NCBI RefSeq assembly: GCF_030413615.1
Contig: NZ_CP129236.1
Coordinates: 3,518,001 to 3,582,000 of the forward strand
Direction: 5' to 3'
DNA length: 64,000 nucleotides
DNA from: Planococcus shixiaomingii
GTDB taxonomy: Bacteria > Bacillota > Bacilli > Bacillales_A > Planococcaceae
Shown: one piece after another, positions 1 through 64,000 of the stretch
Position numbering within the stretch: position 1 is the first letter of the stretch
Layout of the letters: each line of letters starts with the position of its first letter
Position numbers and translations under genes: made by a program
The notes under the pieces: model-generated
What the model was told of the DNA's origin: nothing
What the model saw: the letters and a program-made list of their open reading frames with translations, nothing else
Database searches by the model: none

Positions 1-585
1 CACATTTCTCAACAGGAAGTAAGCAAGCACAAAATCCACCATAGCGATTGGTATGACAATATAAAACAAGGCGCGCCACGGATATTCCCCGACTATCCAC
101 CCTGCCAAAGTTGGCCCGATTGCCGGGGCGAAAGATATGACCAATCCGAATAAACCCATAGCTTCCCCGCGTTTTTCAAGCGGAAAGATTACAAAAAGAA
201 TTGTCTGGGTCAGCGGCATCATGATGCCGGCTCCCGAAGCTTGGATAATCCTTCCTATCATTAAAACCGAAAAGCCGGGTGCAAAGGCGCAAATGATCGT
301 TCCAAAAGTAAACAGCCCCATTGCCGTCAAAAACAAACCGCGCGTTGAAAACTTCCCGATTAAAAAAGCAGTGACCGGAATCATGACTCCGTTGACCAGC
401 ATAAAAACGGTCGTTAGCCACTGCGCTGTATTTGCGTTAATTTTCAAGTCCCTCATAATATGCGGCAAAGCAGTTGCCAGTAACGTTTGATTTAAAATTG
501 CTACGAATACACCCGCCATTAGGACAGCCAGGAAAGGGCCTTTTCTGAACCCCTCAGCTGCCGGAGCTGGTTGTGTTTTCACCAT
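1..585 (-). CDS. MFS multidrug efflux transporter, DHA2 (EmrB/QacA) family, partial
   Basis: The reading frame enters from the left edge, so only the N-terminal 195 residues are visible. The start is an ATG at 585 with a GAGGTGA ribosome binding site. The protein is strongly hydrophobic with about six predicted membrane helices. It shows typical MFS landmarks: LIGKFSTRG after helix 2 (motif A region) and AIGPTLAGWI in helix 5 (motif C of drug:H+ antiporters). Family knowledge points to a proton-driven drug exporter of the 14-helix type, but the substrate cannot be read from sequence. A small membrane protein gene lies 48 bp upstream on the same strand and may be cotranscribed. Confidence 0.9.
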   Translation of the reverse strand, partial: MVKTQPAPAAEGFRKGPFLAVLMAGVFVAILNQTLLATALPHIMRDLKINANTAQWLTTVFMLVNGVMIPVTAFLIGKFSTRGLFLTAMGLFTFGTIICAFAPGFSVLMIGRIIQASGAGIMMPLTQTILFVIFPLEKRGEAMGLFGLVISFAPAIGPTLAGWIVGEYPWRALFYIVIPIAMVDFVLAYFLLRNV

Positions 586-633
586 AGCCGTCACCTCGTT
601 CACCCATCAGAATGAAGCGCTATTCTTTCTCTT

Positions 634-879
634 CTAGAACGTGTGGCTCATTTTGTATCTCATATAGAACGCACCGGCAAACAACAGAATCGGTGGCACA
701 ATCGCCATCTTAAACCAAAGGCCATCATCACCCATAAAAATCAGTAAGCTTGGCAGCAGCAGCGCTACGCCGCTCAAAGCGAGCGCTTGCCACGATTTTT
801 TCCAAATTCCCATGATCAGCAGCACAGCCGATAAAATGACCAGTGACCACAACACAATTCCTGCCAGAAAAAGTCCCAT
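634..879 (-). CDS. Small membrane protein of unknown function (81 aa)
   Basis: An 81-residue protein with three hydrophobic stretches (about residues 3-23, 31-49 and 57-74) joined by short Lys-containing loops. It starts at ATG 879 with an AGGAGG site. I do not recognise the family. It is followed at 48 bp by the DHA2 transporter on the same strand, so the two could form an operon, but nothing shows a functional link. Confidence 0.75.
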   Translation of the reverse strand: MGLFLAGIVLWSLVILSAVLLIMGIWKKSWQALALSGVALLLPSLLIFMGDDGLWFKMAIVPPILLFAGAFYMRYKMSHTF

Positions 880-993
880 GAGATTTTGCCTCCTAATTTA
901 ATTTTCTTTTAATTGTTATACCCCTTTTTACGCATAATCCACCTATCCACTATGTTAAATTACACTCTTATTGCTCACCAATAAAAATTAGCC

Positions 994-1030
994 AAAAAGA
1001 AAAACCGGACGAAAATCAGCCCGTCCGGCT
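994..1030 (-). terminator. Rho-independent terminator of the TraB-family gene
   Basis: Arms ACCGGACG (1004-1011) and CGTCCGGCT (1022-1030) pair. On the minus strand the hairpin is followed by a T-rich run. It lies just past the stop codon of the TraB-family gene. Confidence 0.8.
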
Positions 1031-1042
1031 CTTTAAAATAAA

Positions 1043-2212
1043 TTAAGTTATGTTTTTTAAAAACAAGCGAATTACGTCAGCACCGCCAATAATATTGCCT
1101 GCTGCGGTACCAAGGTTGGTCAAAACAACTACCAGCAAAACACGCGTGACTTTATTGTCCCAAAAGCCTTTTATCGTAAAGACATCTCTCGACAAAGTTT
1201 CAAAATCGCCGACGTTCGGGCGGCGGACATAGGCTTGCGCAAGGCCAGAGAACCACCCTGCAGCAAGCAGCGGATGCAATGCTCCGATCGGCCCGCCGAC
1301 GAATGCGGTCAAAATGGCAAGCGGATGGCCAAACGCCACAGCTGCCCCAATTGCGCCTAGGGTTGCCGTCCATAAAACCCAGCTTATCGTCTGGTCGATG
1401 CCGGCAGCCGGATTCAGGTAAAAGGTGTAGGCAATGATCGCCACCAGCAAAACTGGCAGCGCCCACCCAAGAATGGTAGGCCATTTCGATTTTGGCGGCC
1501 GTGTGGAAAGCGCTTCTAAGTCGTGCTCGTGGTGCACTTCTTTTGTAATCCCCGGCACGTGTGCTGCTCCAAGTACGGCGACAATTTTCTTGCCCGGCGC
1601 TTCTTTGATTTTCTGCGCCAAGTATTGGTCGCGTTCATCGATCAAAGGTGTTTTCAGCTTCGGAAAGGCTTGAGTGAACTCATTCATCACAGCGTTTAAA
1701 GTATCCTGCGATTTCATCTTTTCCAAGTCTTCCTCGGAAATCGTTTCTTTGCTGAAGATGCTGAAAAATACGGATGTCAGCAGCTGGGCTTTCCCCATAA
1801 ATCCGATATTGCCCCAAATCCGGGAAAACGTGATTTGGATGTTGCGGTCGGCAAGCACGAGGTCTGCACCTATTTCTTTTGCCGACTCGATGCCTTGGAT
1901 CATTTCCTGCCCTGGCTTAATGCCGAACTGGTCGGCCAAGCGGTTCTGGAAAGACGAAATGGCCAAGTTCATCAGCAGCAAACTCGCTTTTTTGTCTTTG
2001 ATCACTCTGAATATATCGGTTTCTTTCCATTTGCTGTTGTCTGTAACGGATTGATAGCGCTGCGCATCAAGCTCGATGCATACCGAGTCTGGCCGCTCTC
2101 TTTCAATAACTTCTTTGACCTGCTCTGCACTTTGTTTGGAAACGTGCGCGGTGCCGATCAAAATCAGTTCTTTTTCGCCTAATTGAATTCGCGTAATGTT
2201 TTCTTCCGGCAT
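1043..2212 (-). CDS. TraB/PrgY-family membrane protein
   Basis: A 389-residue protein. The N-terminal half holds the TraB-domain signatures: IGTAHVS near residue 20 and VLGAAHVPGI near residue 215, with acidic residues at ERPDSVCIELD. The C-terminal third has several hydrophobic helices from about residue 250. This domain order, soluble TraB then membrane region, is the usual one for bacterial and archaeal TraB-family proteins. PrgY of Enterococcus is the best studied member and blocks self-response to a peptide pheromone. The family is thought to be related to metalloproteases of the Tiki/GumN type. The substrate here is unknown. The RBS is AAGGAAG. Confidence 0.85.
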   Translation of the reverse strand: MPEENITRIQLGEKELILIGTAHVSKQSAEQVKEVIERERPDSVCIELDAQRYQSVTDNSKWKETDIFRVIKDKKASLLLMNLAISSFQNRLADQFGIKPGQEMIQGIESAKEIGADLVLADRNIQITFSRIWGNIGFMGKAQLLTSVFFSIFSKETISEEDLEKMKSQDTLNAVMNEFTQAFPKLKTPLIDERDQYLAQKIKEAPGKKIVAVLGAAHVPGITKEVHHEHDLEALSTRPPKSKWPTILGWALPVLLVAIIAYTFYLNPAAGIDQTISWVLWTATLGAIGAAVAFGHPLAILTAFVGGPIGALHPLLAAGWFSGLAQAYVRRPNVGDFETLSRDVFTIKGFWDNKVTRVLLVVVLTNLGTAAGNIIGGADVIRLFLKNIT

Positions 2213-2346
2213 AGTGTACTTCCTTTATAGAAATGTATTTCTTCTCACTTTACGCGTGAAAAGACTGTCTATTCTTATAATGAATCACAACGGCCGAAAT
2301 ATCAATGCTCCGCCCTCGGTTTCTGCGTTTGCAATCAATAAAATTG

Positions 2347-3192
2347 TCACAAACCTTTCGCATTGAAGGTGTCGCCTTCTTTCAGGTTGCCGGCTTCAAA
2401 GCCGCGGTAAAACCAGTTTTTGCGCTGTTCGCTTGTGCCGTGGGTAAAACTTTCCGGCACCACGTAGCCGCGCGCCCGTTTTTGGATGGTGTCGTCACCT
2501 ACCGCGCTGGCAGCCGTCAGCGCCTCTTCCAAGTCGCCCTCTTCAAGCAAACCCATTTCTTCTGCGTGATGCGCCCAGACGCCCGACAAATAATCCGCCT
2601 GCAGCTCGAGGCGAACTTGCAGCTTGTTGTATTCTTCTTCGCTCAGCTGGTTGCGGAGCGGCTGGACTTCTTCCATCACACCAAGCAAGTTCTGCACATG
2701 ATGGCCGACTTCGTGTGCAATTACGTATGCCATAGCAAAATCGCCCGGCGCTTGGAACTGCTGCTGCAATTCATCGTAAAAGCTTAAGTCGATGTACAGC
2801 TTCTGATCGCCTGGGCAATAGAATGGCCCGACAGAAGCCCCAGCAGTCCCGCAAGCCGATTCGACGCTGCCGCTAAATAATACCAAGGTCGGTTCCACAT
2901 ATTCCATGCCTTCCTCGGCAAAAACTTCCGTCCAGATCTCTTCCGTATCCGCCAAGACAACCGAAACGAATTCCGCCCGTTCCTGATCTTCCGCCGTTTC
3001 CACATAAGGCTGGTTCCCGCTCGTTCCGGCACCGCCCAATTCATTCAGGACCGCTGTCGGGTCGCCGCCCATCAGCGCTACTATCAATACGATGACCAAG
3101 CCGCCAAGCCCGCCGCCTACCAGCTTGCCTCCACCGCCCATTCCCCGTCTGTCTTCAACATTCCGGCTTGCTCTTCTGCCTTGCCACTTCAT
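2347..3192 (-). CDS. ypfJ: Neutral zinc metallopeptidase, YpfJ family
   Basis: A 281-residue protein with a basic Gly-rich N-terminus, one membrane helix (about residues 28-42) and an extracytoplasmic domain. The zinc motif HEVGHH is at residues 160-165, and a downstream ELQADYLSG supplies the likely third acidic ligand. Two cysteines (about 114 and 126) may form a disulfide. This matches the YpfJ/KPN_02809 putative neutral zinc metallopeptidase family in length and layout. The RBS is GGGGAG. The physiological substrate of the family is not known to me. Confidence 0.88.
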   Translation of the reverse strand: MKWQGRRASRNVEDRRGMGGGGKLVGGGLGGLVIVLIVALMGGDPTAVLNELGGAGTSGNQPYVETAEDQERAEFVSVVLADTEEIWTEVFAEEGMEYVEPTLVLFSGSVESACGTAGASVGPFYCPGDQKLYIDLSFYDELQQQFQAPGDFAMAYVIAHEVGHHVQNLLGVMEEVQPLRNQLSEEEYNKLQVRLELQADYLSGVWAHHAEEMGLLEEGDLEEALTAASAVGDDTIQKRARGYVVPESFTHGTSEQRKNWFYRGFEAGNLKEGDTFNAKGL

Positions 3193-3245
3193 AATATCTC
3201 CCCGCTTTCATCCTCTAACACTGTATTTGCTTATACCCAAATTCT

Positions 3246-3866
3246 CTAGGTTTCTAATCCAGTTCCTGAAAGATGGTACACCAAAAAGCGTTCACGCAAA
3301 TTCTTTTGTATTCCGGGCAACTCGATTTCTTGTTTTAATTCGAAAGAAGTGCGGTGCTCAAGAAAATCGATATAGTCATCCGAAGGAAAAAACAACAGCA
3401 CGTCCACTTCACGCGGCACCACTTCCACAGAGCGCAAAATATTTGCGATCACGGACATGAAAATCTGGACCGAGAACGGATTAAAAAAATAAAAGCGGTT
3501 ATCTCTTGAATTGATGGTGTAATCTTGCGCCGGGCAGCAATAAAACCGGATCTTTCCTTTTGTGTTTTTTCTTTTACTTTCATACTCCGCCAGATTTTTC
3601 AGCGCATCGTTGTAAAACTCTGGATTCAGTTCAACGCCGGCCGTTTCACAACCGAATAAATAATGGACATAAAAGTTCAGCCGGCCTTTGCCGCAGCCGA
3701 AATCAACAAGGCGGTCACTTTCGGCGAGTTGATACTGGCTAAACAGCCGGTCCAGCAACGCATAAGAGGTCGGTTCATAGCGGTGAAAATGCGGAGAGTC
3801 GTTGAACCCGCGCTGGCTGCCTTCCGTATTTACATTCAAGAGCTTGTCGAATTCGCTTTCTTTCAT
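3246..3866 (-). CDS. Class I SAM-dependent methyltransferase
   Basis: A 206-residue protein from the ATG at 3866. That start is preferred because GAGGTGG sits just upstream, while the more upstream ATG at 3914 has no ribosome binding site. The SAM-binding motif I is LVDFGCGKGRLNFYV (about residues 52-66), followed by the acidic GVELNPEF that contacts the ribose. The FFNPF stretch in the middle is common in small methyltransferases that lie away from known operons. The substrate is unknown. The gene is transcribed divergently from the lysine riboswitch and dapA. Confidence 0.8.
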   Translation of the reverse strand: MKESEFDKLLNVNTEGSQRGFNDSPHFHRYEPTSYALLDRLFSQYQLAESDRLVDFGCGKGRLNFYVHYLFGCETAGVELNPEFYNDALKNLAEYESKRKNTKGKIRFYCCPAQDYTINSRDNRFYFFNPFSVQIFMSVIANILRSVEVVPREVDVLLFFPSDDYIDFLEHRTSFELKQEIELPGIQKNLRERFLVYHLSGTGLET

Positions 3867-3978
3867 AATTCCCACCTCGCATCCTGCCAAGATAATACCC
3901 GCTTCCCCTTGCATTTAAAAGAAATTTTTGTTAAAGTCTAGCTAATTCAATATTTCCTGCTTCATTTATTTGAAGTGA

Positions 3979-4150
3979 GGATAGAGGTGCAAAAACCATC
4001 AGTACGCAAGCCGAGGAGTATGAGATCCTTTGACGTTTGCGGAAAGGGGGATTTGCCGAAGCGGCGAGAATCTCATGATCTCACCCGCTGGTTCTGCATT
4101 GAACAAATGCAGGACTGTCATATAGGAAACTATATGGAGGGCTATCTGAC
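3979..4150 (+). ncRNA. Lysine (L-box) riboswitch aptamer
   Basis: The conserved L-box core is readable in order: GATAGAGGTGC, AGTACG, GGAAAGGGGGATTTGCCGAA and TGCAGGACTGTC. GATAG (3980-3984) pairs with CTATC (4142-4146) to close P1. The element lies 130 bp before dapA and is followed by a terminator. This is the known class in which lysine binding favours premature termination, so dapA should be expressed when lysine is scarce. Confidence 0.93.
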
Positions 4151-4183
4151 GCACAGAAACGACTGGTAAACATTGTTTCTACT

Positions 4184-4215
4184 GCACCGACGAGACCCTC
4201 GTTGGTGCTTTTTTT
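4184..4215 (+). terminator. Riboswitch-controlled intrinsic terminator ahead of dapA
   Basis: GCACCGACGAG and CTCGTTGGTGC form an 11-bp stem (one G-U pair) with a 3-nt loop, followed by seven T. It sits between the lysine aptamer and dapA, the place expected for the expression platform. Confidence 0.92.
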
Positions 4216-4279
4216 GTTTATTTTCGGCTGCCCGACACCTCAGGATTAGGAAACTAAAAAATGATAAGGGTGTGAGCTT

Positions 4280-5170
4280 ATGAATTTTGGCCAAGTAATA
4301 ACAGCAATGGTGACTCCTTTTGACGCAAGCGGAGAAATAGATTTTCAAGCCACAAAAGCATTAGTGGAGCATTTGATCTCCAACGGATCGGACGGATTGG
4401 TCGTCGCTGGCACTACCGGAGAATCGCCGACTTTGACCTCTGAGGAAAAAGTGGAGCTGTTCAAATTTGTGGTGGCAACCGTTGATGGCCGGGTTCCGGT
4501 CATTGCCGGAACCGGCTCCAACAATACACGTGCTTCAATCGCCCTTACAAAACAGGCAGAAGCAGCCGGTGTCGACGGCATCATGCTCGTCGCCCCGTAT
4601 TACAACAAGCCTTCCCAAGAAGGCATGTACCAGCATTTCCAAGCGATTGCAGCCGCCACTTCCTTGCCGGTCATGCTTTACAATATTCCAGGCCGCAGTG
4701 TCGTCAATATGTCTGTTGAGCTGATCATTCGCCTATCAGCTATCGACAACATCGTCTCTGTAAAAGAAGCGAGCGGCGACTTGGATGCTATGGCTGCAAT
4801 TATCGAAGGCACACCGGATACCTTTTCGCTTTACAGCGGCGATGATGGATTGACGCTTCCCGTGCTCGCTATCGGCGGACAAGGCATCGTCTCTGTTGCC
4901 TCCCATGTGATCGGCAACGAAATGCAGGAAATGATTTCAAACTTCAACCAAGGCGAGACAGCAGCCGCAGCTGCCGCTCACCGCCAATTGCTTCCGGTGA
5001 TGAAAGCATTATTCGCCGCACCGAATCCGACACCGGTAAAAACAGCGCTGAACTTAACAGGCATTTCAGTCGGCGGCGTCCGCTTGCCAATGATTCCTTT
5101 GACTGCTGAACAAACTGAAGCGTTAAAGCAAGCTCTGCCTGCTGACAAATTGTCTGCCGCTACAAAATAA
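4280..5170 (+). CDS. dapA: 4-hydroxy-tetrahydrodipicolinate synthase
   Basis: A 296-residue cytosolic enzyme of normal DapA length. It condenses pyruvate with aspartate semialdehyde, the first committed step to diaminopimelate and lysine. Visible catalytic features are GTTGESPT (T45-T46 of the proton relay), YNIPGR with Tyr134 and Arg139, and VKEASGD with the Schiff-base Lys162. The gene stands alone rather than in an asd-dapG-dapA operon. It is preceded by a lysine riboswitch and followed by its own terminator, so lysine is its likely main regulator. The start has the weaker site AAGGGTGTGAG. Confidence 0.97.
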   Translation: MNFGQVITAMVTPFDASGEIDFQATKALVEHLISNGSDGLVVAGTTGESPTLTSEEKVELFKFVVATVDGRVPVIAGTGSNNTRASIALTKQAEAAGVDGIMLVAPYYNKPSQEGMYQHFQAIAAATSLPVMLYNIPGRSVVNMSVELIIRLSAIDNIVSVKEASGDLDAMAAIIEGTPDTFSLYSGDDGLTLPVLAIGGQGIVSVASHVIGNEMQEMISNFNQGETAAAAAAHRQLLPVMKALFAAPNPTPVKTALNLTGISVGGVRLPMIPLTAEQTEALKQALPADKLSAATK

Positions 5171-5183
5171 TCGCCAATACAGC

Positions 5184-5220
5184 AAAAACCGCTGAAGTTC
5201 TGCTTCAGCGGTTTTTCTTT
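5184..5220. terminator. Bidirectional terminator between dapA and rsbR
   Basis: AAAAACCGCTGAAG and CTTCAGCGGTTTTT form a near-perfect stem with A and T runs on both sides. It serves the two convergent genes and touches the rsbR stop codon. Confidence 0.9.
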
Positions 5221-6061
5221 ATTTTCCGAAATTCAATTTTTGGACGGTTTGTTTCAAGCTTCCGCCTATGTCAAAGCTGTTAATGTCTATGCCAAGCTGT
5301 GCCAAGGTCAAGGCAATCTCTGGACGAATGCCTGTCAAGACTGCACGGACTCCAACCAGATTCAAAGATTGAACAATTTTGATGATTTGCTCTGCCACTG
5401 TAGAATCGACTTTGACAACCCCAGACAAATCGATGATCAATGTCGTGATGCGCAACCGGTTTGCTGCCATGAGCGTTTTCTCAAGCATATAACGCGCTCT
5501 CTCCAAATCGAGATCTCCGATAATCGGCAAAACCGCAATGTGGTCGGTCAACGGAACAACAGGAGCAGACAATTCAAGAAATTCCTTTCGTGCTGTTGCC
5601 AGATTTTCTGAATAAGCATCAATATAAGCCGTACTATATGAAGTAGTGGCATGGTCCATTAATGAATGGAAAAATTCCATGCCTTCTAAGATGTGCTCAA
5701 CGGACATGTTTCGGTGCAACGCTTCAGTTTTCATCAATTTGCCAATGTGCTTTCGGTAAACGGACGTTTCCGCTAAGGCCTTTTCTAATGAAATTCCCTG
5801 GTCTAAAAAGTACTTTCCTGTTACTTCTCCCCATTGATGGATTTGATTGTATGCACCTTGCTGATCCAAATATTGCTGAATGGAACTGCCCAATAGGTCA
5901 ATAAACTTCGCTCTTTCTTCTAATACAATTTGGATAAATTCTTCGTGCTGCGCTAATTCTTCCCTATTGGCGTCTTTCACCATTTCTTCATGAATCAACT
6001 GCGCAATAAGGTATTTATCTTCTGCCACTCGTTCTCCTAATAATACGATATCTCTATCCAT
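5219..6061 (-). CDS. rsbR: RsbR-type stressosome co-antagonist (STAS domain)
   Basis: A 280-residue protein with an N-terminal helical sensor-like region (1-165) and a C-terminal STAS domain (about 172-277). The STAS part has DLSGVVKVDSTVA and TGIRPEIALTLAQLGID. Ser220 and Thr252 align with the phosphorylated T171 and T205 of B. subtilis RsbRA. In that organism such proteins scaffold the stressosome with RsbS and release RsbT to activate SigB. No rsbS, rsbT or sigB lies in the window. It ends an apparent operon after rsbQ and a PAS-GGDEF gene, with a 94-bp gap. The RBS is AGGAGG. Which RsbR paralogue (RA-RD) it matches I cannot say. Confidence 0.88.
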   Translation of the reverse strand: MDRDIVLLGERVAEDKYLIAQLIHEEMVKDANREELAQHEEFIQIVLEERAKFIDLLGSSIQQYLDQQGAYNQIHQWGEVTGKYFLDQGISLEKALAETSVYRKHIGKLMKTEALHRNMSVEHILEGMEFFHSLMDHATTSYSTAYIDAYSENLATARKEFLELSAPVVPLTDHIAVLPIIGDLDLERARYMLEKTLMAANRLRITTLIIDLSGVVKVDSTVAEQIIKIVQSLNLVGVRAVLTGIRPEIALTLAQLGIDINSFDIGGSLKQTVQKLNFGK

Positions 6062-6155
6062 CTGTTCCTCCTGAAAAAACCTTCATTATTATCTCCCCTC
6101 ATTATAACTATACCAAGGAAGTTTCGCACAGTTTTATTTCGGCCTCGCTGAAGCA

Positions 6156-7103
6156 TTACTGCCAACTTGCGGTAACAAGGTTCCGCCCGGAGTTTTTAGA
6201 ATGATAGAGCGCTCTGTCCGCTTTGGCGAATAGGCTCGAAGAATCATCGCCCGCTTCATAGACAGCAACACCGATGCTAATAGTGATCTTCACATGTTTC
6301 CATGAACCCCGTTCGACAGTTTCACGGATTTGTTCTGCTTTATGCCATGCATCAATTTTGTCTGTATTCGGAAGTACGATGACAAATTCTTCTCCTCCCA
6401 TACGGGCTGCAATATCCTGTTCCGTTAGTTCCGCTTGCAATTTCCAAGCCAATTCCTGCAGGACGACATCGCCTGTTAGATGGCCATATGTATCATTCAC
6501 ATGCTTGAAATGATCAATATCCACCACTAGCACTGCTAATGGACTGCCGGTTTTTGAAGATTCCTCTATCAAATGCAGCAGCTTGTCATCCAAATAACGC
6601 CGGTTTTTCAGACCAGTAAGCGGATCTGTTACCGTCAATCCTTGCAATTGAATGTTCAGCTTCTCCACTTCCCGCTTCTTGCCTTCCACTTCTTTCATCA
6701 ACTCCTGGAGCCTGTCATACGCTTCTGCAGTTTCCTGATTGATTTTTTCCGCTTGGCGTTTTGCTTGAAGCAGTTCGTTTTCGTATTCTTGGCGCACAGT
6801 CATTGCCAAAAGCACACATTCATATCGGCCGTTCCGCTCTGCCGCATTCATCAATACCGGAATCCGGCCAGTTGCACTTTTTAACGTCAAATACATTTCA
6901 TCCACTTTTCCATGCGTGTTGATGGACGGTGTAAAATAAGTTTGGAAATAGACGCGTGACGCTACTGTGAGCAAGTCGTGCATATGGGTTAGAGGTTCAG
7001 TTGCCCCAATCAAGTTTTTCAAGGTCTCATTCATTTCAATGATGCAGTTGGCTGGGTCAATCACTAAATAGCCGCAAGGCGCTGTATTCAACTGCTCTTC
7101 CAT
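6156..7103 (-). CDS. PAS-GGDEF diguanylate cyclase
   Basis: A 315-residue protein with a PAS-like sensor (1-105), a coiled coil (about 108-155) and a GGDEF domain (157-312). The active-site motif is GGEEF at 236-240, preceded by DIDHFKHVNDTYGH, so cyclic-di-GMP synthesis from two GTP is expected. No RxxD inhibitory site is seen five residues before GGEEF (the sequence there is TEQD), so product inhibition at a classic I-site is not expected. The gene begins 14 bp after rsbQ on the same strand with GGGGAG as RBS. The layout PAS, coiled coil, output copies that of B. subtilis RsbP, the RsbQ partner, except that RsbP ends in a PP2C phosphatase. Confidence 0.9.
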   Translation of the reverse strand: MEEQLNTAPCGYLVIDPANCIIEMNETLKNLIGATEPLTHMHDLLTVASRVYFQTYFTPSINTHGKVDEMYLTLKSATGRIPVLMNAAERNGRYECVLLAMTVRQEYENELLQAKRQAEKINQETAEAYDRLQELMKEVEGKKREVEKLNIQLQGLTVTDPLTGLKNRRYLDDKLLHLIEESSKTGSPLAVLVVDIDHFKHVNDTYGHLTGDVVLQELAWKLQAELTEQDIAARMGGEEFVIVLPNTDKIDAWHKAEQIRETVERGSWKHVKITISIGVAVYEAGDDSSSLFAKADRALYHSKNSGRNLVTASWQ

Positions 7104-7117
7104 AGTGTCTCCCCTCT

Positions 7118-7918
7118 CTATTTCGCCAAGTATTCTCTTATGCAGCGAATTGTTTCCTCAGCATCGCTGATGTGCGGATTGTGGCCCATAGTATCCATTA
7201 TCTTGAATTCACTGTTCGGGACTCTGCTGTGAATATATTCACCAATTTCGATTGGCACAATGGCATCAAATTTCGGCTGCAGCACCAAAGTCGGCACTGT
7301 CACTTTTCTCAACTCTTCACGGACATCCGAATTGAACGTCACTTCCGCAAACTGGCGGGCGATGATCGGATCATTTGAGCGAAACAGCTTTTCCAGATCC
7401 TCTGCTAATTCTGGACGTTCAGGATTTTGCATACTGACTGGTGCCAAGTATTTTGCCCATTCTTTATAATTCACTTCCATCATTTCCAGCAGTTCATCAA
7501 TATCTTCCTTATCAAAGCCACCCTTATATCCCGGTTCATTCAAATAACGAGGCGATGGACCGATCATAACGAGTTTGTCTATCAACTCTGGCTGGTCAAT
7601 GGCCGCAAGAGCTCCAATCATGCTGCTGACCGAATGTCCGATAAAAATGATGTTTTTCAGTTCAAGCGCTGCACATATTTCCAATACGTCCTCTTTATAG
7701 CCATGAAGCGAATTATAGCGTTCTGTAGAGTATTGCGACTTGTCGCTTTTTCCTGATCCAACATAATCGAATAACACTACTCGATACTCGTCGAGAAAAG
7801 CCGCTTCCACTTTGCGCCATACTGACTGATCGCAGCCAAATCCATGAGCGAATACAAGAACCTGATCTCCCTGGCCTTTTACTCGCACATTATTGCGTTT
7901 CAAAATGTCTGTTTTCAT
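7118..7918 (-). CDS. rsbQ: RsbQ-type alpha/beta hydrolase
   Basis: A 266-residue alpha/beta hydrolase that reads like B. subtilis RsbQ along its length (FGCDQSVW, FDYVGSGKSD, DPIIARQFAEV). The triad is Ser96 in GHSVSS, Asp218 in PKFDAI and His246 in MGHNPH, which matches RsbQ positions within one residue. In B. subtilis RsbQ is needed for the PAS domain of RsbP to sense energy stress, perhaps by making or delivering a small ligand. KAI2/DAD2 plant receptors belong to the same fold group. Here the next gene is a PAS-GGDEF protein, not RsbP. The RBS is GGGGAG. Confidence 0.9.
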   Translation of the reverse strand: MKTDILKRNNVRVKGQGDQVLVFAHGFGCDQSVWRKVEAAFLDEYRVVLFDYVGSGKSDKSQYSTERYNSLHGYKEDVLEICAALELKNIIFIGHSVSSMIGALAAIDQPELIDKLVMIGPSPRYLNEPGYKGGFDKEDIDELLEMMEVNYKEWAKYLAPVSMQNPERPELAEDLEKLFRSNDPIIARQFAEVTFNSDVREELRKVTVPTLVLQPKFDAIVPIEIGEYIHSRVPNSEFKIMDTMGHNPHISDAEETIRCIREYLAK

Positions 7919-8056
7919 CTTCTGACTCCCCTGCTCCTGATTGGTTCTTATTTATATTAGATGTAATATTTTCCTAAGTTCCTTCTATAATATCATTTAT
8001 TGAGAGAACAAGAAAAAAGAAAGCAGGACAATTTTCACAAGTGAAGTTGTTTTTTA

Positions 8057-9388
8057 TCAGTATTCGATTCTCTCTGCCCATTTTTCTCTCTGCATATATT
8101 TTTTATTCAATTTCGGCACATACAAAGCCAAAAACAGGGAGCGGCCGATGCTGAAAACGATAAACGACATCCAGAGTCCATGGTTGCCAAAAAGCGGAAC
8201 CAAGGAATACAGCGCCAGCAAATAAACCAGCAAGGCAAAAACCATTGAGTTGCGAATTGGCGCAGTTTCTGTTGCACCAGTGAATAATCCGTAAAGAATA
8301 AGGCCGAAGCTTGCGGCAAACGGAAAGAGAATCAGCCATTGATCGTATGTCTCGGCTAAAGCGATCACGGAAGGAATAGTGGTGAAAATAGAGATGATGC
8401 GTTCGCTGAACATGTAATAGCCGGCGGCCAGAAAGAGCGAAGAAAAAATGGCCCATTGGGATGACATAGACAAAGTTTTGGTGTAGAGTTTCCGGTCATT
8501 CGCCCCCATTGCTTTTCCGGCAAAAATGCTGGATGCGTTGGAAAATCCATCATAAGCGTAAGCCATCAAGTAATGAATTTGAAATAGCACTGCATTTGCC
8601 GCCAGCATTTCCGTACCGAACGACGCGCTCTTCATCGTAAACAAATTAAATACCGCCAACAAGCACATTGTGCGGATAAAGAGGTCCTGATTAACCAGCA
8701 TCATCTTTTTGAAAGATCCAGGTTCTATAATTTCTTTTAGTGGAGGAAAGCTTTTGCGAAGCGAAGATTCCGTAGATAATATAAATAAGCCTAAAGCAAA
8801 AGCAAAAAACTCGGCAATCAGCGTTGCTGCCGCCACCCCTGAAATTCCCCATTCGAAGCCATTTACAAACAGCAATGCCAATATCATATTCAAAATATTC
8901 ATCAAGATTTGAATTATTACCACAACTTTGATGCGCCCTGTCCCCAATAGCCAGCCGAGAATGACATAATTGAGCAAAGTGAACGGGACTCCCCATATGC
9001 GAATGCTGAAATATTGTGAAGCGAACTTTCCAACATCTGCTGCCGGATTAATCAAAGCCAATGCCCCTTGTTCTATTGGTTTTTGCAGCAATAGAAACCC
9101 TAGACTTACTAGCATGGCAATGAAAAACGGGCGTGCCAATGCCAGCACACTTTCCCTTGCATCATTCGCTCCGCTCGCCTGCGCCGCAAAACCGGATGTG
9201 CTGACGCGCAAAAAACCGAACAGCCAGTACATCGTATTGAATATGATGGTTCCGACTGCCACGCCTCCTATCAATGCCGGATTCGGAAGCCGCCCGACGA
9301 CCGCCGTATCTACGGCACCAAGCAGAGGGGTTGTAATGGTTGATATGGTTAGCGGGATCGCTAAAGCTAAATAAGCTCGATGATTCAT
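8057..9388 (-). CDS. MATE family efflux transporter (DinF-like)
   Basis: A 443-residue protein from the ATG at 9388. That start is preferred over an in-frame ATG 96 bp upstream because GGAGT lies at proper distance and the MATE N-terminus begins there. About twelve membrane helices are visible in two halves. The N-terminal signature is PLTISTITTPLLGAVDTAVVGRL, read here in part, as in DinF-type MATE proteins. These export drugs or metabolites with Na+ or H+ counterflow. The substrate is unknown. The gene stands between rsbQ and the SDR cluster with no clear partner. Confidence 0.88.
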   Translation of the reverse strand: MNHRAYLALAIPLTISTITTPLLGAVDTAVVGRLPNPALIGGVAVGTIIFNTMYWLFGFLRVSTSGFAAQASGANDARESVLALARPFFIAMLVSLGFLLLQKPIEQGALALINPAADVGKFASQYFSIRIWGVPFTLLNYVILGWLLGTGRIKVVVIIQILMNILNMILALLFVNGFEWGISGVAAATLIAEFFAFALGLFILSTESSLRKSFPPLKEIIEPGSFKKMMLVNQDLFIRTMCLLAVFNLFTMKSASFGTEMLAANAVLFQIHYLMAYAYDGFSNASSIFAGKAMGANDRKLYTKTLSMSSQWAIFSSLFLAAGYYMFSERIISIFTTIPSVIALAETYDQWLILFPFAASFGLILYGLFTGATETAPIRNSMVFALLVYLLALYSLVPLFGNHGLWMSFIVFSIGRSLFLALYVPKLNKKYMQREKWAERIEY

Positions 9389-9608
9389 TGAATACACTCC
9401 TGACTTTTGCACTCGTTCAACTGTCTTTCGTTGCTTCATGCAATGTATATCGATTATAGCAAGGCCTTTCCCAGCCTTCAGCATAAATTTATTCAGATTG
9501 AAAACAGTTTAGCTGATTGGACCGATCGCCAAATATAAAAAATTTGTTTTGAAAAATGCCCAGGCAAATGAGCGCTTAAGATTGTATTGCACTTAGGGGA
9601 AAGACATG

Positions 9609-9646
9609 AAAAAGAAGCTGGCCGCCTGCACGCCAGCTTCTTTTTT
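9609..9646 (-). terminator. Terminator of the SDR operon
   Basis: GAAGCTGGC (9614-9622) and GCCAGCTTC (9632-9640) pair, with A/T runs on both sides. It directly follows the stop of the last SDR gene. Confidence 0.88.
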
Positions 9647-10566
9647 CACTTTCTCTTTTGTTGCTGTTCTTCCAATTTCATGCGTTCCCGAATTCCGCCG
9701 GAAACGCCAGTTCCCGTTTGCATCGGTTCATGGAGGCTGCCCGAAGTCGGAGGTGCCGGCGGTGCGCTTTGAATGATTTTTTGCACATATTTGGCGTTGA
9801 ACGCTTCCGTTGTTTCCGGAGCCAAGTGGCCCGATATCGCAGCGCTTTTTGCCTTGATGCCGGTATCGACACTTTCTTTCGGATTATCGATCAAATCAAT
9901 GATGGCATCAATGACAATTTCCGGATCGTCCATCGGCTTGAGTTCTGCCGCATGCCCCGTGTAGTTCCCGGTATGTTCAAACCATGGCGTATCCGTCGCC
10001 CATGGATGCACAGTGCAAACGTGAATGTGTTCATAGCCTTCCAATTCAATTTCTTGATGCAAAGCCGCACTGAGCCCTGTTACCGCATATTTAGTGGCAC
10101 TGTAAGGCGTGTAGTACGGATAAGGAATTTTACTCGATACCGAGCCCACGTTAATAAGCGTACCGATTTGCTGCTCTTTGAAATGCCGCAGCGCATAATG
10201 GCTTCCGTAGATGGTACCGATAACATTTATCTCGACGGCGCGCCTAATATCTTTTATCGGCACTTCTGTAAAAGGGCCGATTACGCCGACGGCCGCGTTG
10301 TTGATCCAAACATCGATTGCGCCAAAAGCACCTATGGTGGTTTCAAACAGATGCTTCACATCTTCTTCCTTGCTGACATCGGTAGCTACTGCCAGCGCGT
10401 TTGGCCCGATCTGTATTGCCAGTTCTTCTATCAGCTGTCTTCGACGCGCCGCTAGGACGACGTTCGCCCCCTGCGCTCCAAGTTTTTGCGCGACGCCTTT
10501 CCCGAAGCCACTTGACGCCCCGGTAATGACAACGGTCAATCCTGCATGCGAATTTTTAGTGGCCAC
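9646..10566 (-). CDS. SDR family oxidoreductase, tandem copy 1
   Basis: A 306-residue classical SDR. I chose GTG at 10566 over the in-frame ATG at 10581: the upstream ATG overlaps the ribosome binding site GGGAGG, and the GTG start gives exactly the N-terminal length of the two neighbouring paralogues. Visible are the cofactor motif TGASSGFGKG, NNAAVG (NNAG motif), catalytic Ser 13 residues before Tyr, and YSATK. The 50-residue C-terminal extension contains TSGSLHEP and GTGVSGGIRERMK and is shared with the paralogues. The substrate is unknown. It is the last of three same-strand copies. Confidence 0.88.
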   Translation of the reverse strand: MATKNSHAGLTVVITGASSGFGKGVAQKLGAQGANVVLAARRRQLIEELAIQIGPNALAVATDVSKEEDVKHLFETTIGAFGAIDVWINNAAVGVIGPFTEVPIKDIRRAVEINVIGTIYGSHYALRHFKEQQIGTLINVGSVSSKIPYPYYTPYSATKYAVTGLSAALHQEIELEGYEHIHVCTVHPWATDTPWFEHTGNYTGHAAELKPMDDPEIVIDAIIDLIDNPKESVDTGIKAKSAAISGHLAPETTEAFNAKYVQKIIQSAPPAPPTSGSLHEPMQTGTGVSGGIRERMKLEEQQQKRK

Positions 10567-10600
10567 ATAGAGTCCTCCCATCTGTTAGTCAAACCTTTGT

Positions 10601-11512
10601 TCACTCAGCAGACTTTTTCCGTTCTAGACGCTCCCTCAAATCACCGGATACCTCTGTGCCTTCAGGGCGGGATTCATGCAAACTGCCCGACGTCGATGGG
10701 GCAGGCGGCGCATCCATCAGCATTTCATGCAGCGCCTTGCCAGTGGATTTACCGGTAGCACCCGGCATTAAATTACCGGCTATCGCTGTGCCTTTTCCTT
10801 TGATTCCGATTGCCACCTGTTCCTGCGGCTTGTCGATTAATCCGATAATGGCATCTATGACTTTTTGCGGGTCATCGGCGGGCCCTACAAGAATTTCATG
10901 GCCGCTGTAATTGCCGGCATGTTCGGTCCACGGGGTGTCGGTTACCCACGGATCCACAACGCTAATATGGATATCATCGAAATCATCCACGTTCATTTCC
11001 TGGTATAACCCTTTGCTGAGCCCCGATACCGCCGCTTTTGTTCCGGTATAAACCGCTCCAAAAGGAATCGGCGTCTGGCTGGCAAATGAAGCGATGTTGA
11101 TGAGCGTCCCTTTTTTTTGCTCCTTGAAATGGCGCAGCGCATAATGCGTGCCATAAATGGTGCCAAGCATATTGATTTCCACCGTCCGAACTAAATCCGC
11201 TAAAGGGGTATCAGTAAAAGAACCGTATGTCCCAACCCCCGCATTGTTGATCCAGACATCGATGCCGCCGAATGTCGAAAGCGCAGTTTCATACAGCCGA
11301 GAAATATCTTCTTCTTTGCTGATATCCGTAGTCACCGCAATCACATTCGGGCCATAGGCATCGGCCAGTTCTTCGATGACTTCGGTTCGCCGCGCAGCCA
11401 AGACCACGTTTGCACCTTGCTCAGCCAACTGCTGCGCAGTGCCTTTCCCGATTCCGCTGGAAGTTCCCGTGATCACCACCGTCAGCCCTTGCCGGTTTGT
11501 TTTATCTGGCAC
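10601..11512 (-). CDS. SDR family oxidoreductase, tandem copy 2
   Basis: A 303-residue classical SDR starting at GTG 11512 with GGAGG 8 nt upstream. Motifs: TGTSSGIGKG, NNAGVG, IASFASQ with the catalytic Ser, and YTGTK. The cofactor cannot be settled by eye, but AARRTEV after beta-2 suits NADP(H). The C-terminal tail repeats TSGSLHES and GTEVSGDLRERLE, as in the two flanking copies. Gaps of 34 and 28 bp to the neighbours suggest one transcript. The three copies probably arose by tandem duplication, and their substrates are unknown. Confidence 0.88.
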   Translation of the reverse strand: MPDKTNRQGLTVVITGTSSGIGKGTAQQLAEQGANVVLAARRTEVIEELADAYGPNVIAVTTDISKEEDISRLYETALSTFGGIDVWINNAGVGTYGSFTDTPLADLVRTVEINMLGTIYGTHYALRHFKEQKKGTLINIASFASQTPIPFGAVYTGTKAAVSGLSKGLYQEMNVDDFDDIHISVVDPWVTDTPWTEHAGNYSGHEILVGPADDPQKVIDAIIGLIDKPQEQVAIGIKGKGTAIAGNLMPGATGKSTGKALHEMLMDAPPAPSTSGSLHESRPEGTEVSGDLRERLERKKSAE

Positions 11513-11540
11513 GTTGCATTCCTCCTATTAAATGCAGAAT

Positions 11541-12458
11541 TTATTCTTCTTGCTCTTTCAGTTTCCGCTTCATTTTTTGGCGCAGTTCCCCTGACACTTC
11601 CGTCCCTTCAGCAACTGGCGCATGCAAACTTCCTGACGTAACGTCAGCTTCCGGTGCATCTTGCAGCATCGCCAGCAACGCCGCGCCGTTCAGCTTGCCA
11701 ACGAGACCTGGCGCCAATTTATAGGAAGCGAGCGTCCCTTTTACTTTGAAACCGATGTCGACACTTTTCTGCGGCTTATCGATCAGACCAATGACCGCTT
11801 TAATAACGGTTTCGGGATCGTCCACTGGCCCAAAGCGCAGTTCATGGCCACTGTAGTTGCCCGTATGCAATGTCCAAGGCGTATCGGTCACCCATGGATG
11901 GACAACGCAAACATGGATATCGTCCCGGCCTTCCACTTTCATCTCCTGGTAAAGCCCGGCACTTAGTGAGGTGATGGCCGCTTTCGTCCCGGTATAGATT
12001 GCCCCGTACGGCAGTGGCACTTTGCTGACAAACGACGACATGTTGATGAGCGTTCCCTTGCCCTGCTCTTTAAAGTGTTTTAGTGCATAATGGCTGCCAT
12101 ACATCGTACCGAGTATGTTGATTTCCACGAGCCTCACCAGATCCTCAACAGGGACTTTCGTAAACGAACCCATGATGCCAAGAGCCGCATTGTTGATCCA
12201 TACATCGATTTTGCCGAATTTTGATACTGCGGTTTCAAACAGCCGTGCCATGTCCTCTTCCTTGCTGATGTCGGTCGTAACCGCGACCGCATTCGGCCCG
12301 CATTCTTTCGCCAGCTCTTCAATCAGTTTGGTGCGCCTGGCGGCAAGCACCACATTTGCCCCTTCTTCAGACAGCTGCTTCACAATTCCTTTGCCAAATC
12401 CGCTCGATGCCCCCGTGACGACTACCGTCAGTCCGCCGCGGAGAGTTTTGTCGGACAT
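11541..12458 (-). CDS. SDR family oxidoreductase, tandem copy 3 (first in operon)
   Basis: A 305-residue classical SDR starting at ATG 12458 with GGGAG. Motifs: TGASSGFGKG, NNAALG, MSSFVSK with the catalytic Ser and YTGTK. The tail reads TSGSLHAP then GTEVSGELRQKMKRK. It resembles copy 2 more than copy 1 around the active site (FGAVYTGTK versus YGAIYTGTK). As first gene of the set it should carry the promoter, within the 60 bp or so before the lutC terminator region. No functional partner is visible. Confidence 0.88.
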   Translation of the reverse strand: MSDKTLRGGLTVVVTGASSGFGKGIVKQLSEEGANVVLAARRTKLIEELAKECGPNAVAVTTDISKEEDMARLFETAVSKFGKIDVWINNAALGIMGSFTKVPVEDLVRLVEINILGTMYGSHYALKHFKEQGKGTLINMSSFVSKVPLPYGAIYTGTKAAITSLSAGLYQEMKVEGRDDIHVCVVHPWVTDTPWTLHTGNYSGHELRFGPVDDPETVIKAVIGLIDKPQKSVDIGFKVKGTLASYKLAPGLVGKLNGAALLAMLQDAPEADVTSGSLHAPVAEGTEVSGELRQKMKRKLKEQEE

Positions 12459-12522
12459 GCTACCACTCCCAGTTGTGAAGAATATGGTTTTGATGGTTTA
12501 TACGTACCCTTTTGTACATAAG

Positions 12523-12572
12523 AAAAACGCCTCTGCAACTATCATTAATATGACAGTTGAAAGACGTCCGCT
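12523..12572 (-). terminator. Terminator of the rha-lut operon
   Basis: On the minus strand a long imperfect stem (ACGTCTTTCAACTGTCAT with GATAGTTGCAGAGGCGT) is followed by TTTTT just after lutC. It marks the end of the long rhamnose-lactate transcript. Confidence 0.7.
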
Positions 12573-12584
12573 TCCCAGTCTTGC

Positions 12585-13286
12585 TCATTTGTCGGTCACT
12601 ACAATATGCACCGCTTCAACCGGTCCATGTACCCCAATAACAATATCCATTTCAATATCCGCACTGTTGCTTGGGCCAGAAATAAAGTTGATGCATGTTG
12701 AAAGTTCTTTCCCACTCTTTACAAGTCCATGCACAAGTTGGGTAGCTTGGGTCATCCGAGGCACAATGGTGGATTTCGGAATAATCGCCACATAAACCAC
12801 CGGCAGCAAGCTTACAGACCGGGCAATATCTCTATCGTTGAATTGAACAATCGTCCCTGATTCAGCTAAACTTATGTCGCTGAAAATCACTCCTATATTC
12901 GCTTGTTTTGCCAATTCGACATTTCTTCTGCCTAAAGCGGCATTCCAGATGTGAGTTTCAGGATCTGAAAACAACTGCTCAAGCCCATATTCCGAAAATC
13001 TAGCATCTTTAGTAGTAACGATCGGGCCACCGCCGTGTTTCTTAATGACTTCTTCCAGCGTTTCACGCAGGTTTGCTAGTTCTGTTTCTTTTACAAACAC
13101 CGATTTGGCCGTGCTGCTTTTACAGAACGCAGCTAATAAATCATCTGATGAAGCATCTTCAAAAACGCTCCATTGAGGTTGATGCTTCCATGCCGGAAGA
13201 GCAACAACCTCACTTTGTTTACGGCCAAGCTTATCAGCAATCCGATTTAAAAAGGCATCTTTATTATGAATGGTTCCTTCTGCCAT
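12585..13286 (-). CDS. lutC: Lactate utilization protein C (LUD domain)
   Basis: A 233-residue LUD-domain protein. Together with LutA and LutB it oxidises L-lactate to pyruvate in the cytoplasm; in B. subtilis all three are needed. Visible landmarks are the DISLAESGTIV stretch and the C-terminal ISGPSNSADIEMDIVIGVHGP, partly quoted, typical of LutC. The gene begins one base after the lutB stop, which indicates translational coupling. It is the last gene of the operon before a terminator. Confidence 0.93.
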   Translation of the reverse strand: MAEGTIHNKDAFLNRIADKLGRKQSEVVALPAWKHQPQWSVFEDASSDDLLAAFCKSSTAKSVFVKETELANLRETLEEVIKKHGGGPIVTTKDARFSEYGLEQLFSDPETHIWNAALGRRNVELAKQANIGVIFSDISLAESGTIVQFNDRDIARSVSLLPVVYVAIIPKSTIVPRMTQATQLVHGLVKSGKELSTCINFISGPSNSADIEMDIVIGVHGPVEAVHIVVTDK

Positions 13287-14717
13287 TTATGAATCCCCTC
13301 CGTCCTTATGGTGTTTGAACCAGCTTCTGAAGTTATTTTGCTCCGGGGAAGGGAAGTCGCGAATAGACGTCCACAGCTTCATCGGACCAGGCCCGGACGA
13401 AATGCTGTCGTTTTTAACGAAAGGCTTCATTATCGCAGGCATGCCTTTCACTGCGCCTTGAAAAAGAGATGGGGTACTCGCTCCAATCCCAAATGCTTTC
13501 ATGGCCAGTTTTTCGCTTACTTTGCCTTTTTGGGCCACATAAATTTCCCGGTGTCTGATCAGCTGTTCGTGAAGGGGAATTCGTACAGGGCAAGCTTCTG
13601 AACAGGCGGCGCACAGGCTCGAAGCAAAAGGCAGTTCCCCGTAGTCCTCATAGCCTCCAAGAATCGGGGACAAAACGGCGCCGATCGGCCCTTGATAGAT
13701 CGAGCCGTACGCGTGGCCTCCAATCTGGCGGTAAACCGGACAGACATTTACACAAGCAGCACAGCGTATACAATGAAGAGCGGATTGAAATTCTGTGCCT
13801 AACGCGTTTGAGCGTCCCGCATCCAAGATGACAAGGTGGAATTCTTTCGGGGCATCAACACTGTTTTCCTCTAACTGGGGAGTTAAATTGGTTATATAGG
13901 TGGTTATTTTTTGGCCAACAGCACTTCGGCTCAGCAGATTCACCATAACGTCCAGCTCTTTCCAAGTAGGAACAAGGCGCTCCATTCCCATTACACTAAT
14001 CTGGGTTTCCGGATAAGTCGTCACCATATTGGCGTTTCCTTCATTCGTGACAAGCGAAATAGTGCCGGATTCTGCAACTGCAAAATTACAACCGGTCACT
14101 CCGATATCCGCTTCCAAAAAAACTTCACGAAGCTGGCTGCGGGCAAATGCAGTCAGTTCACGGGGTTCTTCCGTTCCTGTATAACCCGCTTTGTCCCGAA
14201 ACGTATCCCGAATCTGCTCTTTATTTTTATGAAGCGAAGGGACGACGATATGGGAGGGTCTGTCATGATCGTCTATTTGCAAAATATATTCAGCAAGATC
14301 AGTCTCGTACACTTGGCAGCCGATTTCTTCAAGTGCTTCGTTGAGGCCGATTTCTTCCGTCACCATCGATTTGGCTTTCGTTATTTTTTTGGCATTTTTC
14401 CTCTTTGCGACTTCCTGGATATAACGGGTAGCGTCTTCTGCAGTTTCTGCAAAATACACATGGCCGCCTCTTTTGGAGAAGTTTTCGCTTAATTGATTTA
14501 AATAGAAATCGAGATTTTCAAGTGTATGGCGACGGATTTCTTCCCCTGCACTTCGCCATTCTTCCCAATCGCCGATTTGCTCATCATTAACGGTTGCATC
14601 CAGTTTTCTGCCGCGCAGCCGGTCTTGCGCTGACGCCATGGCCGTACGCATAAAATCGTTTTCCAAAGCCTCGTCTACTCGATCGAAAAACGGCTGTTCT
14701 CCGATTTTCATGGGCAT
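13287..14717 (-). CDS. lutB: Lactate utilization protein B (iron-sulfur protein)
   Basis: A 476-residue protein of the usual LutB length. The N-terminal part is a LUD domain ([17 protein letters not shown]). The C-terminal part has two ferredoxin-type clusters, [14 protein letters not shown] and [11 protein letters not shown], for 4Fe-4S centres that pass electrons from lactate. The start ATG has GGAGG 8 nt upstream and lies 2 bp after lutA. In B. subtilis the operon is repressed by LutR. No lutR is visible here, and the operon instead continues from the rhamnose genes. Confidence 0.94.
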
Positions 14718-14719
14718 GG

Positions 14720-15451
14720 TCAGTTCCTCCCTTCAACTCGCGTATTTAAAATCTGGGCGATATGCTTTACTTCGATCGGCTTGCCTTTTCGGTCGATTCT
14801 TCCTTTGATATTCATGAGGCAGCCGTTATCAGCCGCTATTAATAGAGTCGCAGTGGATTCTTCTACATGCCTTACTTTTTCATCTACCATCTGTTCGGAA
14901 ATCGAGGCCATCTTAACCGCAAAAGTACCTCCAAAACCGCAGCAGTCGTAACTGTTTTCAAGCGGCAGGAGCTCGAGGCCCTGAACGTTTTTCAATAACT
15001 TGAACGGGGCTTCCGTTTCCTTCAGCAATCGAATCATATGGCAGGATGTATGATAAGTAGCCTGGGCCGGGTAAACAGCCCCAACGTCTTCAACTTTTAG
15101 AACGTTTACTATAAATTGAGTGAATTCATAAGTCTTATCTGCAATTGCTTCCGCGCGTTTCAGCCACTCGGGGTCTTCTTTGAACAACTCTGGGTATTCC
15201 TTGAACATGGCCGCACAGGAGCCGGAAGGTGTAACGATGAATTCCGAGTGTTCAAAGCTTTTGATCATCTGCTTGGCGGCTTTTTGTGCGTCTTTCCGAT
15301 AGCCGCTGTTGTAAGCAGGCTGGCCGCAGCAAATTTGGCCTTTCGGAAAATTAACGTCGCAGCCAAGCCTCTCTAAAACTTCCACTACATCTTTTGCGAC
15401 ATTCTGGTAGAACATTTCCGCAAGGCAAGTGATAAACAAAGAAATTTTCAT
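14720..15451 (-). CDS. lutA: Lactate utilization protein A (CCG domain)
   Basis: A 243-residue protein from the ATG at 15451, chosen because [13 protein letters not shown] aligns with the known LutA N-terminus and GGAAGAG lies 9 nt upstream. Longer in-frame starts add an unrelated stretch. Two CCG-type cysteine motifs are present, [11 protein letters not shown] and DCCGFGGTF, which bind iron-sulfur centres in this GlpC/heterodisulfide-reductase-like family. It is the first lut gene and begins 68 bp after the HPr-like gene, on the same strand as the whole rha block. Confidence 0.93.
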
Positions 15452-15518
15452 TTTCATCCACTCTTCCATCTTGTATTTTCCAGCTTGGCAAAAAATCCTT
15501 CCTGAGGGCCATTCCAAC

Positions 15519-15782
15519 CTATTCCGCTATTTCGTTTGTTATAAAATAGTCGATTTTCTGCAATGCCTCTTGTTCACCGGCCCCTTTCGCCGTAATGATA
15601 ATTTCAGACCCTTTTCCGATAGCCAAAGACATGACACCCATGATGGATTTTAAATTGACGGTTTTGGAATTGTATTTCAACGAAATGTCCGCCTCAAACT
15701 GTGAAGCCAGGTTAACTAACTGGGCAGCAGGACGGGCTTGGATTCCGGTATCGGAAATTACTTTATATGTTTTCTCCGCCAT
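15519..15782 (-). CDS. HPr/Crh-like regulatory protein lacking the PTS histidine
   Basis: An 87-residue protein that reads as HPr throughout ([14 protein letters not shown]). Position 15 is Gln instead of the phosphorylated His (TGIQARPAA, codon CAA). Ser46 in LKSIMG, the HPr kinase target, is kept. In B. subtilis Crh also carries Gln15 and works only as a Ser46-phosphorylated CcpA corepressor, with no role in sugar uptake. The same is expected here. However, the sequence resembles HPr more than Crh, so it may be an HPr duplicate that took the same route. It lies between the DeoR regulator (17 bp upstream) and lutA, inside a carbohydrate operon. The RBS is GAGGAGG. Confidence 0.9.
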
Positions 15783-15799
15783 AGTGGGCTCCTCCTCTT

Positions 15800-16606
15800 T
15801 TAAAGGTTGTCCTTCGCTATAATTTGTTTTTTCGCGTCATGCAGGCCGTATGGGCGAATGACAACTACCGAATAATCCTGAAATTCTTTGATCTGATTCT
15901 CGCTGGTCTTGGAATCCGTCACGATATAATCGATTGCCTGCAGAGGCGCAACCCGTGAAAAAGCCTGAAGGCCAAATTTTGTGTAATCAGCCAGCACATA
16001 TACTTCATCCGCGATTTCACTCATCTTCTTTTTCACCAATGCCTGCATTTCATTGGAATCGCTGATGCCCCTCACAGAATGGATTCCTTGGCAAGAAATG
16101 AAAGCTTTGTTGACATGATAAGATTCCAATGCATTGGTCGTTTGGGGGCCGACATAAGAAAGGGATTTTCGCACGAGCGTGCCGCCGACCGAAATAACTG
16201 TAATTTTTTCCCTGTTTACTAATTCCGCAGCCACTTTCATGGAATTTGTCACCACAGTCAGCGGCATATCCGGAAGACTTTTAGCCATGTACCAGGCAGT
16301 CGTACTGGCGTCCAAAATAATCCTGTCGTTGCTAGAAACGTATTTTACAGCCGCCTCTGCAACCGCCATTTTTTCCTGGACATTCTGGATCTCCCGCTCG
16401 CTATAGGACGACTCCAAATCGTTGCTTTTTAAACTTACCGCGCCGCCATGGCTGCGCTTCAGCTTGCCTTCTGTTTCTAGCTTCTCTAGGTCCCGCCGGA
16501 TGGTTTCTTCAGTCACTTTAAAAATCCGGCTAAGTTCAGAAACCCGGCTGCTGCCTCTTTCGTTGACAAGCGACGTCATTTTTTTATGGCGTTCTGCTAC
16601 AAGCAT
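15800..16606 (-). CDS. rhaR: DeoR-family transcriptional regulator of rhamnose genes
   Basis: A 268-residue protein with an N-terminal DeoR winged helix-turn-helix ([20 protein letters not shown]) and a C-terminal sugar-phosphate sensor domain ([27 protein letters not shown]). These repressors usually release DNA on binding a phosphorylated sugar, probably L-rhamnulose-1-phosphate here. It follows rhaA by 48 bp in the same transcript, and B. subtilis also has a DeoR regulator (YulB) within its rhamnose operon. A palindrome before rhaEW is a candidate operator. Confidence 0.88.
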
Positions 16607-16654
16607 TCTTTCTCACCTCTTAGCGGACGTGGTCTGATTTTCATTTTTTGCCGT

Positions 16655-17944
16655 TCAGGATTTTTCCAGCGCGTCGAGCATCGCAGCTTTCGACCTGTGG
16701 GCCAGCACGGTTTCTTCGTAATGCATGACTTCTTCCAGCCACTGTTCCTTTACCGGCACCTCCATCGTTTCACAGTACTGATTCCAGATTGCGCCAAACG
16801 GATAGGTTTTGAATTCTTCTAACAGGGCAAGCCGTCTTGTAAAATCTCCTTGTTCCTGAAGTTCCTTCAAGTAATCATTCGGAAGCAGCATGCCGTACAG
16901 CAGCGCTTTGATCATGTTGCGCGTTCCAATCGTCCAGGCGGCAACCCGGTTAATGCTTGCATCAAAAAAATCCAAGCCGATCATTACCTGCTCCAGCGCG
17001 TCATTCCGGACAATTTCCAAAGCGATTTCTTTCAATTCATCGTCAAAAGTTACCACATGGTCGCTGTCCCAGCGAACGGGTCTGGATACATGAAGCGCCA
17101 GTTTGTCGTTGAAAAGCAGCATAGCCGATATTTTATTGGAAACCATTTCGGTCGGATGATAATGGCCGGTATCAAGCAGGCAGAGCTTGTTGTTTTTCAG
17201 TGCGTAGCTTAAATAGAACTCGTGAGATCCTACTACAAACGACTCGGAACCGATGCCGAATAATTTACTTTCCACTGCATCGATATTGAACCGCTCGTCT
17301 ATTTCCTCTGCAAAAATTTCATCCAGTGACTCTTTCAAACGTTTTCTCGGTGTCAGGCGGTCGCTCGGTGTATCTTTGTAGCCATCCGGAATCCAAATAT
17401 TCGTTAAGCACGGAGTCCCTAATTCCCGCCCGAAATATTCACTGATTTTCCGGCTGGCAATGCAATGATCAATCCAGAATTTCCGGATCTCCGGGTCAGG
17501 ATGTGCCAAAGTCAGGCCATCTGAGGCTTTTTGATGCGAAAATAAAGTAGGATTAAAATCAAGGCCAAGCCCTAATTGCTTTGCCCATGCCCCCCACTTT
17601 TCAAAGTGCTTCGGCTGCAGTTGGTCTCGTTCCACAACTTCCCCGTCCGTCTCGGCATAAATCGCATGCAGATTCACCCGGTGCTTTCCGGGTATAAGCG
17701 ACAGCGCTTTCTCAATATCTTTCCGAAGTTCTTCGGGCGTTGACGCTTTTCCGGGGTAATTGCCGGTAACATCGATGCCGCCCGACAAAGCTTCTTTGTT
17801 GATTTCAAACCCGCCGACATCATCGCCTTGCCAGCAATGCACTGAGATCGGAACCTTCTTCAATTTGTCGAAAACGGCTTCTACGTCGACGCCCCATTGC
17901 TCGTATTCTTTTTTCGCTTCATCAAACTGGCTTTTGATCGTCAT
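16655..17944 (-). CDS. rhaA: L-rhamnose isomerase
   Basis: A 429-residue enzyme of the usual RhaA length. It converts L-rhamnose to L-rhamnulose and needs Mn2+ or another divalent metal. Landmarks include [13 protein letters not shown] near the N-terminus, [19 protein letters not shown], and the metal-binding region around [11 protein letters not shown] and VRWDSDHV. Its start overlaps the rhaB stop by four bases (ATGA), indicating translational coupling. Confidence 0.96.
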
Positions 17945-19371
17945 ACAACCCCTCCTTGTTTCTCAACCTCAGACTTGACATACTTTTTCACTTCAAACGA
18001 CTGCTGGACAATGCGCCGCGCTTCTTTGATGTCGGCTATTTCACCTAATGCAATCAGCTGTACGACAAGGTTTCCTATAGCAGTCGCTTCGACTGGTCCG
18101 GCAAACACCTCTTTTTTCGTAGTATCTGCAATCAGCTGGTTCAGCAGTTCGTTCTGCGACCCGCCACCAATCACATTTATCGATTTAAATTCTTTTTCAA
18201 AAATGTCCTCGATTTCAAACACTGCCCTTTGGTAACTGTTCACCAGGCTTTCAAAGATGCACTTGGCGATTTCCCCTGGGCTTTCAGGCACTTTTTGTCC
18301 GGTTTCCATGCAATACCCTTGGATTTCTTCCACCATGTTTTCGGGTTTCAAAAACCTGGAATCATCGACATTCACTAATGCCGTAGTTTCAGCAACCGCT
18401 TTTGACAGCTCCACCAAGTCACTGAAGGAATACCGGTTGCTGTAGTTTCTCCGGACTTCCTGGATCATCCATAGTCCCATAATATTTTTCAGGAAGCGGA
18501 ATTGATAATCCATTCCGCCTTCATTTGTAAAGTTGTAATCCAAGGCCTTCGTGACACAGATTGGAAAATAATTTTCCACACCGATCAAGGACCACGTGCC
18601 CGAACTAATATAGATGGTATCTTCCAATTGCGGAATCGCCAAAACGGCAGAACCGGTATCGTGTGTCGCCGGCAAAATGACGTCCATCGTGAAGCCAAAC
18701 TCCGCTGCCAATTCTTTTTTTATCGGCCCCAGAACGGTTTTTGGCATTCGGATTTCCTGAAACATCTTATAATTCAAGCCCAAGGCATTGATGATGTCTT
18801 TGTCCCAATTTCTCGTGAACGCGTTGATCAGCTGGGTAGACGTTGCATTGGTGTATTCGTTGGTTTTTTCGCCGCTCAATAAAAAATTCAAGTAGTCCGG
18901 TATCATCAGGAAGGTTGCCGCTTTTTCAAGCACTTCGGGCTGTTGCTTTTTCAAGGCGTACAATTGATAAATGGTATTGAACTTCTGAAATTGAATGCCC
19001 GTTTCGAGATACAGCCGTTCTTTCATGAAAATCCCGATCACTTCTTCCATAATCCCATCCGTGCGCGGATCCCGGTAAGCAACGGCATCTGTCAACAGGT
19101 GATCGTGTTCATCAAGAAGCACAAAATCCACCGCCCAAGTGTCGATTCCTATGCTTACCGGCACTATGCCCAAATTCCCGCATTTTTTGATGCCGCTTTT
19201 TATCTCGTCAAACAGAGCTTCTATGTTCCAGCAAAAATGGCCGTTCTTTTCAATGATTTCATTTCCGAACCGATGGACTTCCTCCAGTTCCAGACGGCCC
19301 TTCTCCAAACTCCCGAGAACCAGACGACCGCTCGATGCGCCGATATCTACAGAGAGGCAGTATTTTTTCAT
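17941..19371 (-). CDS. rhaB: L-rhamnulokinase (FGGY family)
   Basis: A 476-residue FGGY-family kinase that phosphorylates L-rhamnulose with ATP. The N-terminal [13 protein letters not shown] is the rhamnulokinase-type phosphate loop, [13 protein letters not shown] is the catalytic region, and [18 protein letters not shown] is the C-terminal ADP-binding motif. It starts 19 bp after rhaEW with GGAGGTG as RBS. Confidence 0.96.
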
Positions 19372-19390
19372 GGGACACCTCCGCTTTTTG

Positions 19391-21460
19391 TTATCGGGTA
19401 AAGGCAGCCGGCACTCCGCCGTCTACGGTAATCATGCAGCCAGTCGTTTTTTCCGCTTTGGATGAAGACAGGAACAGAATGGATTCCGCAATGTCTTTCG
19501 GGTAAATATTCACCATTAAAGTTGTGCGTTTGCGGTAATGCTCTTCCAGTTCATCGGGCTCGATGCCGTATGCAGCAGCCCTTTCTTCACGCCATCTCGA
19601 TCCCCAGATGGCTGATCCCTGCAATACAGCATCAGGCAGCACGGAATTTACGCGTATCCCGAATTCTCCTCCTTCAGCGGCAATGCATCTTGCCAGATGG
19701 GCTTCGAGCGCTTTGACCGAGCTGTAAGCGGCTGCGTTCTTGCCGGCATAGACCGAGTTTTTCGAACCGATAAAAACCATGCTGCCGCCGATCGCTTGAT
19801 CTTTCATTTGCTTGAACGCTTCACGAGCCACCAAAAAATAACCGGTTCCAAGCACGTTCATATTCAAATTCCATTCTTTCAATGTTGTTTCATCAAACGG
19901 ACTCGAAGTTGCAAGTCCGGCATTATTGACAATAATATCTACGCCGCCATATGTTAAAGCTGTTTGTTGAAAAGCTGCTTGTATTTGCTCTTCGCTCGTC
20001 ACATCCATTTTCAAGGCAACGGCGCGGTCCTCGCCAAATTCTTCTACAAGTTCAGCGGCAATTTTTTCAGCGCCTTCAAGATTCAGATCTGCCAGGACGA
20101 CGTGCGCCCCTTGAGCAACAAATTGCCGGCATGTTTCACTGCCGATCCCGCCAGCCCCGCCTGTAACAAACGCCACTTTGCGTGAGAACTCCGCTTCTGC
20201 CGGAGCGAGCGACAGCTTATAAAGTTCCAGCGGCCAGTATTCAATATTGTAGGATTCATTTTCGTTCAGCGAAACGAAATTCCCAAGAGTCGTCGAGCCT
20301 TTCATAACCGCTATTGCACGGCGGTAAAGCTGCCCGCTGACTTTCGCCATGGCGATATTTTTACCGGTGTTCACCATGCCTATTCCGGGAATCAGGATGA
20401 CTCGCGGAGCAGGCTCGAACATGACGTCGCCTTCGTTTTTATTGCGTTCGAAGTAAGCTTTGTATTCTTCTTTAAAATTTGCGATTCCCGCTGCAAGTGC
20501 CTTGATCAGTTGCTCGGCATCTTTTGTGGCAGGATCCCAATCAACAAACAGCGGCTTCATCTTCGTATGGACCAAGTGATCGGGGCATGCAGCACCGACT
20601 TGCGACAAAGCGGCAGCATCCTGGCTATTAACGAATTGCAGGACATCATGCCCCGCATCATACGTTAAGAGCATTTTCTTTTCTTCACTGACAGATCCAC
20701 GGATAAATGGCATCACTCTGGCAAGAATGCTTTTTTGTTCGTCTTCCGGCAACGAATCGTATTTTCTGCCGCCGAAGATTTTACCTTTTTCAATTCGATC
20801 CTGGATAAAACTCTCTGCTTCATTGATGACCGATATGGTTTTCTCATAGCTTTCTTTTGCAGTTTCTCCCCAAACGACAAGTCCGTGTTTTTCCATTAAA
20901 ACAAGGTCTGCAGCAGGGTTATTACGGACTCCTTCTGCAATCATTTTAGACAGGGTAAAGCCAGGACGGACGTACGGCACCCAGACAAAGCGATCCCCGT
21001 AAATCTCTTTTGCCAGCTCTTTTCCGTTATCCGCACAGCAAAGGCTGATAATGGCATCCGGATGCGTATGGTCAACGTGCTTAAAAGGCAGAAAGGCGTG
21101 AAGCAAGGTTTCAATTGAAGCACGCGGATGCTTGCTGTCGATCATGCAATGGGATAAGTATTCCACCATCTCTTCGTCCGGCATTTCGTTCCGCTCCATC
21201 AGCGGACGGATCGCTTCAAGGTCCAACCCTGTGAAGTTTTCAGCTCCCATGGTGGCAAGGTCCGATCCGCTTCCCTTGACCCACATCACTTCGATTTCCC
21301 GGCCGCGGAAATCCTTTTCAGTTGTCTTCATCGACGTATTGCCGCCGCCCCAATTGCAGACAGCGCGGTCAGATCCGATTAAGTTCGAACGGTAGACAAG
21401 TTCACTGAGGCCTACCGCTAATGTGCTGGCTTTTTCTTCGCTCCATAGTTTCTGTACCAT
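19391..21460 (-). CDS. rhaEW: Bifunctional rhamnulose-1-phosphate aldolase/lactaldehyde dehydrogenase
   Basis: A 689-residue fusion. Residues 1-420 are a class II aldolase/adducin-type domain (VDHTHPDAI with metal-binding histidines, LMEKHGLVVWG). Residues 425-689 are a classical SDR (TGGAGGIGSE, NNAGLA, YSSVK). The known RhaEW of B. subtilis and others splits L-rhamnulose-1-phosphate to dihydroxyacetone phosphate and L-lactaldehyde, and the SDR part oxidises the aldehyde to L-lactate with NAD. It is the first gene of the catabolic run rhaEW-rhaB-rhaA-rhaR-HPr-like-lutABC. The RBS is GGAGG. Confidence 0.95.
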   Translation of the reverse strand: MVQKLWSEEKASTLAVGLSELVYRSNLIGSDRAVCNWGGGNTSMKTTEKDFRGREIEVMWVKGSGSDLATMGAENFTGLDLEAIRPLMERNEMPDEEMVEYLSHCMIDSKHPRASIETLLHAFLPFKHVDHTHPDAIISLCCADNGKELAKEIYGDRFVWVPYVRPGFTLSKMIAEGVRNNPAADLVLMEKHGLVVWGETAKESYEKTISVINEAESFIQDRIEKGKIFGGRKYDSLPEDEQKSILARVMPFIRGSVSEEKKMLLTYDAGHDVLQFVNSQDAAALSQVGAACPDHLVHTKMKPLFVDWDPATKDAEQLIKALAAGIANFKEEYKAYFERNKNEGDVMFEPAPRVILIPGIGMVNTGKNIAMAKVSGQLYRRAIAVMKGSTTLGNFVSLNENESYNIEYWPLELYKLSLAPAEAEFSRKVAFVTGGAGGIGSETCRQFVAQGAHVVLADLNLEGAEKIAAELVEEFGEDRAVALKMDVTSEEQIQAAFQQTALTYGGVDIIVNNAGLATSSPFDETTLKEWNLNMNVLGTGYFLVAREAFKQMKDQAIGGSMVFIGSKNSVYAGKNAAAYSSVKALEAHLARCIAAEGGEFGIRVNSVLPDAVLQGSAIWGSRWREERAAAYGIEPDELEEHYRKRTTLMVNIYPKDIAESILFLSSSKAEKTTGCMITVDGGVPAAFTR

Positions 21461-21479
21461 AAGTACCTCCGGTGTAGTT

Positions 21480-21501
21480 AGTTTTGACAGTTGTCGAAAC
21501 T
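21480..21501. promoter_or_regulatory. Candidate RhaR operator upstream of rhaEW
   Basis: The inverted repeat has arms AGTTTTGACA (21480-21489) and TGTCGAAACT (21492-21501), matching at 9 of 10 positions around a GT centre. It lies about 20 bp before the rhaEW start, where a DeoR repressor would block transcription. Assignment to RhaR is inference from position. Confidence 0.5.
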
Positions 21502-21600
21502 GTACTGGTAGTGATGCTAGCTCTTACATGGGTTTGATTGGAAACCGAACGACCAAAAAAATTTAAAATCTCATTTACAATTGATTACACATTCTTTGAA

Positions 21601-21682
21601 GAAAGAGCGGAAGGAGGCGACTCCAGCGGAAAAAGAGGGCCAGGCGAGACCCCGGAAGGCGTCCTCCTCCAGCGATTTCTTC
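21601..21682. repeat. Dispersed Bacillales-type intergenic repeat remnant
   Basis: A GC-rich block with AGCGGAAGGAGGCGACTCC and CCAGGCGAGACCCCGGAAGG, ending in CGTCCTCCTCC. It resembles a short non-coding element I know as widespread between genes in Bacillus and Planococcaceae. It fills the gap between rhaM and rhaEW. I see no reading frame in it. Copy number in the genome cannot be judged here. Confidence 0.5.
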
Positions 21683-21736
21683 CCCCTTCTTCTCTTCAGC
21701 AAAATCAAATAAGAACCATGTAACTATGCAAAACCA

Positions 21737-22063
21737 TCACTTTAAATAAAATACTTCCTTCAATGGCTTAATCGGTTCCGCTTCATTGAAATCAAATGAT
21801 CCTTGTACCATATTTGAAGTGAGGGCATTCCATTTATTGCAGGCTTCGCTTTGGGCTATATAAGCAAATGCGCCATCAACGTCATCGCACTCAAAGCAGT
21901 AAAAAAATTGTGCGCCGTTTTGAAAGATGGAGTAATTCTTGATTCCTGCTTTTGAATGTTCGTCGAGAACTTCACGCCACGGTTCTTCGTGAAGTTTCAC
22001 GTAATCCTCTAAAAGCTCTTCTTTTATCATCCATGTCCAAGCGAACTTATTGCTTTTCTCCAT
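21737..22063 (-). CDS. rhaM: L-rhamnose mutarotase
   Basis: A 108-residue protein of the RhaM family, which interconverts alpha and beta L-rhamnose so that RhaA receives its preferred anomer. Seen in the sequence: FAWTWMIKEELLEDY at the N-terminus, a conserved His (KLHEEPW), and the aromatic-rich core FQNGAQFFYCFEC. It lies between the ABC binding protein and rhaEW on the same strand, with AGGAGG as RBS. In B. subtilis the homologue (yulD) sits between rhaB and rhaA, so the order has changed here. Confidence 0.93.
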   Translation of the reverse strand: MEKSNKFAWTWMIKEELLEDYVKLHEEPWREVLDEHSKAGIKNYSIFQNGAQFFYCFECDDVDGAFAYIAQSEACNKWNALTSNMVQGSFDFNEAEPIKPLKEVFYLK

Positions 22064-22081
22064 GGTCTTCCTCCTATTACT

Positions 22082-22168
22082 AAAGTGTTCCGGCTTTCCC
22101 GTTATAGCAAAAGGATATTGACAGGAAGCAGCTGCTTCCCATCAACATCTTTTTCACACGAAGCCGGA
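22082..22168 (-). other. Large hairpin between the rhamnose-binding protein gene and rhaM
   Basis: The outer arms are GTCCGGCTTC and GAAAGCCGGA (minus strand), enclosing a perfect 16-bp palindrome GGAAGCAGCTGCTTCC at 22122-22137. There is no long T run, so it is more likely an mRNA-stabilising or partial termination structure at the 3' end of the binding-protein message than a full terminator. Confidence 0.55.
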
Positions 22169-22181
22169 CTTTTCGGTTTGT

Positions 22182-23234
22182 TTAGTACACTTCTTTCCAC
22201 TCTGCAATATTTTCTTTATCAAATCGGAATGGTTCTCCTAACATAACCTGTGTTCCTTCTCCGTCTTCAACAATTTCTTTTTCTCCAAGGCGCCCAGCTT
22301 CGAATTTTTCTCCAAGTTTCCCTGTGATTTCGCCTTCTACTAAAGCCACAGCAGTCATTCCCGCTCCGTAGCCAACGTCAATTGGATTCCATAGGAACAT
22401 TGCCGGGGAAACGCCATTTTCAATATACGTTGCCATTTCGCTTGGAAGCCCCAGACCAGTCAAAGCGATTTTACCTTCCAAGCCTTTATCAGTAAGAACT
22501 TTTCCTGCAGCAGCTATCCCTACAGTCGTAGGTGAAACAATGGCTTTTAAATCTGGGTATTGCAGCAGCAAAGCTTCTGTTTCTGAAGTGCTCTTATCAC
22601 GCAAGTCATCGCCATATGCAACTTTTACAAGTTCCACTTTGTCGTATTCGGGTTTTTCAAGTTCTTTTTTCATCCACTCGATCCATAAGTTTTGGTTGGA
22701 AGCTTGGGATGTCGCACTCAAGACGGCAATCTGGCCTTCACCGTTGATCATTTCAGATACTGCCTGGATTTGTGTGCGTCCAATAAGTTCCGGATCTGCT
22801 TGGTTCACGTGCACTAACCGGCTTTGAGGATTAACAGCCGCATCTGCAGAAAGCACTTTAATTCCCGCATCCATCGCTTTCTTTAAAACCGGCTGAAGTG
22901 CATCGATATCATTGCCTGTAATCAAAATAGAATCTACTTTTTGTGTGATCAACTGTTCGACGATTTGAATTTGCCCTTCAGCTGTGGGCTGATCTGGAGC
23001 ACGAAGAATTACTTCACCGCCCGCTTCTTTAATCGCTTCTTCAAAACCGTCCATCATTTTCTCGCCATAAGGATTACCTGTATTTTTAAATACCATAGCG
23101 TAGGTTTTGGCACCGTCTCCGCCAGAGTCTCCCGAAGCTGCATTTTGATCCGGTGCTGCTTCCTGGCTTCCACAAGCTGCCAGCATAGTTGCCGCTAAAC
23201 CAATCGTTGCCATCTTAGATAGAAATTTCTTCAT
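22182..23234 (-). CDS. rhaS: Rhamnose ABC transporter substrate-binding lipoprotein
   Basis: A 350-residue type I periplasmic binding protein. It has a lipoprotein signal peptide with lipobox LAAC at about residues 18-21 and then an Asp/Gly/Ser-rich linker. The ligand-binding fold is of the RbsB/RhaS type (MVFKNTGNPYGEKMMDGF, GNDIDALQPVLKKA, SADAAVNP). It probably delivers L-rhamnose to the permeases encoded just upstream. The rhamnose assignment comes from the neighbours, since this group also includes AI-2 and ribose binders. The name follows Rhizobium rhaS, not the E. coli regulator RhaS. Confidence 0.85.
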   Translation of the reverse strand: MKKFLSKMATIGLAATMLAACGSQEAAPDQNAASGDSGGDGAKTYAMVFKNTGNPYGEKMMDGFEEAIKEAGGEVILRAPDQPTAEGQIQIVEQLITQKVDSILITGNDIDALQPVLKKAMDAGIKVLSADAAVNPQSRLVHVNQADPELIGRTQIQAVSEMINGEGQIAVLSATSQASNQNLWIEWMKKELEKPEYDKVELVKVAYGDDLRDKSTSETEALLLQYPDLKAIVSPTTVGIAAAGKVLTDKGLEGKIALTGLGLPSEMATYIENGVSPAMFLWNPIDVGYGAGMTAVALVEGEITGKLGEKFEAGRLGEKEIVEDGEGTQVMLGEPFRFDKENIAEWKEVY

Positions 23235-23291
23235 CTTTTTTCGCCCCTTTAGTTTTGTTTTTTATACTTACAGCAGCAGGCTGCCCGTAAC

Positions 23292-24335
23292 CTATTCCAA
23301 TTGTTTCTTTCTGAACTTCTTGAATTTCCGGCTGACATTCAGCTTCGGTATCCCTACAGCCGCCAGCAGCAAAAGCCCTGTAATGACGAGCATTGTTTGA
23401 GAAGGAATGTTGATCAATCCCAGACCGTACTGCAGATAGCCGATAATGAAAACCGCAATGATTGCGCCAATCATCCGCCCTTTGCCTCCTGCTGTACTGA
23501 TTCCGCCTAAAGCGACCATGGCGATGACATCCAACTCGTACATCGTCGCTACATTTGGCCGTGTACTGCCCATGCGTGAAACCAAGAAAATTGCAGTAAC
23601 AGCAGCCATCACACCAGCTAACGTGAAAACGATGATTTTCACTTTATCAATTTGAACGCCTGAAAAGCGGCTGGCAGTCGTGTTGTTTCCCATTGCATAA
23701 ATTTGCCTGCCGAATGTTGTCTTATGAAGCAGCAGTGTAAAGACGATCGCCAGCACTGCAAACACAATTAAGATAAAAGGGATGCCGCCGACGTTGCCCC
23801 ATCCGAAAAAGCTGAACCATGTCGGGAAGTTTCCGGACGCTTGATCTTCCAAAATAACGTAGGCAATGCCCCGGTATAAAATCATTGTCCCGAGTGTTAC
23901 GATAACCGCTGAAAGCTCCTTGAATTTCACAATCAATAAACCATTGATCACTCCGCAGATTGCGCCAACGAGCAGACAAGCTACTAGTGCCGCTCCCATC
24001 GGAAGATTAAAATCATTGTACAAAGTTGCCATAATAACCGAAGATAAGGCGACGGTAGAACCGACAGATATATCAATGTCCCGAAGAATCATAATCATGA
24101 CCATCGGAAAGACGATGAACGCCTTATCCAGGAAAATCATTGTGGCATCTCTTAAACCGGCTGCGTTCAAAAAGAATGGCGAAAGGTTAGTGTTTATTAT
24201 CAGCACCAAGAAGAATACTAAAATCAATAGCCATTCCCATTGAAGAAAAAATTTCTTCCAAGAAAACTCTTGTTTATCTTTGAGTGTCCGCTGCACATAC
24301 TCACTTGGGTCAACCGCTTTTTGCGTCATAGTCAT
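23292..24335 (-). CDS. rhaQ: Rhamnose ABC transporter permease
   Basis: A 347-residue RbsC-type permease with about nine or ten membrane helices. The family landmarks RDIDISVGSTVALSS and the cytoplasmic-loop GNNTTASRFSGV are present. It starts inside the stop codon of the preceding permease gene (ATGA overlap) with AGGAGG, so the two are translated together and should form a heterodimer in the membrane. Which of the two is called P or Q is by convention only. Confidence 0.86.
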   Translation of the reverse strand: MTMTQKAVDPSEYVQRTLKDKQEFSWKKFFLQWEWLLILVFFLVLIINTNLSPFFLNAAGLRDATMIFLDKAFIVFPMVMIMILRDIDISVGSTVALSSVIMATLYNDFNLPMGAALVACLLVGAICGVINGLLIVKFKELSAVIVTLGTMILYRGIAYVILEDQASGNFPTWFSFFGWGNVGGIPFILIVFAVLAIVFTLLLHKTTFGRQIYAMGNNTTASRFSGVQIDKVKIIVFTLAGVMAAVTAIFLVSRMGSTRPNVATMYELDVIAMVALGGISTAGGKGRMIGAIIAVFIIGYLQYGLGLINIPSQTMLVITGLLLLAAVGIPKLNVSRKFKKFRKKQLE

Positions 24336-25366
24336 ATCTTCCTCCTCAGCAGATTATTTCTGTCTACTCCTCTTTTAACGAGGGCGTTTATGATGACGGC
24401 TATCAAAATGATTGATCCCTGTATCGCCATTTGCCAGAATGGCGATACGTTCATTAATGGAAGAGCGTTGTTCAAGATACCGAGTAAAAACGCGCCTAAG
24501 ATAACGCCTGAAATTTTGCCGGATCCTCCGGCGATGCTTACACCGCCAAGAATACATGCTGCTATAACGGTCAATTCATAACCGGAAGCGGTGTCTCCCT
24601 GGGCGGAAGCAAATTTCGAGACCCATAAAACTCCTGATAATCCGGACAGGCCTCCCATAACGGAATAGACAATCAACAGAATTTTGGTTTGATTGATGCC
24701 GCTGACTTTCGCCGATTCCGGATTGCTTCCGACCGCGTAAATCTGCCTTCCTGTCCTTGTGTGATTGATAAAGTAAAAAGCGACGATATAAATGATGATC
24801 GCTATAAATACCAGTGTATTGATTCCAAGAATTTTGCTGGTTGCAATAGACACAAAGCTTGGTGGCATCTGATAAGAACTGATCCATTGTCCATCGCTGA
24901 TCGTATAATTCAGCCCCCGGAAAATATTCATCATAGCCAACGTCGCTATGATAGGAAGAATCCCGATATTCGCTACCAGAAACCCGATGACAACGCCGCA
25001 AACTATGCCTATAGCCGTTCCTATCAAAATCGCCAAGATAGGATGCAAACCGCTGTATACACTTACAGTCTGCGCAACGATCATCCCCGATAAAGCAAGA
25101 GTGGAACCGATTGACAAGTCAATTCCTCTCGTAATCAGGACGAGCATCATTCCCAATGCGAGAATGCTGAGGATAGCCGTGTTCGTGATCATATCGGTCA
25201 AATTGCCAATTGTTAAAAAGCTCGAATTTTTCGTTTGAACGATGATACAAAGCAGAATGATAAAAGCTAATAATCCCAGTTCTCGGAACTTCGAAACTGC
25301 TGCCAGTTTGGAGGCTTTCTTCTCCGCTGGAATATCTGCGGAATTGTCTATAACTGATTCAGCCAT
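24332..25366 (-). CDS. rhaP: Rhamnose ABC transporter permease
   Basis: A 344-residue RbsC-type permease. LITRGIDLSIGSTLALSG and GSNPESAKVSGIN are the paired landmarks of this family. It follows the ATPase gene by 27 bp and overlaps the next permease gene by four bases. The RBS is GAGGTGG. It should form the channel with the partner permease. Confidence 0.86.
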   Translation of the reverse strand: MAESVIDNSADIPAEKKASKLAAVSKFRELGLLAFIILLCIIVQTKNSSFLTIGNLTDMITNTAILSILALGMMLVLITRGIDLSIGSTLALSGMIVAQTVSVYSGLHPILAILIGTAIGIVCGVVIGFLVANIGILPIIATLAMMNIFRGLNYTISDGQWISSYQMPPSFVSIATSKILGINTLVFIAIIIYIVAFYFINHTRTGRQIYAVGSNPESAKVSGINQTKILLIVYSVMGGLSGLSGVLWVSKFASAQGDTASGYELTVIAACILGGVSIAGGSGKISGVILGAFLLGILNNALPLMNVSPFWQMAIQGSIILIAVIINALVKRGVDRNNLLRRKI

Positions 25367-25393
25367 TCTGATCCACCTCTTTTCCTTCCTGTC

Positions 25394-26905
25394 TTATCCA
25401 ACATTTTTCTTAACTTTATCGGCCATCGATGCCTCAAGAATCTTTTCTTGGGTTACGTTTTCCCGATCCAAAATTTTGGTGATTCTGCCGGCGCGCATGA
25501 CTGCGATTCGGTCGCTCATTCCGATTACTTCCAGCATTTCCGAAGAAACAAGGATGATGCCGTAGCCTTGAGCTGCCAGTTCGTTGATAATTTCATAAAT
25601 TGCTGTCTTGGCACCTACGTCTACACCTTTTGTCGGTTCGTCGAGGATGATGACATCCAACTGCGCTGTCAGCAGTTTTGCTACGGCAACTTTCTGCTGA
25701 TTGCCACCTGACAAGGAACTGACCAAATCAAAAACACTGTTCGCTTTCACATGCATTTTTTCAGCCAGATTTTTTGTAAATGTATGTTCTTTCTTTTCAT
25801 TCAGCCAGCCTTTACTGCTAAAGCTTTTTAAAGCTGATAACGTGATATTCCGTCCAATGCTCCACTGCAGCACCAGGCCTTGCAGCTGCCTGTCTTCCGG
25901 CAAATAACCGATGCCCAGTTTTATCGCTTCTTTCGGGCTTTGTATGCTTACCTTTTGCCCGTTCAATTCGATTGTTCCTTTGTCATAAGGCATTATTCCG
26001 AAAAGTGCTTGGCACACTTCCGTCCGGCCGGCACCGACGAGCCCTGTTAATCCTAAAATCTCCCCTTTGGAGAGTGTAAAAGAGATATCCGCAAAATAAC
26101 CTGCTTTGCTGAGCCCTTGCACTTCCAAGAGTTTCGCCCCCACTTCCCCTGTCCGATCAGGGAATACCTGGTTGATTTCCCGGCCAACCATTGCAACAAT
26201 CAGGGCATCGTTTGAAATTTCATCAATTCCCCAAGAGCCGATATACTTGGCGTCACGCAGCACCGTAACCTGTGATGCAAGACGGTACATGTCTTCAAAG
26301 CGATGTGAGATAAAAATGATCGATGCGCCTTGATCTCTGAGACTTTCTGCAATCTTATAAAGCTCTTCACTTTCCCTTGAAGTTAAAGCAGCTGTCGGTT
26401 CATCCATAATGATGATTTTTGCATGGGTTGAAATCGCTTTAGCAATTTCAACGATTTGCTGCTGCGCTACACTTAAAGATCCCATTTCGGCTTTTGGGTC
26501 AATAGATGAACTTAATGACCGCAAAATTTTTCTTGCTTCTTCGTGCATTTCTTTCCAAAGCAGCCGTCCCGTTATTTTTTGAACTTTTGCATGACCCATA
26601 AATATATTTTCAGTCACACTTAAATCCGGATAATTAGTCACATGTTGGTAAATTGCGGCTATTCCGACTGCCTGAGCATCGTTTGGCCCAGAAAACTCCA
26701 CTTTCTCTCCGTTCAGGAACATCTCTCCTTCATCTGGAGCGTGGACACCTGTGATTACTTTTATAAATGTTGATTTACCTGCGCCATTTTCACCCATCAG
26801 TGCATGGATTTCCCCTGGCTTCAATTTAAAATGCACACCGTCCAGCGCTGTGACACCGGGAAACCTTTTGGTAATGCCTCTTAGTTCCAACACATATTCA
26901 GACAT
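25394..26905 (-). CDS. rhaT: Rhamnose ABC transporter ATP-binding protein (two ABC domains)
   Basis: A 503-residue sugar importer ATPase with two fused nucleotide-binding domains, as in RbsA/MglA. Domain 1 has Walker A GENGAGKST, signature LSVAQQQ and MDEPTAALT. Domain 2 has the usual altered Walker A GLVGAGRTE, signature LSGGNQQK and LDEPTKGVD. The start at 26905 (GGGAG 7 nt upstream) gives the family N-terminus; an upstream in-frame ATG at 26944 lacks a site. It opens the transport run rhaT-rhaP-rhaQ-rhaS-rhaM. The name follows Rhizobium usage and is not the E. coli rhamnose-H+ symporter. Confidence 0.88.
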   Translation of the reverse strand: MSEYVLELRGITKRFPGVTALDGVHFKLKPGEIHALMGENGAGKSTFIKVITGVHAPDEGEMFLNGEKVEFSGPNDAQAVGIAAIYQHVTNYPDLSVTENIFMGHAKVQKITGRLLWKEMHEEARKILRSLSSSIDPKAEMGSLSVAQQQIVEIAKAISTHAKIIIMDEPTAALTSRESEELYKIAESLRDQGASIIFISHRFEDMYRLASQVTVLRDAKYIGSWGIDEISNDALIVAMVGREINQVFPDRTGEVGAKLLEVQGLSKAGYFADISFTLSKGEILGLTGLVGAGRTEVCQALFGIMPYDKGTIELNGQKVSIQSPKEAIKLGIGYLPEDRQLQGLVLQWSIGRNITLSALKSFSSKGWLNEKKEHTFTKNLAEKMHVKANSVFDLVSSLSGGNQQKVAVAKLLTAQLDVIILDEPTKGVDVGAKTAIYEIINELAAQGYGIILVSSEMLEVIGMSDRIAVMRAGRITKILDRENVTQEKILEASMADKVKKNVG

Positions 26906-26949
26906 AGATTCACTCCCAAACATATAGTAGTTTCGCTTTCGCAATTTTC

Positions 26950-26963
26950 TGATAGCGCTTTCA
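26950..26963 (-). promoter_or_regulatory. cre site (CcpA) in the rhaT promoter
   Basis: The minus strand reads TGAAAGCGCTATCA, a full match to the consensus TGWAANCGNTNWCA. It starts a few bases after the candidate -10 box, a position where CcpA binding represses. It implies glucose repression of rhamnose uptake. Confidence 0.8.
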
Positions 26964-26966
26964 TAA

Positions 26967-26995
26967 AGAGTATCCTTTTGGCCGTATTTCGGTAA
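26967..26995 (-). promoter_or_regulatory. Candidate rhaT operon promoter
   Basis: On the minus strand TTACCG (-35) and TACTCT (-10) are 17 bp apart, both poor matches to SigA, as expected for an activated promoter. Two CCGAAA direct repeats, 18 bp apart, overlap or precede the -35 and could bind the YesN-type regulator encoded just upstream. Confidence 0.45.
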
Positions 26996-27048
26996 GGAGA
27001 GAATTTTCGGAAAAAGGTGGATATTTCTCTGTTTGTTTTTGTTTGCAC

Positions 27049-27075
27049 TAAAAAAACCCCCATTTATGGGGGTTT
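27049..27075 (-). terminator. Terminator after the response regulator gene
   Basis: AAACCCCCAT and ATGGGGGTTT form a 10-bp stem with a 2-nt loop, followed on the minus strand by a T run. It overlaps the stop codon of the response regulator gene and separates it from rhaT. Confidence 0.9.
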
Positions 27076-28714
27076 ACTTTTGGGATTTTAACTTTTCTTT
27101 GAACTTTGAAGGAAGTTCTCCATAATATTTCTTAAATAACTTGCTGAAGTATTTCGTATCTGTATATCCTACCTGCCCGGAAATTTCATAGACTTTCAAA
27201 TTTGTTGTAAGAATCAATTCTCTGGCTTTTTTTATGCGGCTCCGAGTTACAAAATCGAGGACCGTTTCTCCTGTTTCATTTTTAAAGAATTCACAGAAAT
27301 ACGTTGGATTCATGTAAACTTGACCGGCTATTTTCTCAATCGTGATATTTTCCTGTAAGTTTTCCAAAATCCATTCTTTGGCTGCAGTCGTCTGGTTATG
27401 CACTTTATCTTTGCTCATAACCGACAGATTTTGATAGACAGCCATAACCAAACTTTCTATTTCCGCTCTTAACTCTTCTGCATTTTTAGACTTCCGCAAT
27501 AAACTCACCATATCCTGTAAGTCCAGCAGATCGTTATTTATTCGTGGCGTGCATTTAATTACGTAATTGATCAGCTGGATGCTGAGGGATTGCAAGAAAA
27601 ATTCCGTCTCACTTGATGAACGCAAAAAGTGCAGTTCATCTGTAAACAAACTGATCTGTTTTTTCAATTCAGCCTCGTTCATCCGTTCCAATGCCTGGAT
27701 AATTCGCTGAATCAACTGCTGTAGTTCACCTGCATTCCTCAGTTCACTATCCGGCGTAAAGATTTCGCCTATGTCTTGCAGCAAAATTTGATTGTTTCCA
27801 AAAGCAGTACGGTATTGCATGAGCGCCAATACGTCCTTGGCAATTGTTTGCAGGTATGTTAAATCCCTGAATGAACGGCTAATCGCAACTGAGTTCGTAA
27901 AAGGCAGGATGTTTTGCGCATTACTTTGAAGTTCACATACAAAGTTTTGGATTTCTTCTTTGAACACCTTTTCGCTTTCGTTTTCTTTGCTGCAAAGCAA
28001 TACCCAATAACCTGATGGTTCTCCTCGCCACTTCCAAAAATCCATGCCGCTGCTCTCGAGCAGTTCATTGATAATATTTTCATTGGCAAGAATCCATGTA
28101 TGCCATTCTTCTTTCGCCATAGTCCGGGAATAACTTAAAGGCTGATCAATTGTAATCTGCATCAGTGTATAGAAGCCTTGGGGGAACTCACTCGTCCAAT
28201 CCATTATAGAGATGTCGAATTCAAATCCCTTTGCTGCTTCATCTAATTTTTCAACTTGTTTAATATAACTCAGTTTTTTCGCTTTCTCCTGCAGAACAAT
28301 TACTTGTTCTTGCTCTTCCCTTTGATTTTTTATTTTTTGTTTCAACACTTCCAGCTGCTTTTTGAACTCTTCCCGGTCAATCGGTTTTAATAGATAATCA
28401 AGTGCGCCTTCTCTTAAGGCCACCCGTAAATAATTAAAATCATCAAATCCGCTGATGACAATCGGATAAAAAAAAGTAACTTCCTTCATTTTTTTAATTA
28501 ATGCAAGACCGTCAACAACAGGCATCCTAATATCGGTAAGCAGAACATCAAATTTAAACGGTTCTTTTTCGAATGCTTCAATCAATTCAATTCCATCACC
28601 GAATGATCCGACAATCTCCCATTCTTCTCCGCAAGATAAAACCAATTTTTCAATTCCGCGGCGGATGCGGCTTTCGTCATCAACAATAACCGTCCTAATT
28701 TTATTAAAGTTCAT
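27074..28714 (-). CDS. Two-component response regulator, YesN/AraC type
   Basis: A 546-residue protein from the ATG at 28714 (AAGGAGG upstream; longer starts have none). The N-terminal receiver domain has TVIVDDE and phospho-acceptor Asp61 in LLTDIRMP. A long middle region of low complexity follows. The C-terminal end is a double AraC helix-turn-helix (ITIEKIAGQVYMNPTYFCEF and the second helix pair VYEISGQVGYTDTKYFSKLF). Its start overlaps the kinase stop by 11 bp. By position it probably activates the rhaT operon just downstream when rhamnose is sensed. Confidence 0.9.
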   Translation of the reverse strand: MNFNKIRTVIVDDESRIRRGIEKLVLSCGEEWEIVGSFGDGIELIEAFEKEPFKFDVLLTDIRMPVVDGLALIKKMKEVTFFYPIVISGFDDFNYLRVALREGALDYLLKPIDREEFKKQLEVLKQKIKNQREEQEQVIVLQEKAKKLSYIKQVEKLDEAAKGFEFDISIMDWTSEFPQGFYTLMQITIDQPLSYSRTMAKEEWHTWILANENIINELLESSGMDFWKWRGEPSGYWVLLCSKENESEKVFKEEIQNFVCELQSNAQNILPFTNSVAISRSFRDLTYLQTIAKDVLALMQYRTAFGNNQILLQDIGEIFTPDSELRNAGELQQLIQRIIQALERMNEAELKKQISLFTDELHFLRSSSETEFFLQSLSIQLINYVIKCTPRINNDLLDLQDMVSLLRKSKNAEELRAEIESLVMAVYQNLSVMSKDKVHNQTTAAKEWILENLQENITIEKIAGQVYMNPTYFCEFFKNETGETVLDFVTRSRIKKARELILTTNLKVYEISGQVGYTDTKYFSKLFKKYYGELPSKFKEKLKSQK

Positions 28715-30530
28715 GGTGGCCTCCTTCGGTGCCATTTGTAAGAATCGGAATTCTGATTTCAACTTCTGTTCCTTTGTTGATACCGCTTGAGATATTCAAG
28801 CCAAAGCTTTCGCCAAAGTTCATAGCAATGCGCGCATGGACGTTGCTCAACCCAAAATGCGCATCCCGCTTGGACATCGGGTCAGAGGCCAGCATCTTCT
28901 GAATTCCGGCCAGTGTGTCTTCATTTATACCCGCTCCATTGTCTTTCACTTTAAAGGAAATTTCTTCTGTCCCTCCGCTATTCCGAATCAAAGTGACTTC
29001 AATTTCAATCGTTGTAACTCTTCCGTATGCCAGCCCATGTTTGACGGCATTTTCAACAATTGGCTGCAAAACAAATTTGGGCGTATAGTATCGTTCCGGA
29101 TTTATTTCTTCACGGATTGTGAAATCAAATTTCTCTTCAAAACGGATCTTTTGTATCGTCAAATAATCTTTAACATGCAAAAGTTCATCAGCAATCGGCA
29201 CTACTGTTTCTTTATTGCCGATTGAAAAGCGCAGCATCCGCCCAAGCAGCGTCACCATTTCGATGACTGTCTCTTTTTCGTCGTCCTCCACAGACATGGC
29301 GATTGTCTCCAGGGTATTGTACATAAAATGGGGATTGATCTGAGATTGCAAGGCGTAGAGCTCGGCCTCTTTTTGCTTGAGTTCAATCTGGTAATTTTCA
29401 CGGATTAAATCTTTGATTTCTGTCACCATGGAATTGAAGTTATCAGCAAGCATCCCTACTTCATCGGTTGTGCCAATAGCTAAATCGACGTCAAAATTCC
29501 CTTTTTCGACCCGTTTCATCAACGTGGTCAGCCGGTTAAGCGGGCTTGATACGTTCCAGGCCAACAAGATGGAAATGATGGTGCTAATGGTGACAAAGAC
29601 AAGAAAGATGAAGATGGTGGCATCCCGTACCAGATCGGTTTGTTCTGTAAGGTTTTTAACTAAAACACTGTGAGCCAAAGTCCAGCCTGTTTCGTCCATG
29701 TAATTTAAACTGATCAGCCGGTTTTCATCTTCCTGAGTTGTTCGAAAACTGCCATTTATCTTTGGGTAATTGCTGAATTCCCGGTCAACTGTCCGGATTT
29801 TCTCCGAATTCGTATGATAAATAACCCGTCCTTCTTTGTTCATCATCCACAAATCTGCTTTTCCTTCTTCACTCATGTCATTGATTACATCTTCAAAAAA
29901 AGTAACATTGACCGCAATGAGTACGGTACCCAAATCGGTTCTATTCTCAAGGTCGGAAAGCTGCTTCATAATCAGAACAAAAGGAGGATCTCCTTCAAAA
30001 CGCAGCGAGGTTTGATGAGGCAAGACGAAGATATCGTCGTTTTTCAACTGAATATCCTGCCCGTAAGATTGCGAGTAGTCAATCAGCCCGAAATTGGTAT
30101 ATGGAATTTTAGTGCTTTGGAAAACGCGGTTTTTAGATATCACGAAGACGCCTAGAATATCTTGGCTGCCTCCATTAATGAACATTCTCGATAAGTAGCT
30201 ATTAATGGTAAATTCATCCTGCAACAGCGAAGATCGGCTTTGATGGGCATCCTCTCTTAGAATTTCTACCACTTCGTCAGAGTTGTACAGCAGATCCGGA
30301 AGATCCTCCAACTCCCTTATTTGGTTTGCAATATTTTCATTGGCCTGCTTTAGCAGTTTGGGAATATATTCACCCACTTGCTCTTCGATCGAGTTCGCGT
30401 ACTGGCTATAGGCAATGTAACCTAAAAGAGACATAGGGATGACGGTCAGCAAGACGTAAGTAACAATCAGCTTTGTCCGCAGCCGGTAATTTTTAAATTT
30501 CGTCAGTTTAGAAATCATATTGATCCACAT
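28704..30530 (-). CDS. Sensor histidine kinase, YesM type
   Basis: A 608-residue membrane kinase. There are two membrane helices (about residues 20-42 and 305-328) around an extracellular sensor domain, then HAMP, the His_kinase domain with LQSQINPHFMYNTLE (phospho-His in NPHF), and an ATPase domain (VENAVKHGLAYG, VKDNGAGI, GLSNVHARI). The start overlaps the upstream binding-protein gene by 23 bp; an ATG 12 bp further in is an alternative. It should signal to the YesN-type regulator encoded next. The lipoprotein encoded upstream is a likely ligand presenter. Confidence 0.9.
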   Translation of the reverse strand: MWINMISKLTKFKNYRLRTKLIVTYVLLTVIPMSLLGYIAYSQYANSIEEQVGEYIPKLLKQANENIANQIRELEDLPDLLYNSDEVVEILREDAHQSRSSLLQDEFTINSYLSRMFINGGSQDILGVFVISKNRVFQSTKIPYTNFGLIDYSQSYGQDIQLKNDDIFVLPHQTSLRFEGDPPFVLIMKQLSDLENRTDLGTVLIAVNVTFFEDVINDMSEEGKADLWMMNKEGRVIYHTNSEKIRTVDREFSNYPKINGSFRTTQEDENRLISLNYMDETGWTLAHSVLVKNLTEQTDLVRDATIFIFLVFVTISTIISILLAWNVSSPLNRLTTLMKRVEKGNFDVDLAIGTTDEVGMLADNFNSMVTEIKDLIRENYQIELKQKEAELYALQSQINPHFMYNTLETIAMSVEDDEKETVIEMVTLLGRMLRFSIGNKETVVPIADELLHVKDYLTIQKIRFEEKFDFTIREEINPERYYTPKFVLQPIVENAVKHGLAYGRVTTIEIEVTLIRNSGGTEEISFKVKDNGAGINEDTLAGIQKMLASDPMSKRDAHFGLSNVHARIAMNFGESFGLNISSGINKGTEVEIRIPILTNGTEGGHHEL

Positions 30531-31563
30531 TTTCTTTTGTAAAATCCATCGGGTCCCCCATAATTACCGTGTCGTCGTCCATTCGAATTTTCCCGACTTT
30601 ATTAATTTCTTGCCAGTCAAAAGGCTCTATCCCATTCAACGCATTGTTTGCCAGTGCCACAGTTAAATATCCCAGTTTTTTCGGGCTCCACAGCGTAATG
30701 ATTTCGGCTGCCCCTTCTTTCAGGTATTCATTCATCGGATTAGGTGTAGATAACCCCACCACTGCAACTTCTCCTTCCTTACCAAGCTCTTTCACCGCTT
30801 GAGCCGCTGCCGGAGGTCCGACCGAGGAGTTTCCAATGATGCCTTTTAAATCAGGGTACGTTTGCAATAATTTTTGGGCAAGCTCGTAAGCACGCTGGGG
30901 GTCATCATCATTTGCAGCTACTTCAACTAAAGTCATGTTTGGATAATATTCTTTTTGGTGAACCTTTATCCAATAGAGCCATTCGTTTAAATTGGCTGCC
31001 GATAAAGCACCTGTCAATATGGCGAATTCTCCGTCTTCATCCGTATTCCAAGCGAGTGTATCCATTAAATGGCGCCCAAGTGTTTCAGGATCTACCATGT
31101 TAATAAAAAATTCCCTTGATTCAGGAACCGTATCGGAATCCCAAGTGATTACGTTGATGCCTTTTTCTTTTGCCTCGAGCAAAACCGGCGCCAATTCTTG
31201 TGGGTCGTTCGCTGAAATCGCGATTGCATCAACATCTTGTTCTATCAGTTCTTTTATAATCATAATTTGCTGCTTGGCATCTGCAAAAGCAGGGCCTTTG
31301 AATAAAACGTTAACACCTAGATCTTCTGCCGCTTCGAGAGCCCCGTCCTCGACCGCATCAAAATAAGGAATACTCGCTACTTTAGGAACTACCGCTATTG
31401 TAACTTTTTTCTCTTTTCCTGCATCAGCTTCTTCTTGCATAACTGAGTCTATCGAATAAATGACATCATAATTTCCGTTATCGGCGGAAGGCATCACGCA
31501 AGCGCTTGCAAAAAACAAGGTGCAAACAAGACTGAAAAATAATTTCATGGTGCGGATGCACAC
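30508..31563 (-). CDS. Sugar-binding lipoprotein linked to the YesM/YesN-type system
   Basis: A 351-residue type I periplasmic binding protein from a GTG at 31563, preferred because GGAGG lies 10 nt upstream; ATG 31548 is the alternative. The signal peptide ends in the lipobox FASAC. The fold resembles RhaS/RbsB (VASIPYFDAVEDGA, SANDPQELAPVLLEA, WDSDTVPES, GNSSVGPPAAAQA), and it is a divergent paralogue of the transporter binding protein 8 kb away. It overlaps the sensor kinase gene rather than permease genes, so a role in signalling is more likely than transport. Confidence 0.82.
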   Translation of the reverse strand: MCIRTMKLFFSLVCTLFFASACVMPSADNGNYDVIYSIDSVMQEEADAGKEKKVTIAVVPKVASIPYFDAVEDGALEAAEDLGVNVLFKGPAFADAKQQIMIIKELIEQDVDAIAISANDPQELAPVLLEAKEKGINVITWDSDTVPESREFFINMVDPETLGRHLMDTLAWNTDEDGEFAILTGALSAANLNEWLYWIKVHQKEYYPNMTLVEVAANDDDPQRAYELAQKLLQTYPDLKGIIGNSSVGPPAAAQAVKELGKEGEVAVVGLSTPNPMNEYLKEGAAEIITLWSPKKLGYLTVALANNALNGIEPFDWQEINKVGKIRMDDDTVIMGDPMDFTKENVDQYDF

Positions 31564-31689
31564 CCCTTTCTTTCCTCCAATAAATTTGAAAACCTTACTC
31601 AAAAACGCTGCTAAGAATGCAAGCGATTCTGAATTTATGGATATTTTAACACTGTTCAGACAACTACGCTTTATGTTTTTTTGTTGACG

Positions 31690-31722
31690 AAAAAAACAGA
31701 GAGACTGCTGCCAGTCCCTCTG
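31690..31722 (-). terminator. Terminator of the isomerase-like gene
   Basis: CAGAGAGACTG (31697-31707) and CAGTCCCTCTG (31712-31722) pair with one G-U, and a run of A (T on the minus strand) follows. It separates the isomerase gene from the sensor genes. Confidence 0.88.
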
Positions 31723-31735
31723 ATTGTTCAATAAT

Positions 31736-33235
31736 TTATAGAGTTACGTATTTGATGCCCAATAATTCTCCCACCTTTTGAAAAATTCTAGCGTTATTTC
31801 CGATAGACATCGCACAATGGTGGGTCGGCGCTTCAAGAAACCATTGCTCCATAAATTCATCCGGATGCTTGCGAAACTTGACTGGAGTCTGAGTGTTGCC
31901 GACTTGCATGATTTCCCCGTCCGTCGCCTCTCCTTCTCCAATAATTAGTTTTAAATTTCCATCTCCAGTTTGAGTGACATTTAAAATGGTTACCGGACCG
32001 GTTTGCACCTGCGCTTCTACAGAAACACCAGTCCCTTGTTTTCCATGATAAAGCCCCATCCCCCGAAGAATCGGCTTGCCTTCTGATATTGCAATATGAA
32101 ACGGTCCATCGTGCCCCAGCAAAATGGTTTCTGCATCATAGTCGACCGTCATCACTTCGGAAAAACTGCCGCCTGCACCTAAAATATCTGCAATTTTCAT
32201 GGCAACGGCCGTTTTTAGATCGCCTTCTCCCGAGCACGGTATGCTTTTTGCTGTAAGCAAAGAATGGCCGACGATAAATCCGGATTGGAGCTGCTCGAAA
32301 TGGCTTCCAGGAGATCCATGGTAATAGTAAGTTAATGCATCTAAGTCAAACTCTTTTACCATCTTTTCTTGCGCAGCCGCTACTTTGCACGACCACTCCA
32401 GCTGTTCTTGCGTCGGTTTTCTGGCAATCGGATCTGATTGGGAATCGCCGCTGATTTCGAACATTGCATGGACTTCTTCTAACTTCCTATCTATATCCGC
32501 TTTGGTGACGTCCTTGAAAAGCATATCGAGGTCTCCCATTTCCATAATCTCAACGTGGAGGCCTGTCTGCGCTTGAATCATCGTGAAATCACTGTACATA
32601 TCGAGCATTCCATTGTAAGTATTGCCGAGAAATCCAAACCGGCTTTCGCGCAGTGTTCGCGGAACTGCTGCCGCTCTAACCCATTCTTCAATCTCTTTCC
32701 AAGCACGGACAGCTTCTTTGCGGCCACTTGTTTTTTCATCTGCTAATGAGATTTCCGGCGTTTTCTCCAATCCCAGCAATCCATTGACCACACGGAACGG
32801 AATTTTTGCCCGGTTAAATGCATTTGAAATTTCAGGTACCGGGCAAGCTCCGCAATGAGCCAGCCATTCCCCCGTTGTAGTGTGCTGATAATTTATTTTT
32901 GCTGTCGGCTGCAAATTCAAGATAACCGCAGGCGCTTTGCAAATTTGATGGACGGGCAGCACCGCCGAACTTGTTGAATAGGTGGCTGAATGGCAGAAAA
33001 TCAGATCGACGTTTTTTTCGTTGAACCAATAACCTGCTTTGCGGGCTTCCCCTTCTGTGTCAACTAATCCGTAATTATAGATTTCTCCATACGCAGACAT
33101 CTTGCTTTCAAGAAATTTCCCGTAACTTTCTATCCTTTCCTTTAATCCCGGGAACTGGCTCCAATATGCTCGCAAGCCTATTGTATAGATGCCTATTCGT
33201 GCTTTTTTTGCCGGTTTAATGGGCTGAAAGTTCAT
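31736..33235 (-). CDS. L-fucose/L-arabinose isomerase-like protein, substrate unknown
   Basis: A 499-residue protein of the L-fucose/L-arabinose isomerase fold. The likely metal-binding elements are SGEGDLKTA (Glu337), LLGHDGPFH (His375, His380) and the C-terminal APTHHCAMS. The N-terminal part (RIGIYTIGLRAYWSQF) is also typical of COG2407-like members. It is too divergent for me to name as AraA or FucI. A true L-rhamnose isomerase is encoded 14 kb away, so a different substrate is likely, perhaps another deoxy sugar feeding the same aldolase. It is monocistronic, divergent from an AraC regulator, and has AGGAGG as RBS. Confidence 0.8.
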   Translation of the reverse strand: MNFQPIKPAKKARIGIYTIGLRAYWSQFPGLKERIESYGKFLESKMSAYGEIYNYGLVDTEGEARKAGYWFNEKNVDLIFCHSATYSTSSAVLPVHQICKAPAVILNLQPTAKINYQHTTTGEWLAHCGACPVPEISNAFNRAKIPFRVVNGLLGLEKTPEISLADEKTSGRKEAVRAWKEIEEWVRAAAVPRTLRESRFGFLGNTYNGMLDMYSDFTMIQAQTGLHVEIMEMGDLDMLFKDVTKADIDRKLEEVHAMFEISGDSQSDPIARKPTQEQLEWSCKVAAAQEKMVKEFDLDALTYYYHGSPGSHFEQLQSGFIVGHSLLTAKSIPCSGEGDLKTAVAMKIADILGAGGSFSEVMTVDYDAETILLGHDGPFHIAISEGKPILRGMGLYHGKQGTGVSVEAQVQTGPVTILNVTQTGDGNLKLIIGEGEATDGEIMQVGNTQTPVKFRKHPDEFMEQWFLEAPTHHCAMSIGNNARIFQKVGELLGIKYVTL

Positions 33236-33279
33236 GTCTAATTGCCTCCTTATGATAAAATCACATTATTTTCATTTAT

Positions 33280-33293
33280 TGTATCCGTTTACA
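33280..33293. promoter_or_regulatory. cre-like site in the divergent isomerase/araC-type promoter region
   Basis: TGTATCCGTTTACA differs from the CcpA consensus TGWAANCGNTNWCA at one position on either strand. It overlaps the -35 of the rightward gene. Confidence 0.6.
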
Positions 33294-33314
33294 TTTTCGG
33301 TTACATCCTATAAT
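33288..33314 (+). promoter_or_regulatory. SigA-type promoter of the AraC-family gene
   Basis: A perfect TATAAT (33309-33314) with TTTACA 15 bp upstream. An in-frame ATG at 33313 lies inside the -10 box, which rules it out as start and supports translation from 33352. Confidence 0.6.
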
Positions 33315-33351
33315 GTGGTTTAAAAATAACAGTATCTTGCGGAGGTCAGTG

Positions 33352-34227
33352 ATGGCATATTATCGTGAACATGCAGCCCATAATTGGACAGAGGATTCTG
33401 TCCGCCTTATTGTCTCACCCAGCCAATTTGCCAAAACGTCTTTTTTCTATGTAGAAGAAGCAGGGTATTTCCGCACCCAACCAGGCTACTTTACTGAACG
33501 GGAACAGCTTAATTCTTTCTTGATCGCAGTTACGCATTCAGGAACGGGTTTTCTGACTTTTAAAGGAAAAAAGTACATGCTAAAAGAAAACGAGGCATTT
33601 TTCATCCATTGCATGGAGTACCAGTATTATGAAACTGACGAAACAGACTTATGGGAATTCAGTTGGGTGCATTTAAATGGAGCTGCCATCAACGGCTATT
33701 ATCAATATTTCCAATTGGCTGAATCCCCAGTCGTCACATTGAAAAATCCTGAAACTGTAAAATCCACATTGCAGCAATTACTGCAGCTGCACCGGAAATT
33801 CAATCCTTTCTCAGAACCATTAAGCTCAAAACTATTGACTGATCTTTTGACAGAGTTCCTATATTCCGCTAATGATCCGCAAACAGCCGGAGCTTATGTT
33901 CCCGATACGATGAAAGCAATCATGCGTTATTTGGAACATCATTTCAATGAGCCCGTGTCACTCGATCGCTTAGCCGAACTTTTTAATATCAGCAAATATC
34001 ATCTTGCAAAGGAGTTCAAAAAATATTCCGGTCTCACCCCGAACGAATTTCTAATTTCTTGCCGAATTACTTATGCAAAAAATTCTTTGAAATACACTAA
34101 TCAGCCAGTAGCTGATATTGCGGAAGAAGCCGGTATTCCAAACGTCAGCCACTTCATCAACTTATTCAAACAGCGAGAAGGCTCTACACCGCTTGCCTTT
34201 CGGAAAAACTGGCAGCGGCCGAAGTGA
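33352..34227 (+). CDS. AraC-family transcriptional regulator
   Basis: A 291-residue protein from the ATG at 33352 with GGAGG 6 nt upstream. The N-terminal cupin-like sugar-binding domain (residues 1-150; LTFKGKKYMLKENEAFFIH) is joined to a C-terminal double helix-turn-helix (VSLDRLAELFNISKYHLAKEF and ADIAEEAGIPNVSHFINLFK, read in part). It is divergent from the isomerase-like gene and so its likely regulator, probably sensing the sugar that this isomerase uses. Confidence 0.9.
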   Translation: MAYYREHAAHNWTEDSVRLIVSPSQFAKTSFFYVEEAGYFRTQPGYFTEREQLNSFLIAVTHSGTGFLTFKGKKYMLKENEAFFIHCMEYQYYETDETDLWEFSWVHLNGAAINGYYQYFQLAESPVVTLKNPETVKSTLQQLLQLHRKFNPFSEPLSSKLLTDLLTEFLYSANDPQTAGAYVPDTMKAIMRYLEHHFNEPVSLDRLAELFNISKYHLAKEFKKYSGLTPNEFLISCRITYAKNSLKYTNQPVADIAEEAGIPNVSHFINLFKQREGSTPLAFRKNWQRPK

Positions 34228-34346
34228 TTGCTTAAAAGGCATGAACAAATAAATTAAAACAAGCTGCCATTCTTCATATGAAAATGCCCGCCTATTTCAA
34301 TTTCAGATTATCTATTTATAAAGTTGTGGATCACTTAAGCTGCCCT

Positions 34347-34495
34347 TAGTTGCTTCTTAACTACATTCAAGAGAAAGCTTCCAATTATTGCGAATGAAAA
34401 CATCATCTCCACATCATTATATGCAATAGTTCCGCAAAAATATTTCCGCTGCAAAGCCTATTCCAGCAAGGGTCTTAAGAACTTTTTTTCCCATA
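34347..34495 (-). pseudogene. Possible decayed small membrane protein gene
   Basis: On the minus strand ATG at 34495 opens GKKVLKTLAGIGFAAEIFL and stops after 25 codons. A shifted frame continues with MMFSFAIIGSFLLNVVKK to a stop near 34347. Together they could be a frameshifted protein of about 50 residues. There is no good ribosome binding site and no family that I recognise. The rest of this 360-bp gap holds only the stress-gene promoter. Confidence 0.2.
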
Positions 34496-34509
34496 AAATT
34501 ATATTGAAT

Positions 34510-34536
34510 GTTTATTCAGGAGGAAAGCGTGGGTAA
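34510..34536 (+). promoter_or_regulatory. SigB-type promoter of the general stress gene
   Basis: GTTTAT (34510-34515), a 15-bp spacer and GGGTAA (34531-34536) match the SigB pattern GTTTAA-N12-15-GGGWAW. It stands 53 bp ahead of the start codon of a YsnF-like stress gene. Confidence 0.7.
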
Positions 34537-34588
34537 ACTACCATTACCTGAGTTTAAGGGGTACCAACATTACAAGGAGGAATTTATC

Positions 34589-35617
34589 ATGGCGAGAAAA
34601 GACAATACATTTATCGGAGTTTTTGATACACAAGCAGAAGTTTTAAGCAAAGTAACTGAACTTAAAGCACAAGGCTACAACGAAACAGATATGTATGTAG
34701 TGGGCCAGGATAATGACTCATTCTCAATGGTCCAAAACCAGACTGACGTGCATGTAGACACGGCTGGCGAACAACAAGACCAAGGATTCATGGGCAAATT
34801 CATGTCAGCTCTTTCCGGCGAATCTTCTTCAATGGAAGCATTTAACGGAATGGGATTAGATCGTGACGAATCAGAAGAATATTACCGCCAAGTACAAAAT
34901 GGCAAACTTGTTCTATATGTAGACAGCGATTACGGCGATTCATACAACCGTTATAGCGAAGGCTACAGCAATTCATCAGGAACGGGGTCAACTTTCGCTT
35001 CTGGCACTTCATCAACAGATACGCGAAACTCGTTCGGATCGTCTTCATCTGACAGAGACAACACATTTGGATCATCTACTACTGATAAAGACAGCACGTT
35101 CGGTTCAACTGGTTCAACTTCTGGTACAACTGGTGCAACTAACAACACGTTCGGTTCATCTACAGATTCAACAACTGACGAAGAGCGCCTGCGCCTTCAT
35201 GAAGAGCGCTTAAACGTTGATAAAGAACGCGTTCAGACTGGCGAAGTAAACGTCGGCAAACGAGTTGTTGAAGAAAACCAATCAATTGAAGTACCAGTAG
35301 AGCGCGAAGAAGTATATGTAGAGCGTCGTCCAGTAAACGAAGAAGCATCAGACGTAGACGCTTTCAAAGATACTAACGATACAATCCACGTACCAGTTTC
35401 TGAAGAACGCGTAAACGTTTCGAAGAAAAATGTCGTTTCTGAAGAAATCGTTGTCGGCAAACAAAAAGTCCAGGACACTGAGACTGTATCTGAAACGGTT
35501 CGCCGTGAAGAAGCTGATATCGACGAAGACAGCAACCTAACAAACAACCGTGATCGCGACAGCAAACTAACAGACAAATTCGACCGCGACAACGACAATA
35601 ACAACAAACGTTTTTAA
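34589..35617 (+). CDS. General stress protein, GSP17M domain plus DUF2382 (YsnF-like)
   Basis: A 342-residue protein from the ATG at 34589 with AAGGAGG. The upstream in-frame ATG at 34508 overlaps the SigB promoter and cannot be the start. Residues 1-105 are a GSP17M/YflT-type domain (FIGVFDTQAEVLSKVTELK). A long Ser/Thr/Gly/Asp-rich linker of degenerate repeats (FGSSxxDxDxTFGS) spans about 115-190. The rest is a DUF2382 (YsnF/AvaK) domain with repeated EERLNVDKERVQTGEV-like units. The highly charged, polar nature fits a stress or desiccation protein. Its biochemical function is unknown. Confidence 0.87.
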   Translation: MARKDNTFIGVFDTQAEVLSKVTELKAQGYNETDMYVVGQDNDSFSMVQNQTDVHVDTAGEQQDQGFMGKFMSALSGESSSMEAFNGMGLDRDESEEYYRQVQNGKLVLYVDSDYGDSYNRYSEGYSNSSGTGSTFASGTSSTDTRNSFGSSSSDRDNTFGSSTTDKDSTFGSTGSTSGTTGATNNTFGSSTDSTTDEERLRLHEERLNVDKERVQTGEVNVGKRVVEENQSIEVPVEREEVYVERRPVNEEASDVDAFKDTNDTIHVPVSEERVNVSKKNVVSEEIVVGKQKVQDTETVSETVRREEADIDEDSNLTNNRDRDSKLTDKFDRDNDNNNKRF

Positions 35618-35630
35618 TTAAAGAACCTAA

Positions 35631-35661
35631 AGAAGGCAGCTAAGCAGCTGCCTTCTTTTTT
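35631..35661 (+). terminator. Terminator of the general stress gene
   Basis: AGAAGGCAGCT and AGCTGCCTTCT pair around a 3-nt loop and are followed by a T run. Confidence 0.92.
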
Positions 35662-35830
35662 ATGCAGAGAATTTCTGTTGAAAAATGCCTACGCATTACG
35701 AATGGCTCGCCAAAAGTATTGAACTACGGCGCAACGATGGAGAAGGTCATGACAAAAGGAAAACGGTGGATTGCCGGTTCCCTCTTTTTCGCGCATACAG
35801 TTCCCTAAATCCCTTTTCCAGAATTTGCTT

Positions 35831-35914
35831 CATGAAGTTTCGGAGTTTCTACATGAAGTTTTGAGCTTCTTACATGAACTTTCAAACTTTCTACATGACA
35901 AACCCGGTTCTCTA
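35831..35914. repeat. Four tandem 21-bp repeats, CATGAAGTTT type
   Basis: Four contiguous 21-bp units begin CATGAAGTTT, CATGAAGTTT, CATGAACTTT and CATGACAAAC, and each ends in TTCTA, TTCTTA or CTCTA. They decay from left to right. They lie between two terminators, outside any convincing gene. In the plus frame they would encode FLHExxx heptads, but no credible gene frame exists there. Confidence 0.75.
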
Positions 35915-35951
35915 CCAGTACTTTTCAAGTCCAAACATGATTTCCGCCACA

Positions 35952-35986
35952 AGAAAGGCCGGAAGGAGAACCTTTCCGGCCTTTCT
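35952..35986 (-). terminator. Terminator of the mmsA-like gene
   Basis: AAAGGCCGGAAGG (35954-35966) and CCTTTCCGGCCTTT (35971-35984) form a strong stem just after the mmsA-like stop codon, with TTTCTTG following on the minus strand. Confidence 0.8.
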
Positions 35987-35995
35987 CTTATATTA

Positions 35996-37459
35996 TTACG
36001 ACCAGCGGGCAGTCAGCATTTTTCTTCTTGTATAGAATTCGACGCCGTCCGAACCGTTGGCATGCAAGTCGCCATAGAACGAGTTTTTCCAGCCGGAGAA
36101 TGGGAAAAACGCCATCGGGGCCGGAACACCGAGGTTGACGCCAAGCATGCCCACTTCGATGTTTTCGCGGAAGTAACGGACACTGCGGCCACTTTCCGTG
36201 AACAGGCAAGCTCCGTTTCCGAAATCCGATTCATTGGTCAGCTCAATCGCTTCTTCCAGCGTATCTACACGGACAATCGATAAGACCGGCGCGAAGATTT
36301 CCTCTTTCCAAATACGCATATCCGTTGTTACGTTATCAAAAATTGTCGGCCCGATAAAATAGCCGGCGTCGGTCATGCAGGCATCTTCACGTCCATCTCG
36401 AAGAAGAACTGCCCCTTCTTGCTGGCCGACTTCTATATATTGCGCTGTCTTTTCTTTATGTTCTTTGCGGATCACCGGCCCAAGGAATACGCCTTCGTCA
36501 AGGCCATTGCCAATGGAGAGGCCATCAGCCGCTTCTTTTAATTTTTCGATAAGCGGTTTCGCCACTTCGCCGACTGCTATGACGACTGCGCAAGCCATGC
36601 AGCGTTCGCCCGCCGAACCGTAAGCCGCGGAAACAATTTCTTTTACAGCCGAATCAAGCTCTGCATCCGGCATGACGATGGAATGGTTTTTCGCTCCGGC
36701 AAGCGCCTGGACACGCTTGCCGTGGCTTGTCCCTGTTTTGTAGACATATTCCGCCACTGGCTGAGAGCCGACAAACGAAATCGCAGGAATCCCTTTATGC
36801 TCCAATACGCTGTTTACTACTTCCCGGCCGCCATGGACAATGTTGAAGACCCCTTTCGGCAATCCTGCTTCTTCAAACAATTCTGCTAGGCGGTTTGCGA
36901 GCAGCGGTGTTTTTTCAGATGGCTTCAGGATAAACGTATTGCCAACCGCTATCGCCAGCGGGAACATCCAGCAAGGAACCATCATCGGGAAATTGAACGG
37001 CGTAATTCCCCCAACAACGCCGATTGGGTATCGATACATGCCGGACTCGATATCTGTTGCGATGTCAGGCAATTGTTTCCCCATCATCAGGCTAGGCGCA
37101 CCCGCTGCAAATTCGACGCATTCAATGCCGCGCTGCACTTCACCGCGCGCTTCGTTAAAGCTTTTGCCGTTTTCCAGCGTAATCAAGCGGGCCAGTTCGT
37201 CCCAATGCTCCACCAATAACTGCTGGTATTTGAACAGGATGCGCGCTCTTCTTGGCACCGCCGTTTTACTCCATGTTTTGTACGCCGCCGATGCCGCCTT
37301 GACCGCATCGTCGACATCAGCCAATGTTGATAGGGGCACTTCTGCCAGCACTTCTCCTGTCGCCGGGTTCGGCACTTGGTGATATTCTTCTGTTTTCGCG
37401 TCTATCCATTCGCCATTGATGTAGTTTTTTAATTTATTTTTAGTAGTGGTTGTCGTCAT
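35996..37459 (-). CDS. mmsA: CoA-acylating methylmalonate-semialdehyde dehydrogenase
   Basis: A 487-residue aldehyde dehydrogenase of MmsA/IolA type. It has the [16 protein letters not shown] region and the catalytic Cys in [10 protein letters not shown], which are distinctive of this CoA-dependent branch. [11 protein letters not shown] stretch lies near the C-terminus. The family turns malonate or methylmalonate semialdehyde into acetyl- or propionyl-CoA. It follows the Fe-ADH gene by 54 bp on the same strand, so the pair could oxidise a hydroxy acid or alcohol and then its semialdehyde. No other valine or inositol gene is near. iolA is an equally valid symbol. The RBS is AGGAGG. Confidence 0.9.
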
Positions 37460-37513
37460 TCATATTTCCTCCTCAGAATAAACTCAATTGTTCAAGCAAA
37501 GTTAATTAGAATT

Positions 37514-38719
37514 TCAGGATACTTTTCCAGGCAGTTCGTCTGCTGTAAATTGATAGTCGTAGCACACCCGGTACAGCTCCTCAATTTCCTGTTGATCGGG
37601 AATGCGCGGATTGTTGGCCGGACTTCCGCTGATTAAAGCGTCCGATGCCATTTTCGTAAGCATGTTCTCAAATTCGCCTTGATCGATGCCCCATTCTTTT
37701 AAATTCGGAATTTCAAGATCCAGACACAGCTTCTTCACTTGCTCCACTGCATATTCGGAAGCTGCCTCATCAGCCAAACTTCTCCCGTTCTCTGCAAACA
37801 AACGGCCGATGTCCGCCAACCGTTCTTTGCACGCTTCTTGACTGAACTCCAAAACCGCCGGAAGCAGCATGGCATTCGAGACACCGTGCGGCACATGGAA
37901 CAACGCACCAATTGGCCGCGACATGCCGTGCACTAAACAGACGGAGGCATTTGAAAATGCCATGCCGGCATACATCGATCCTGTCGACATCGCTTCTCTC
38001 GCTTCCACATCGTCCGGATGGCTGTATGCTTTGCGAAGATTCGGCACGATGAGGCGAATAGCCGCTAACGCCAGAACATCTGTCATCGGATGGGCTTTTT
38101 TGGATAAATACGCTTCTATCGCATGGCTTAGTGCATCGACACCTGTCGCGGCCGTCACTTTTTTAGGTGATGACATAGACAGCATTGGGTCGACGATGGC
38201 TACAGCCGGCATGAATGCCGGTTGCTTAATCATCATCTTTACGTCATCCGCTACATTGATGATGATTGTTACATCCGTCACTTCGGACCCTGTCCCTGCG
38301 GTTGTCGGAATCGCAATATGGGGCACTGGCGGTGCAGCAGCCACTTTTTTCGCTCCCATGTATTCACCGATGTACCCGCCGTTTGAAGCGAGAACCGCTA
38401 CCGCTTTCGCCGTATCGATACAGCTTCCTCCTCCAAGCGAAATGATGACATCACAATTTTTTTCTTTAAACAACGCCAATGCCGCTGCCACGTATTGATC
38501 GGTCGGTTCGGAAGCGACGCCTGCATATACTTCGCTTTGAACCTTTTCCTGCGAAAGAATTTCAATGCACTTATCAATGTTGCCAAGGCTTTGCATAATG
38601 CCATCGCTGACAATCAAAGCTTTTTTCCCCCGCAAAGCTGTTTCAACGCCTACCCGTTCGAACGCATCTCGTGCATAAACGATAACTTGCGGTGTTCTGA
38701 AAACTTCATAATTGACCAA
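37514..38719 (-). CDS. Iron-containing alcohol dehydrogenase
   Basis: A 401-residue group III Fe-ADH. It shows SLGGGSCIDTAKA (nucleotide-binding turn), PTTAGTGSEVT, and the metal ligands in GVDALSHAIEAYLS, LVHGMSRPIGALFHVPHG. The start is TTG at 38719 with GGAGTG 8 nt upstream. The substrate could be 1,3-propanediol, 4-hydroxybutyrate or another short alcohol; I cannot decide. It is the first gene of a two-gene operon with the mmsA-like dehydrogenase. A sigma-54-type promoter and palindrome lie upstream. Confidence 0.9.
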   Translation of the reverse strand: MVNYEVFRTPQVIVYARDAFERVGVETALRGKKALIVSDGIMQSLGNIDKCIEILSQEKVQSEVYAGVASEPTDQYVAAALALFKEKNCDVIISLGGGSCIDTAKAVAVLASNGGYIGEYMGAKKVAAAPPVPHIAIPTTAGTGSEVTDVTIIINVADDVKMMIKQPAFMPAVAIVDPMLSMSSPKKVTAATGVDALSHAIEAYLSKKAHPMTDVLALAAIRLIVPNLRKAYSHPDDVEAREAMSTGSMYAGMAFSNASVCLVHGMSRPIGALFHVPHGVSNAMLLPAVLEFSQEACKERLADIGRLFAENGRSLADEAASEYAVEQVKKLCLDLEIPNLKEWGIDQGEFENMLTKMASDALISGSPANNPRIPDQQEIEELYRVCYDYQFTADELPGKVS

Positions 38720-38757
38720 AATTATTCACTCCATTCTCTTTTCTGACTGCCTTAATT

Positions 38758-38774
38758 TACATAAAGCGTGCCAA
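38758..38774 (-). promoter_or_regulatory. Candidate sigma-54 (-24/-12) promoter of the Fe-ADH operon
   Basis: The minus strand reads TTGGCACG, then CTTT, then ATGTA. The -24 element is a perfect match to YTGGCACG. The -12 element is weaker than TTGCW (A for T, T for C) but at the right spacing. It lies about 40 bp before the start codon. Confidence 0.5.
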
Positions 38775-38941
38775 TTTTTAAGAAACTTGCAAAAAACAGA
38801 GGTTATTGTTCGATTTTCCTGAAAAAAAGCAGCAAGTAAGCGTTCTTATTTAATAAAAAATCTTTCCATTCAAAGTTTACGATGGTCGTCTTTTAGGAAA
38901 AACAACGATTTTCTGCCATGAGAGTGCAGCTAAGTAAAGAT

Positions 38942-38956
38942 GTGTATCAAATACAC
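38942..38956. promoter_or_regulatory. Palindrome, possible enhancer site for a sigma-54 activator
   Basis: GTGTAT-CAA-ATACAC is a perfect inverted repeat about 170 bp upstream of the -24 element, a typical distance for an activator site. The rest of the 520-bp gap (38720-39240) holds only the promoter, the activator relic and a terminator. Confidence 0.4.
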
Positions 38957-38969
38957 TACACGGCCTAAC

Positions 38970-39084
38970 AGTTGTTATTTTTCGGTTTTTAATAAGTGTG
39001 GGCCTATCGCAATGCCGCTTCGACTTTATTGCCGCCGACTTTTTCAAGAGTTTCAATGATTAACAGCTTTTCTTCTTCACTTTT
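38970..39084 (-). pseudogene. Relic of a sigma-54-dependent activator (Fis-type HTH end)
   Basis: The minus strand encodes SEEEKLLIIETLEKVGGNKV followed by EAALR and a stop at 39004-39006. This is the classic C-terminal Fis-type helix-turn-helix of NtrC-family activators (EREAIIRALEETGGNKSKAA type). A shift of frame continues IGPHLLKTEK, like the usual LGIGRTTLYRKLKE. A stop lies a few codons upstream and no AAA+ domain remains. The gene has therefore been deleted except for its 3' end. Its place next to the Fe-ADH operon suggests it was that operon's activator. Confidence 0.65.
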
Positions 39085-39210
39085 CTATTTGGAATTGTCG
39101 GTTTTTTCAATCTTTTAATCCCTATCATACCATGACTCAGGGCAATAGCAGAATTGAGTATATTTGGTTGGGCTGGCTTGAAGTCTTGTTGATCAATAAT
39201 TTTTCTGCAT

Positions 39211-39242
39211 AAAAAAACCTAACTGCTGGCAGCAGTTAGGTT
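39211..39242 (-). terminator. Terminator of the sigma/anti-sigma operon
   Basis: AACCTAACTGCTG and CAGCAGTTAGGTT form a perfect 13-bp stem; seven A (T on the minus strand) follow. It overlaps the anti-sigma stop codon. Confidence 0.93.
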
Positions 39243-39984
39243 AAATTTCCGAACTCAGGACGATTTCGCCTTCGGGCAATTGATTGCCCGCTTTCGGTTC
39301 ACGTGTGATGGCTATCGTATCCCAGCCTTCTGTATTTTCTTTTAAGCTAAAATAGGCTGCGCCTTCGCCGGTTTGGCTTGGTGTAAACGCACCAGCTGGA
39401 ATCGGCTGTCCTTCTTTCAGAAGCCATACTTGATAAATCTCATCTCCCTGCAGCTGCTCAAGTTCAGAACCTGCCACGACCACATCAAGCGAGTCGCCAT
39501 CTCGAATCAGTTTTGCTTGGGCGTCTCCACCGAATGCTTCACTCGGCTGAAGCTCGACTTCCTGTAATGCGGTTTCTGCAGGTTCTGCTGTTTCCACCGT
39601 CTCACGGTTCGAAAGCTGGAAAAATGCATAAGCATTGCCGAGCAGCGACAGCAACAGAACTGCAGCGACCAGCGGCATCCACCTTGTGTTTTTTCTTTTC
39701 GGTTTTACTGCCGGCATTGCGGCTGGTGTTGGTTTTTGTATCGGTTTTCGTGCCGGCTGCACTTCTTCCATTGGCTCCTCAGAAAAAACATTGGCCAATA
39801 TCCGCGTTTTCATCTCTGCAGGCGGTTCAATCGGTTCGGCAAGATAAGGGAGCTCGCCTGTCAGTTCCACAATTTCCTGGCAATCTGCACAGGTTTTCAG
39901 GTGTTCTTCAAATTTGCGCATCTCTTCTTCAGTTAACGTGCCATTTAGAAAATCCACTACATGTTCACAATCCATTTTAGTCAT
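39241..39984 (-). CDS. Anti-sigma factor, RskA-like with zinc-finger ZAS domain
   Basis: A 247-residue protein from the ATG at 39984, preceded by GAGGGGGG and overlapping the sigma stop (ATGACTAA). The N-terminal anti-sigma domain has the zinc motif H-x3-C-x2-C (EEHLKTCADC). A membrane helix lies at about residues 100-120 (LVAAVLLLSLLGNAYAFF). The outer C-terminal RskA domain follows (YQVWLLKEGQPIPAGAF). It should hold the cognate ECF sigma at the membrane until proteolysis, by analogy with RskA/RsiW. Overlap of the genes supports pairing. Confidence 0.9.
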   Translation of the reverse strand: MTKMDCEHVVDFLNGTLTEEEMRKFEEHLKTCADCQEIVELTGELPYLAEPIEPPAEMKTRILANVFSEEPMEEVQPARKPIQKPTPAAMPAVKPKRKNTRWMPLVAAVLLLSLLGNAYAFFQLSNRETVETAEPAETALQEVELQPSEAFGGDAQAKLIRDGDSLDVVVAGSELEQLQGDEIYQVWLLKEGQPIPAGAFTPSQTGEGAAYFSLKENTEGWDTIAITREPKAGNQLPEGEIVLSSEI

Positions 39985-40543
39985 CGATAGCCCCCCTCTC
40001 TTGCACACCGTGCAGTGATAGTTTCAGTTTTTTGAGCGCCAGCCGAATCCTGCTTTTTACCGTTCCTAGCGGGATGTCACACAGGCTGGAGATGGTTTCA
40101 TGCGTATACCCTTTAAAGTAAAACAGCTGTATCATTTTCTGCTGTTCGCTGGAGAGTTCCTGAACGGCAGTTTCAATCTGCTCTTTCTTATCCTGCCACT
40201 CCGCAAGATCTTCGACAGTGGAGCTGGTATCCATCAAATCGCCAACCTCATCCAAAGGGACAGAAGGCTTTTTGCGTTTCCGGATCAAATCAACAGCCAC
40301 GTTGCGTGACATCGTGAATAACCAGGAAGTGAATTTCCCCTTGCTTTCATCATATTCCCCTTTGCCCCGCCAAAGCTTGATAAAGACCTCTTGCAAGGCT
40401 TCTTCAGCCAAGTCCCGGTCTTCGGTCATTTTGACGAGAAAAGAGAAAAGGATTTTTTCATAGCGGTCGTATAGTTGTTCAAGCGCCGCTTTATCTTTGC
40501 TTTGTATACGACTGTAAAGCATAAAGTCCGAGCTTTTCTCCAT
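39977..40543 (-). CDS. ECF RNA polymerase sigma factor, SigK-like
   Basis: A 188-residue ECF sigma factor. Region 2 spans DRYEKILFSFLVKMTEDRDL and AEEALQEVFIKLW. Region 4 holds FYFKGYTHETISSLCDIPLG followed by TVKSRIRLALKKLK. Its partner is the zinc-finger RskA-like protein overlapping at the 3' end, as in SigK/RskA (ECF19-like) pairs. A promoter motif about 145 bp upstream is shared with two surface-protein genes 2-6 kb away, which suggests autoregulation and a local regulon. The RBS is GGGGAA. Confidence 0.92.
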   Translation of the reverse strand: MEKSSDFMLYSRIQSKDKAALEQLYDRYEKILFSFLVKMTEDRDLAEEALQEVFIKLWRGKGEYDESKGKFTSWLFTMSRNVAVDLIRKRKKPSVPLDEVGDLMDTSSTVEDLAEWQDKKEQIETAVQELSSEQQKMIQLFYFKGYTHETISSLCDIPLGTVKSRIRLALKKLKLSLHGVQERGAIDD

Positions 40544-40686
40544 TGCCGTTCCCCTTTTTTCAGATGTCGTTCTTCAAGCTTACTACAACTTGAGCGGCAG
40601 GAGAATGCCCTCGAATCGAAAAGCCTGCTGATTGAAGAAACATGTCCTTGTGCAATAGATGAATATATTTATTCACCCGCTACTTG

Positions 40687-40716
40687 CAAAACGTTTGGAA
40701 CGCGCTTTTAGTTCAC
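40687..40716 (-). promoter_or_regulatory. Candidate ECF promoter of the sigma operon
   Basis: The minus strand reads GTGAAC, 16 bp, ACGTTTTG. The spacing and both elements match the motif ahead of the two MPKTG surface-protein genes. The 314-bp gap 40544-40857 holds nothing else that I can identify except the hydrolase RBS. Confidence 0.55.
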
Positions 40717-40857
40717 ATTTAACCCTAAATAATGCTGCAGAGCAGAAAAAGACTTTTTGTAATGATATTTTTTTGATTCTTACTTGTTTAATTAAAGATA
40801 TTGAGGGAATTTTACTGAATAGTACTTGAACGGAAAAAAATAGGAGGAGGAAGTTAA

Positions 40858-41676
40858 TTGGGACATTATATTGAAGTGGAAGCTGGAGTAAAAGTATATG
40901 TTGAAGACATCGGAACAGGTCAGCCAGTCGTCTTTATCCACGGTTGGCCACTGAACAGCAAATCGTTTGAGATGCAGGCGAATGAATTGGCATTGCAAGG
41001 TTTCCGTTTTATCGGCATCGATCTCCGCGGCTTTGGGAAATCGGACAAACCTTGGACGGGCTATGACTACGACACGCAAGCAAGCGACGTTAAAGCCGTC
41101 GTCGATCATTTGGGCCTTGAGAATTTTGTGCTTGCCGGGTTTTCCATGGGAGGGGCAATCGCTATCCGCTATATGAGCAAATTCGGCGGGCAAGGCGTGG
41201 ATAAGCTGATGCTGATGGGTGCGGCGGCTCCCCTGTTCACCCAACGGGATGATTTTGAAATCAACCTGAAGCCCGAAGAAGTGGATGATATCATCGAACA
41301 GATCAAAAAAGACCGTCCCGCTTTCCTGGCGCAGTTTGCTGACATGTTTTTTGAACAAGAACAATCGCCCGAATTCCTGCATTGGTTCCAGATGCTCGGC
41401 CTTGAAGCCGCAGCCCATTCCACGATCAACGCAGCTGTTGCACTGAAAGATGAGGATTTAAGAAGTGAACTGGCCGGCATTTCTGTGCCGACCACTATTT
41501 TCCACGGACAGAAAGACCAGATCTGCGCGTATGCACTCGCTGAAGAAATGAATAAACAAATTCCCAACTCCGTACTTGTACCGTTTGAACAAAGCGGCCA
41601 CGGCATCAACGGAGACGAACCGGAAAAATTCAATACGGAGTTAGTGAACGTCTTGAATGGTTCTGAAGTAAAATAA
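40858..41676 (+). CDS. Alpha/beta hydrolase, arylesterase/haloperoxidase type
   Basis: A 272-residue hydrolase starting at TTG 40858, with AGGAGGAGG upstream and no suitable ATG. The triad is Ser in AGFSMGGA, Asp in HGQKDQI and His in QSGHGING. HGWPLNSKSFE is the oxyanion region, and the closest type is the cofactor-free haloperoxidase/arylesterase group. The substrate is unknown. It lies between the sigma operon (divergent) and the surface-protein gene, but lacks the shared promoter motif, so it may not belong to that regulon. Confidence 0.85.
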   Translation: MGHYIEVEAGVKVYVEDIGTGQPVVFIHGWPLNSKSFEMQANELALQGFRFIGIDLRGFGKSDKPWTGYDYDTQASDVKAVVDHLGLENFVLAGFSMGGAIAIRYMSKFGGQGVDKLMLMGAAAPLFTQRDDFEINLKPEEVDDIIEQIKKDRPAFLAQFADMFFEQEQSPEFLHWFQMLGLEAAAHSTINAAVALKDEDLRSELAGISVPTTIFHGQKDQICAYALAEEMNKQIPNSVLVPFEQSGHGINGDEPEKFNTELVNVLNGSEVK

Positions 41677-41702
41677 TCATCCAAAACAAACTGCTTTCTA
41701 TA

Positions 41703-41740
41703 GGAAGGGGCGCCGACAGGCTTCCCTTTTTTTATTTTTT
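41703..41740 (+). terminator. Probable terminator of the hydrolase gene
   Basis: GGAAG and CTTCC arms with a GC-rich loop precede a long T-rich run. The stem is short. Confidence 0.5.
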
Positions 41741-41755
41741 ATAATTTTTTCTTTG

Positions 41756-41790
41756 AAAAGTGATCTATTTCTCCACTCCCTCCGTTAGGT
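41756..41790 (+). promoter_or_regulatory. Candidate ECF promoter of surface protein 1
   Basis: AAAAGTGATC (G at 41760), 16 bp, CCGTTAGGT. It shares AAAAGTGATCTA and the spaced CCGTT.GGT with the promoter region of the paralogous surface protein at 46.5 kb, and resembles the site before the sigma operon. Confidence 0.6.
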
Positions 41791-41825
41791 AGTTAAGAAA
41801 ACCCAAACAGAGGAGTGGTTCATTG

Positions 41826-43157
41826 ATGAAATGGAGAAAATTTTTAGCACCAGTAGTAGGGGCAGCATTGTTAGTGACCGCAACAGGAACGACCACTTTC
41901 GCACACGGAACGCCGCAGACTGATACAACGGGCGTCGAGCTTCGGGCAACACTGGATTCCCTGTTGTCCGAGCATTACGCGCTGGCCGTCGACTCCATGA
42001 TGAAAATTTACGATGGAGATAAAGGGGCTGAAGCTGCTATGGCAGCACTGGATGCCAACGCTGAAGATATGGAGCCGGTCATCGCTTCCGTATACGGTGA
42101 AGAAGGCGGCGCGGCATTCGAAGACATTTTCATCAAGCACAACACGGGAACAGATGAGTATGCACAAGCTGTAAAAGATGGCGACAAAGAAATGCAGAAA
42201 AAAGCGTTGGATGAAATTCAGTCGTTCGTTGACGAGATGGGCGCTTTTTTAGCCGCTGCAACGGAAGGCAATCTGCCGGAAGATGGAGCGACACAGGCAC
42301 TTCGCCAGCATGAAGACTTTGTCCAAAACACATTTGATCTTTATACGGAAGGCAAATACGAAGAGGCCTACACTTCTTACTTGGAAGGCTTCAAACAAAT
42401 TTTCGGGGCAGGCAGTGCCATCAGCGGAGCGGTTGCGACTCAATTCCCGGATAAATTCACAGATCCGAATACAGCTGCTGGCGATTTCCGCTCCACAGTG
42501 AACCGCATCGCGGCAGAACATTTTGCCTTGGCTCAGCTCAGTATGGCAAAAGGCTTCAACGGCGCTGAGGATTTCGACTTCGCTGATTGGGCTCAAGACC
42601 AGAACACAGAGGAATTCCGCAGTGCAATCGCTTCTGTCTACGGTGAAGAAGCTGGAACGCAATTCGTGAAGATTTGGGATAACGAGCACATTTCCGTGCA
42701 AGGCGATCTTGCCACAGCAACGGCTTCAGATGATCAAGGAGCAGTTGACGAAGCAGCTGGTGCATTAACCGATCAGTTTGCCACGAACTTCGGAACGTTT
42801 TTAAGCACAGCTACTGAAGACCGCTTGCCAAAAGATGAGTTGATTGCAGGAATCCAGGCTCATGAAACTTCTATAATCGACACATTCAATCAGTATGTTG
42901 CCGGCGACTATGAAACTTCTTATGAAACATACCGTACCGGATATGCGTTGATGTTCGATATTGGCAATGGATTAAGCAGCGCAATTGTTGATCAGTTCCC
43001 TGAGAACTTCCACAATGAGGCACCTGAGAAAATGCCGAAAACGGGATTTGGCGGAACGGCTAACCAGTCTAACACAATGGTTTTATGGGTTACGTTAAGC
43101 GCATTGATTTTAACAGCTGCCGGAACACTGACATATCGTCAAAGTAAACAACAATAA
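41826..43157 (+). CDS. Sortase-anchored surface protein with two helical repeats, paralogue 1
   Basis: A 443-residue secreted protein. ATG 41826 is used; a TTG one codon earlier is also possible. The signal peptide ends near residue 27. Two repeats of about 180 residues follow (from LRATLDSLLSEHYALA and FRSTVNRIAAEHFALA). Each has the landmarks VYGEE.G..F, a Thr-Glu-x-LP step (ATEGNLPEDG) and a final QFPDKF/QFPENF. The C-terminus is a sorting signal: MPKTGFGGT, a hydrophobic helix, then YRQSKQQ. The repeats look all-helical with recurrent His. I know similar repeats in Bacillales proteins that are often labelled copper amine oxidase, but there is no such enzyme domain here. Function unknown. 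Confidence 0.85.
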   Translation: MKWRKFLAPVVGAALLVTATGTTTFAHGTPQTDTTGVELRATLDSLLSEHYALAVDSMMKIYDGDKGAEAAMAALDANAEDMEPVIASVYGEEGGAAFEDIFIKHNTGTDEYAQAVKDGDKEMQKKALDEIQSFVDEMGAFLAAATEGNLPEDGATQALRQHEDFVQNTFDLYTEGKYEEAYTSYLEGFKQIFGAGSAISGAVATQFPDKFTDPNTAAGDFRSTVNRIAAEHFALAQLSMAKGFNGAEDFDFADWAQDQNTEEFRSAIASVYGEEAGTQFVKIWDNEHISVQGDLATATASDDQGAVDEAAGALTDQFATNFGTFLSTATEDRLPKDELIAGIQAHETSIIDTFNQYVAGDYETSYETYRTGYALMFDIGNGLSSAIVDQFPENFHNEAPEKMPKTGFGGTANQSNTMVLWVTLSALILTAAGTLTYRQSKQQ

Positions 43158-43163
43158 CTGTTG

Positions 43164-43184
43164 GAGAGAGCTTTATGCTCTCTC
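43164..43184 (+). other. Short hairpin between surface protein 1 and the sortase gene
   Basis: GAGAGAGC and GCTCTCTC pair around a 5-nt loop with no T run behind. It could lower or stabilise readthrough from the surface-protein gene into the sortase gene. Confidence 0.5.
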
Positions 43185-43211
43185 TATTCCTGTTGAAAGG
43201 GAGGGTGGAAA

Positions 43212-44180
43212 ATGAGGCAACTACTGACTATGGGCAGCGCGCTTTGCTTATGCGCGGCACTGTTCTTTTTCATGAAACCACTGGCAAATGACTCTATTCC
43301 AAAAGAAAGTTCTGCTCAAGTGAATGAGCAAAAAGAAACAGCAAAGACAGATTCCGAAACCAAAGCTGCGGGCAACAACGCCGATAAGATCGCGGAGTTC
43401 CCCATCCTCCCTGCACAGCGGGAAAAGCTTGAAACGATGCAGCGGCAGCGCCAGGAAAGCATCAAAGGCATGGTGCCTGCTCAAATCGAAATTCCATCAA
43501 TTGGCGTAAAAGCTTCCGTTGAGCAAACCGGAATCCTGGAAAACGGCGAGATGGGCGTACCTGAAGATGTCAATGAAGTGGGCTGGTTCGAGCCTGGCTA
43601 TAAAACTGGAGAAAAAGGCCATGCCGTTCTTGCGGGCCACGTCGACAGCTTAACGGGACCCGCCATTTTCTACAACCTGGAGAAAGTGAAGGTCGGCGAA
43701 AAAGTCACGATAAAAGATGCCGATGGCCGGGAAATGGTCTTTGAAGTTAAAGAAATTTCCAGCTACGAAACGGACGAAGCACCCATCGAAGAGATATTCG
43801 GAAAGTCGGATCAGCGCATGATCAATTTGATTACCTGCACCGGTGATTTCAATCGAAAAATCGGTTCCCATGAGGAACGACTGGTCGTTTCGGCGGAGCT
43901 AATTTCTGACTCAGACGTGGAAGAAAATGCGCCGGAACCGCCAACAAACGTCAAAGCGACTTCTTTCAACATTTCCTGGCACGCGGTGCGCGACGATGCC
44001 ATCATCGGTTACCGTGTGTACGAAGAAGATCTGGAAACAGGAGCAACAGTGAAAATCGCAACGGTTTCCTTGTTTGACCGCAAAAAAGTGGAGCTCCAAA
44101 CTTCTGCCAATAAACGCTATTTTGTCACATCAGTCGATGTGGATTTGGACGAATCTAAGAAAGCGGAAGCTAAACAATAA
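43212..44180 (+). CDS. Class-F-like sortase with C-terminal Fn3-like domain
   Basis: A 322-residue membrane-anchored sortase: N-terminal helix (about 5-22), Lys/Glu-rich linker (30-85), sortase core (88-232) and an extra C-terminal part (240-312). Catalytic residues are His143 (LAGHVDS), Cys209 (LITCTGDF) and Arg223 (EERLVV). The core resembles class D/F enzymes. The C-terminal part begins PEPPTNVKATSFNISWHAV and continues GYRVYEED, a fibronectin type III pattern, unusual for a sortase. It lies 54 bp after an MPKTG-bearing substrate gene on the same strand, so it probably anchors that protein and its paralogue at 45.1 kb. Confidence 0.88.
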   Translation: MRQLLTMGSALCLCAALFFFMKPLANDSIPKESSAQVNEQKETAKTDSETKAAGNNADKIAEFPILPAQREKLETMQRQRQESIKGMVPAQIEIPSIGVKASVEQTGILENGEMGVPEDVNEVGWFEPGYKTGEKGHAVLAGHVDSLTGPAIFYNLEKVKVGEKVTIKDADGREMVFEVKEISSYETDEAPIEEIFGKSDQRMINLITCTGDFNRKIGSHEERLVVSAELISDSDVEENAPEPPTNVKATSFNISWHAVRDDAIIGYRVYEEDLETGATVKIATVSLFDRKKVELQTSANKRYFVTSVDVDLDESKKAEAKQ

Positions 44181-44194
44181 GCGCAGTATACGTT

Positions 44195-44240
44195 AAACCG
44201 AACCGTGAACTTTGAAAAAAGTTTCCGGTTCGGTTTTTTT
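44195..44240 (+). terminator. Terminator of the surface protein-sortase operon
   Basis: AAACCGAACCG (44195-44205) and CGGTTCGGTTT (44226-44236) pair and run into T residues. Confidence 0.88.
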
Positions 44241-44296
44241 GCGCATACCGTTCGGTGTATGCTTTTAGAAAACAGTTGGTTGTAGGAGGAAAATCC

Positions 44297-44974
44297 ATGC
44301 ACACGTCAAACTGGCTGCAAGGCGGCCCTTTTCTCGAAGTCAGTTTCCTTTGGGAGCTTAAAGAAGATAGAACACAAGCAATCTACACCTTGATTCGTAA
44401 GCTATCTGCCCTTTCGACTTCCATCAGCATCGTGGATGTTAACGTCGAGAAATTGATTGAGGCTTTCGAGACCGGCTATCCTTATGACGAAGAAGATCCG
44501 CTTTCACCTGTTGTCCATTCGCTGGAATTAAAGCTGGTGGCAGATATTGCCGGAACGCGAAAAGCCATCTTACAAGTAGAACAGCTCTCGGCTAATGCCC
44601 TTTTAGTTGATTTCTGGTTTTTCGGCAGCCGGTTTGATGCACTACAATGGGACCAAATAGGAATTAAGAATAAAGATTTAGCGGCCTTTACGGATTTCCT
44701 GGCCGATCTTTATTCCAGCTTCGGATTCAAGGTTGGCGGAATTGCTCTTGAAAAGGATATACGTGAACTGTTTGATTGTGATGAACCAAGTCCATCCCCA
44801 TGTTATCAATTCGAGAATCTATCTCCTGACAGTTCTCTTGAGATGGAGCCTGATTTTTTCGCTTTAGTATGGAATGAAAACTGTGGAAAGCTAAGAGACA
44901 TGCCAGCCCAGCATAGAAGAATTGGGAAATCCGGGGTGCTGGTAGTTTCTTCTGATTCCTATAGCGAATTTTAA
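44297..44974 (+). CDS. Conserved-looking hypothetical protein (225 aa)
   Basis: A 225-residue soluble, acidic protein from the ATG at 44297 with AGGAGG; an in-frame ATG 42 bp upstream lacks a site. I do not recognise the family. There is no signal peptide or membrane helix. It begins GGPFLEVSFLWEL and has aromatic-rich VDFWFFGSRFDALQW in the middle, and alternating strands and helices are likely. It sits between the sortase and surface protein 2, after a strong terminator, so it is probably transcribed on its own. Confidence 0.65.
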   Translation: MHTSNWLQGGPFLEVSFLWELKEDRTQAIYTLIRKLSALSTSISIVDVNVEKLIEAFETGYPYDEEDPLSPVVHSLELKLVADIAGTRKAILQVEQLSANALLVDFWFFGSRFDALQWDQIGIKNKDLAAFTDFLADLYSSFGFKVGGIALEKDIRELFDCDEPSPSPCYQFENLSPDSSLEMEPDFFALVWNENCGKLRDMPAQHRRIGKSGVLVVSSDSYSEF

Positions 44975-44977
44975 TGC

Positions 44978-45082
44978 GTAAAATCGTATTTCTCTTGTAA
45001 TGGAGCGTATTCCCCTTTTAATGGGGCATATTTCAAGCGCAATGGTGCGTATTTTAACCTTTATGGAGCGTATTTTCCCCAA
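44978..45082. repeat. Five degenerate tandem 21-bp repeats, GCGTATTT type
   Basis: Units share a core (A)ATGGnGCGTATTT at a 21-bp period: TCGTATTTC, AGCGTATTCC, GGCATATTTC, TGCGTATTTT, AGCGTATTTT. The block lies between convergent genes just before a bidirectional terminator. On the minus strand it would read as IRSIxxx heptads, but there is no gene context. The period equals that of the unrelated repeat at 35.8 kb. Confidence 0.7.
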
Positions 45083-45086
45083 AACG

Positions 45087-45118
45087 AAAAAAGCTAGCCG
45101 GTTAAGGCTAGCTTTTTT
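45087..45118. terminator. Bidirectional terminator
   Basis: AAAAAAGCTAGCC (45087-45099) and GGCTAGCTTTTTT (45106-45118) form a perfect stem between the hypothetical gene and surface protein 2, which converge. Confidence 0.92.
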
Positions 45119-45134
45119 CATTCTATTTAATTAC

Positions 45135-46514
45135 TTAAGATTGTTTGCGTGTGCGAAGTGCAATGGTTGTCGACAATCCGGCAAGCATCAAGCCACCAAG
45201 GATCCACATGAATGGTACAGAAGATGAATCGGCTGTTCCGCCCATTCCTGTTTTCGGCATTTCAGAAGGCATTTCAGCTGCACTGAATTCTTCAGGGAAC
45301 TGATCGACGATCGCTTCAGACAAGCCGGCTGCCGGCATTGACATGTGAGCGTATGCTTCACGGATTGAACCGTAAGCTGTTTCGTAATCCCCTGCTACAT
45401 AAGAATCAAAAGCTTTTAGCAATTGATCGACGTGGCCAGTCAATCCTTCTTCCAATGCTGCAGCCGGTACGCGTCCTTCTGTTGCTGCATCAAGCAAAGC
45501 GGCTTGTTCAACGATGTACTTGTCCAAGTCGGCTTTCGCTTTTTCTTGGCCTTCAGCATCTTTCTCGCCAGTTGCCACTACGTAGTCAACAAAGTATCCG
45601 ATATGCGATTTCCAGACTTCCTCAAACTGTGCACCGGCTTCTTCGCCGTATACCGAAGCGACTGCAGCGGATAAATCGTCAGCATTTGCCAATAGTGCAG
45701 CAGATGCTGCATCAAAGCTTTCTGCTCCGTCAGCGCCGTCTTGCATAGCCACAACCGCAAGTCCAGCATGCTCTGTGAATGTGTAATTCAATTGTGCTCG
45801 AAGGTCCACAGCCGGCGTATCCGGGTTCGTGTTCTCGAACTTGTCAGCAAATTGGTCCGTAATTGCGATTGAAAGAGTTTCCGCAAACATGCTCATGTGA
45901 TGCATCGATTCGCGCTCCAGCGAGTAAGCAGTTTCAAAGTCGCCCGCTGCATAGGCGTCAAATGCTTCGACCAATTGGTCTACGTGCATGTCCAAACCTT
46001 CTTCAACTGCAGCGGCCGGCAAGCGACCTTCTGTAGCTGTATCAAAGAATTGGGCTTGTGTTTTCTTGTATTCATCCAAATCAGCAAGCGCTTTGTCTTT
46101 GCCTGCCTGATCGTCTTCAGCGGTTGCTGTTACGTAGTCGACAAAATAACCGATATGCGATTTCCAGATTTCATCAAACTGTGCGGCACCTTCTTCTCCG
46201 TAGACAGATGCAACCGCAGCTTTCAAATCGTCAGCGTTCGCAAGAAGTGCTCCAGATGCCTGATCGAAATCTTCAGCGCCATCCACGCCTTTTCTCATCG
46301 CTTCTACCGCAAGGAATGCATGCTCTGTCAAAACAGTATCCAAGGCAATCCGCAGTTCAGCAGCCGGTGTTGCGGTTCCAGTTTCCATGGAAGACTCGTT
46401 TCCTGAATGCCCGCCTTTTTCTGAATGCCCTCCGTGGCTATCCGCCAATGCAGCAGTTGGTACCAACAGTGAAAGCGTAAGTGGCAATGCGACCAATAAT
46501 TTGTTCATTTTCAT
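45135..46514 (-). CDS. Sortase-anchored surface protein with two helical repeats, paralogue 2
   Basis: A 459-residue secreted protein with signal peptide (to about residue 24, ALADS), a His/Gly-rich segment (HGGHSEKGGHSG), and two closely similar repeats of about 185 residues starting ELRIALDTVLTEHAFLAVEA and DLRAQLNYTFTEHAGLAVVA. Each repeat keeps His at TEHA, WKSHIGYFVDYV, HVDQL and a HMSM motif, a pattern that could bind metal. The C-terminus is MPKTGMGGT, a hydrophobic helix and RTRKQS. The last 41 residues have the same length and plan as those of paralogue 1, so both are probably substrates of the nearby sortase. The RBS is AAGGAGA. Function unknown. Confidence 0.85.
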   Translation of the reverse strand: MKMNKLLVALPLTLSLLVPTAALADSHGGHSEKGGHSGNESSMETGTATPAAELRIALDTVLTEHAFLAVEAMRKGVDGAEDFDQASGALLANADDLKAAVASVYGEEGAAQFDEIWKSHIGYFVDYVTATAEDDQAGKDKALADLDEYKKTQAQFFDTATEGRLPAAAVEEGLDMHVDQLVEAFDAYAAGDFETAYSLERESMHHMSMFAETLSIAITDQFADKFENTNPDTPAVDLRAQLNYTFTEHAGLAVVAMQDGADGAESFDAASAALLANADDLSAAVASVYGEEAGAQFEEVWKSHIGYFVDYVVATGEKDAEGQEKAKADLDKYIVEQAALLDAATEGRVPAAALEEGLTGHVDQLLKAFDSYVAGDYETAYGSIREAYAHMSMPAAGLSEAIVDQFPEEFSAAEMPSEMPKTGMGGTADSSSVPFMWILGGLMLAGLSTTIALRTRKQS

Positions 46515-46559
46515 TTAAAACATCTCCTTTTTCTTTGTTTGATTTTTTTGTTCTGTTAA

Positions 46560-46592
46560 CCAAACGGAGAAAGAAGTTATTTAGATCACTTT
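46560..46592 (-). promoter_or_regulatory. Candidate ECF promoter of surface protein 2
   Basis: The minus strand reads AAAAGTGATC, 16 bp, CCGTTTGGT, 46 bp before the start codon. It matches the promoter region of paralogue 1 in both elements and spacing. The rest of the 320-bp gap holds only the terminator at 46.73 kb. Confidence 0.6.
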
Positions 46593-46727
46593 TTTGAAAA
46601 TAAATTTTCAAATTATTATTTTTTCTTTTTCTAAAGCTTTTTATTGCCTCGATTATTGCTAGCAGCCAAATCAATTATTCCTTATCCCAATTCAATGTTG
46701 TCTTGCAGGGTATTTTGGCGTGAGAAA

Positions 46728-46759
46728 TAAAAAAACAGCCGTTTCATAAAGAAACGGCT
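46728..46759 (-). terminator. Terminator of the small membrane protein gene
   Basis: AGCCGTTTC (46737-46745) and GAAACGGCT (46751-46759) pair, with TTTTTTT following on the minus strand. Confidence 0.88.
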
Positions 46760-46836
46760 GGATTCGGCAGTCGACAAAAGGTCCTGTTAGAGAAATAAGC
46801 ACACCTCAATATGGAGATGGATTGTTTATCTCCTTG

Positions 46837-47151
46837 TTAAAAGTCGTGCCCATACTCAGCGAAATACAAAAATCCTGTCTTTTTCACTAGATACGTATCC
46901 AAAATACCTTCGGTATCCTTTTCAACTGGCGGTTCTGTTAAAAGATATCCTTTACTGTCCTCTTCATTGGCTGGCAGATTTAGATATTCATAATCAACAA
47001 TCTCAGTTGTAAGAGCAATCTTCGGATACCCCTCAAAAAAGAGATGTGTTCGCAAGGCTATTTTGGGAGTTGTGTGCAGCAAAACAAATAATAGGATCAC
47101 CAGTGCAAACAGCGAGACGACCCACTTTATTTCTCTCATTATCTCTCTCAA
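46837..47151 (-). CDS. Small membrane-anchored protein of unknown function (104 aa)
   Basis: A 104-residue protein with one N-terminal helix (about residues 10-27) and a small extracytoplasmic part ending FLYFAEYGHDF. The best start is TTG 47151 with AAGGAG at 7 nt; ATG 47139 in the same frame is the alternative. I do not recognise the family. It is followed by its own terminator, so it is probably monocistronic. Confidence 0.6.
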   Translation of the reverse strand: MREIMREIKWVVSLFALVILLFVLLHTTPKIALRTHLFFEGYPKIALTTEIVDYEYLNLPANEEDSKGYLLTEPPVEKDTEGILDTYLVKKTGFLYFAEYGHDF

Positions 47152-47343
47152 AAAATCACTCCTTAAAATGTCGAATCAGGCTATTCATTTAACTCTATAA
47201 GCTCGTAAAGAATATCTCCCTAAATAATAATACCTATTTATAGAAGAATTCACTAAAACTATAATACCAATAAAATTAAGTTTCATCTTCTTTATTTGAA
47301 AGAACCTATCTTTTTAAAAGAGTCTTTTCTAAAGAGAAAACTC

Positions 47344-47417
47344 ACCAAAAAAGCCTTTAAGCCCGTTCGATTTATAGCAATCTATCACTATAAATCAAAC
47401 CAGCAAAAGGCTTTATG
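47344..47417 (-). terminator. Nested inverted repeat and terminator of the TPR gene
   Basis: The outer arms AAAGCCTTT and AAAGGCTTT enclose inner arms GATTTATAG and CTATAAATC. On the minus strand a TTTTTT run follows. It lies directly after the large TPR gene. The other bases of the 270-bp gap upstream are AT-rich with no visible feature. Confidence 0.7.
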
Positions 47418-47424
47418 CATTAAA

Positions 47425-50400
47425 TCAGACAAACTCGCCAATTAAGTCATGGATTTCTTCCATAATCGATTCAAACAGCGGATCTTCATCGGCTGACACA
47501 ATGTAATGTCTGCCTTCCTCCTTATCAGCCAGATAACGGAGATGGTTTATCGCCGCCCCTTTATTGCCAAGCAGCATTTCCGCACGGGCCAGTTCGTAGT
47601 AGGTCGGCAAGTAATCGGGTTCATCTTGGATCAAAGACACCAGAATTTCACGAGCTATCAATCCTTCTTTCACTTCCACATACACCATTCCGAGATTGAG
47701 GCGGATCCATTCATGGTCTTTCAGTTCTTCCGGCAGGCGTGCTTCAAATCCTTTGACCTCCTGCGGACGCTGTTCAGCCAAAAGATGCATCAGGCGCGCA
47801 TAGCCTTCCGTATTGTAAGGTTCAAGGTGAATGAGCTGTTCATATTGCGCCACTGTTTTTTCGAACTCGCCAATTGCGTAGAGGGCTTCCCCTCTCGCCA
47901 GCAGCAGCCGCGTATCGAACGGCCGCTGTTCATGAAGCTTCCGCGCCTGGACAGCAGCGGACCTTGCAATCTTATAGGACTCTTCTTGGTCAGCCAGTTG
48001 AAGCGTCGCTTGGACCTGCAAAAGGGCCGCTTCAAAATTGCCCGTCCGTTCAACAAAAGGCTTCAGTTCATCCACAGCTTCTTTTGCCATTTCACGGGAC
48101 ATATAGAGTCCTGCCAGACGCGTGACCGGCAGCTCGTTCTCGGGCAGCTGTTTAATGGCATCTTCGTACAAGGTAATAATGTTGCTTATGATCTTCAACG
48201 ACCGCGCGTTGTGGCGCAGTTTGGCAATCAACCCTTTCGGCTCTTCCTGCTCGAATTGTTCAAACCAGAGTGCCAGGAAATCCGCGCAATACGTTTTAGC
48301 AATAGCCAAATTTTCACCGGAAAGCTTTTGCTTCAGCCGTTTGCTGATTTCATTCGTCTTGCCGACTTCGCCCAGTATGCCGATATATTTTTCATAGAGT
48401 CCAACCAGGTCCGGATAGTCCGCAATCATCTCTTCCAACAAGACTGCTGCCCGTTTGAAATCCCCTCGGCGTTCACAAAACTCTACATGCTCAAAACGAG
48501 ACCTGTATGCTCCGTTTACCGCTTTGGCTTGTACAAAAAGATTTTCCGCTTCCTTTAATCTTCCCTCTTTTTCTGCACAGTGTGCCTTGACTACAAGCAG
48601 CCACTCTTCTGGCACTTTTTCAGAAATTTCTTCGACTCTTTTCGAGATGGCGGAGACAGCTTCTTCAGTATCCGCTAAACGGAACAGTTCTCCCAAATCG
48701 AGTTCCAATGGATCATTTTCAAGCACAATCATGGCTGCAGCGAGTGCACGCTCCTTATTCTCAAGAGCGGTATAATCGTGCATTAAGCCTCCATAAGCAG
48801 CGGTGAAGCCTGGGTCCAGCTCGGCACAGCGCAGGTGATGATTGATGGCTTCTTCGTAGCGGCCTCTTTTTTCTTCTAGCAGCCCAAGCCGGTAATGCGC
48901 TAAAGGGTAGTCCGCTTTTTCCGCAGCCTGGAGGTACAATTTCCGGGCAAATCGGTTGTTCTCGGTTTCCTCATGCAGCGAGCCTTCCATACAAAGCAAT
49001 ACTTCGTCCGGACCTGTTTCTCTCAGATCCTTGAATTTTTTCAGCACACGGTGCCGGAAGAACGGATCTTCCCCAAATTCAGCATACTGGCCTGCAATAT
49101 CATGAAACCCTTCCCGCTCCGCGTTTTCAAGGCCTTGCTCCAGCAGCAGAACCGCCTGCTCTTTTCCAGCATATTCCGGCCACTCTTCCCATAACATGGA
49201 GGCGGTGCGGATAAAATAGCCGGCATCCCCTTTTTCGGTATATTGGCCGATCCATTCGCCAGCCTCATCAAAACGTTCTTGTTTAATGAGCATGTGGGCA
49301 ATGTGGGTAACTGCAAACAAATCTTTCGGATCCAGCTCCAGCGCCTTCCGGTATTCGGTTTCCGCTTCTTTAAACCGCTTCCGCTCCATGGCGATATGCC
49401 CCCGGTAAATGTGCAGCACATCGGCCGTTTCAGCTTTCCCGAGTCCTTTATTGATAATGTTCTCCGCCTTCTGCCACGCTTCCGCTTCCATATGAATTTC
49501 AGCGATTCTCAAATAAGAATAGGGCAGCGCCGGATCTATCTCGATTGCCCGGCTGAAAGCGGCAATCGCTTGTTCCTCATCCCCGAGCTGCTGCAGGCAA
49601 CGCCCGATTTCATAAATGAAATACCCATCGTCAGGGTGTTCTTTACTGAGTTTTCGGAAACGCTCCAGCGCTTTTTCGTACGCTCCGGATTCATACTGGA
49701 TCAAGCTATGGGTAACCTGGGCGAATACATCGGACGGCAACTGCTCGAGCGCAATGGATGACCATTTATACGCTTGATAGCTTTTCCCTGTCTCCAGATA
49801 GCAGCGGGCAAGATGGCTATAGGCCTCCAGCTGATAGTGGTCCAATTCGATGGATTTTTTCAGCAGTGGAATCGCCTGCTCATGTGCATCCCTGTCCATC
49901 AGGACGGCTCCTTTTAAAAACAAGGCATACGGGCTGCGCTTTTCATCTACATAAGCGAGATAGGCAAGTGCTTCCGGCAATTGTCTTTTCTGAAAGTGCA
50001 TATGAGCAGCCAGCAGCGCCACTTCTTCATCTTCTTTGCCGAATTCCCGCTGAAGGCGCTCAAGCCATTTGCTATGGAGAGCCTGGGCACGGTCGGTAAA
50101 TAAAGTGGCGACGCCAACCACTGCCGCGAAACGTTCTTCCGTATGGCTGTCCAAAAATTCGAGAAAAGCTTCGCTTTCCCCTTTTTCAGCTTCATCTAAA
50201 AATGCGTATAACTCAGAGAAGAAACGGTGTTCACGGTCATCAAGGAGTTCCAAAAGCTGATTTTGTTCTTTCTTCACAAAGGCTACGCTCAGCGAATCCG
50301 TCAGTTTGTAAACTGATTTCACCTCTGCGTATGAAAGCAGAAACGGCGCCTGGTCATTCGGGTCCTGGATGATCAGCCCCTGAAGCCGGTCGTCATAACC

Positions 50401-51597
50401 GATAACCACTTGGACGTGGGCGCTGTTTTCAATCATCATGCTAAGGAGCACCGGAACTCCGGCATCTATGAACTTCTTATACAAGTCCACGGTTCCTTTA
50501 AAGTACCTCGCCTCAAGACCGAGCGACTCCATGTAGGTCAAGGTGGTCCGAAGTTTCGAACCGGTCACGTCAAAAACATGTGAAGCGATTTCGTCTTGGC
50601 CAATTTCCATTCCGAATGCTTCCAGCATGAGCGACAGAGAAGCCGGCACACAATAATTCATCTTTTGAACCTTCGGCGTCAGCTTCAGCTGCTTCACTTT
50701 TTCATCGCGCCGGATGTCGGTTTTGCCGTACAGGGTGCTTTTTAGAATTTGTTGATGCGCGCTGATCCAATCGTTCAGTTCATCCCACTGTTCAAGCTTA
50801 TACAAACTTGCCGCTGTCAAATAAACAAAATAGTTGCGGCGCAAATGGAACGGGTTTTTCTCATTGATTTCCTTCATCAAACTAATGGCTTCGTTATAAC
50901 GGCCGAGATGATAAAGCCTGCTCACTTGCTCTATGCGATATCCCCAATTTTCCGGAGCCGTCGTTTCTCCTTCTTGCAGCACAGCCAAGGAATCCGTTTG
51001 CCGCCCTGTCATCGATAAAAGCTCTGCGTAAAGCGGCCTTGTGTAGCTGCTCCGTTCTGCATCTTCTTTTTCGAGAGCGCTTTTTAGAACCTGCTCCGCC
51101 TTTTCCCATTCTCCGCTGTGTATATAGTAGTAGCCTTCCTCATCAGGCCAAACCAATCCTCTTGCTTCTTCAATCTTTCGCAGTTGCTCTTTCGCTTCCG
51201 GCAGGCGATTAAGCTCACAGAATACCTTCAGCAACAAACTATGCGCTGCTGCCAGCTCTTCCCCTGTATAACTGTTTGCCGCATGGTTCTGCAAGCGACC
51301 GCGCATCCGCTCTTCTGCTTCCAGGCTCTTCCCTGTATCACTCAGCCGTGCACAATGCCAGGCAAACGAACGAAGCGTTCCCAATTGCTTATAGGCCTGC
51401 GTCGCGAAAAAATTGCCATAGTCGTCGAGGTCCGCCTGGTCCGCCAACTGAATCAGCCGGTAAAAATCCTCTTCTGTCTCCAATCCCTTCAACCATTCGC
51501 GCAGCCGGCGAATCGAGCGCGCCTCCCATAACTGGCGAATCGCTTCGATTAACTGATTGGCTGTCCTAATTTCTTTTGCTTGCATGTTGATCCCCAT
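47425..51597 (-). CDS. Large TPR protein with embedded C39-like peptidase domain
   Basis: A 1390-residue protein without signal peptide. Residues 1-300 are TPR-like helical repeats. Residues 305-450 form a papain-like C39 domain with Cys316 in MNYCVPASLSLML, His394 in NSAHVQVVIGYD and Asp412 in IIQDPND. From about 530 to the end TPR units resume (ALERFRKLSKEHPDDGYFIY, AIAAFSRAIEIDPALPYSYL). The catalytic triad looks complete, so peptide or isopeptide cleavage is possible. C39 domains otherwise process double-glycine leaders in bacteriocin exporters, but no transporter or precursor is near. It stands alone. An in-frame ATG at 51585 is an alternative start. Confidence 0.88.
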   Translation of the reverse strand: MGINMQAKEIRTANQLIEAIRQLWEARSIRRLREWLKGLETEEDFYRLIQLADQADLDDYGNFFATQAYKQLGTLRSFAWHCARLSDTGKSLEAEERMRGRLQNHAANSYTGEELAAAHSLLLKVFCELNRLPEAKEQLRKIEEARGLVWPDEEGYYYIHSGEWEKAEQVLKSALEKEDAERSSYTRPLYAELLSMTGRQTDSLAVLQEGETTAPENWGYRIEQVSRLYHLGRYNEAISLMKEINEKNPFHLRRNYFVYLTAASLYKLEQWDELNDWISAHQQILKSTLYGKTDIRRDEKVKQLKLTPKVQKMNYCVPASLSLMLEAFGMEIGQDEIASHVFDVTGSKLRTTLTYMESLGLEARYFKGTVDLYKKFIDAGVPVLLSMMIENSAHVQVVIGYDDRLQGLIIQDPNDQAPFLLSYAEVKSVYKLTDSLSVAFVKKEQNQLLELLDDREHRFFSELYAFLDEAEKGESEAFLEFLDSHTEERFAAVVGVATLFTDRAQALHSKWLERLQREFGKEDEEVALLAAHMHFQKRQLPEALAYLAYVDEKRSPYALFLKGAVLMDRDAHEQAIPLLKKSIELDHYQLEAYSHLARCYLETGKSYQAYKWSSIALEQLPSDVFAQVTHSLIQYESGAYEKALERFRKLSKEHPDDGYFIYEIGRCLQQLGDEEQAIAAFSRAIEIDPALPYSYLRIAEIHMEAEAWQKAENIINKGLGKAETADVLHIYRGHIAMERKRFKEAETEYRKALELDPKDLFAVTHIAHMLIKQERFDEAGEWIGQYTEKGDAGYFIRTASMLWEEWPEYAGKEQAVLLLEQGLENAEREGFHDIAGQYAEFGEDPFFRHRVLKKFKDLRETGPDEVLLCMEGSLHEETENNRFARKLYLQAAEKADYPLAHYRLGLLEEKRGRYEEAINHHLRCAELDPGFTAAYGGLMHDYTALENKERALAAAMIVLENDPLELDLGELFRLADTEEAVSAISKRVEEISEKVPEEWLLVVKAHCAEKEGRLKEAENLFVQAKAVNGAYRSRFEHVEFCERRGDFKRAAVLLEEMIADYPDLVGLYEKYIGILGEVGKTNEISKRLKQKLSGENLAIAKTYCADFLALWFEQFEQEEPKGLIAKLRHNARSLKIISNIITLYEDAIKQLPENELPVTRLAGLYMSREMAKEAVDELKPFVERTGNFEAALLQVQATLQLADQEESYKIARSAAVQARKLHEQRPFDTRLLLARGEALYAIGEFEKTVAQYEQLIHLEPYNTEGYARLMHLLAEQRPQEVKGFEARLPEELKDHEWIRLNLGMVYVEVKEGLIAREILVSLIQDEPDYLPTYYELARAEMLLGNKGAAINHLRYLADKEEGRHYIVSADEDPLFESIMEEIHDLIGEFV

Positions 51598-51787
51598 TCT
51601 CTACCTCTCCCTTGCTCCCACTTATTGCATTTGATTTATTATAAGTTGGGAAATTATAGGGCGCAATGTTTTTTTCAGAACATTGGAGTAACTCGAGCGC
51701 GCCGATTTCACTGTAATAAGAGGCAACGTTTTGCATCGCCTGAAAATCGATGCTAACGGCTATCTTGTCTTTTTACTGCCGGTCATC

Positions 51788-51818
51788 AAAAAACGGACTA
51801 TCCAAATAGGACAATCCG
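51788..51818 (-). terminator. Terminator of the LLM oxidoreductase gene
   Basis: CGGATTGTCC and GGATAGTCCG (minus strand) pair fully with two G-U pairs and are followed by TTTTTT. Confidence 0.8.
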
Positions 51819-51832
51819 CTTCAACACGCTTC

Positions 51833-52888
51833 TTATTTTTTTGTATATTTTTTAATAGCTGGCAAAATTTCCGATCCGATCATATCGACATTCCGCATCA
51901 GGCGTTTAAATGGCACACCGCCGAAATCCATTTGGGCGATATAGCGCTGATGGCCGAACAATTCGTGCTGGTACAGGATTTTTTCGATAATCTGCTGCGG
52001 GCTGCCGATGTTCATAACGTCATGTGGATGGGCCCCTTGCATAAATTGCCGTTGTGGATAACCTCGGCCGTTCGTTTTCATCATACCTTTATCCACATGT
52101 GGATGAATTTCATCGAACGCTTGCTGCGTCGTTTCAGCGACGTGGAAAAATCCGGCTGTCGCAACCGGCAATGCGGCCGGATCAAAACCGCTTTCTTCAG
52201 CAGCTTCCCGGAAAGCATCGATGGAATACTTGAAGCTTTCCGCTTGTCCACCAAGTGTCGCAAGCATCATTGGCACTCCTCCATGCCCGGTTTTGATGGC
52301 ACTTGCCGGATGTCCCCCGACTGCTCGCCAAATCGGCAGCGAACCGTTTTGCGGGCGCGGCAGAACTTCCGCATCTTTCAGCGGCGCACGGAAACGTCCG
52401 CTCCAATTGACTATCCGTTCATCGTTGATCTTCCGAAGCAAATCAAATTTTTCCTCATAAAGTTCTTCATAATAACGGATGTCGTAACCAAGCAGTTCAA
52501 ATAATCCGATGCGCGACGCCCGCCCGGCAATTATTTCCGCACGTCCATTTGAAATCAAATCGATTGTCGCGAAATCCTCATAGACACGGACCGGATCCGA
52601 AGTGCTGATGATGGTAGAAGAGCTGGAAATCTTGATTTTTTCTGTTGCTTGAGCAATTGCCCCAAGCACCACAGTATGCGCTTGCGTCGCAAAATATTCC
52701 TGATGGCTTTCGCCAACGCTGAAAAAATCGATGCCTGCCTGTTCAGCGAGTTTCGCGAGCTCGATGATTTCACGAATCCGCTCCCCAGCCGAAATGCGTT
52801 CACCGGTTGCAGGATCCGGAATATGATCCCCTAGTGTGTAAAGACCGAACTCCAAGCCTTTTTTTGAATCCATGCGATATTTTTCCAT
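51833..52888 (-). CDS. LLM-class flavin-dependent oxidoreductase
   Basis: A 351-residue luciferase-like monooxygenase. The N-terminal FGLYTLGDHIPDP, FFSVGESHQEYF and SSSSTIISTSDPVRVYEDFA stretches are typical of the family, which binds FMN (or F420 in other phyla) in a TIM barrel. LPIWRAVGGHPASA is the flavin phosphate region. The substrate is unknown. It is monocistronic, with GGAAGGA as RBS. Confidence 0.9.
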   Translation of the reverse strand: MEKYRMDSKKGLEFGLYTLGDHIPDPATGERISAGERIREIIELAKLAEQAGIDFFSVGESHQEYFATQAHTVVLGAIAQATEKIKISSSSTIISTSDPVRVYEDFATIDLISNGRAEIIAGRASRIGLFELLGYDIRYYEELYEEKFDLLRKINDERIVNWSGRFRAPLKDAEVLPRPQNGSLPIWRAVGGHPASAIKTGHGGVPMMLATLGGQAESFKYSIDAFREAAEESGFDPAALPVATAGFFHVAETTQQAFDEIHPHVDKGMMKTNGRGYPQRQFMQGAHPHDVMNIGSPQQIIEKILYQHELFGHQRYIAQMDFGGVPFKRLMRNVDMIGSEILPAIKKYTKK

Positions 52889-53040
52889 AAGCCCATTCCT
52901 TCCATTAGCATCTGCTTTCTTGCTGTTAGTTCATCCTTCTAGTATAGGCAGCCCTTAGAGGGAATAAAAGTAAATAGAATTGAGGAAATATTTCCCTTCA
53001 AAACCTTTCTTTTTATATTTTTAAATTTCTGACAATTTCA

Positions 53041-53069
53041 TTGACTTTAGTAGAAAAGACTGGTATTTT
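53041..53069 (+). promoter_or_regulatory. SigA-type promoter of the truncated ATP-grasp gene
   Basis: TTGACT, 17 bp, TATTTT. A GGTATT...AATACC inverted repeat overlaps the -10. The transcript would begin about 90 bp before the ATG at 53164. Confidence 0.6.
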
Positions 53070-53163
53070 AATAATTAATACCTATATTTCATTGAATTTA
53101 GATAATATTATCACTTCCAGACGTTTTTCTAAGCCGCGAAGTATCTTAACAGGGGGTTTTAAT

Positions 53164-53613
53164 ATGATGACTAGAAAGAAGAAAGTGTTAATTCTCAGTG
53201 GGGCATCTCACATGATTGAGGCAGTGGAAATTGCTAAAAATTCTGGCCTGCATACTATCGTGGCAGACAACAGAATAGCGCCACCCGCTAAAAAACACGC
53301 TGACAATTTTTACAGCATCAGCCCGGACAATATAGAACAGATAGCCGATATGGCCAGAAGCGAAGAAATTGATGGGATTTTCACTATCTTTGACGACATA
53401 AATACTTGGCATGCTTTGGCTTTATGCAAAAAGTTAGATCTTCCTCTATATACTGCCAAAGAGCAGCTGGCAAACCGTTCCACCGATTACCGGTTCCGTG
53501 AATACTGCAGAATTTTTAATGTGCCGGTTGTTGACAGTCCTGCAATTGAAAAACTGAACAAGAAGGAAGTAGCAAGAAGGAAGTTTTCAATTACCAAGCC
53601 AGTTGCCAGCTAA
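53164..53613 (+). CDS. Truncated ATP-grasp paralogue (N-terminal domain only)
   Basis: A 149-residue protein that matches the first 150 residues of the full ATP-grasp protein encoded 2 kb downstream (VLILSG..HMI, HADNFYSIS, FDDINTWHALALC). Homology ends at SITKPVAS, where the full-length protein continues VKPVDSYASKG into the ATP-binding domain. It keeps a promoter, a ribosome binding site (GGGGG) and a terminator. It lacks all ATP-grasp catalytic residues. It may be a decayed duplicate or a stand-alone regulatory domain; the sequence alone does not decide. Confidence 0.7.
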   Translation: MMTRKKKVLILSGASHMIEAVEIAKNSGLHTIVADNRIAPPAKKHADNFYSISPDNIEQIADMARSEEIDGIFTIFDDINTWHALALCKKLDLPLYTAKEQLANRSTDYRFREYCRIFNVPVVDSPAIEKLNKKEVARRKFSITKPVAS

Positions 53614-53645
53614 AAAAGAGTTTAAAGTTATCCGAAAACCAAACG

Positions 53646-53680
53646 AAAGGACTGTCTTGCAAAAGGCAGTCCTTTTTATA
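53646..53680 (+). terminator. Terminator of the truncated ATP-grasp gene
   Basis: AAAGGACTG and CAGTCCTTT pair and are followed by T residues. Confidence 0.85.
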
Positions 53681-53702
53681 TGCCAAGACGACCAGCAAAA
53701 GT

Positions 53703-54434
53703 TCATGCCGATGAAACGGGTTCGGCGACAATTCCGTAGTAAATTCCAGTTTCCGTCGAATAATCGATGCGTTCGAAAGTTGATTTGAAGCCGGCCTCTG
53801 CAAGCAGCCTTTCCCAAGTGCCCATGGAAAACAATCCGGAACGCGAGCTGTCAAACTCCCTAAAAACCTCTCCTTTTTCGTTTTTCATAATATAGAGATA
53901 TTCCGTTTCGGTCACACCGTCTGCCGGATCGCTGTCATACGTCCACTCCAAATAGCGAAAACCTCGTCCATCTTTATCGATGCCTCCGTGGCTCGTTTCC
54001 GGTTGAAAAGTCTCTTTAAACTGGTCCGTCATGATAAACAGGATGCCTTTCTCATTTAAATGCTTTCTTGCATTTTTCATGACTGCCAGCAAATCGGATT
54101 CTTCCGTAAAATACGTGATGGCGTCATGGATAAACACCAGATCGAATGTTGCGCCAACGTTGATGTTGCGCATATCCCCCTGCAGGTGCTCGCAATCCGG
54201 ATTTAGCCGCCGGCTCACCTCCAGCATTTCCGGAGACAAGTCGGATAAGACCATAGGGAATTGCTTTTTTAAATAGAACGCATTGCTGCCTCCTCCCGAT
54301 CCAAACTCGACTGCCGTTCTGATGTCCGGGCGATGGCGTTGAATAATGGCCAAATACAGGGAAGCTTCTTCTTCATACTCCGTATAAGGTGACATCCAGG
54401 GCCACCACTCCGCTAACTCTTTGTACAATTTCAT
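53703..54434 (-). CDS. Class I SAM-dependent methyltransferase
   Basis: A 243-residue protein from the ATG at 54434 with GGAG 4 nt upstream; the longer frame has no site. The SAM-binding motif is VEFGSGGGSNAFYL, followed by DLSPEMLEVSR (ribose contact), GDMRN and HDAITYFTEE. The closest type is the small-molecule methyltransferases of the Methyltransf_25 group. The substrate is unknown. It converges on the truncated ATP-grasp gene. Confidence 0.85.
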   Translation of the reverse strand: MKLYKELAEWWPWMSPYTEYEEEASLYLAIIQRHRPDIRTAVEFGSGGGSNAFYLKKQFPMVLSDLSPEMLEVSRRLNPDCEHLQGDMRNINVGATFDLVFIHDAITYFTEESDLLAVMKNARKHLNEKGILFIMTDQFKETFQPETSHGGIDKDGRGFRYLEWTYDSDPADGVTETEYLYIMKNEKGEVFREFDSSRSGLFSMGTWERLLAEAGFKSTFERIDYSTETGIYYGIVAEPVSSA

Positions 54435-54540
54435 CTCGCTCCTGCACCGCCTTTCATTTTCCACATTATAGAACAATGCGCTGCAGGATAATAGATTCAA
54501 ATGGCCAAAAGTGCTTCTTTATGAACTTGCCGGCAAAAAT

Positions 54541-54572
54541 AAAAAAGCGATTCCCGGGAAATCCGGAATCGC
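54541..54572 (-). terminator. Terminator of the RDD-family gene
   Basis: GCGATTCC (54547-54554) and GGAATCGC (54565-54572) pair, with TTTTTTATT following on the minus strand. Confidence 0.85.
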
Positions 54573-54583
54573 ACTGCTCCCGC

Positions 54584-54973
54584 TTATACTTCTTTGACAA
54601 AAGTCCGGGAGTAAATATCATGAGGAAATTTCTCTCCTCCAAAGGCGTCATACTTTTTCCGGTCAGCCAAATAGATGAAAGAGCTGGCCAAATCGCGGTG
54701 CACGACACGCTTTAGAATTTGTTCGGATGTCAGCTTGCCGCCTTCCTCACTTTCAACTTCGATGCCCGCCATCTTTTGACCGACAGTTTGGCCACCTAAG
54801 CGAAGCTGGGCATATTCCAGTCCCCAAAGATATAGAGTCGGAGCCACTACAACAATGAACATTTCATTTTTCACTTTTTTTCGCAGAAGCGGTTCAAAAG
54901 CAAGTGACACAGCATTTGAAATGACTGTATCGATCAAAATCGCTTTGGCGCGTTTTTTCGCTAATGGATTCAT
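54584..54973 (-). CDS. RDD-family membrane protein
   Basis: A 129-residue protein from the ATG at 54973 with GGAGGGAG. It contains KRAKAILIDTVIS at the N-terminus (the Arg-Asp element in variant form), two hydrophobic helices and GGQTVGQKMAGIEV, the conserved end of the first RDD half. The C-terminal helix carries VVHRDLASSF. RDD proteins are often ion or metabolite exchangers; no specific role can be given. Confidence 0.8.
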   Translation of the reverse strand: MNPLAKKRAKAILIDTVISNAVSLAFEPLLRKKVKNEMFIVVVAPTLYLWGLEYAQLRLGGQTVGQKMAGIEVESEEGGKLTSEQILKRVVHRDLASSFIYLADRKKYDAFGGEKFPHDIYSRTFVKEV

Positions 54974-55145
54974 GTTTTTCTCCCTCCGTTTACCTGGTAT
55001 TAGGTTCACTATAAAAGACTCTATGTGGCAAGGCAAACCTTGGCCTTAAATCCGGTAAGGCTTTTGAATTTTTCTGTCTGCCCTGTCCCAATTTCCGCCG
55101 CTTACAATAATTCCGCAAATAAAATCAAAAATTCAGAAAACTGCA

Positions 55146-55174
55146 TTGACACCCTTCCTCTGAACTGATAATTT
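55146..55174 (+). promoter_or_regulatory. SigA-type promoter of the ATP-grasp gene
   Basis: A perfect TTGACA -35, 17 bp and TAATTT. The leader is about 140 nt. The layout parallels that of the truncated paralogue. Confidence 0.6.
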
Positions 55175-55211
55175 GAAATTAGTAATCCAAATGTACTGGC
55201 TATTTAGTTTT

Positions 55212-55238
55212 ACTTTAATGTATATTAAAGTATTTTTT
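55212..55238 (+). promoter_or_regulatory. Palindrome with T run in the ATP-grasp leader
   Basis: ACTTTAAT and ATTAAAGT pair around GTAT and are followed by ATTTTTT. It could be an operator or a weak attenuator. The stem has only two G-C pairs, so an operator is favoured. Confidence 0.45.
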
Positions 55239-55320
55239 CGCTACTTTTTATAGCGAGAAATTTTAAAGGTTGGACAGCAAGCTAAAAAATAATCACACCA
55301 AGAAACAGGGAGGCTTTTGA

Positions 55321-56604
55321 ATGGCCAGTGATGCACAAAAACGGGTTTTGATTCTCAGCGGGATCGCCCATATGATCGATGTCGTAAAGACTGCTAAAAA
55401 GTTAGGATTCTATACCATCGTAGTTGACCGGGATGCAGGTTCTCCGGCTAAAGCATACGCGGATAAATCTTATGATGTCAGCACATCCGATATTGAAAAA
55501 ATGCTGGAAATTGCTGAAGCGGAAAAAGTTGACGGTGTTTTTAACGCTTTTGATGACGTCAATACGTGGAATGCCTTAGCGCTATGCGAGAAACTGAATC
55601 TCCCATATTATGCGACAGAAGAACAGTTGCAGGTTTGTTCAGACAAAGAGAAGTTCAAGGAATGCTGCAGAAGTTTCGGTGTACCTGTAATCGAAGAATA
55701 TAAAATCGATGGAAACTTGAGTGATGAAGTTTTAGCCCAACTGGAATTTCCGGTAATCGTTAAACCTGTGGACAGTTATGCCAGCAAAGGGATAACTGTT
55801 TGCCACAGCATTGAAGCCGTAAAAGACGGCTATGAAAAAGCCTTGAAATTTTCAAAATCTCAAAACGTCATTGTGGAGCCTTTTGTTGATAACTCCTACG
55901 GCGTCCAAATGTTCTATACTGTCCACCAAGGCAATATCGTCTTGTCAGGGGTAGTGGATCGCTATGTCCATAAACAGACTGAAGAACATCCTCCGTTGCC
56001 TATTGCGATGGTCTTCCCTTCCCAGCATCAGGACCTTTACATAAAGGAAGTTGATCCTAATGTGCGCCGCATGATCAAAGGGCTGGGCATTGAAAACGGC
56101 CTTGTGTTCATTCAATCCCTTTTCGAAAATGATAACTTCTACGTTTATGAAATGGGCTTCCGGTTCAGCGGGGAACTGCATTACAAGATCATCGAAAAAC
56201 AAACCGGCATCAACTTGATGGAAATGATGCTCGATTTTTCAGTCGGCAGCAACATAGACGACTACAAAATCGAAAAGTACGATAACGGCTATACTCCACT
56301 TCCTTCGTGCAACTTGCCCATTCTGTTGAATAAGGGGACTATCGATAAAATAGTCGGATTAGAACAAGTCCAAAACTTGCCTGCAGTTGTATCAAGTGTC
56401 ATCACCCGGTCTGCCGGAGAGACAATCGAAACAATCGGCAACTATTCTCAAATGCTCGGCAGATTCAATCTTGTTTCCGAAACAGTGGAAGAATTGAACG
56501 AAACCATACTTGCGATACACGAGACGCTGCATGTTTTCTCCACAGAAGGAGAAGATATGATTACCGTCAAATTCCTTCCTGCCCAAGAGGAAATTTCAAG
56601 ATAA
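55321..56604 (+). CDS. ATP-grasp domain protein, carboxylate-amine ligase type
   Basis: A 427-residue protein with a pre-ATP-grasp domain (1-125, VLILSGIAHMIDVVKTAKK), then an ATP-grasp fold. FPVIVKPVDSYASKGI is the ATP-binding Lys strand and glycine loop, VEPFVDN and MGFRFSGELHYK the metal/ATP region near the C-terminus. Such enzymes join a carboxylate to an amine through an acyl phosphate. The nearest types are CarB- or PurD-like ligases used in small metabolite or dipeptide synthesis. The substrate is unknown. A truncated paralogue lies 2 kb upstream, and the gene is followed by a terminator and a PucR-type regulator. Confidence 0.85.
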   Translation: MASDAQKRVLILSGIAHMIDVVKTAKKLGFYTIVVDRDAGSPAKAYADKSYDVSTSDIEKMLEIAEAEKVDGVFNAFDDVNTWNALALCEKLNLPYYATEEQLQVCSDKEKFKECCRSFGVPVIEEYKIDGNLSDEVLAQLEFPVIVKPVDSYASKGITVCHSIEAVKDGYEKALKFSKSQNVIVEPFVDNSYGVQMFYTVHQGNIVLSGVVDRYVHKQTEEHPPLPIAMVFPSQHQDLYIKEVDPNVRRMIKGLGIENGLVFIQSLFENDNFYVYEMGFRFSGELHYKIIEKQTGINLMEMMLDFSVGSNIDDYKIEKYDNGYTPLPSCNLPILLNKGTIDKIVGLEQVQNLPAVVSSVITRSAGETIETIGNYSQMLGRFNLVSETVEELNETILAIHETLHVFSTEGEDMITVKFLPAQEEISR

Positions 56605-56612
56605 AGCGAAAC

Positions 56613-56645
56613 AAAAACGGATTGCCTTTAAGGCAATCCGTTTTT
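56613..56645 (+). terminator. Terminator of the ATP-grasp gene
   Basis: AAAAACGGATTGCC and GGCAATCCGTTTTT form a perfect stem with a 5-nt loop and T run. Confidence 0.93.
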
Positions 56646-56737
56646 AATTGAATTTTTGCTGCCCTTGCAATGGACGTAATTGTTTTTTGTATGGGAAAAT
56701 GAAGAAGCAGAGCAGCAACGCAGAAAGAAGTGATTTG

Positions 56738-57628
56738 ATGATCGAGCAACTACGCAAAATTTATTCTTCACTCCTTGTCTATAATGAAGAATATGAAAAC
56801 TTTGATCCCAACTATAAATGGTTTGTGGCGGATTCCAATGACATTTTCGGAATCCATCAAAAGGAATTGACCGGAAAAGACATCGCATTATTGACCGCTT
56901 TTCTGTCACCATACAATACAAAGTTCCCCCCTCTTACAACTGCGGAACAGAAATGGAAAAAAGCGATTTTCGCAACTGAATCGCAGCCTTTCCCAGCTTT
57001 TCAATTGGACCACCCTTACCGTTTCATCTATTTTTCCATTAACCAAAACCAGATTACGCCTGGCTTTTTCCACGAGGCCATCCAAGAGCTTTTTGCTATG
57101 CCGGTGCCGATTCTGTGGGAAAACGAACATGAAGGCATTATTATTGAAGAACAGAATCAGGATGAAGACAGCCCGTCATACGAAGAAATGATTGATATCC
57201 TGATGAGCGATTTATACGTAAAAATCAATTTCTTTGTTGGGCCTTTCCGAGAAGGATTTGAAACGATTCGTCCGTATTACCGCTCTGTAACGCGAGATGC
57301 CAAAAAAGTGTTCGCTTATTCGGACAAGACGGTCATCACGTATATCGATGCAGCACCTTATTTGCTGATTGACCAAATTGCGCCTGAATTCCGCCGCGAA
57401 CTCGGCATCAATCTCTTGCAGGAGTATATTAACGATGAAGAAACGTTGAAAATGCTCGAAACCTTCTTCCTAAGCAATTTGAATATATCAGAGACTGCTA
57501 AAGAATTGCATATGCACCGCAATAGCCTGCAATACCGGCTGGACCGTTTTTTTGAAAAAACAGGCATCGATGTACGCCAATTCCATAAAGCCATGCCCGT
57601 TTATTTGGCGATGCTTGCTCGGGAATGA
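56738..57628 (+). CDS. PucR/CdaR-type transcriptional regulator
   Basis: A 296-residue protein. The start is placed at ATG 56738 (weak site AAAGAAG), because the upstream in-frame ATG at 56648 overlaps the preceding terminator. The C-terminal 60 residues are the PucR-type helix-turn-helix (LFFLSNLNISETAKELHMHR-like, then NSLQYRLDRFFEKTGIDVR). The N-terminal part has no known sensor that I can name. The B. subtilis yxkF-msmX pair has the same type of regulator next to msmX, as here. Confidence 0.85.
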   Translation: MIEQLRKIYSSLLVYNEEYENFDPNYKWFVADSNDIFGIHQKELTGKDIALLTAFLSPYNTKFPPLTTAEQKWKKAIFATESQPFPAFQLDHPYRFIYFSINQNQITPGFFHEAIQELFAMPVPILWENEHEGIIIEEQNQDEDSPSYEEMIDILMSDLYVKINFFVGPFREGFETIRPYYRSVTRDAKKVFAYSDKTVITYIDAAPYLLIDQIAPEFRRELGINLLQEYINDEETLKMLETFFLSNLNISETAKELHMHRNSLQYRLDRFFEKTGIDVRQFHKAMPVYLAMLARE

Positions 57629-57765
57629 TTTCAAAGCGTTGATTCTTTTTCAATTTCATTCATATAAAACCTTCTTTTCGTAAACATGCACCAAAGAGCT
57701 TCAAAACTTTGTGCATGTTTACCATTATGTTTTTTATCAGAAAATTGTATGCTGTAAACAGTAAA

Positions 57766-57779
57766 TGAAAGCACTTACA
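57766..57779 (+). promoter_or_regulatory. cre-like site ahead of msmX
   Basis: TGAAAGCACTTACA differs from TGWAANCGNTNWCA at one core position (CA for CG). It lies 19 bp before the msmX start codon. Confidence 0.4.
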
Positions 57780-57797
57780 CAACTGGAGGGGAAATGA

Positions 57798-58895
57798 ATG
57801 GCTGGATTGAATTTAGTTAACATTCGTAAAGAATATGATAAAGGCGTAGTATCTGTGCAAGACTTTAACTTGGAAATCCGCGATAAGGAATTCCTCGTAC
57901 TTGTCGGCCCGTCCGGCTGTGGGAAATCAACAACGCTTCGCATGATCGCAGGACTTGAAGACATTACAGACGGCGATTTGTACATTGGCGAAAAACGCGT
58001 AAACGATGTGTCGCCAAAAGACCGCGACATCGCAATGGTGTTCCAGAACTATGCTTTGTACCCGCACATGAACGTCTATGACAACATGGCGTTTTCATTG
58101 AAATTGCGCAAAATGAAAAAAGACGAAATCAAAAAACGCGTCGACAACGCGGCACGCATCCTGAACCTTGAGGAATATCTATACCGCAAGCCGAAGGCAT
58201 TATCCGGCGGTCAGCGCCAGCGTGTTGCTTTGGGCCGTGCCATCGTACGCGATGCGGAAGTATTTCTTATGGATGAGCCGCTTTCCAACTTGGATGCGAA
58301 ATTGCGCGTTCAGATGCGCGCGGAAATCCAAAAGCTTCACCAGCGCTTGCAGACAACAACTGTCTACGTAACGCATGACCAAACAGAAGCGATGACAATG
58401 GCGACACGCCTTGTTGTTATGAAATCCGGCTTTATTCAGCAAGTTGGAACGCCGAAAGAAGTATACGACCTGCCGGACAACATGTTCGTAGCCAGCTTCA
58501 TCGGTTCACCGGCGATGAACTTCTTCTTCGGGAAACTTGAAGGCAACTACTTTATCATGGGCGACCAGAAAATCCTTGTGCCACAAGGCAAAGTGCAAAA
58601 CTTGCGCGATCAAGGATTCGAAGGCAAAGAAATCGTGCTTGGCGTACGCCCGGAAGACATTCACGATGAGCCGGTCTTCATTGATGTTTCCCCGGAAACA
58701 AAATTCCGTGCGAAAATCGAAGTCGCTGAGTTGATGGGTGCGGAAATCATCCTTTATTCTCAAGTAGCATCTCAAGATTTCGTGGCGCGCGTCGATTCAC
58801 GTTTCAACGTGGAAGCCGGCCAGTCGCTTGACTTGGCATTCGACATGAGCAAAGCGCATTTCTTCGACAAATCGACAGAACTTCGCATCAAGTAA
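57798..58895 (+). CDS. msmX: Multi-sugar ABC transporter ATPase (MsmX/UgpC)
   Basis: A 365-residue ATPase of CUT1-type sugar importers. It has Walker A GPSGCGKST, signature LSGGQRQR, Walker B VFLMDEPLSNLD and switch His VTHDQ. The C-terminal regulatory TOBE/MalK-like domain holds GVRPEDIHDE. In B. subtilis one MsmX energises many sugar importers that have no ATPase of their own. No permease or binding-protein gene lies beside it here, which fits that shared role. The RBS is GGAGGGG. Confidence 0.95.
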   Translation: MAGLNLVNIRKEYDKGVVSVQDFNLEIRDKEFLVLVGPSGCGKSTTLRMIAGLEDITDGDLYIGEKRVNDVSPKDRDIAMVFQNYALYPHMNVYDNMAFSLKLRKMKKDEIKKRVDNAARILNLEEYLYRKPKALSGGQRQRVALGRAIVRDAEVFLMDEPLSNLDAKLRVQMRAEIQKLHQRLQTTTVYVTHDQTEAMTMATRLVVMKSGFIQQVGTPKEVYDLPDNMFVASFIGSPAMNFFFGKLEGNYFIMGDQKILVPQGKVQNLRDQGFEGKEIVLGVRPEDIHDEPVFIDVSPETKFRAKIEVAELMGAEIILYSQVASQDFVARVDSRFNVEAGQSLDLAFDMSKAHFFDKSTELRIK

Positions 58896-58900
58896 AAAAG

Positions 58901-58941
58901 CAAAGCCGCCAACCGGTTCTTTACCGGTTGGCGGCTTTGTT
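58901..58941 (+). terminator. Terminator of msmX
   Basis: CAAAGCCGCCAACCGG and CCGGTTGGCGGCTTTG form a perfect 16-bp stem followed by TTTG. Confidence 0.9.
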
Positions 58942-59003
58942 TGTTATTAAAAACTTGGTGTAGATAGTCCAGCTGTCAAACGCGAACAGATAAGCCTATC
59001 ATT

Positions 59004-60938
59004 TTAATTTATAGCCGAAATACTACTGATTTTGAATGCATGCTGCAAATCATTTATTTCTCTTTCAATATCTTTATACCTTGGTATATGAGGAACGGGC
59101 AGTTCGGAAAAATGCCAGTTTTTTTCTGCCGTATTTGCCATCATTTCAAATACGAGAAGGAGCTGTCCTAAGTGGGCATCGGATAAAGGCAGACGATTCT
59201 TATCATCAGCTGCTTTAGCCAATAAAAAACTTAACTGCTCTAAAGCGAAAAAAACGTGCTGCAATGTCTCTAATGCATTTCTGTTGCTGGAAAGTTCGCC
59301 TTGCGCTGTACTGAAAACCAGTCTTAAATTTGTAAGATTCGTATTCATTTTCCGCTGTTCAATCATTTCTTCTCCAGTAGTTTTTTTACTATGAATTGAA
59401 AACAGTGCGCTGATAAATCGCTGTTGGCTCCGGATGGTTTTGGCCATTAAGCGCGGAAGCAAACTCGATGCGTGGCGCCTTCCCACCAACAAGGTGCCAA
59501 TCAATCCGATGGCTGATCCAATAATCACATCGGTTAGCCGCGCTGAAGTAAAATAAGAAATATTTCCGAAGGTTGACGTGCTTTCTGCAAGTATTAAGGC
59601 AATAGGTGTTACGAAAACGGAAGCTACTGCATAATTCAATACAATCGCCAGTTCAGCCAGTAACATCAGCAAGAAAATCACAGCCACAATAAGAAGTCCT
59701 TCCGGCTTCTGGGAAAGGATCGCTATGGCAATCAGTATTCCCACAATGGTGCCGAAGGTCCGTTGGATGGCGCGATTGAATGTCGATAGAATCGTGGCAC
59801 CCGACATAACAGCTGCACATGTTAAAGGAATCCAATAAGAAGTTAGTTCATTGAAGAAATTGGCAGCTAATGCAGCGATTGTGAGCACAATGCCAAAGCG
59901 AAGTGCGCTAAAGAAGACCATTGAATTCTTATTGAATGAACCCAAAAATATTGTTTTGAAGCTCGGCTTCGGTATCTTCAAAAATGGTTCATCCGCTGAA
60001 AAGTTTCTTGATACGTATTCATATGCCTGCTGTATCTGTTTTTTCAGCCCTGTCGAATTTTCTTCATCCTGAAGCGGCATATGTTTAGCCGTTTCTCGAG
60101 GTCTGGCATCTATTGCGGAGGCAATCAGTCGAATGCTTTCAAATGCCTTAAAGGAAAATCTTTCCTTATTTTCATTAGAGTACTCCACTATTTCCGAATA
60201 AATAAGTTTGGCTTGCTTATGAAGCAATGCCAGCCGCCAATATTCTTCTGATTCCATCCACCGGGCATAGCCTGAAGACAAAATAGCCTCCGTCTTTTTT
60301 ATCGTCCACCATGTTTTTTGCCGGCTTTCCATAAAACTTGAAGAATCTGCTGACTCCATCAATAAAGCCAGCTGTTGATATTCTTCTTTAACAGCAGCTG
60401 TTTCCACTCGCAATGGCGAGAAAAACCAGCCCGCCATTGCATAGCATAGAGACACAATGCCTCCAGCAAAGACAAGAGCAGCATGAACAATGGCTAAGGA
60501 TGGATCTGTGTCCGTATTGGCATTAATAAGAAAAACCAGCACAAAAAACAGCGCTGAAGGGCCGGCAAACTGGTACGCGCCAAAGAAAAAAGCTGCTGCA
60601 GCCCCTATTATTCCTACAGCTACGGCCGATAAAATCGGATTCGCAGAAAGCACCGTACCGAGTCCGGCAGAAAAAGACAATCCGAGCACAACAAAGATGA
60701 TTTTTTTTGCCCGCAGCACATAAGGTTCGTTAAACGTATATAAGAAAGCGAGCCCGCCAAGCGATATAATGAATCCATATTGAATATAACCAAACCAGTA
60801 CCCGATCAATATTGGAAAGGCGGAACAAAATCCCGCTCCGAAGGCTTTGGCCCATGGAAGTGGAACTTTATTAATTGCAAAGGCTTGTCTGAGCATCTGT
60901 TGAAATCCTGATCTAGCAGTTTGGGAGCGTCTTTGCAT
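59004..60938 (-). CDS. FUSC-family membrane protein (aromatic acid exporter-like)
   Basis: A 644-residue protein with two groups of about six helices (residues 30-175 and 345-505), each followed by a cytoplasmic helical domain. This is the FUSC/YccS-AaeB plan. The helix-rich second block contains SYWIPLTCAAVMSGATILST and FNRAIQRTFGTIVG, the classic FUSC motif around the conserved Arg. Members export aromatic carboxylates or are linked to cell-envelope stress. The partner adaptor protein (AaeA type) is not encoded nearby. The gene is monocistronic, with GGAGTGAG as RBS. Confidence 0.88.
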   Translation of the reverse strand: MQRRSQTARSGFQQMLRQAFAINKVPLPWAKAFGAGFCSAFPILIGYWFGYIQYGFIISLGGLAFLYTFNEPYVLRAKKIIFVVLGLSFSAGLGTVLSANPILSAVAVGIIGAAAAFFFGAYQFAGPSALFFVLVFLINANTDTDPSLAIVHAALVFAGGIVSLCYAMAGWFFSPLRVETAAVKEEYQQLALLMESADSSSFMESRQKTWWTIKKTEAILSSGYARWMESEEYWRLALLHKQAKLIYSEIVEYSNENKERFSFKAFESIRLIASAIDARPRETAKHMPLQDEENSTGLKKQIQQAYEYVSRNFSADEPFLKIPKPSFKTIFLGSFNKNSMVFFSALRFGIVLTIAALAANFFNELTSYWIPLTCAAVMSGATILSTFNRAIQRTFGTIVGILIAIAILSQKPEGLLIVAVIFLLMLLAELAIVLNYAVASVFVTPIALILAESTSTFGNISYFTSARLTDVIIGSAIGLIGTLLVGRRHASSLLPRLMAKTIRSQQRFISALFSIHSKKTTGEEMIEQRKMNTNLTNLRLVFSTAQGELSSNRNALETLQHVFFALEQLSFLLAKAADDKNRLPLSDAHLGQLLLVFEMMANTAEKNWHFSELPVPHIPRYKDIEREINDLQHAFKISSISAIN

Positions 60939-61059
60939 AATAATTTCTCACTCCTTATCCGAATAACTGATTATCAGCTATTATATCAATTTTTTAATAC
61001 GATTAGAAAATTCATTTTAATTTTGCAGGAAATCAAAGGATACTTATTCAAGTAAATGA

Positions 61060-61102
61060 AAAAGGAAGACCGAATGCTGGTTAGCATCTGGTCTTCCTTT
61101 TT
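61060..61102 (-). terminator. Terminator of the TerC-family gene
   Basis: GGAAGACC (61063-61070) and GGTCTTCC (61090-61097) pair with a bulged extension AATGC/GCAT. Runs of T flank it on both strands. Confidence 0.85.
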
Positions 61103-61155
61103 GCTTATTCATAAGCATCTAAATTGAAATTACACTTTCGATAAAACAGAGACAG

Positions 61156-61923
61156 TTAAGCTTTCTGGTCTCTCTTTTTCTTGATGCTGATCAATGCGCC
61201 AACTGCTACAATTCCAAGCAATACACCCCAGAAAATGAGTTTCCATTCTGTTGAATGGGCAAAGTCAGCTGGCAAGTACCCAAGCTTTTCATGTGACAAT
61301 GTAAGAACTGTCAATTTGACCCCTACCCAGCCGACAATAACGAAGGCAGTTGTTTCCAATTGCGGGTAATCTGCCAACAGCTTAACAAATTTATGGGCGG
61401 CGAAACGCATAATGATAATCCCGACCAGTCCACCCGCCAACATTACTGCGAACTGTCCAGAGTTGATTCCGCCAATTTCACTGACCCCGAACAAATCCAA
61501 ATGAGGCAACGTAATGGCCAATGCGACCGCAGCCAACATTGAATCGATAGCAAACGCGATATCCGCCAATTCAACTTTCAACACCGTCATCCAGAAACCA
61601 GAACCTTTTGTCGCTTCCGGTTCGAGGGTATGCTCCTTGCCTTTTCGCTGATCGTAAATATGTTTAAAGGCGATAAACAACAGATATGCTGCCCCTAAAG
61701 CCTGAATCTGCCAAACATCCACTAGCAACGTGATCATGAACAACGCCGCAAAACGGAACACGAATGCCCCCATCAACCCGTAAAATAACGCTTTTTTCTG
61801 CTGCGCTGGCGGCAAGTGCTTGACCATGACCGCCATAACCACCGCATTATCTGCAGCCAACAAGCCTTCCAGCGCCACAAGCACCAGCAGAACCCATAAA
61901 TATTCCAATAAAATTGCTTCCAT
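61156..61923 (-). CDS. ykoY: TerC-family membrane protein, YkoY-like (probable Mn2+ exporter)
   Basis: A 255-residue protein with seven or more helices. TerC landmarks are LVALEGLLAADNAVVMAVM (acidic metal site) and VELADIAFAIDSMLAAVALA (second acidic site). B. subtilis YkoY and MeeF export Mn2+ and metallate secreted enzymes. Its leader carries a yybP-ykoY riboswitch, which fits Mn2+-induced expression. The RBS is GAGGAGG. Confidence 0.9.
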   Translation of the reverse strand: MEAILLEYLWVLLVLVALEGLLAADNAVVMAVMVKHLPPAQQKKALFYGLMGAFVFRFAALFMITLLVDVWQIQALGAAYLLFIAFKHIYDQRKGKEHTLEPEATKGSGFWMTVLKVELADIAFAIDSMLAAVALAITLPHLDLFGVSEIGGINSGQFAVMLAGGLVGIIIMRFAAHKFVKLLADYPQLETTAFVIVGWVGVKLTVLTLSHEKLGYLPADFAHSTEWKLIFWGVLLGIVAVGALISIKKKRDQKA

Positions 61924-61952
61924 GTTTCATCCTCCTCTTGATTTTTGCCAAC

Positions 61953-61987
61953 AAAAAAGACCCCTGCCTAATAAAAGGCAAAGGTCT
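61953..61987 (-). terminator. Expression-platform terminator of the Mn2+ riboswitch
   Basis: GAGACCTTTGCC and GGCAGGGGTC (minus strand) pair and are followed by TTTTTTG, about 30 nt before the ykoY start codon. Confidence 0.85.
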
Positions 61988-62095
61988 CGCTAAGCAAAAT
62001 TGTTTGCTATCACAACCGATGGCTACGAACCATGTAATGACGACTGTGAAATAGGTTTCCCTACAGCTACTCCCCCTTGACATAAAGTCAAAGTC
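61988..62095 (-). ncRNA. yybP-ykoY (Mn2+) riboswitch aptamer
   Basis: On the minus strand the conserved core is AAGGGGGAGTAGC, and GTAGCCATCGG lies in the second half, followed by TTAGCGAGACC leading into the terminator. These elements define the yybP-ykoY class, which binds Mn2+ and turns genes on. It directly precedes a YkoY-like gene. Confidence 0.88.
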
Positions 62096-62287
62096 TATTG
62101 AGTTGTACGATTAGTATAACACCTGAAAGAAGAATGTGAATTCACAAATTTGTCGAAATCATGACTAAGTTTTCAGATAATTTAAAACTCCCATTCAAAA
62201 CCATCACGTCTTGCTGTATGGTTGGAAACTATTTATGGTAGGATATCCTTAACTAAAAAAGGAGGTGTGTGCATTGGGAAGGGATTA

Positions 62288-62674
62288 ATGAAAATTGGCG
62301 AAGTCGCAAAACTGAGTGGCGTGTCCATTAGAACCGTTGATTATTATACAAATTGCGGACTATTGGCTGTTGAACGGTCTCAAGCGAATTATCGGCTGTA
62401 CCCTGACACAGTTCTGCACACCCTCGATCGGATTCAGTTATTAAAAAAACAGCGCATGTCCATTGCCGAGATTCAAGAAGTTCTTAAGGCAAGCGACATG
62501 GGAGAAGCAGAAGAGTTAATCGAAGATGTAATTGAAGAATTTAATTGTCTGCAGCGAAAGATTACTTATTTGGAAGAACAGCTGAAAGATGCGCCCGCTC
62601 ATGTGAAGCTGCAAATCAGCAAAACGCTTGAGAATAAAATGGTGGCTATTGCCACTTTACTTGCTTTGCTTTAA
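62288..62674 (+). CDS. MerR-family transcriptional regulator
   Basis: A 128-residue protein from the ATG at 62288 (GGAAGGG upstream). The N-terminal MerR winged helix reads IGEVAKLSGVSIRTVDYYTN and CGLLAVERS, and a coiled coil (EELIEDVIEEFNCLQRKITY) follows. It is of the short type without a visible metal or drug domain, and no Cys pair for metal sensing is seen. The HlyC/CorC gene begins 39 bp downstream and is likely cotranscribed. Confidence 0.85.
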   Translation: MKIGEVAKLSGVSIRTVDYYTNCGLLAVERSQANYRLYPDTVLHTLDRIQLLKKQRMSIAEIQEVLKASDMGEAEELIEDVIEEFNCLQRKITYLEEQLKDAPAHVKLQISKTLENKMVAIATLLALL

Positions 62675-62712
62675 ATCATTTTGGAGGTGAGTCCCTTTTA
62701 CAGGGAACATTA

Positions 62713-64000
62713 GTGGATATAATCACAATATTGAATTTAGCGTTATTGGTCATATTAATTGGTCTGACTGCCTTTTTCGTCGGATCCGAGTTTGCAGTCG
62801 TCAAGATCCGCATGTCACGTCTTGATCAACTGATTTCTGAAGGAAACAAAAAAGCGATAATGGCTAAGAAAGTAGCCAGCAACCTGGATTATTACCTGTC
62901 CGCCTGCCAATTAGGGATTACGGTAACAGCACTTGGACTCGGTGCGCTCGGGAAACCGACAGTCGAGCGTCTGATGTATCCGATTTTCGAATTTTTCGCT
63001 GTTTCGGATGCTGTAGCATCGGCGTCTTCCTATGCCATCGCGTTCTTGCTTGTCACCTATCTGCACGTTGTGGTCGGCGAGATGGCTCCAAAAACACTGG
63101 CAATCGAATATGCTGAAAAAATGTCGTTGCTGCTCGCTCCCCCTCTTTATTGGTTCGGGCAAATCATGAAACCATTCATTTGGGCATTGAACGGAGCTGC
63201 ACGAGTTTTTTTGAAAGCATTTGGCGTACAGCCAGCCGGACAGGAACAGGCATATTCCGAAGATGAACTAAAAATTGTCATGGCCCAGAGTTTCGAAGGC
63301 GGGGCCCTCAACGAAACAGAACTCTCCTATATGGAGAACGTCTTCACGTTTGACGAGCGCGCCGCTAAAGACATCATGGTGCCTCGCACAGAACTGATTA
63401 CACTCGATAAGGATATGCCGCTAGAAGAGATCATCCAAGTACTTGATGAAAACAATTACACGCGTTACCCGGTTACGGAAGACGGAGATAAAGACAAGAT
63501 TATCGGTTTTGTCAGCGCCAAAAAGATGCTGCCCCATATTGTAGCCGGCCGTCCAGGAAAGCTGGAGGACTTTGTCCGGGAACTGCCTACCGTTTTCGAA
63601 ATGACGGGTTTACAGAATGCCCTATTGAAAATGCAGCATGCCCGCGTCCATATCGCAGTGGTTGCAGATGAATATGGAGGCACTGCCGGCATGATTACGC
63701 TGGAAGATATTCTGGAAGAAATCGTTGGAGAAATCCGCGACGAATTTGACTGGGATGAACAGCCGGAAATCAGCCAAATCAGCGACAACCAATATCTGAT
63801 CAACGGCCGCGTCCTTTTAAAAGATTTAGAGGAACGCTTTGGCTTAACTTTTGAAGAAAGCGAAGATATTGATACCATTGGCGGCTGGGTTCATTATAAG
63901 AGTCCGGGAGAAATTCAAACCGGTGATACGCTGACCAAGGAAAATACTTTGTGGACCGTCATGGAGATGGATCATCAGCAAATTAAACAAGTCATGTTCC
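62713..64000 (+). CDS. HlyC/CorC family transporter (CNNM-CBS-CorC), partial
   Basis: The frame runs off the right edge after 429 codons. GTG 62713 is chosen as start since it gives the family N-terminus VDIITILNLALLV; the nearest site is AGGG at 7 nt. The CNNM/DUF21 membrane domain covers residues 1-190 (GSEFAVVKIR, LGITVTALGLGALG, HVVVGEMAPKTLA). The two CBS domains span about 205-330 (IMVPRTELITLD, EYGGTAGMITLEDILEEIVG), and then the CorC_HlyC domain begins. Family members are linked to Mg2+/Co2+ homeostasis. Confidence 0.93.
   Translation, partial: MDIITILNLALLVILIGLTAFFVGSEFAVVKIRMSRLDQLISEGNKKAIMAKKVASNLDYYLSACQLGITVTALGLGALGKPTVERLMYPIFEFFAVSDAVASASSYAIAFLLVTYLHVVVGEMAPKTLAIEYAEKMSLLLAPPLYWFGQIMKPFIWALNGAARVFLKAFGVQPAGQEQAYSEDELKIVMAQSFEGGALNETELSYMENVFTFDERAAKDIMVPRTELITLDKDMPLEEIIQVLDENNYTRYPVTEDGDKDKIIGFVSAKKMLPHIVAGRPGKLEDFVRELPTVFEMTGLQNALLKMQHARVHIAVVADEYGGTAGMITLEDILEEIVGEIRDEFDWDEQPEISQISDNQYLINGRVLLKDLEERFGLTFEESEDIDTIGGWVHYKSPGEIQTGDTLTKENTLWTVMEMDHQQIKQVMF

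Follow-up and report, generated by a model that had tools for sequence, protein, structure and literature searches.

A predicted ECF sigma factor regulon for a surface-protein family and its sortase in Planococcus shixiaomingii and other Bacilli

The 64,000-nucleotide stretch of the Planococcus shixiaomingii genome analysed here (the window) carries what we consider, with a probability of about 0.9, to be the central part of a regulon dedicated to one ECF system, in which a sigma factor, an RskA-type anti-sigma factor, surface proteins and a sortase stand under a common promoter. Judged from sequence, this is a conserved ECF regulon rather than a local coincidence, and the earlier interpretation was too modest. 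It appears to be a dedicated switch, common to many Bacillus relatives, that turns on a surface family together with its anchoring enzyme. What sequence comparison establishes are the gene identities, the common and conserved promoters, the presence of the promoter at unlinked genes, the co-occurrence of the sigma factor with the surface family, and, in one genus, -35 boxes that have changed together with the sigma helix predicted to read them.

Genes and promoter sites of the window

The gene identities assigned by the first-pass annotation were upheld: an ECF sigma factor, an overlapping zf-HC2/RskA_C anti-sigma factor, a sortase and two proteins with sorting signals. The sigma factor gene (39977..40543, minus strand; 188 aa) overlaps the anti-sigma gene, and its product contains sigma-70 regions 2 and 4 only (Sigma70_r2, 62.6 bits with a cut-off of 24; Sigma70_r4_2, 52.5 bits with a cut-off of 25.7), which identifies it as an ECF (group IV) sigma factor. 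The anti-sigma factor (39241..40008, minus strand) consists of a zf-HC2 (ZAS) domain (PF13490, 34.6 bits; cut-off 22.2), one hydrophobic segment at residues 112-130 and, past this membrane segment, RskA_C (PF10099, 59.4 bits; cut-off 29.4), an arrangement that, with the overlap of its gene with the ECF gene, marks it as RskA-type. H36, C40 and C43 of its ZAS zinc motif (HxxxCxxC) are invariant in 19 of 19 aligned sequences.

Surface protein 1 (41823..43157, plus strand; probably starting at the ATG at 41826) has two helical repeats, an MPKTG sorting signal and a C-terminal hydrophobic segment. Surface protein 2 (45135..46514, minus strand), encoded by a paralogous gene (40% identity), has a signal peptide, two helical repeats of ~183 residues, an MPKTG signal and a C-terminal helix. 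In both proteins MPKTG is accompanied by a hydrophobic stretch and a basic tail, as in sortase substrates. The sortase (43212..44180, plus strand; 322 residues) has a sortase domain (PF04203, 87.2 bits; cut-off 26.6) matched as far as residue 230, leaving ~90 extra C-terminal residues. Class F is the best-scoring of the sortase classes, at 140.8 bits against a cut-off of 166 for that class (NF033748). A stem-loop with a weak T-tract (43162..43186, plus strand), a possible attenuator, separates surface gene 1 from the sortase gene, and a terminator-like hairpin followed by T residues (44196..44240, plus strand), read by eye and with a loop longer than the terminator scan allows, probably ends the surface-1/sortase unit. 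Single terminator-like sites are weak evidence here, because 18 were found in 8 kb compared with 9.3 in shuffled sequences. Two neighbouring genes were left out as members: an ORF at 44255-44974 (239 aa), which lies behind the terminator-like hairpin and has no exact promoter site, and an alpha/beta hydrolase gene at 40858-41676, which has none of the three exact sites.

The motif GTGAWC-N16-MCGTTWKG was found at all three places claimed for it, in the right orientation: upstream of the sigma/anti-sigma operon (40687..40716, minus strand; GTGAACTAAAAGCGCGTTCCAAACGTTTTG, with GTGAACT, 16 nt and CGTT), of surface protein 1 and the sortase (41760..41789, plus strand; GTGATCTATTTCTCCACTCCCTCCGTTAGG) and of surface protein 2 (46560..46589, minus strand; GTGATCTAAATAACTTCTTTCTCCGTTTGG). 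The first of these begins 173 nt upstream of the sigma start codon, and the two surface-gene sites share AAAAGTGATCTA and CCGTTNGGT, as had also been reported. Frequent random occurrence would have spoken against the proposal, and the exact pattern has only three matches in the 4.02-Mb genome, all of them here and within 6 kb; the reversed control pattern has one exact match in the whole genome. The probability that two more uniformly placed matches would land within 6 kb of the first is ~9e-6. Since the pattern was fitted to these three sites, the independent tests are those in relatives. When two mismatches were allowed, a related pattern gave 17 matches in this genome against 16 for the control, and with no excess over the control no additional targets are seen in this genome.

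The promoter motif in the genus and beyond

A search of relatives, proposed in the first-pass annotation, found the two-block motif conserved at the relatives' genes throughout the genus (Planococcus/Planomicrobium) and in other genera. A tighter version of the motif has 81 sites in 46 genus genomes, compared with seven for the reversed pattern. Seventy-six of these lie on the same strand within 400 nt upstream of a sigma gene (22 sites), surface gene 1 (16), another surface gene (33) or a separated sortase gene (5); of the remaining five, three fall at the ends of contigs, one lies before a diverged surface gene and one is unexplained. For counts by upstream region we used only loci from protein searches or around protein hits, excluding loci fetched by the motif as well as L182, L188, L189-L192 and L299-L301. 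Sigma genes were accepted at 190 bits and surface genes at 150, the profile start was matched, and identical upstreams were counted once. The relaxed pattern was present at 31/31 distinct sigma upstreams, 77/81 surface upstreams (leaving four without the motif) and 11/465 upstreams of other ORFs. Under the strict pattern the same upstreams gave 19, 67 and 6 matches, respectively, and all six at other ORFs belong to a sortase standing apart from surface gene 1.

As a spacing control, a pattern with a 17-nt spacer and up to two mismatches gave 26 matches; in a visual comparison with the lists of genes, the only targets among them were surface gene 2 of genomes G006, G029 and G061, where the 17-nt spacer is genuine. 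Across 46 genus sites the middle spacer columns carry 0-0.9 bits, the boxes themselves being preset by how the sites were collected. The distance from motif to start codon is mostly ~60-100 nt for surface genes. The sites have nearly fixed spacing, a single orientation and a CGTT -10 box, as ECF promoters are expected to.

Outside the genus we applied a held-out test, in which a matrix trained in the genus was scored in other genera at a threshold of 6 bits. It was exceeded at 28/44 surface and 5/24 sigma-like upstreams, and at none of 23 sortase, 22 anti-sigma or 549 other ORF upstreams. The relaxed pattern matched only 16/64 sigma and 42/70 surface upstreams there, while a widened pattern, drawn up after the variants had been viewed, matched 45/64 and 66/70 but also 45/700 controls. 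The canonical -35 model scores 10 or 11 of 11 at 35/53 sigma upstreams outside one drifted group, and not at the other 18; both -35 models were composed after the variants had been viewed.

The drifted group is genus g51, in which the sigma and surface -35 boxes differ alike, alongside the helix with which the sigma factor is predicted to read the -35 box. Sigma factors of g51 with KTRIRSAI in region 4.2 have the candidate NAAAACG as their own -35 (18/18), surface-2-type upstreams have NAAAAC(C/T) (13/13) and surface-1-type upstreams NNAATCC (8/8), in all cases followed by 16 nt and CGT(T/A). In all 46 other sigma factors whose helix could be read it is K(S/G)R.R(L/M)A, and in G365, which is filed in g51, the helix is KSRIRLAL and the surface gene has GTGATCC. 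The co-drift is probably one event, because it is confined to one lineage. With an unchanged relative beside it, this natural change of promoter specificity offers a ready-made way to ask how ECF sigma factors recognise the -35 box.

Linkage to the sigma factor and alternative readings

Among 398 genomes of the class, 97 have both the sigma factor and the surface family, four the surface family only, seven the sigma factor only and 290 neither; counted by genus, the figures are 21, 3, 5 and 116. Genus sigmas, together with sigmas adjoining surface genes, supplied the sigma profile, whose cut-off of 1e-60 was picked after viewing; at 1e-40 the "sigma only" class rises to 41. The regulon is not confined to one locus: a distance of over 50 kb, or a contig boundary, separates the sigma gene from 24/42 surface-1 matches and from 33/69 of the other surface matches, fragments counted. 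The word "local" of the first-pass annotation is too narrow in this respect. Its further suggestion, that the sigma factor drives a surface-anchoring system, is supported by the conserved promoter and the co-occurrence, both of which are consistent with control by this sigma factor.

We propose that the ECF sigma factor is kept at the membrane, and presumably inhibited, by the membrane-spanning RskA-type anti-sigma factor until an envelope signal frees it, probably through stepwise proteolysis. The freed sigma factor would guide RNA polymerase to AAA-GTGATC(T/C)-16 nt-CGTT promoters, and would thereby switch on the operon that encodes it, along with a sortase gene and the genes for the surface proteins. 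The surface proteins would be exported and linked, probably covalently, to the wall at MPxTG by the co-expressed sortase; other lineages retain the same promoter and helical repeats with the anchor swapped.

The strongest competing reading, to which we give little credence, is that the motif is a true ECF promoter whose main reader is a different ECF sigma factor, the neighbouring one being just a further target. Nine other ECF-like matches occur in this genome (E <=1e-12), and the motif persists at surface genes in G065, G048 and G239, where no orthologous sigma was found, and in G002, where the sigma gene carries stops. Given this persistence, the site may be read by a different sigma factor, or the sigma gene may have been lost recently; among the four surface-only genomes, the motif is upstream in both that were read (G048 and G239, the others being G097 and G161). 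Against this reading, the present sigma factor occurs in 97/101 surface-bearing genomes, its own gene has a site in every distinct genus upstream, and its region 4.2 changes jointly with the -35 box in g51.

Less probable still is a role as operator, bound by a regulatory protein and without promoter function, although activators and repressors leave similar traces of upstream conservation across species. The motif is non-palindromic and found in a single orientation, its spacer is 16 nt with few exceptions of 17, its CGTT is -10-like, it mostly sits ~60-100 nt before surface start codons, and the sigma gene co-occurs with it; a regulator that also co-occurs with it may still exist among the neighbouring genes. 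That the similarity is upstream DNA copied along with duplicated surface genes, and has no regulatory meaning, we regard as very improbable. The surface genes are indeed paralogous and some genomes carry 4-7 matches, but the motif also stands at sigma and sortase genes, which are not paralogous to them, the three window spacers are mutually dissimilar, those of the genus carry 0-0.9 bits in their middle columns, and the motif persists between genera. The promoter evidence is unusually strong, and the signature makes the regulon predictable by sequence in many genera.

The surface family and comparison with known systems

By sequence, the surface proteins have two repeats, are all-helical with conserved histidines, and would be anchored at an MPxTG signal. 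A Pfam scan of both found no family, the Pfam anchor models gave no match, and GVDTG_CTERM scored below its cut-off. Surface protein 2 has 526 homologues at E <=1e-3 among 8000 candidates scored. Of 77 aligned homologues, 65 have MPxTG, two LPATA or MPNTA, and ten none of these. Public records give homologues the name "copper amine oxidase", an identity we rejected for the window proteins, neither of which has an amine-oxidase domain. The label probably stems from distant homologues: in four of five that were scanned, the C-terminus holds PF07833 (copper amine oxidase N-terminal domain). A misleadingly named family of many Bacilli gains a putative regulator and a promoter signature readable from DNA, and in many lineages its anchoring enzyme also becomes assignable from DNA. 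More tentatively, and with doubt outweighing confidence, a whole ECF lineage of Bacilli might serve this one family, with regulator, promoter and double helical repeat constant and the wall anchor variable (sortase signal, SLH or PF07833), each repeat holding a buried metal or haem site (three or four His plus Met from four different helices), so as to form a cofactor-bearing coat.

SigW-RsiW and other Bacillus subtilis ECF systems have a zinc-motif anti-sigma factor, autoregulation and envelope-related targets, features that the window system shares or is predicted to share. SigW has the promoter TGAAAC/CGTA and a larger stress regulon; the window system differs in its promoter and its smaller target set, and its sigma factor is less similar to SigW (5wuq, E 4e-11) than to SigK (E 3e-23). 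The SigK promoter has a -35 of CCATCC and a -10 of CGAA, which resemble the GTCATCC/CGAA variants upstream of the sigmas at L247, L250 and L278.

The description "SigK-like" fits the mode of working and not the SigK family itself. The closest solved structure by sequence is SigK (4nqw_A, E 3e-23), but the sigma factor scores 123.4 bits against a cut-off of 226 for the SigK model (NCBIfam PRK09646) and the SigK cysteines are missing. Cys 133 (with a numbering offset of 17 that we infer) stands opposite an alanine in the 4nqw_A alignment; Cys 183 lies just beyond the aligned part, and the window sigma has no cysteine after residue 154. According to PMC7509140, 94% of ECF18 and 56% of ECF19 conserve cysteines 133 and 183, and because 44% of ECF19 are without them their absence is compatible with ECF19 membership. 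The SigK-RskA regulon of Mycobacterium tuberculosis includes MPT70 and MPT83 (PMC7509140). The window system resembles it in pairing an ECF sigma factor with an RskA_C anti-sigma factor, in its apparent autoregulation and in its few secreted or surface targets. Its targets are, unlike those of SigK-RskA, an unrelated surface family and a sortase. According to PMC7406223, which also cites the SigW-RsiW structure, the M. tuberculosis anti-sigma factor does not rely on a ZAS zinc motif; that of the window has one.

Titles and abstract beginnings in the open-licence literature yielded nothing on the regulon, which does not imply its absence from print. The sortase gene behind its likely substrate, itself with signal, hydrophobic stretch and basic tail, recalls class F-like sortase-substrate operons. 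The window differs from these in having MPKTG rather than LPXTG, in the class F score below its cut-off, and in a single ECF promoter type shared by sigma factor, substrates and sortase.

Gene content of the locus

An ECF sigma factor (188 residues) and an anti-sigma factor are encoded at 39241-40543 on the minus strand, as identified by gene calls and Pfam. The anti-sigma gene overlaps the end of the sigma gene, and its product carries a zinc-finger zf-HC2 domain and an RskA_C domain. On the plus strand, an alpha/beta hydrolase gene precedes the genes for surface protein 1 (41823-43157) and a sortase (43212-44180), and a 239-aa ORF without an assigned family (44255-44974) lies behind a terminator-like hairpin. 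Surface protein 2 is encoded at 45135-46514 on the minus strand. Each surface protein carries an MPKTG signal as well as a hydrophobic stretch at its C-terminus, and neither matched any family in a Pfam scan. Planomicrobium soli is the closest named relative among those fetched (92% identity for surface protein 2).

Several minor features accompany these genes. The 44255-44974 ORF also adjoins the sortase gene in three close relatives (L031-L033, 51-60% identity). A stem-loop with a weak T-tract (43162-43186) separates surface gene 1 from the sortase gene and is a possible attenuator fixing the sortase:substrate ratio. A further class F-like sortase match is located elsewhere in the same genome (G000:C1:951451-951903, 38% identity), and at 47425-51597 a minus-strand ORF of 1390 residues looks repetitive, and TPR-like by eye.

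A shared promoter motif within and beyond the genus

The first-pass annotation had described three sites sharing a two-block motif, GTGAWC-N16-MCGTTWKG, and had proposed a local ECF regulon for surface anchoring. The three sites are exact, and there is no other 0-mismatch match in the 4.02 Mb genome. As the pattern was drawn from these three sites, relatives were taken as the test. A genus pattern, AGTGAWCTAW-N14-CGTT, derived from genus sites already seen, was scanned over 46 Planococcus/Planomicrobium genomes and identified 81 sites spread over 36 of them, compared to seven for the reversed control. Seventy-six sites are located on the same strand and at most 400 nt upstream of an expected gene (sigma, 22; surface 1, 16; other surface genes, 33; separated sortase, 5). 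The other five comprise three sites at contig ends, a site upstream of a diverged surface gene and a site in G015 without a gene of these kinds. Two of the contig-end sites are followed by a surface-type signal peptide, and the contig of the third breaks off a few bases after a start codon. The separated sortases are telling cases: where the sortase gene adjoins the sigma gene rather than trailing surface gene 1, it carries its own copy of the motif.

A further count was restricted to distinct upstream regions from genus loci retrieved through protein hits, leaving out those retrieved by the motif. A relaxed pattern was present upstream of 31/31 sigma genes, 77/81 surface genes and 11/465 other ORFs; the strict pattern was present upstream of 19/31, 67/81 and 6/465, respectively, and all six of these other ORFs are separated sortases. 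Surface-1 matches (24/42) and other surface matches (33/69, fragments included) are often >50 kb away from the sigma gene or on a different contig, counts that are upper bounds given that some assemblies are fragmented. The module is not tied to a single genomic place. The proposed link between sigma factor and surface genes is supported, but the regulon is not purely local.

For other genera, a matrix was trained on 46 distinct genus sites (GTGATC and CGTT were required at collection) and applied to 42 loci. Scores above 6 bits were obtained upstream of 28/44 surface genes, 5/24 sigma-like genes (which include unrelated ECF genes) and 0/549 other ORFs. Scanning both strands of 724,514 bases gave 33 matches above 8 bits, 32 of which lie at surface or sigma genes. 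These sequence comparisons widen the reading from a local module and support a dedicated ECF regulon, conserved in many Bacilli, that serves a family of anchored surface proteins.

Additional diverged surface genes are present in several genus genomes (L183, L184, L186, L187, L193 and L194). Each of these loci has a class F-like sortase match near the surface genes and at least one surface gene preceded by the motif at a distance of ~95 nt, where the -10 box reads CGTAG or CGTTTAG.

Co-occurrence and co-drift of the sigma factor and its proposed promoters

Within the genus, the sigma factor was found in 42/46 genomes (counting a broken copy in G002) and the surface family in 43/46; neither was detected in G034, G023 or G004. 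G065 has a surface-2 orthologue with 84% identity and a retained motif (L180:9435-10772), and no orthologous sigma factor was found there. In G002 (L182), the sigma gene contains stops and the anti-sigma is shortened, and the motif is still present at the surface genes. Beside a surface gene in G028, a 117-residue protein (L186:6603-6956) resembles the anti-sigma N-terminus (47% identity, no Pfam match) and could be a soluble modulator.

Across a class-wide sample, the surface family occurs in 101/398 genomes and 24/145 genera. The sigma profile, built from genus sigmas and sigmas adjoining surface genes, was run on an equal number of genomes, sampled likewise. With E-values up to 1e-60, both were present in 97 genomes, the surface family only in four, the sigma factor only in seven and neither in 290; loosening the cut to 1e-40 raised the sigma-only count to 41. 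Hand-counted by genus, the corresponding numbers were 21, 3, 5 and 116 (Fisher tests, both ignoring descent: 1.7e-78 by genome and 1e-17 by genus). Four coded genera (g16, g36, g50 and g51) contributed nothing to the profile; in the genomes compared from them, the sigma gene is separated from the surface genes, except in G365.

In g51, where 19 genomes have the surface family, the -35 box has changed together with sigma region 4.2. The distinct surface-2-type upstreams have NAAAAC(C/T)-16-CGTT (13/13), the surface-1-type upstreams NNAATCC-16-CGTA (8/8, some with a second such site farther off) and the sigma upstreams NAAAACG-16-CGTA (18/18). Region 4.2 reads KTRIRSAI in 18/18 of these sigmas and K(S/G)R then R(L/M)A in 46/46 other sigmas with a readable helix (seven were unreadable by pattern). 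G365, filed in g51, has the helix KSRIRLAL; its surface gene is preceded by GTGATCC and its sigma gene by TTGATCC. Outside the drifted group, the canonical -35 model reaches at least 10 of 11 at 35/53 sigma upstreams; both -35 models were composed after the sequences were seen. The co-drift probably reflects a single evolutionary event, but as evidence connecting the sigma factor with these promoters it is more direct than co-occurrence.

In the proposed mechanism, the RskA-type anti-sigma would tether the sigma factor to the membrane until a signal releases it, probably via proteolysis. Once free, the sigma factor would direct transcription of the surface and sortase genes as well as its own operon, and the sortase would couple the surface proteins to the wall; the 43162-43186 stem-loop may reduce sortase output relative to its substrate. 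Promoter sharing, co-occurrence and co-drift are the only parts of this scheme demonstrated here. The nearest known system is SigK-RskA of Mycobacterium tuberculosis with MPT70/MPT83 (PMC7509140), which works in a similar way, but the sigma factor described here scores under the SigK model's cut-off and has no counterpart of SigK's cysteines. Searches of a library of open-licence papers showed no description of this regulon, which is weak evidence of novelty.

Conserved histidines and variable predicted anchors of the surface proteins

The AlphaFold model is all-helical with two repeats. A fold comparison matched no known fold, a result of little weight for a helical bundle. We aligned 77 sequences (56 picked from 120 listed homologues, 19 from fetched loci and two from the window). 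Using surface protein 2 numbering, H65, H177, H249 and H361 are invariant, H120 and H304 are each conserved in 76/77 sequences, H206 in 69/77, M207 in 74/77 and M391 in 76/77. In the model, the four histidines of repeat 1 are on four different helices, an arrangement that points to a possible metal or haem site. An MPxTG signal is present in 65/77 aligned homologues, PF07833 at the C-terminus of 4/5 distant homologues scanned and an SLH domain in two of the 120 listed homologues, so at the sequence level the predicted anchor varies and the repeats are retained.
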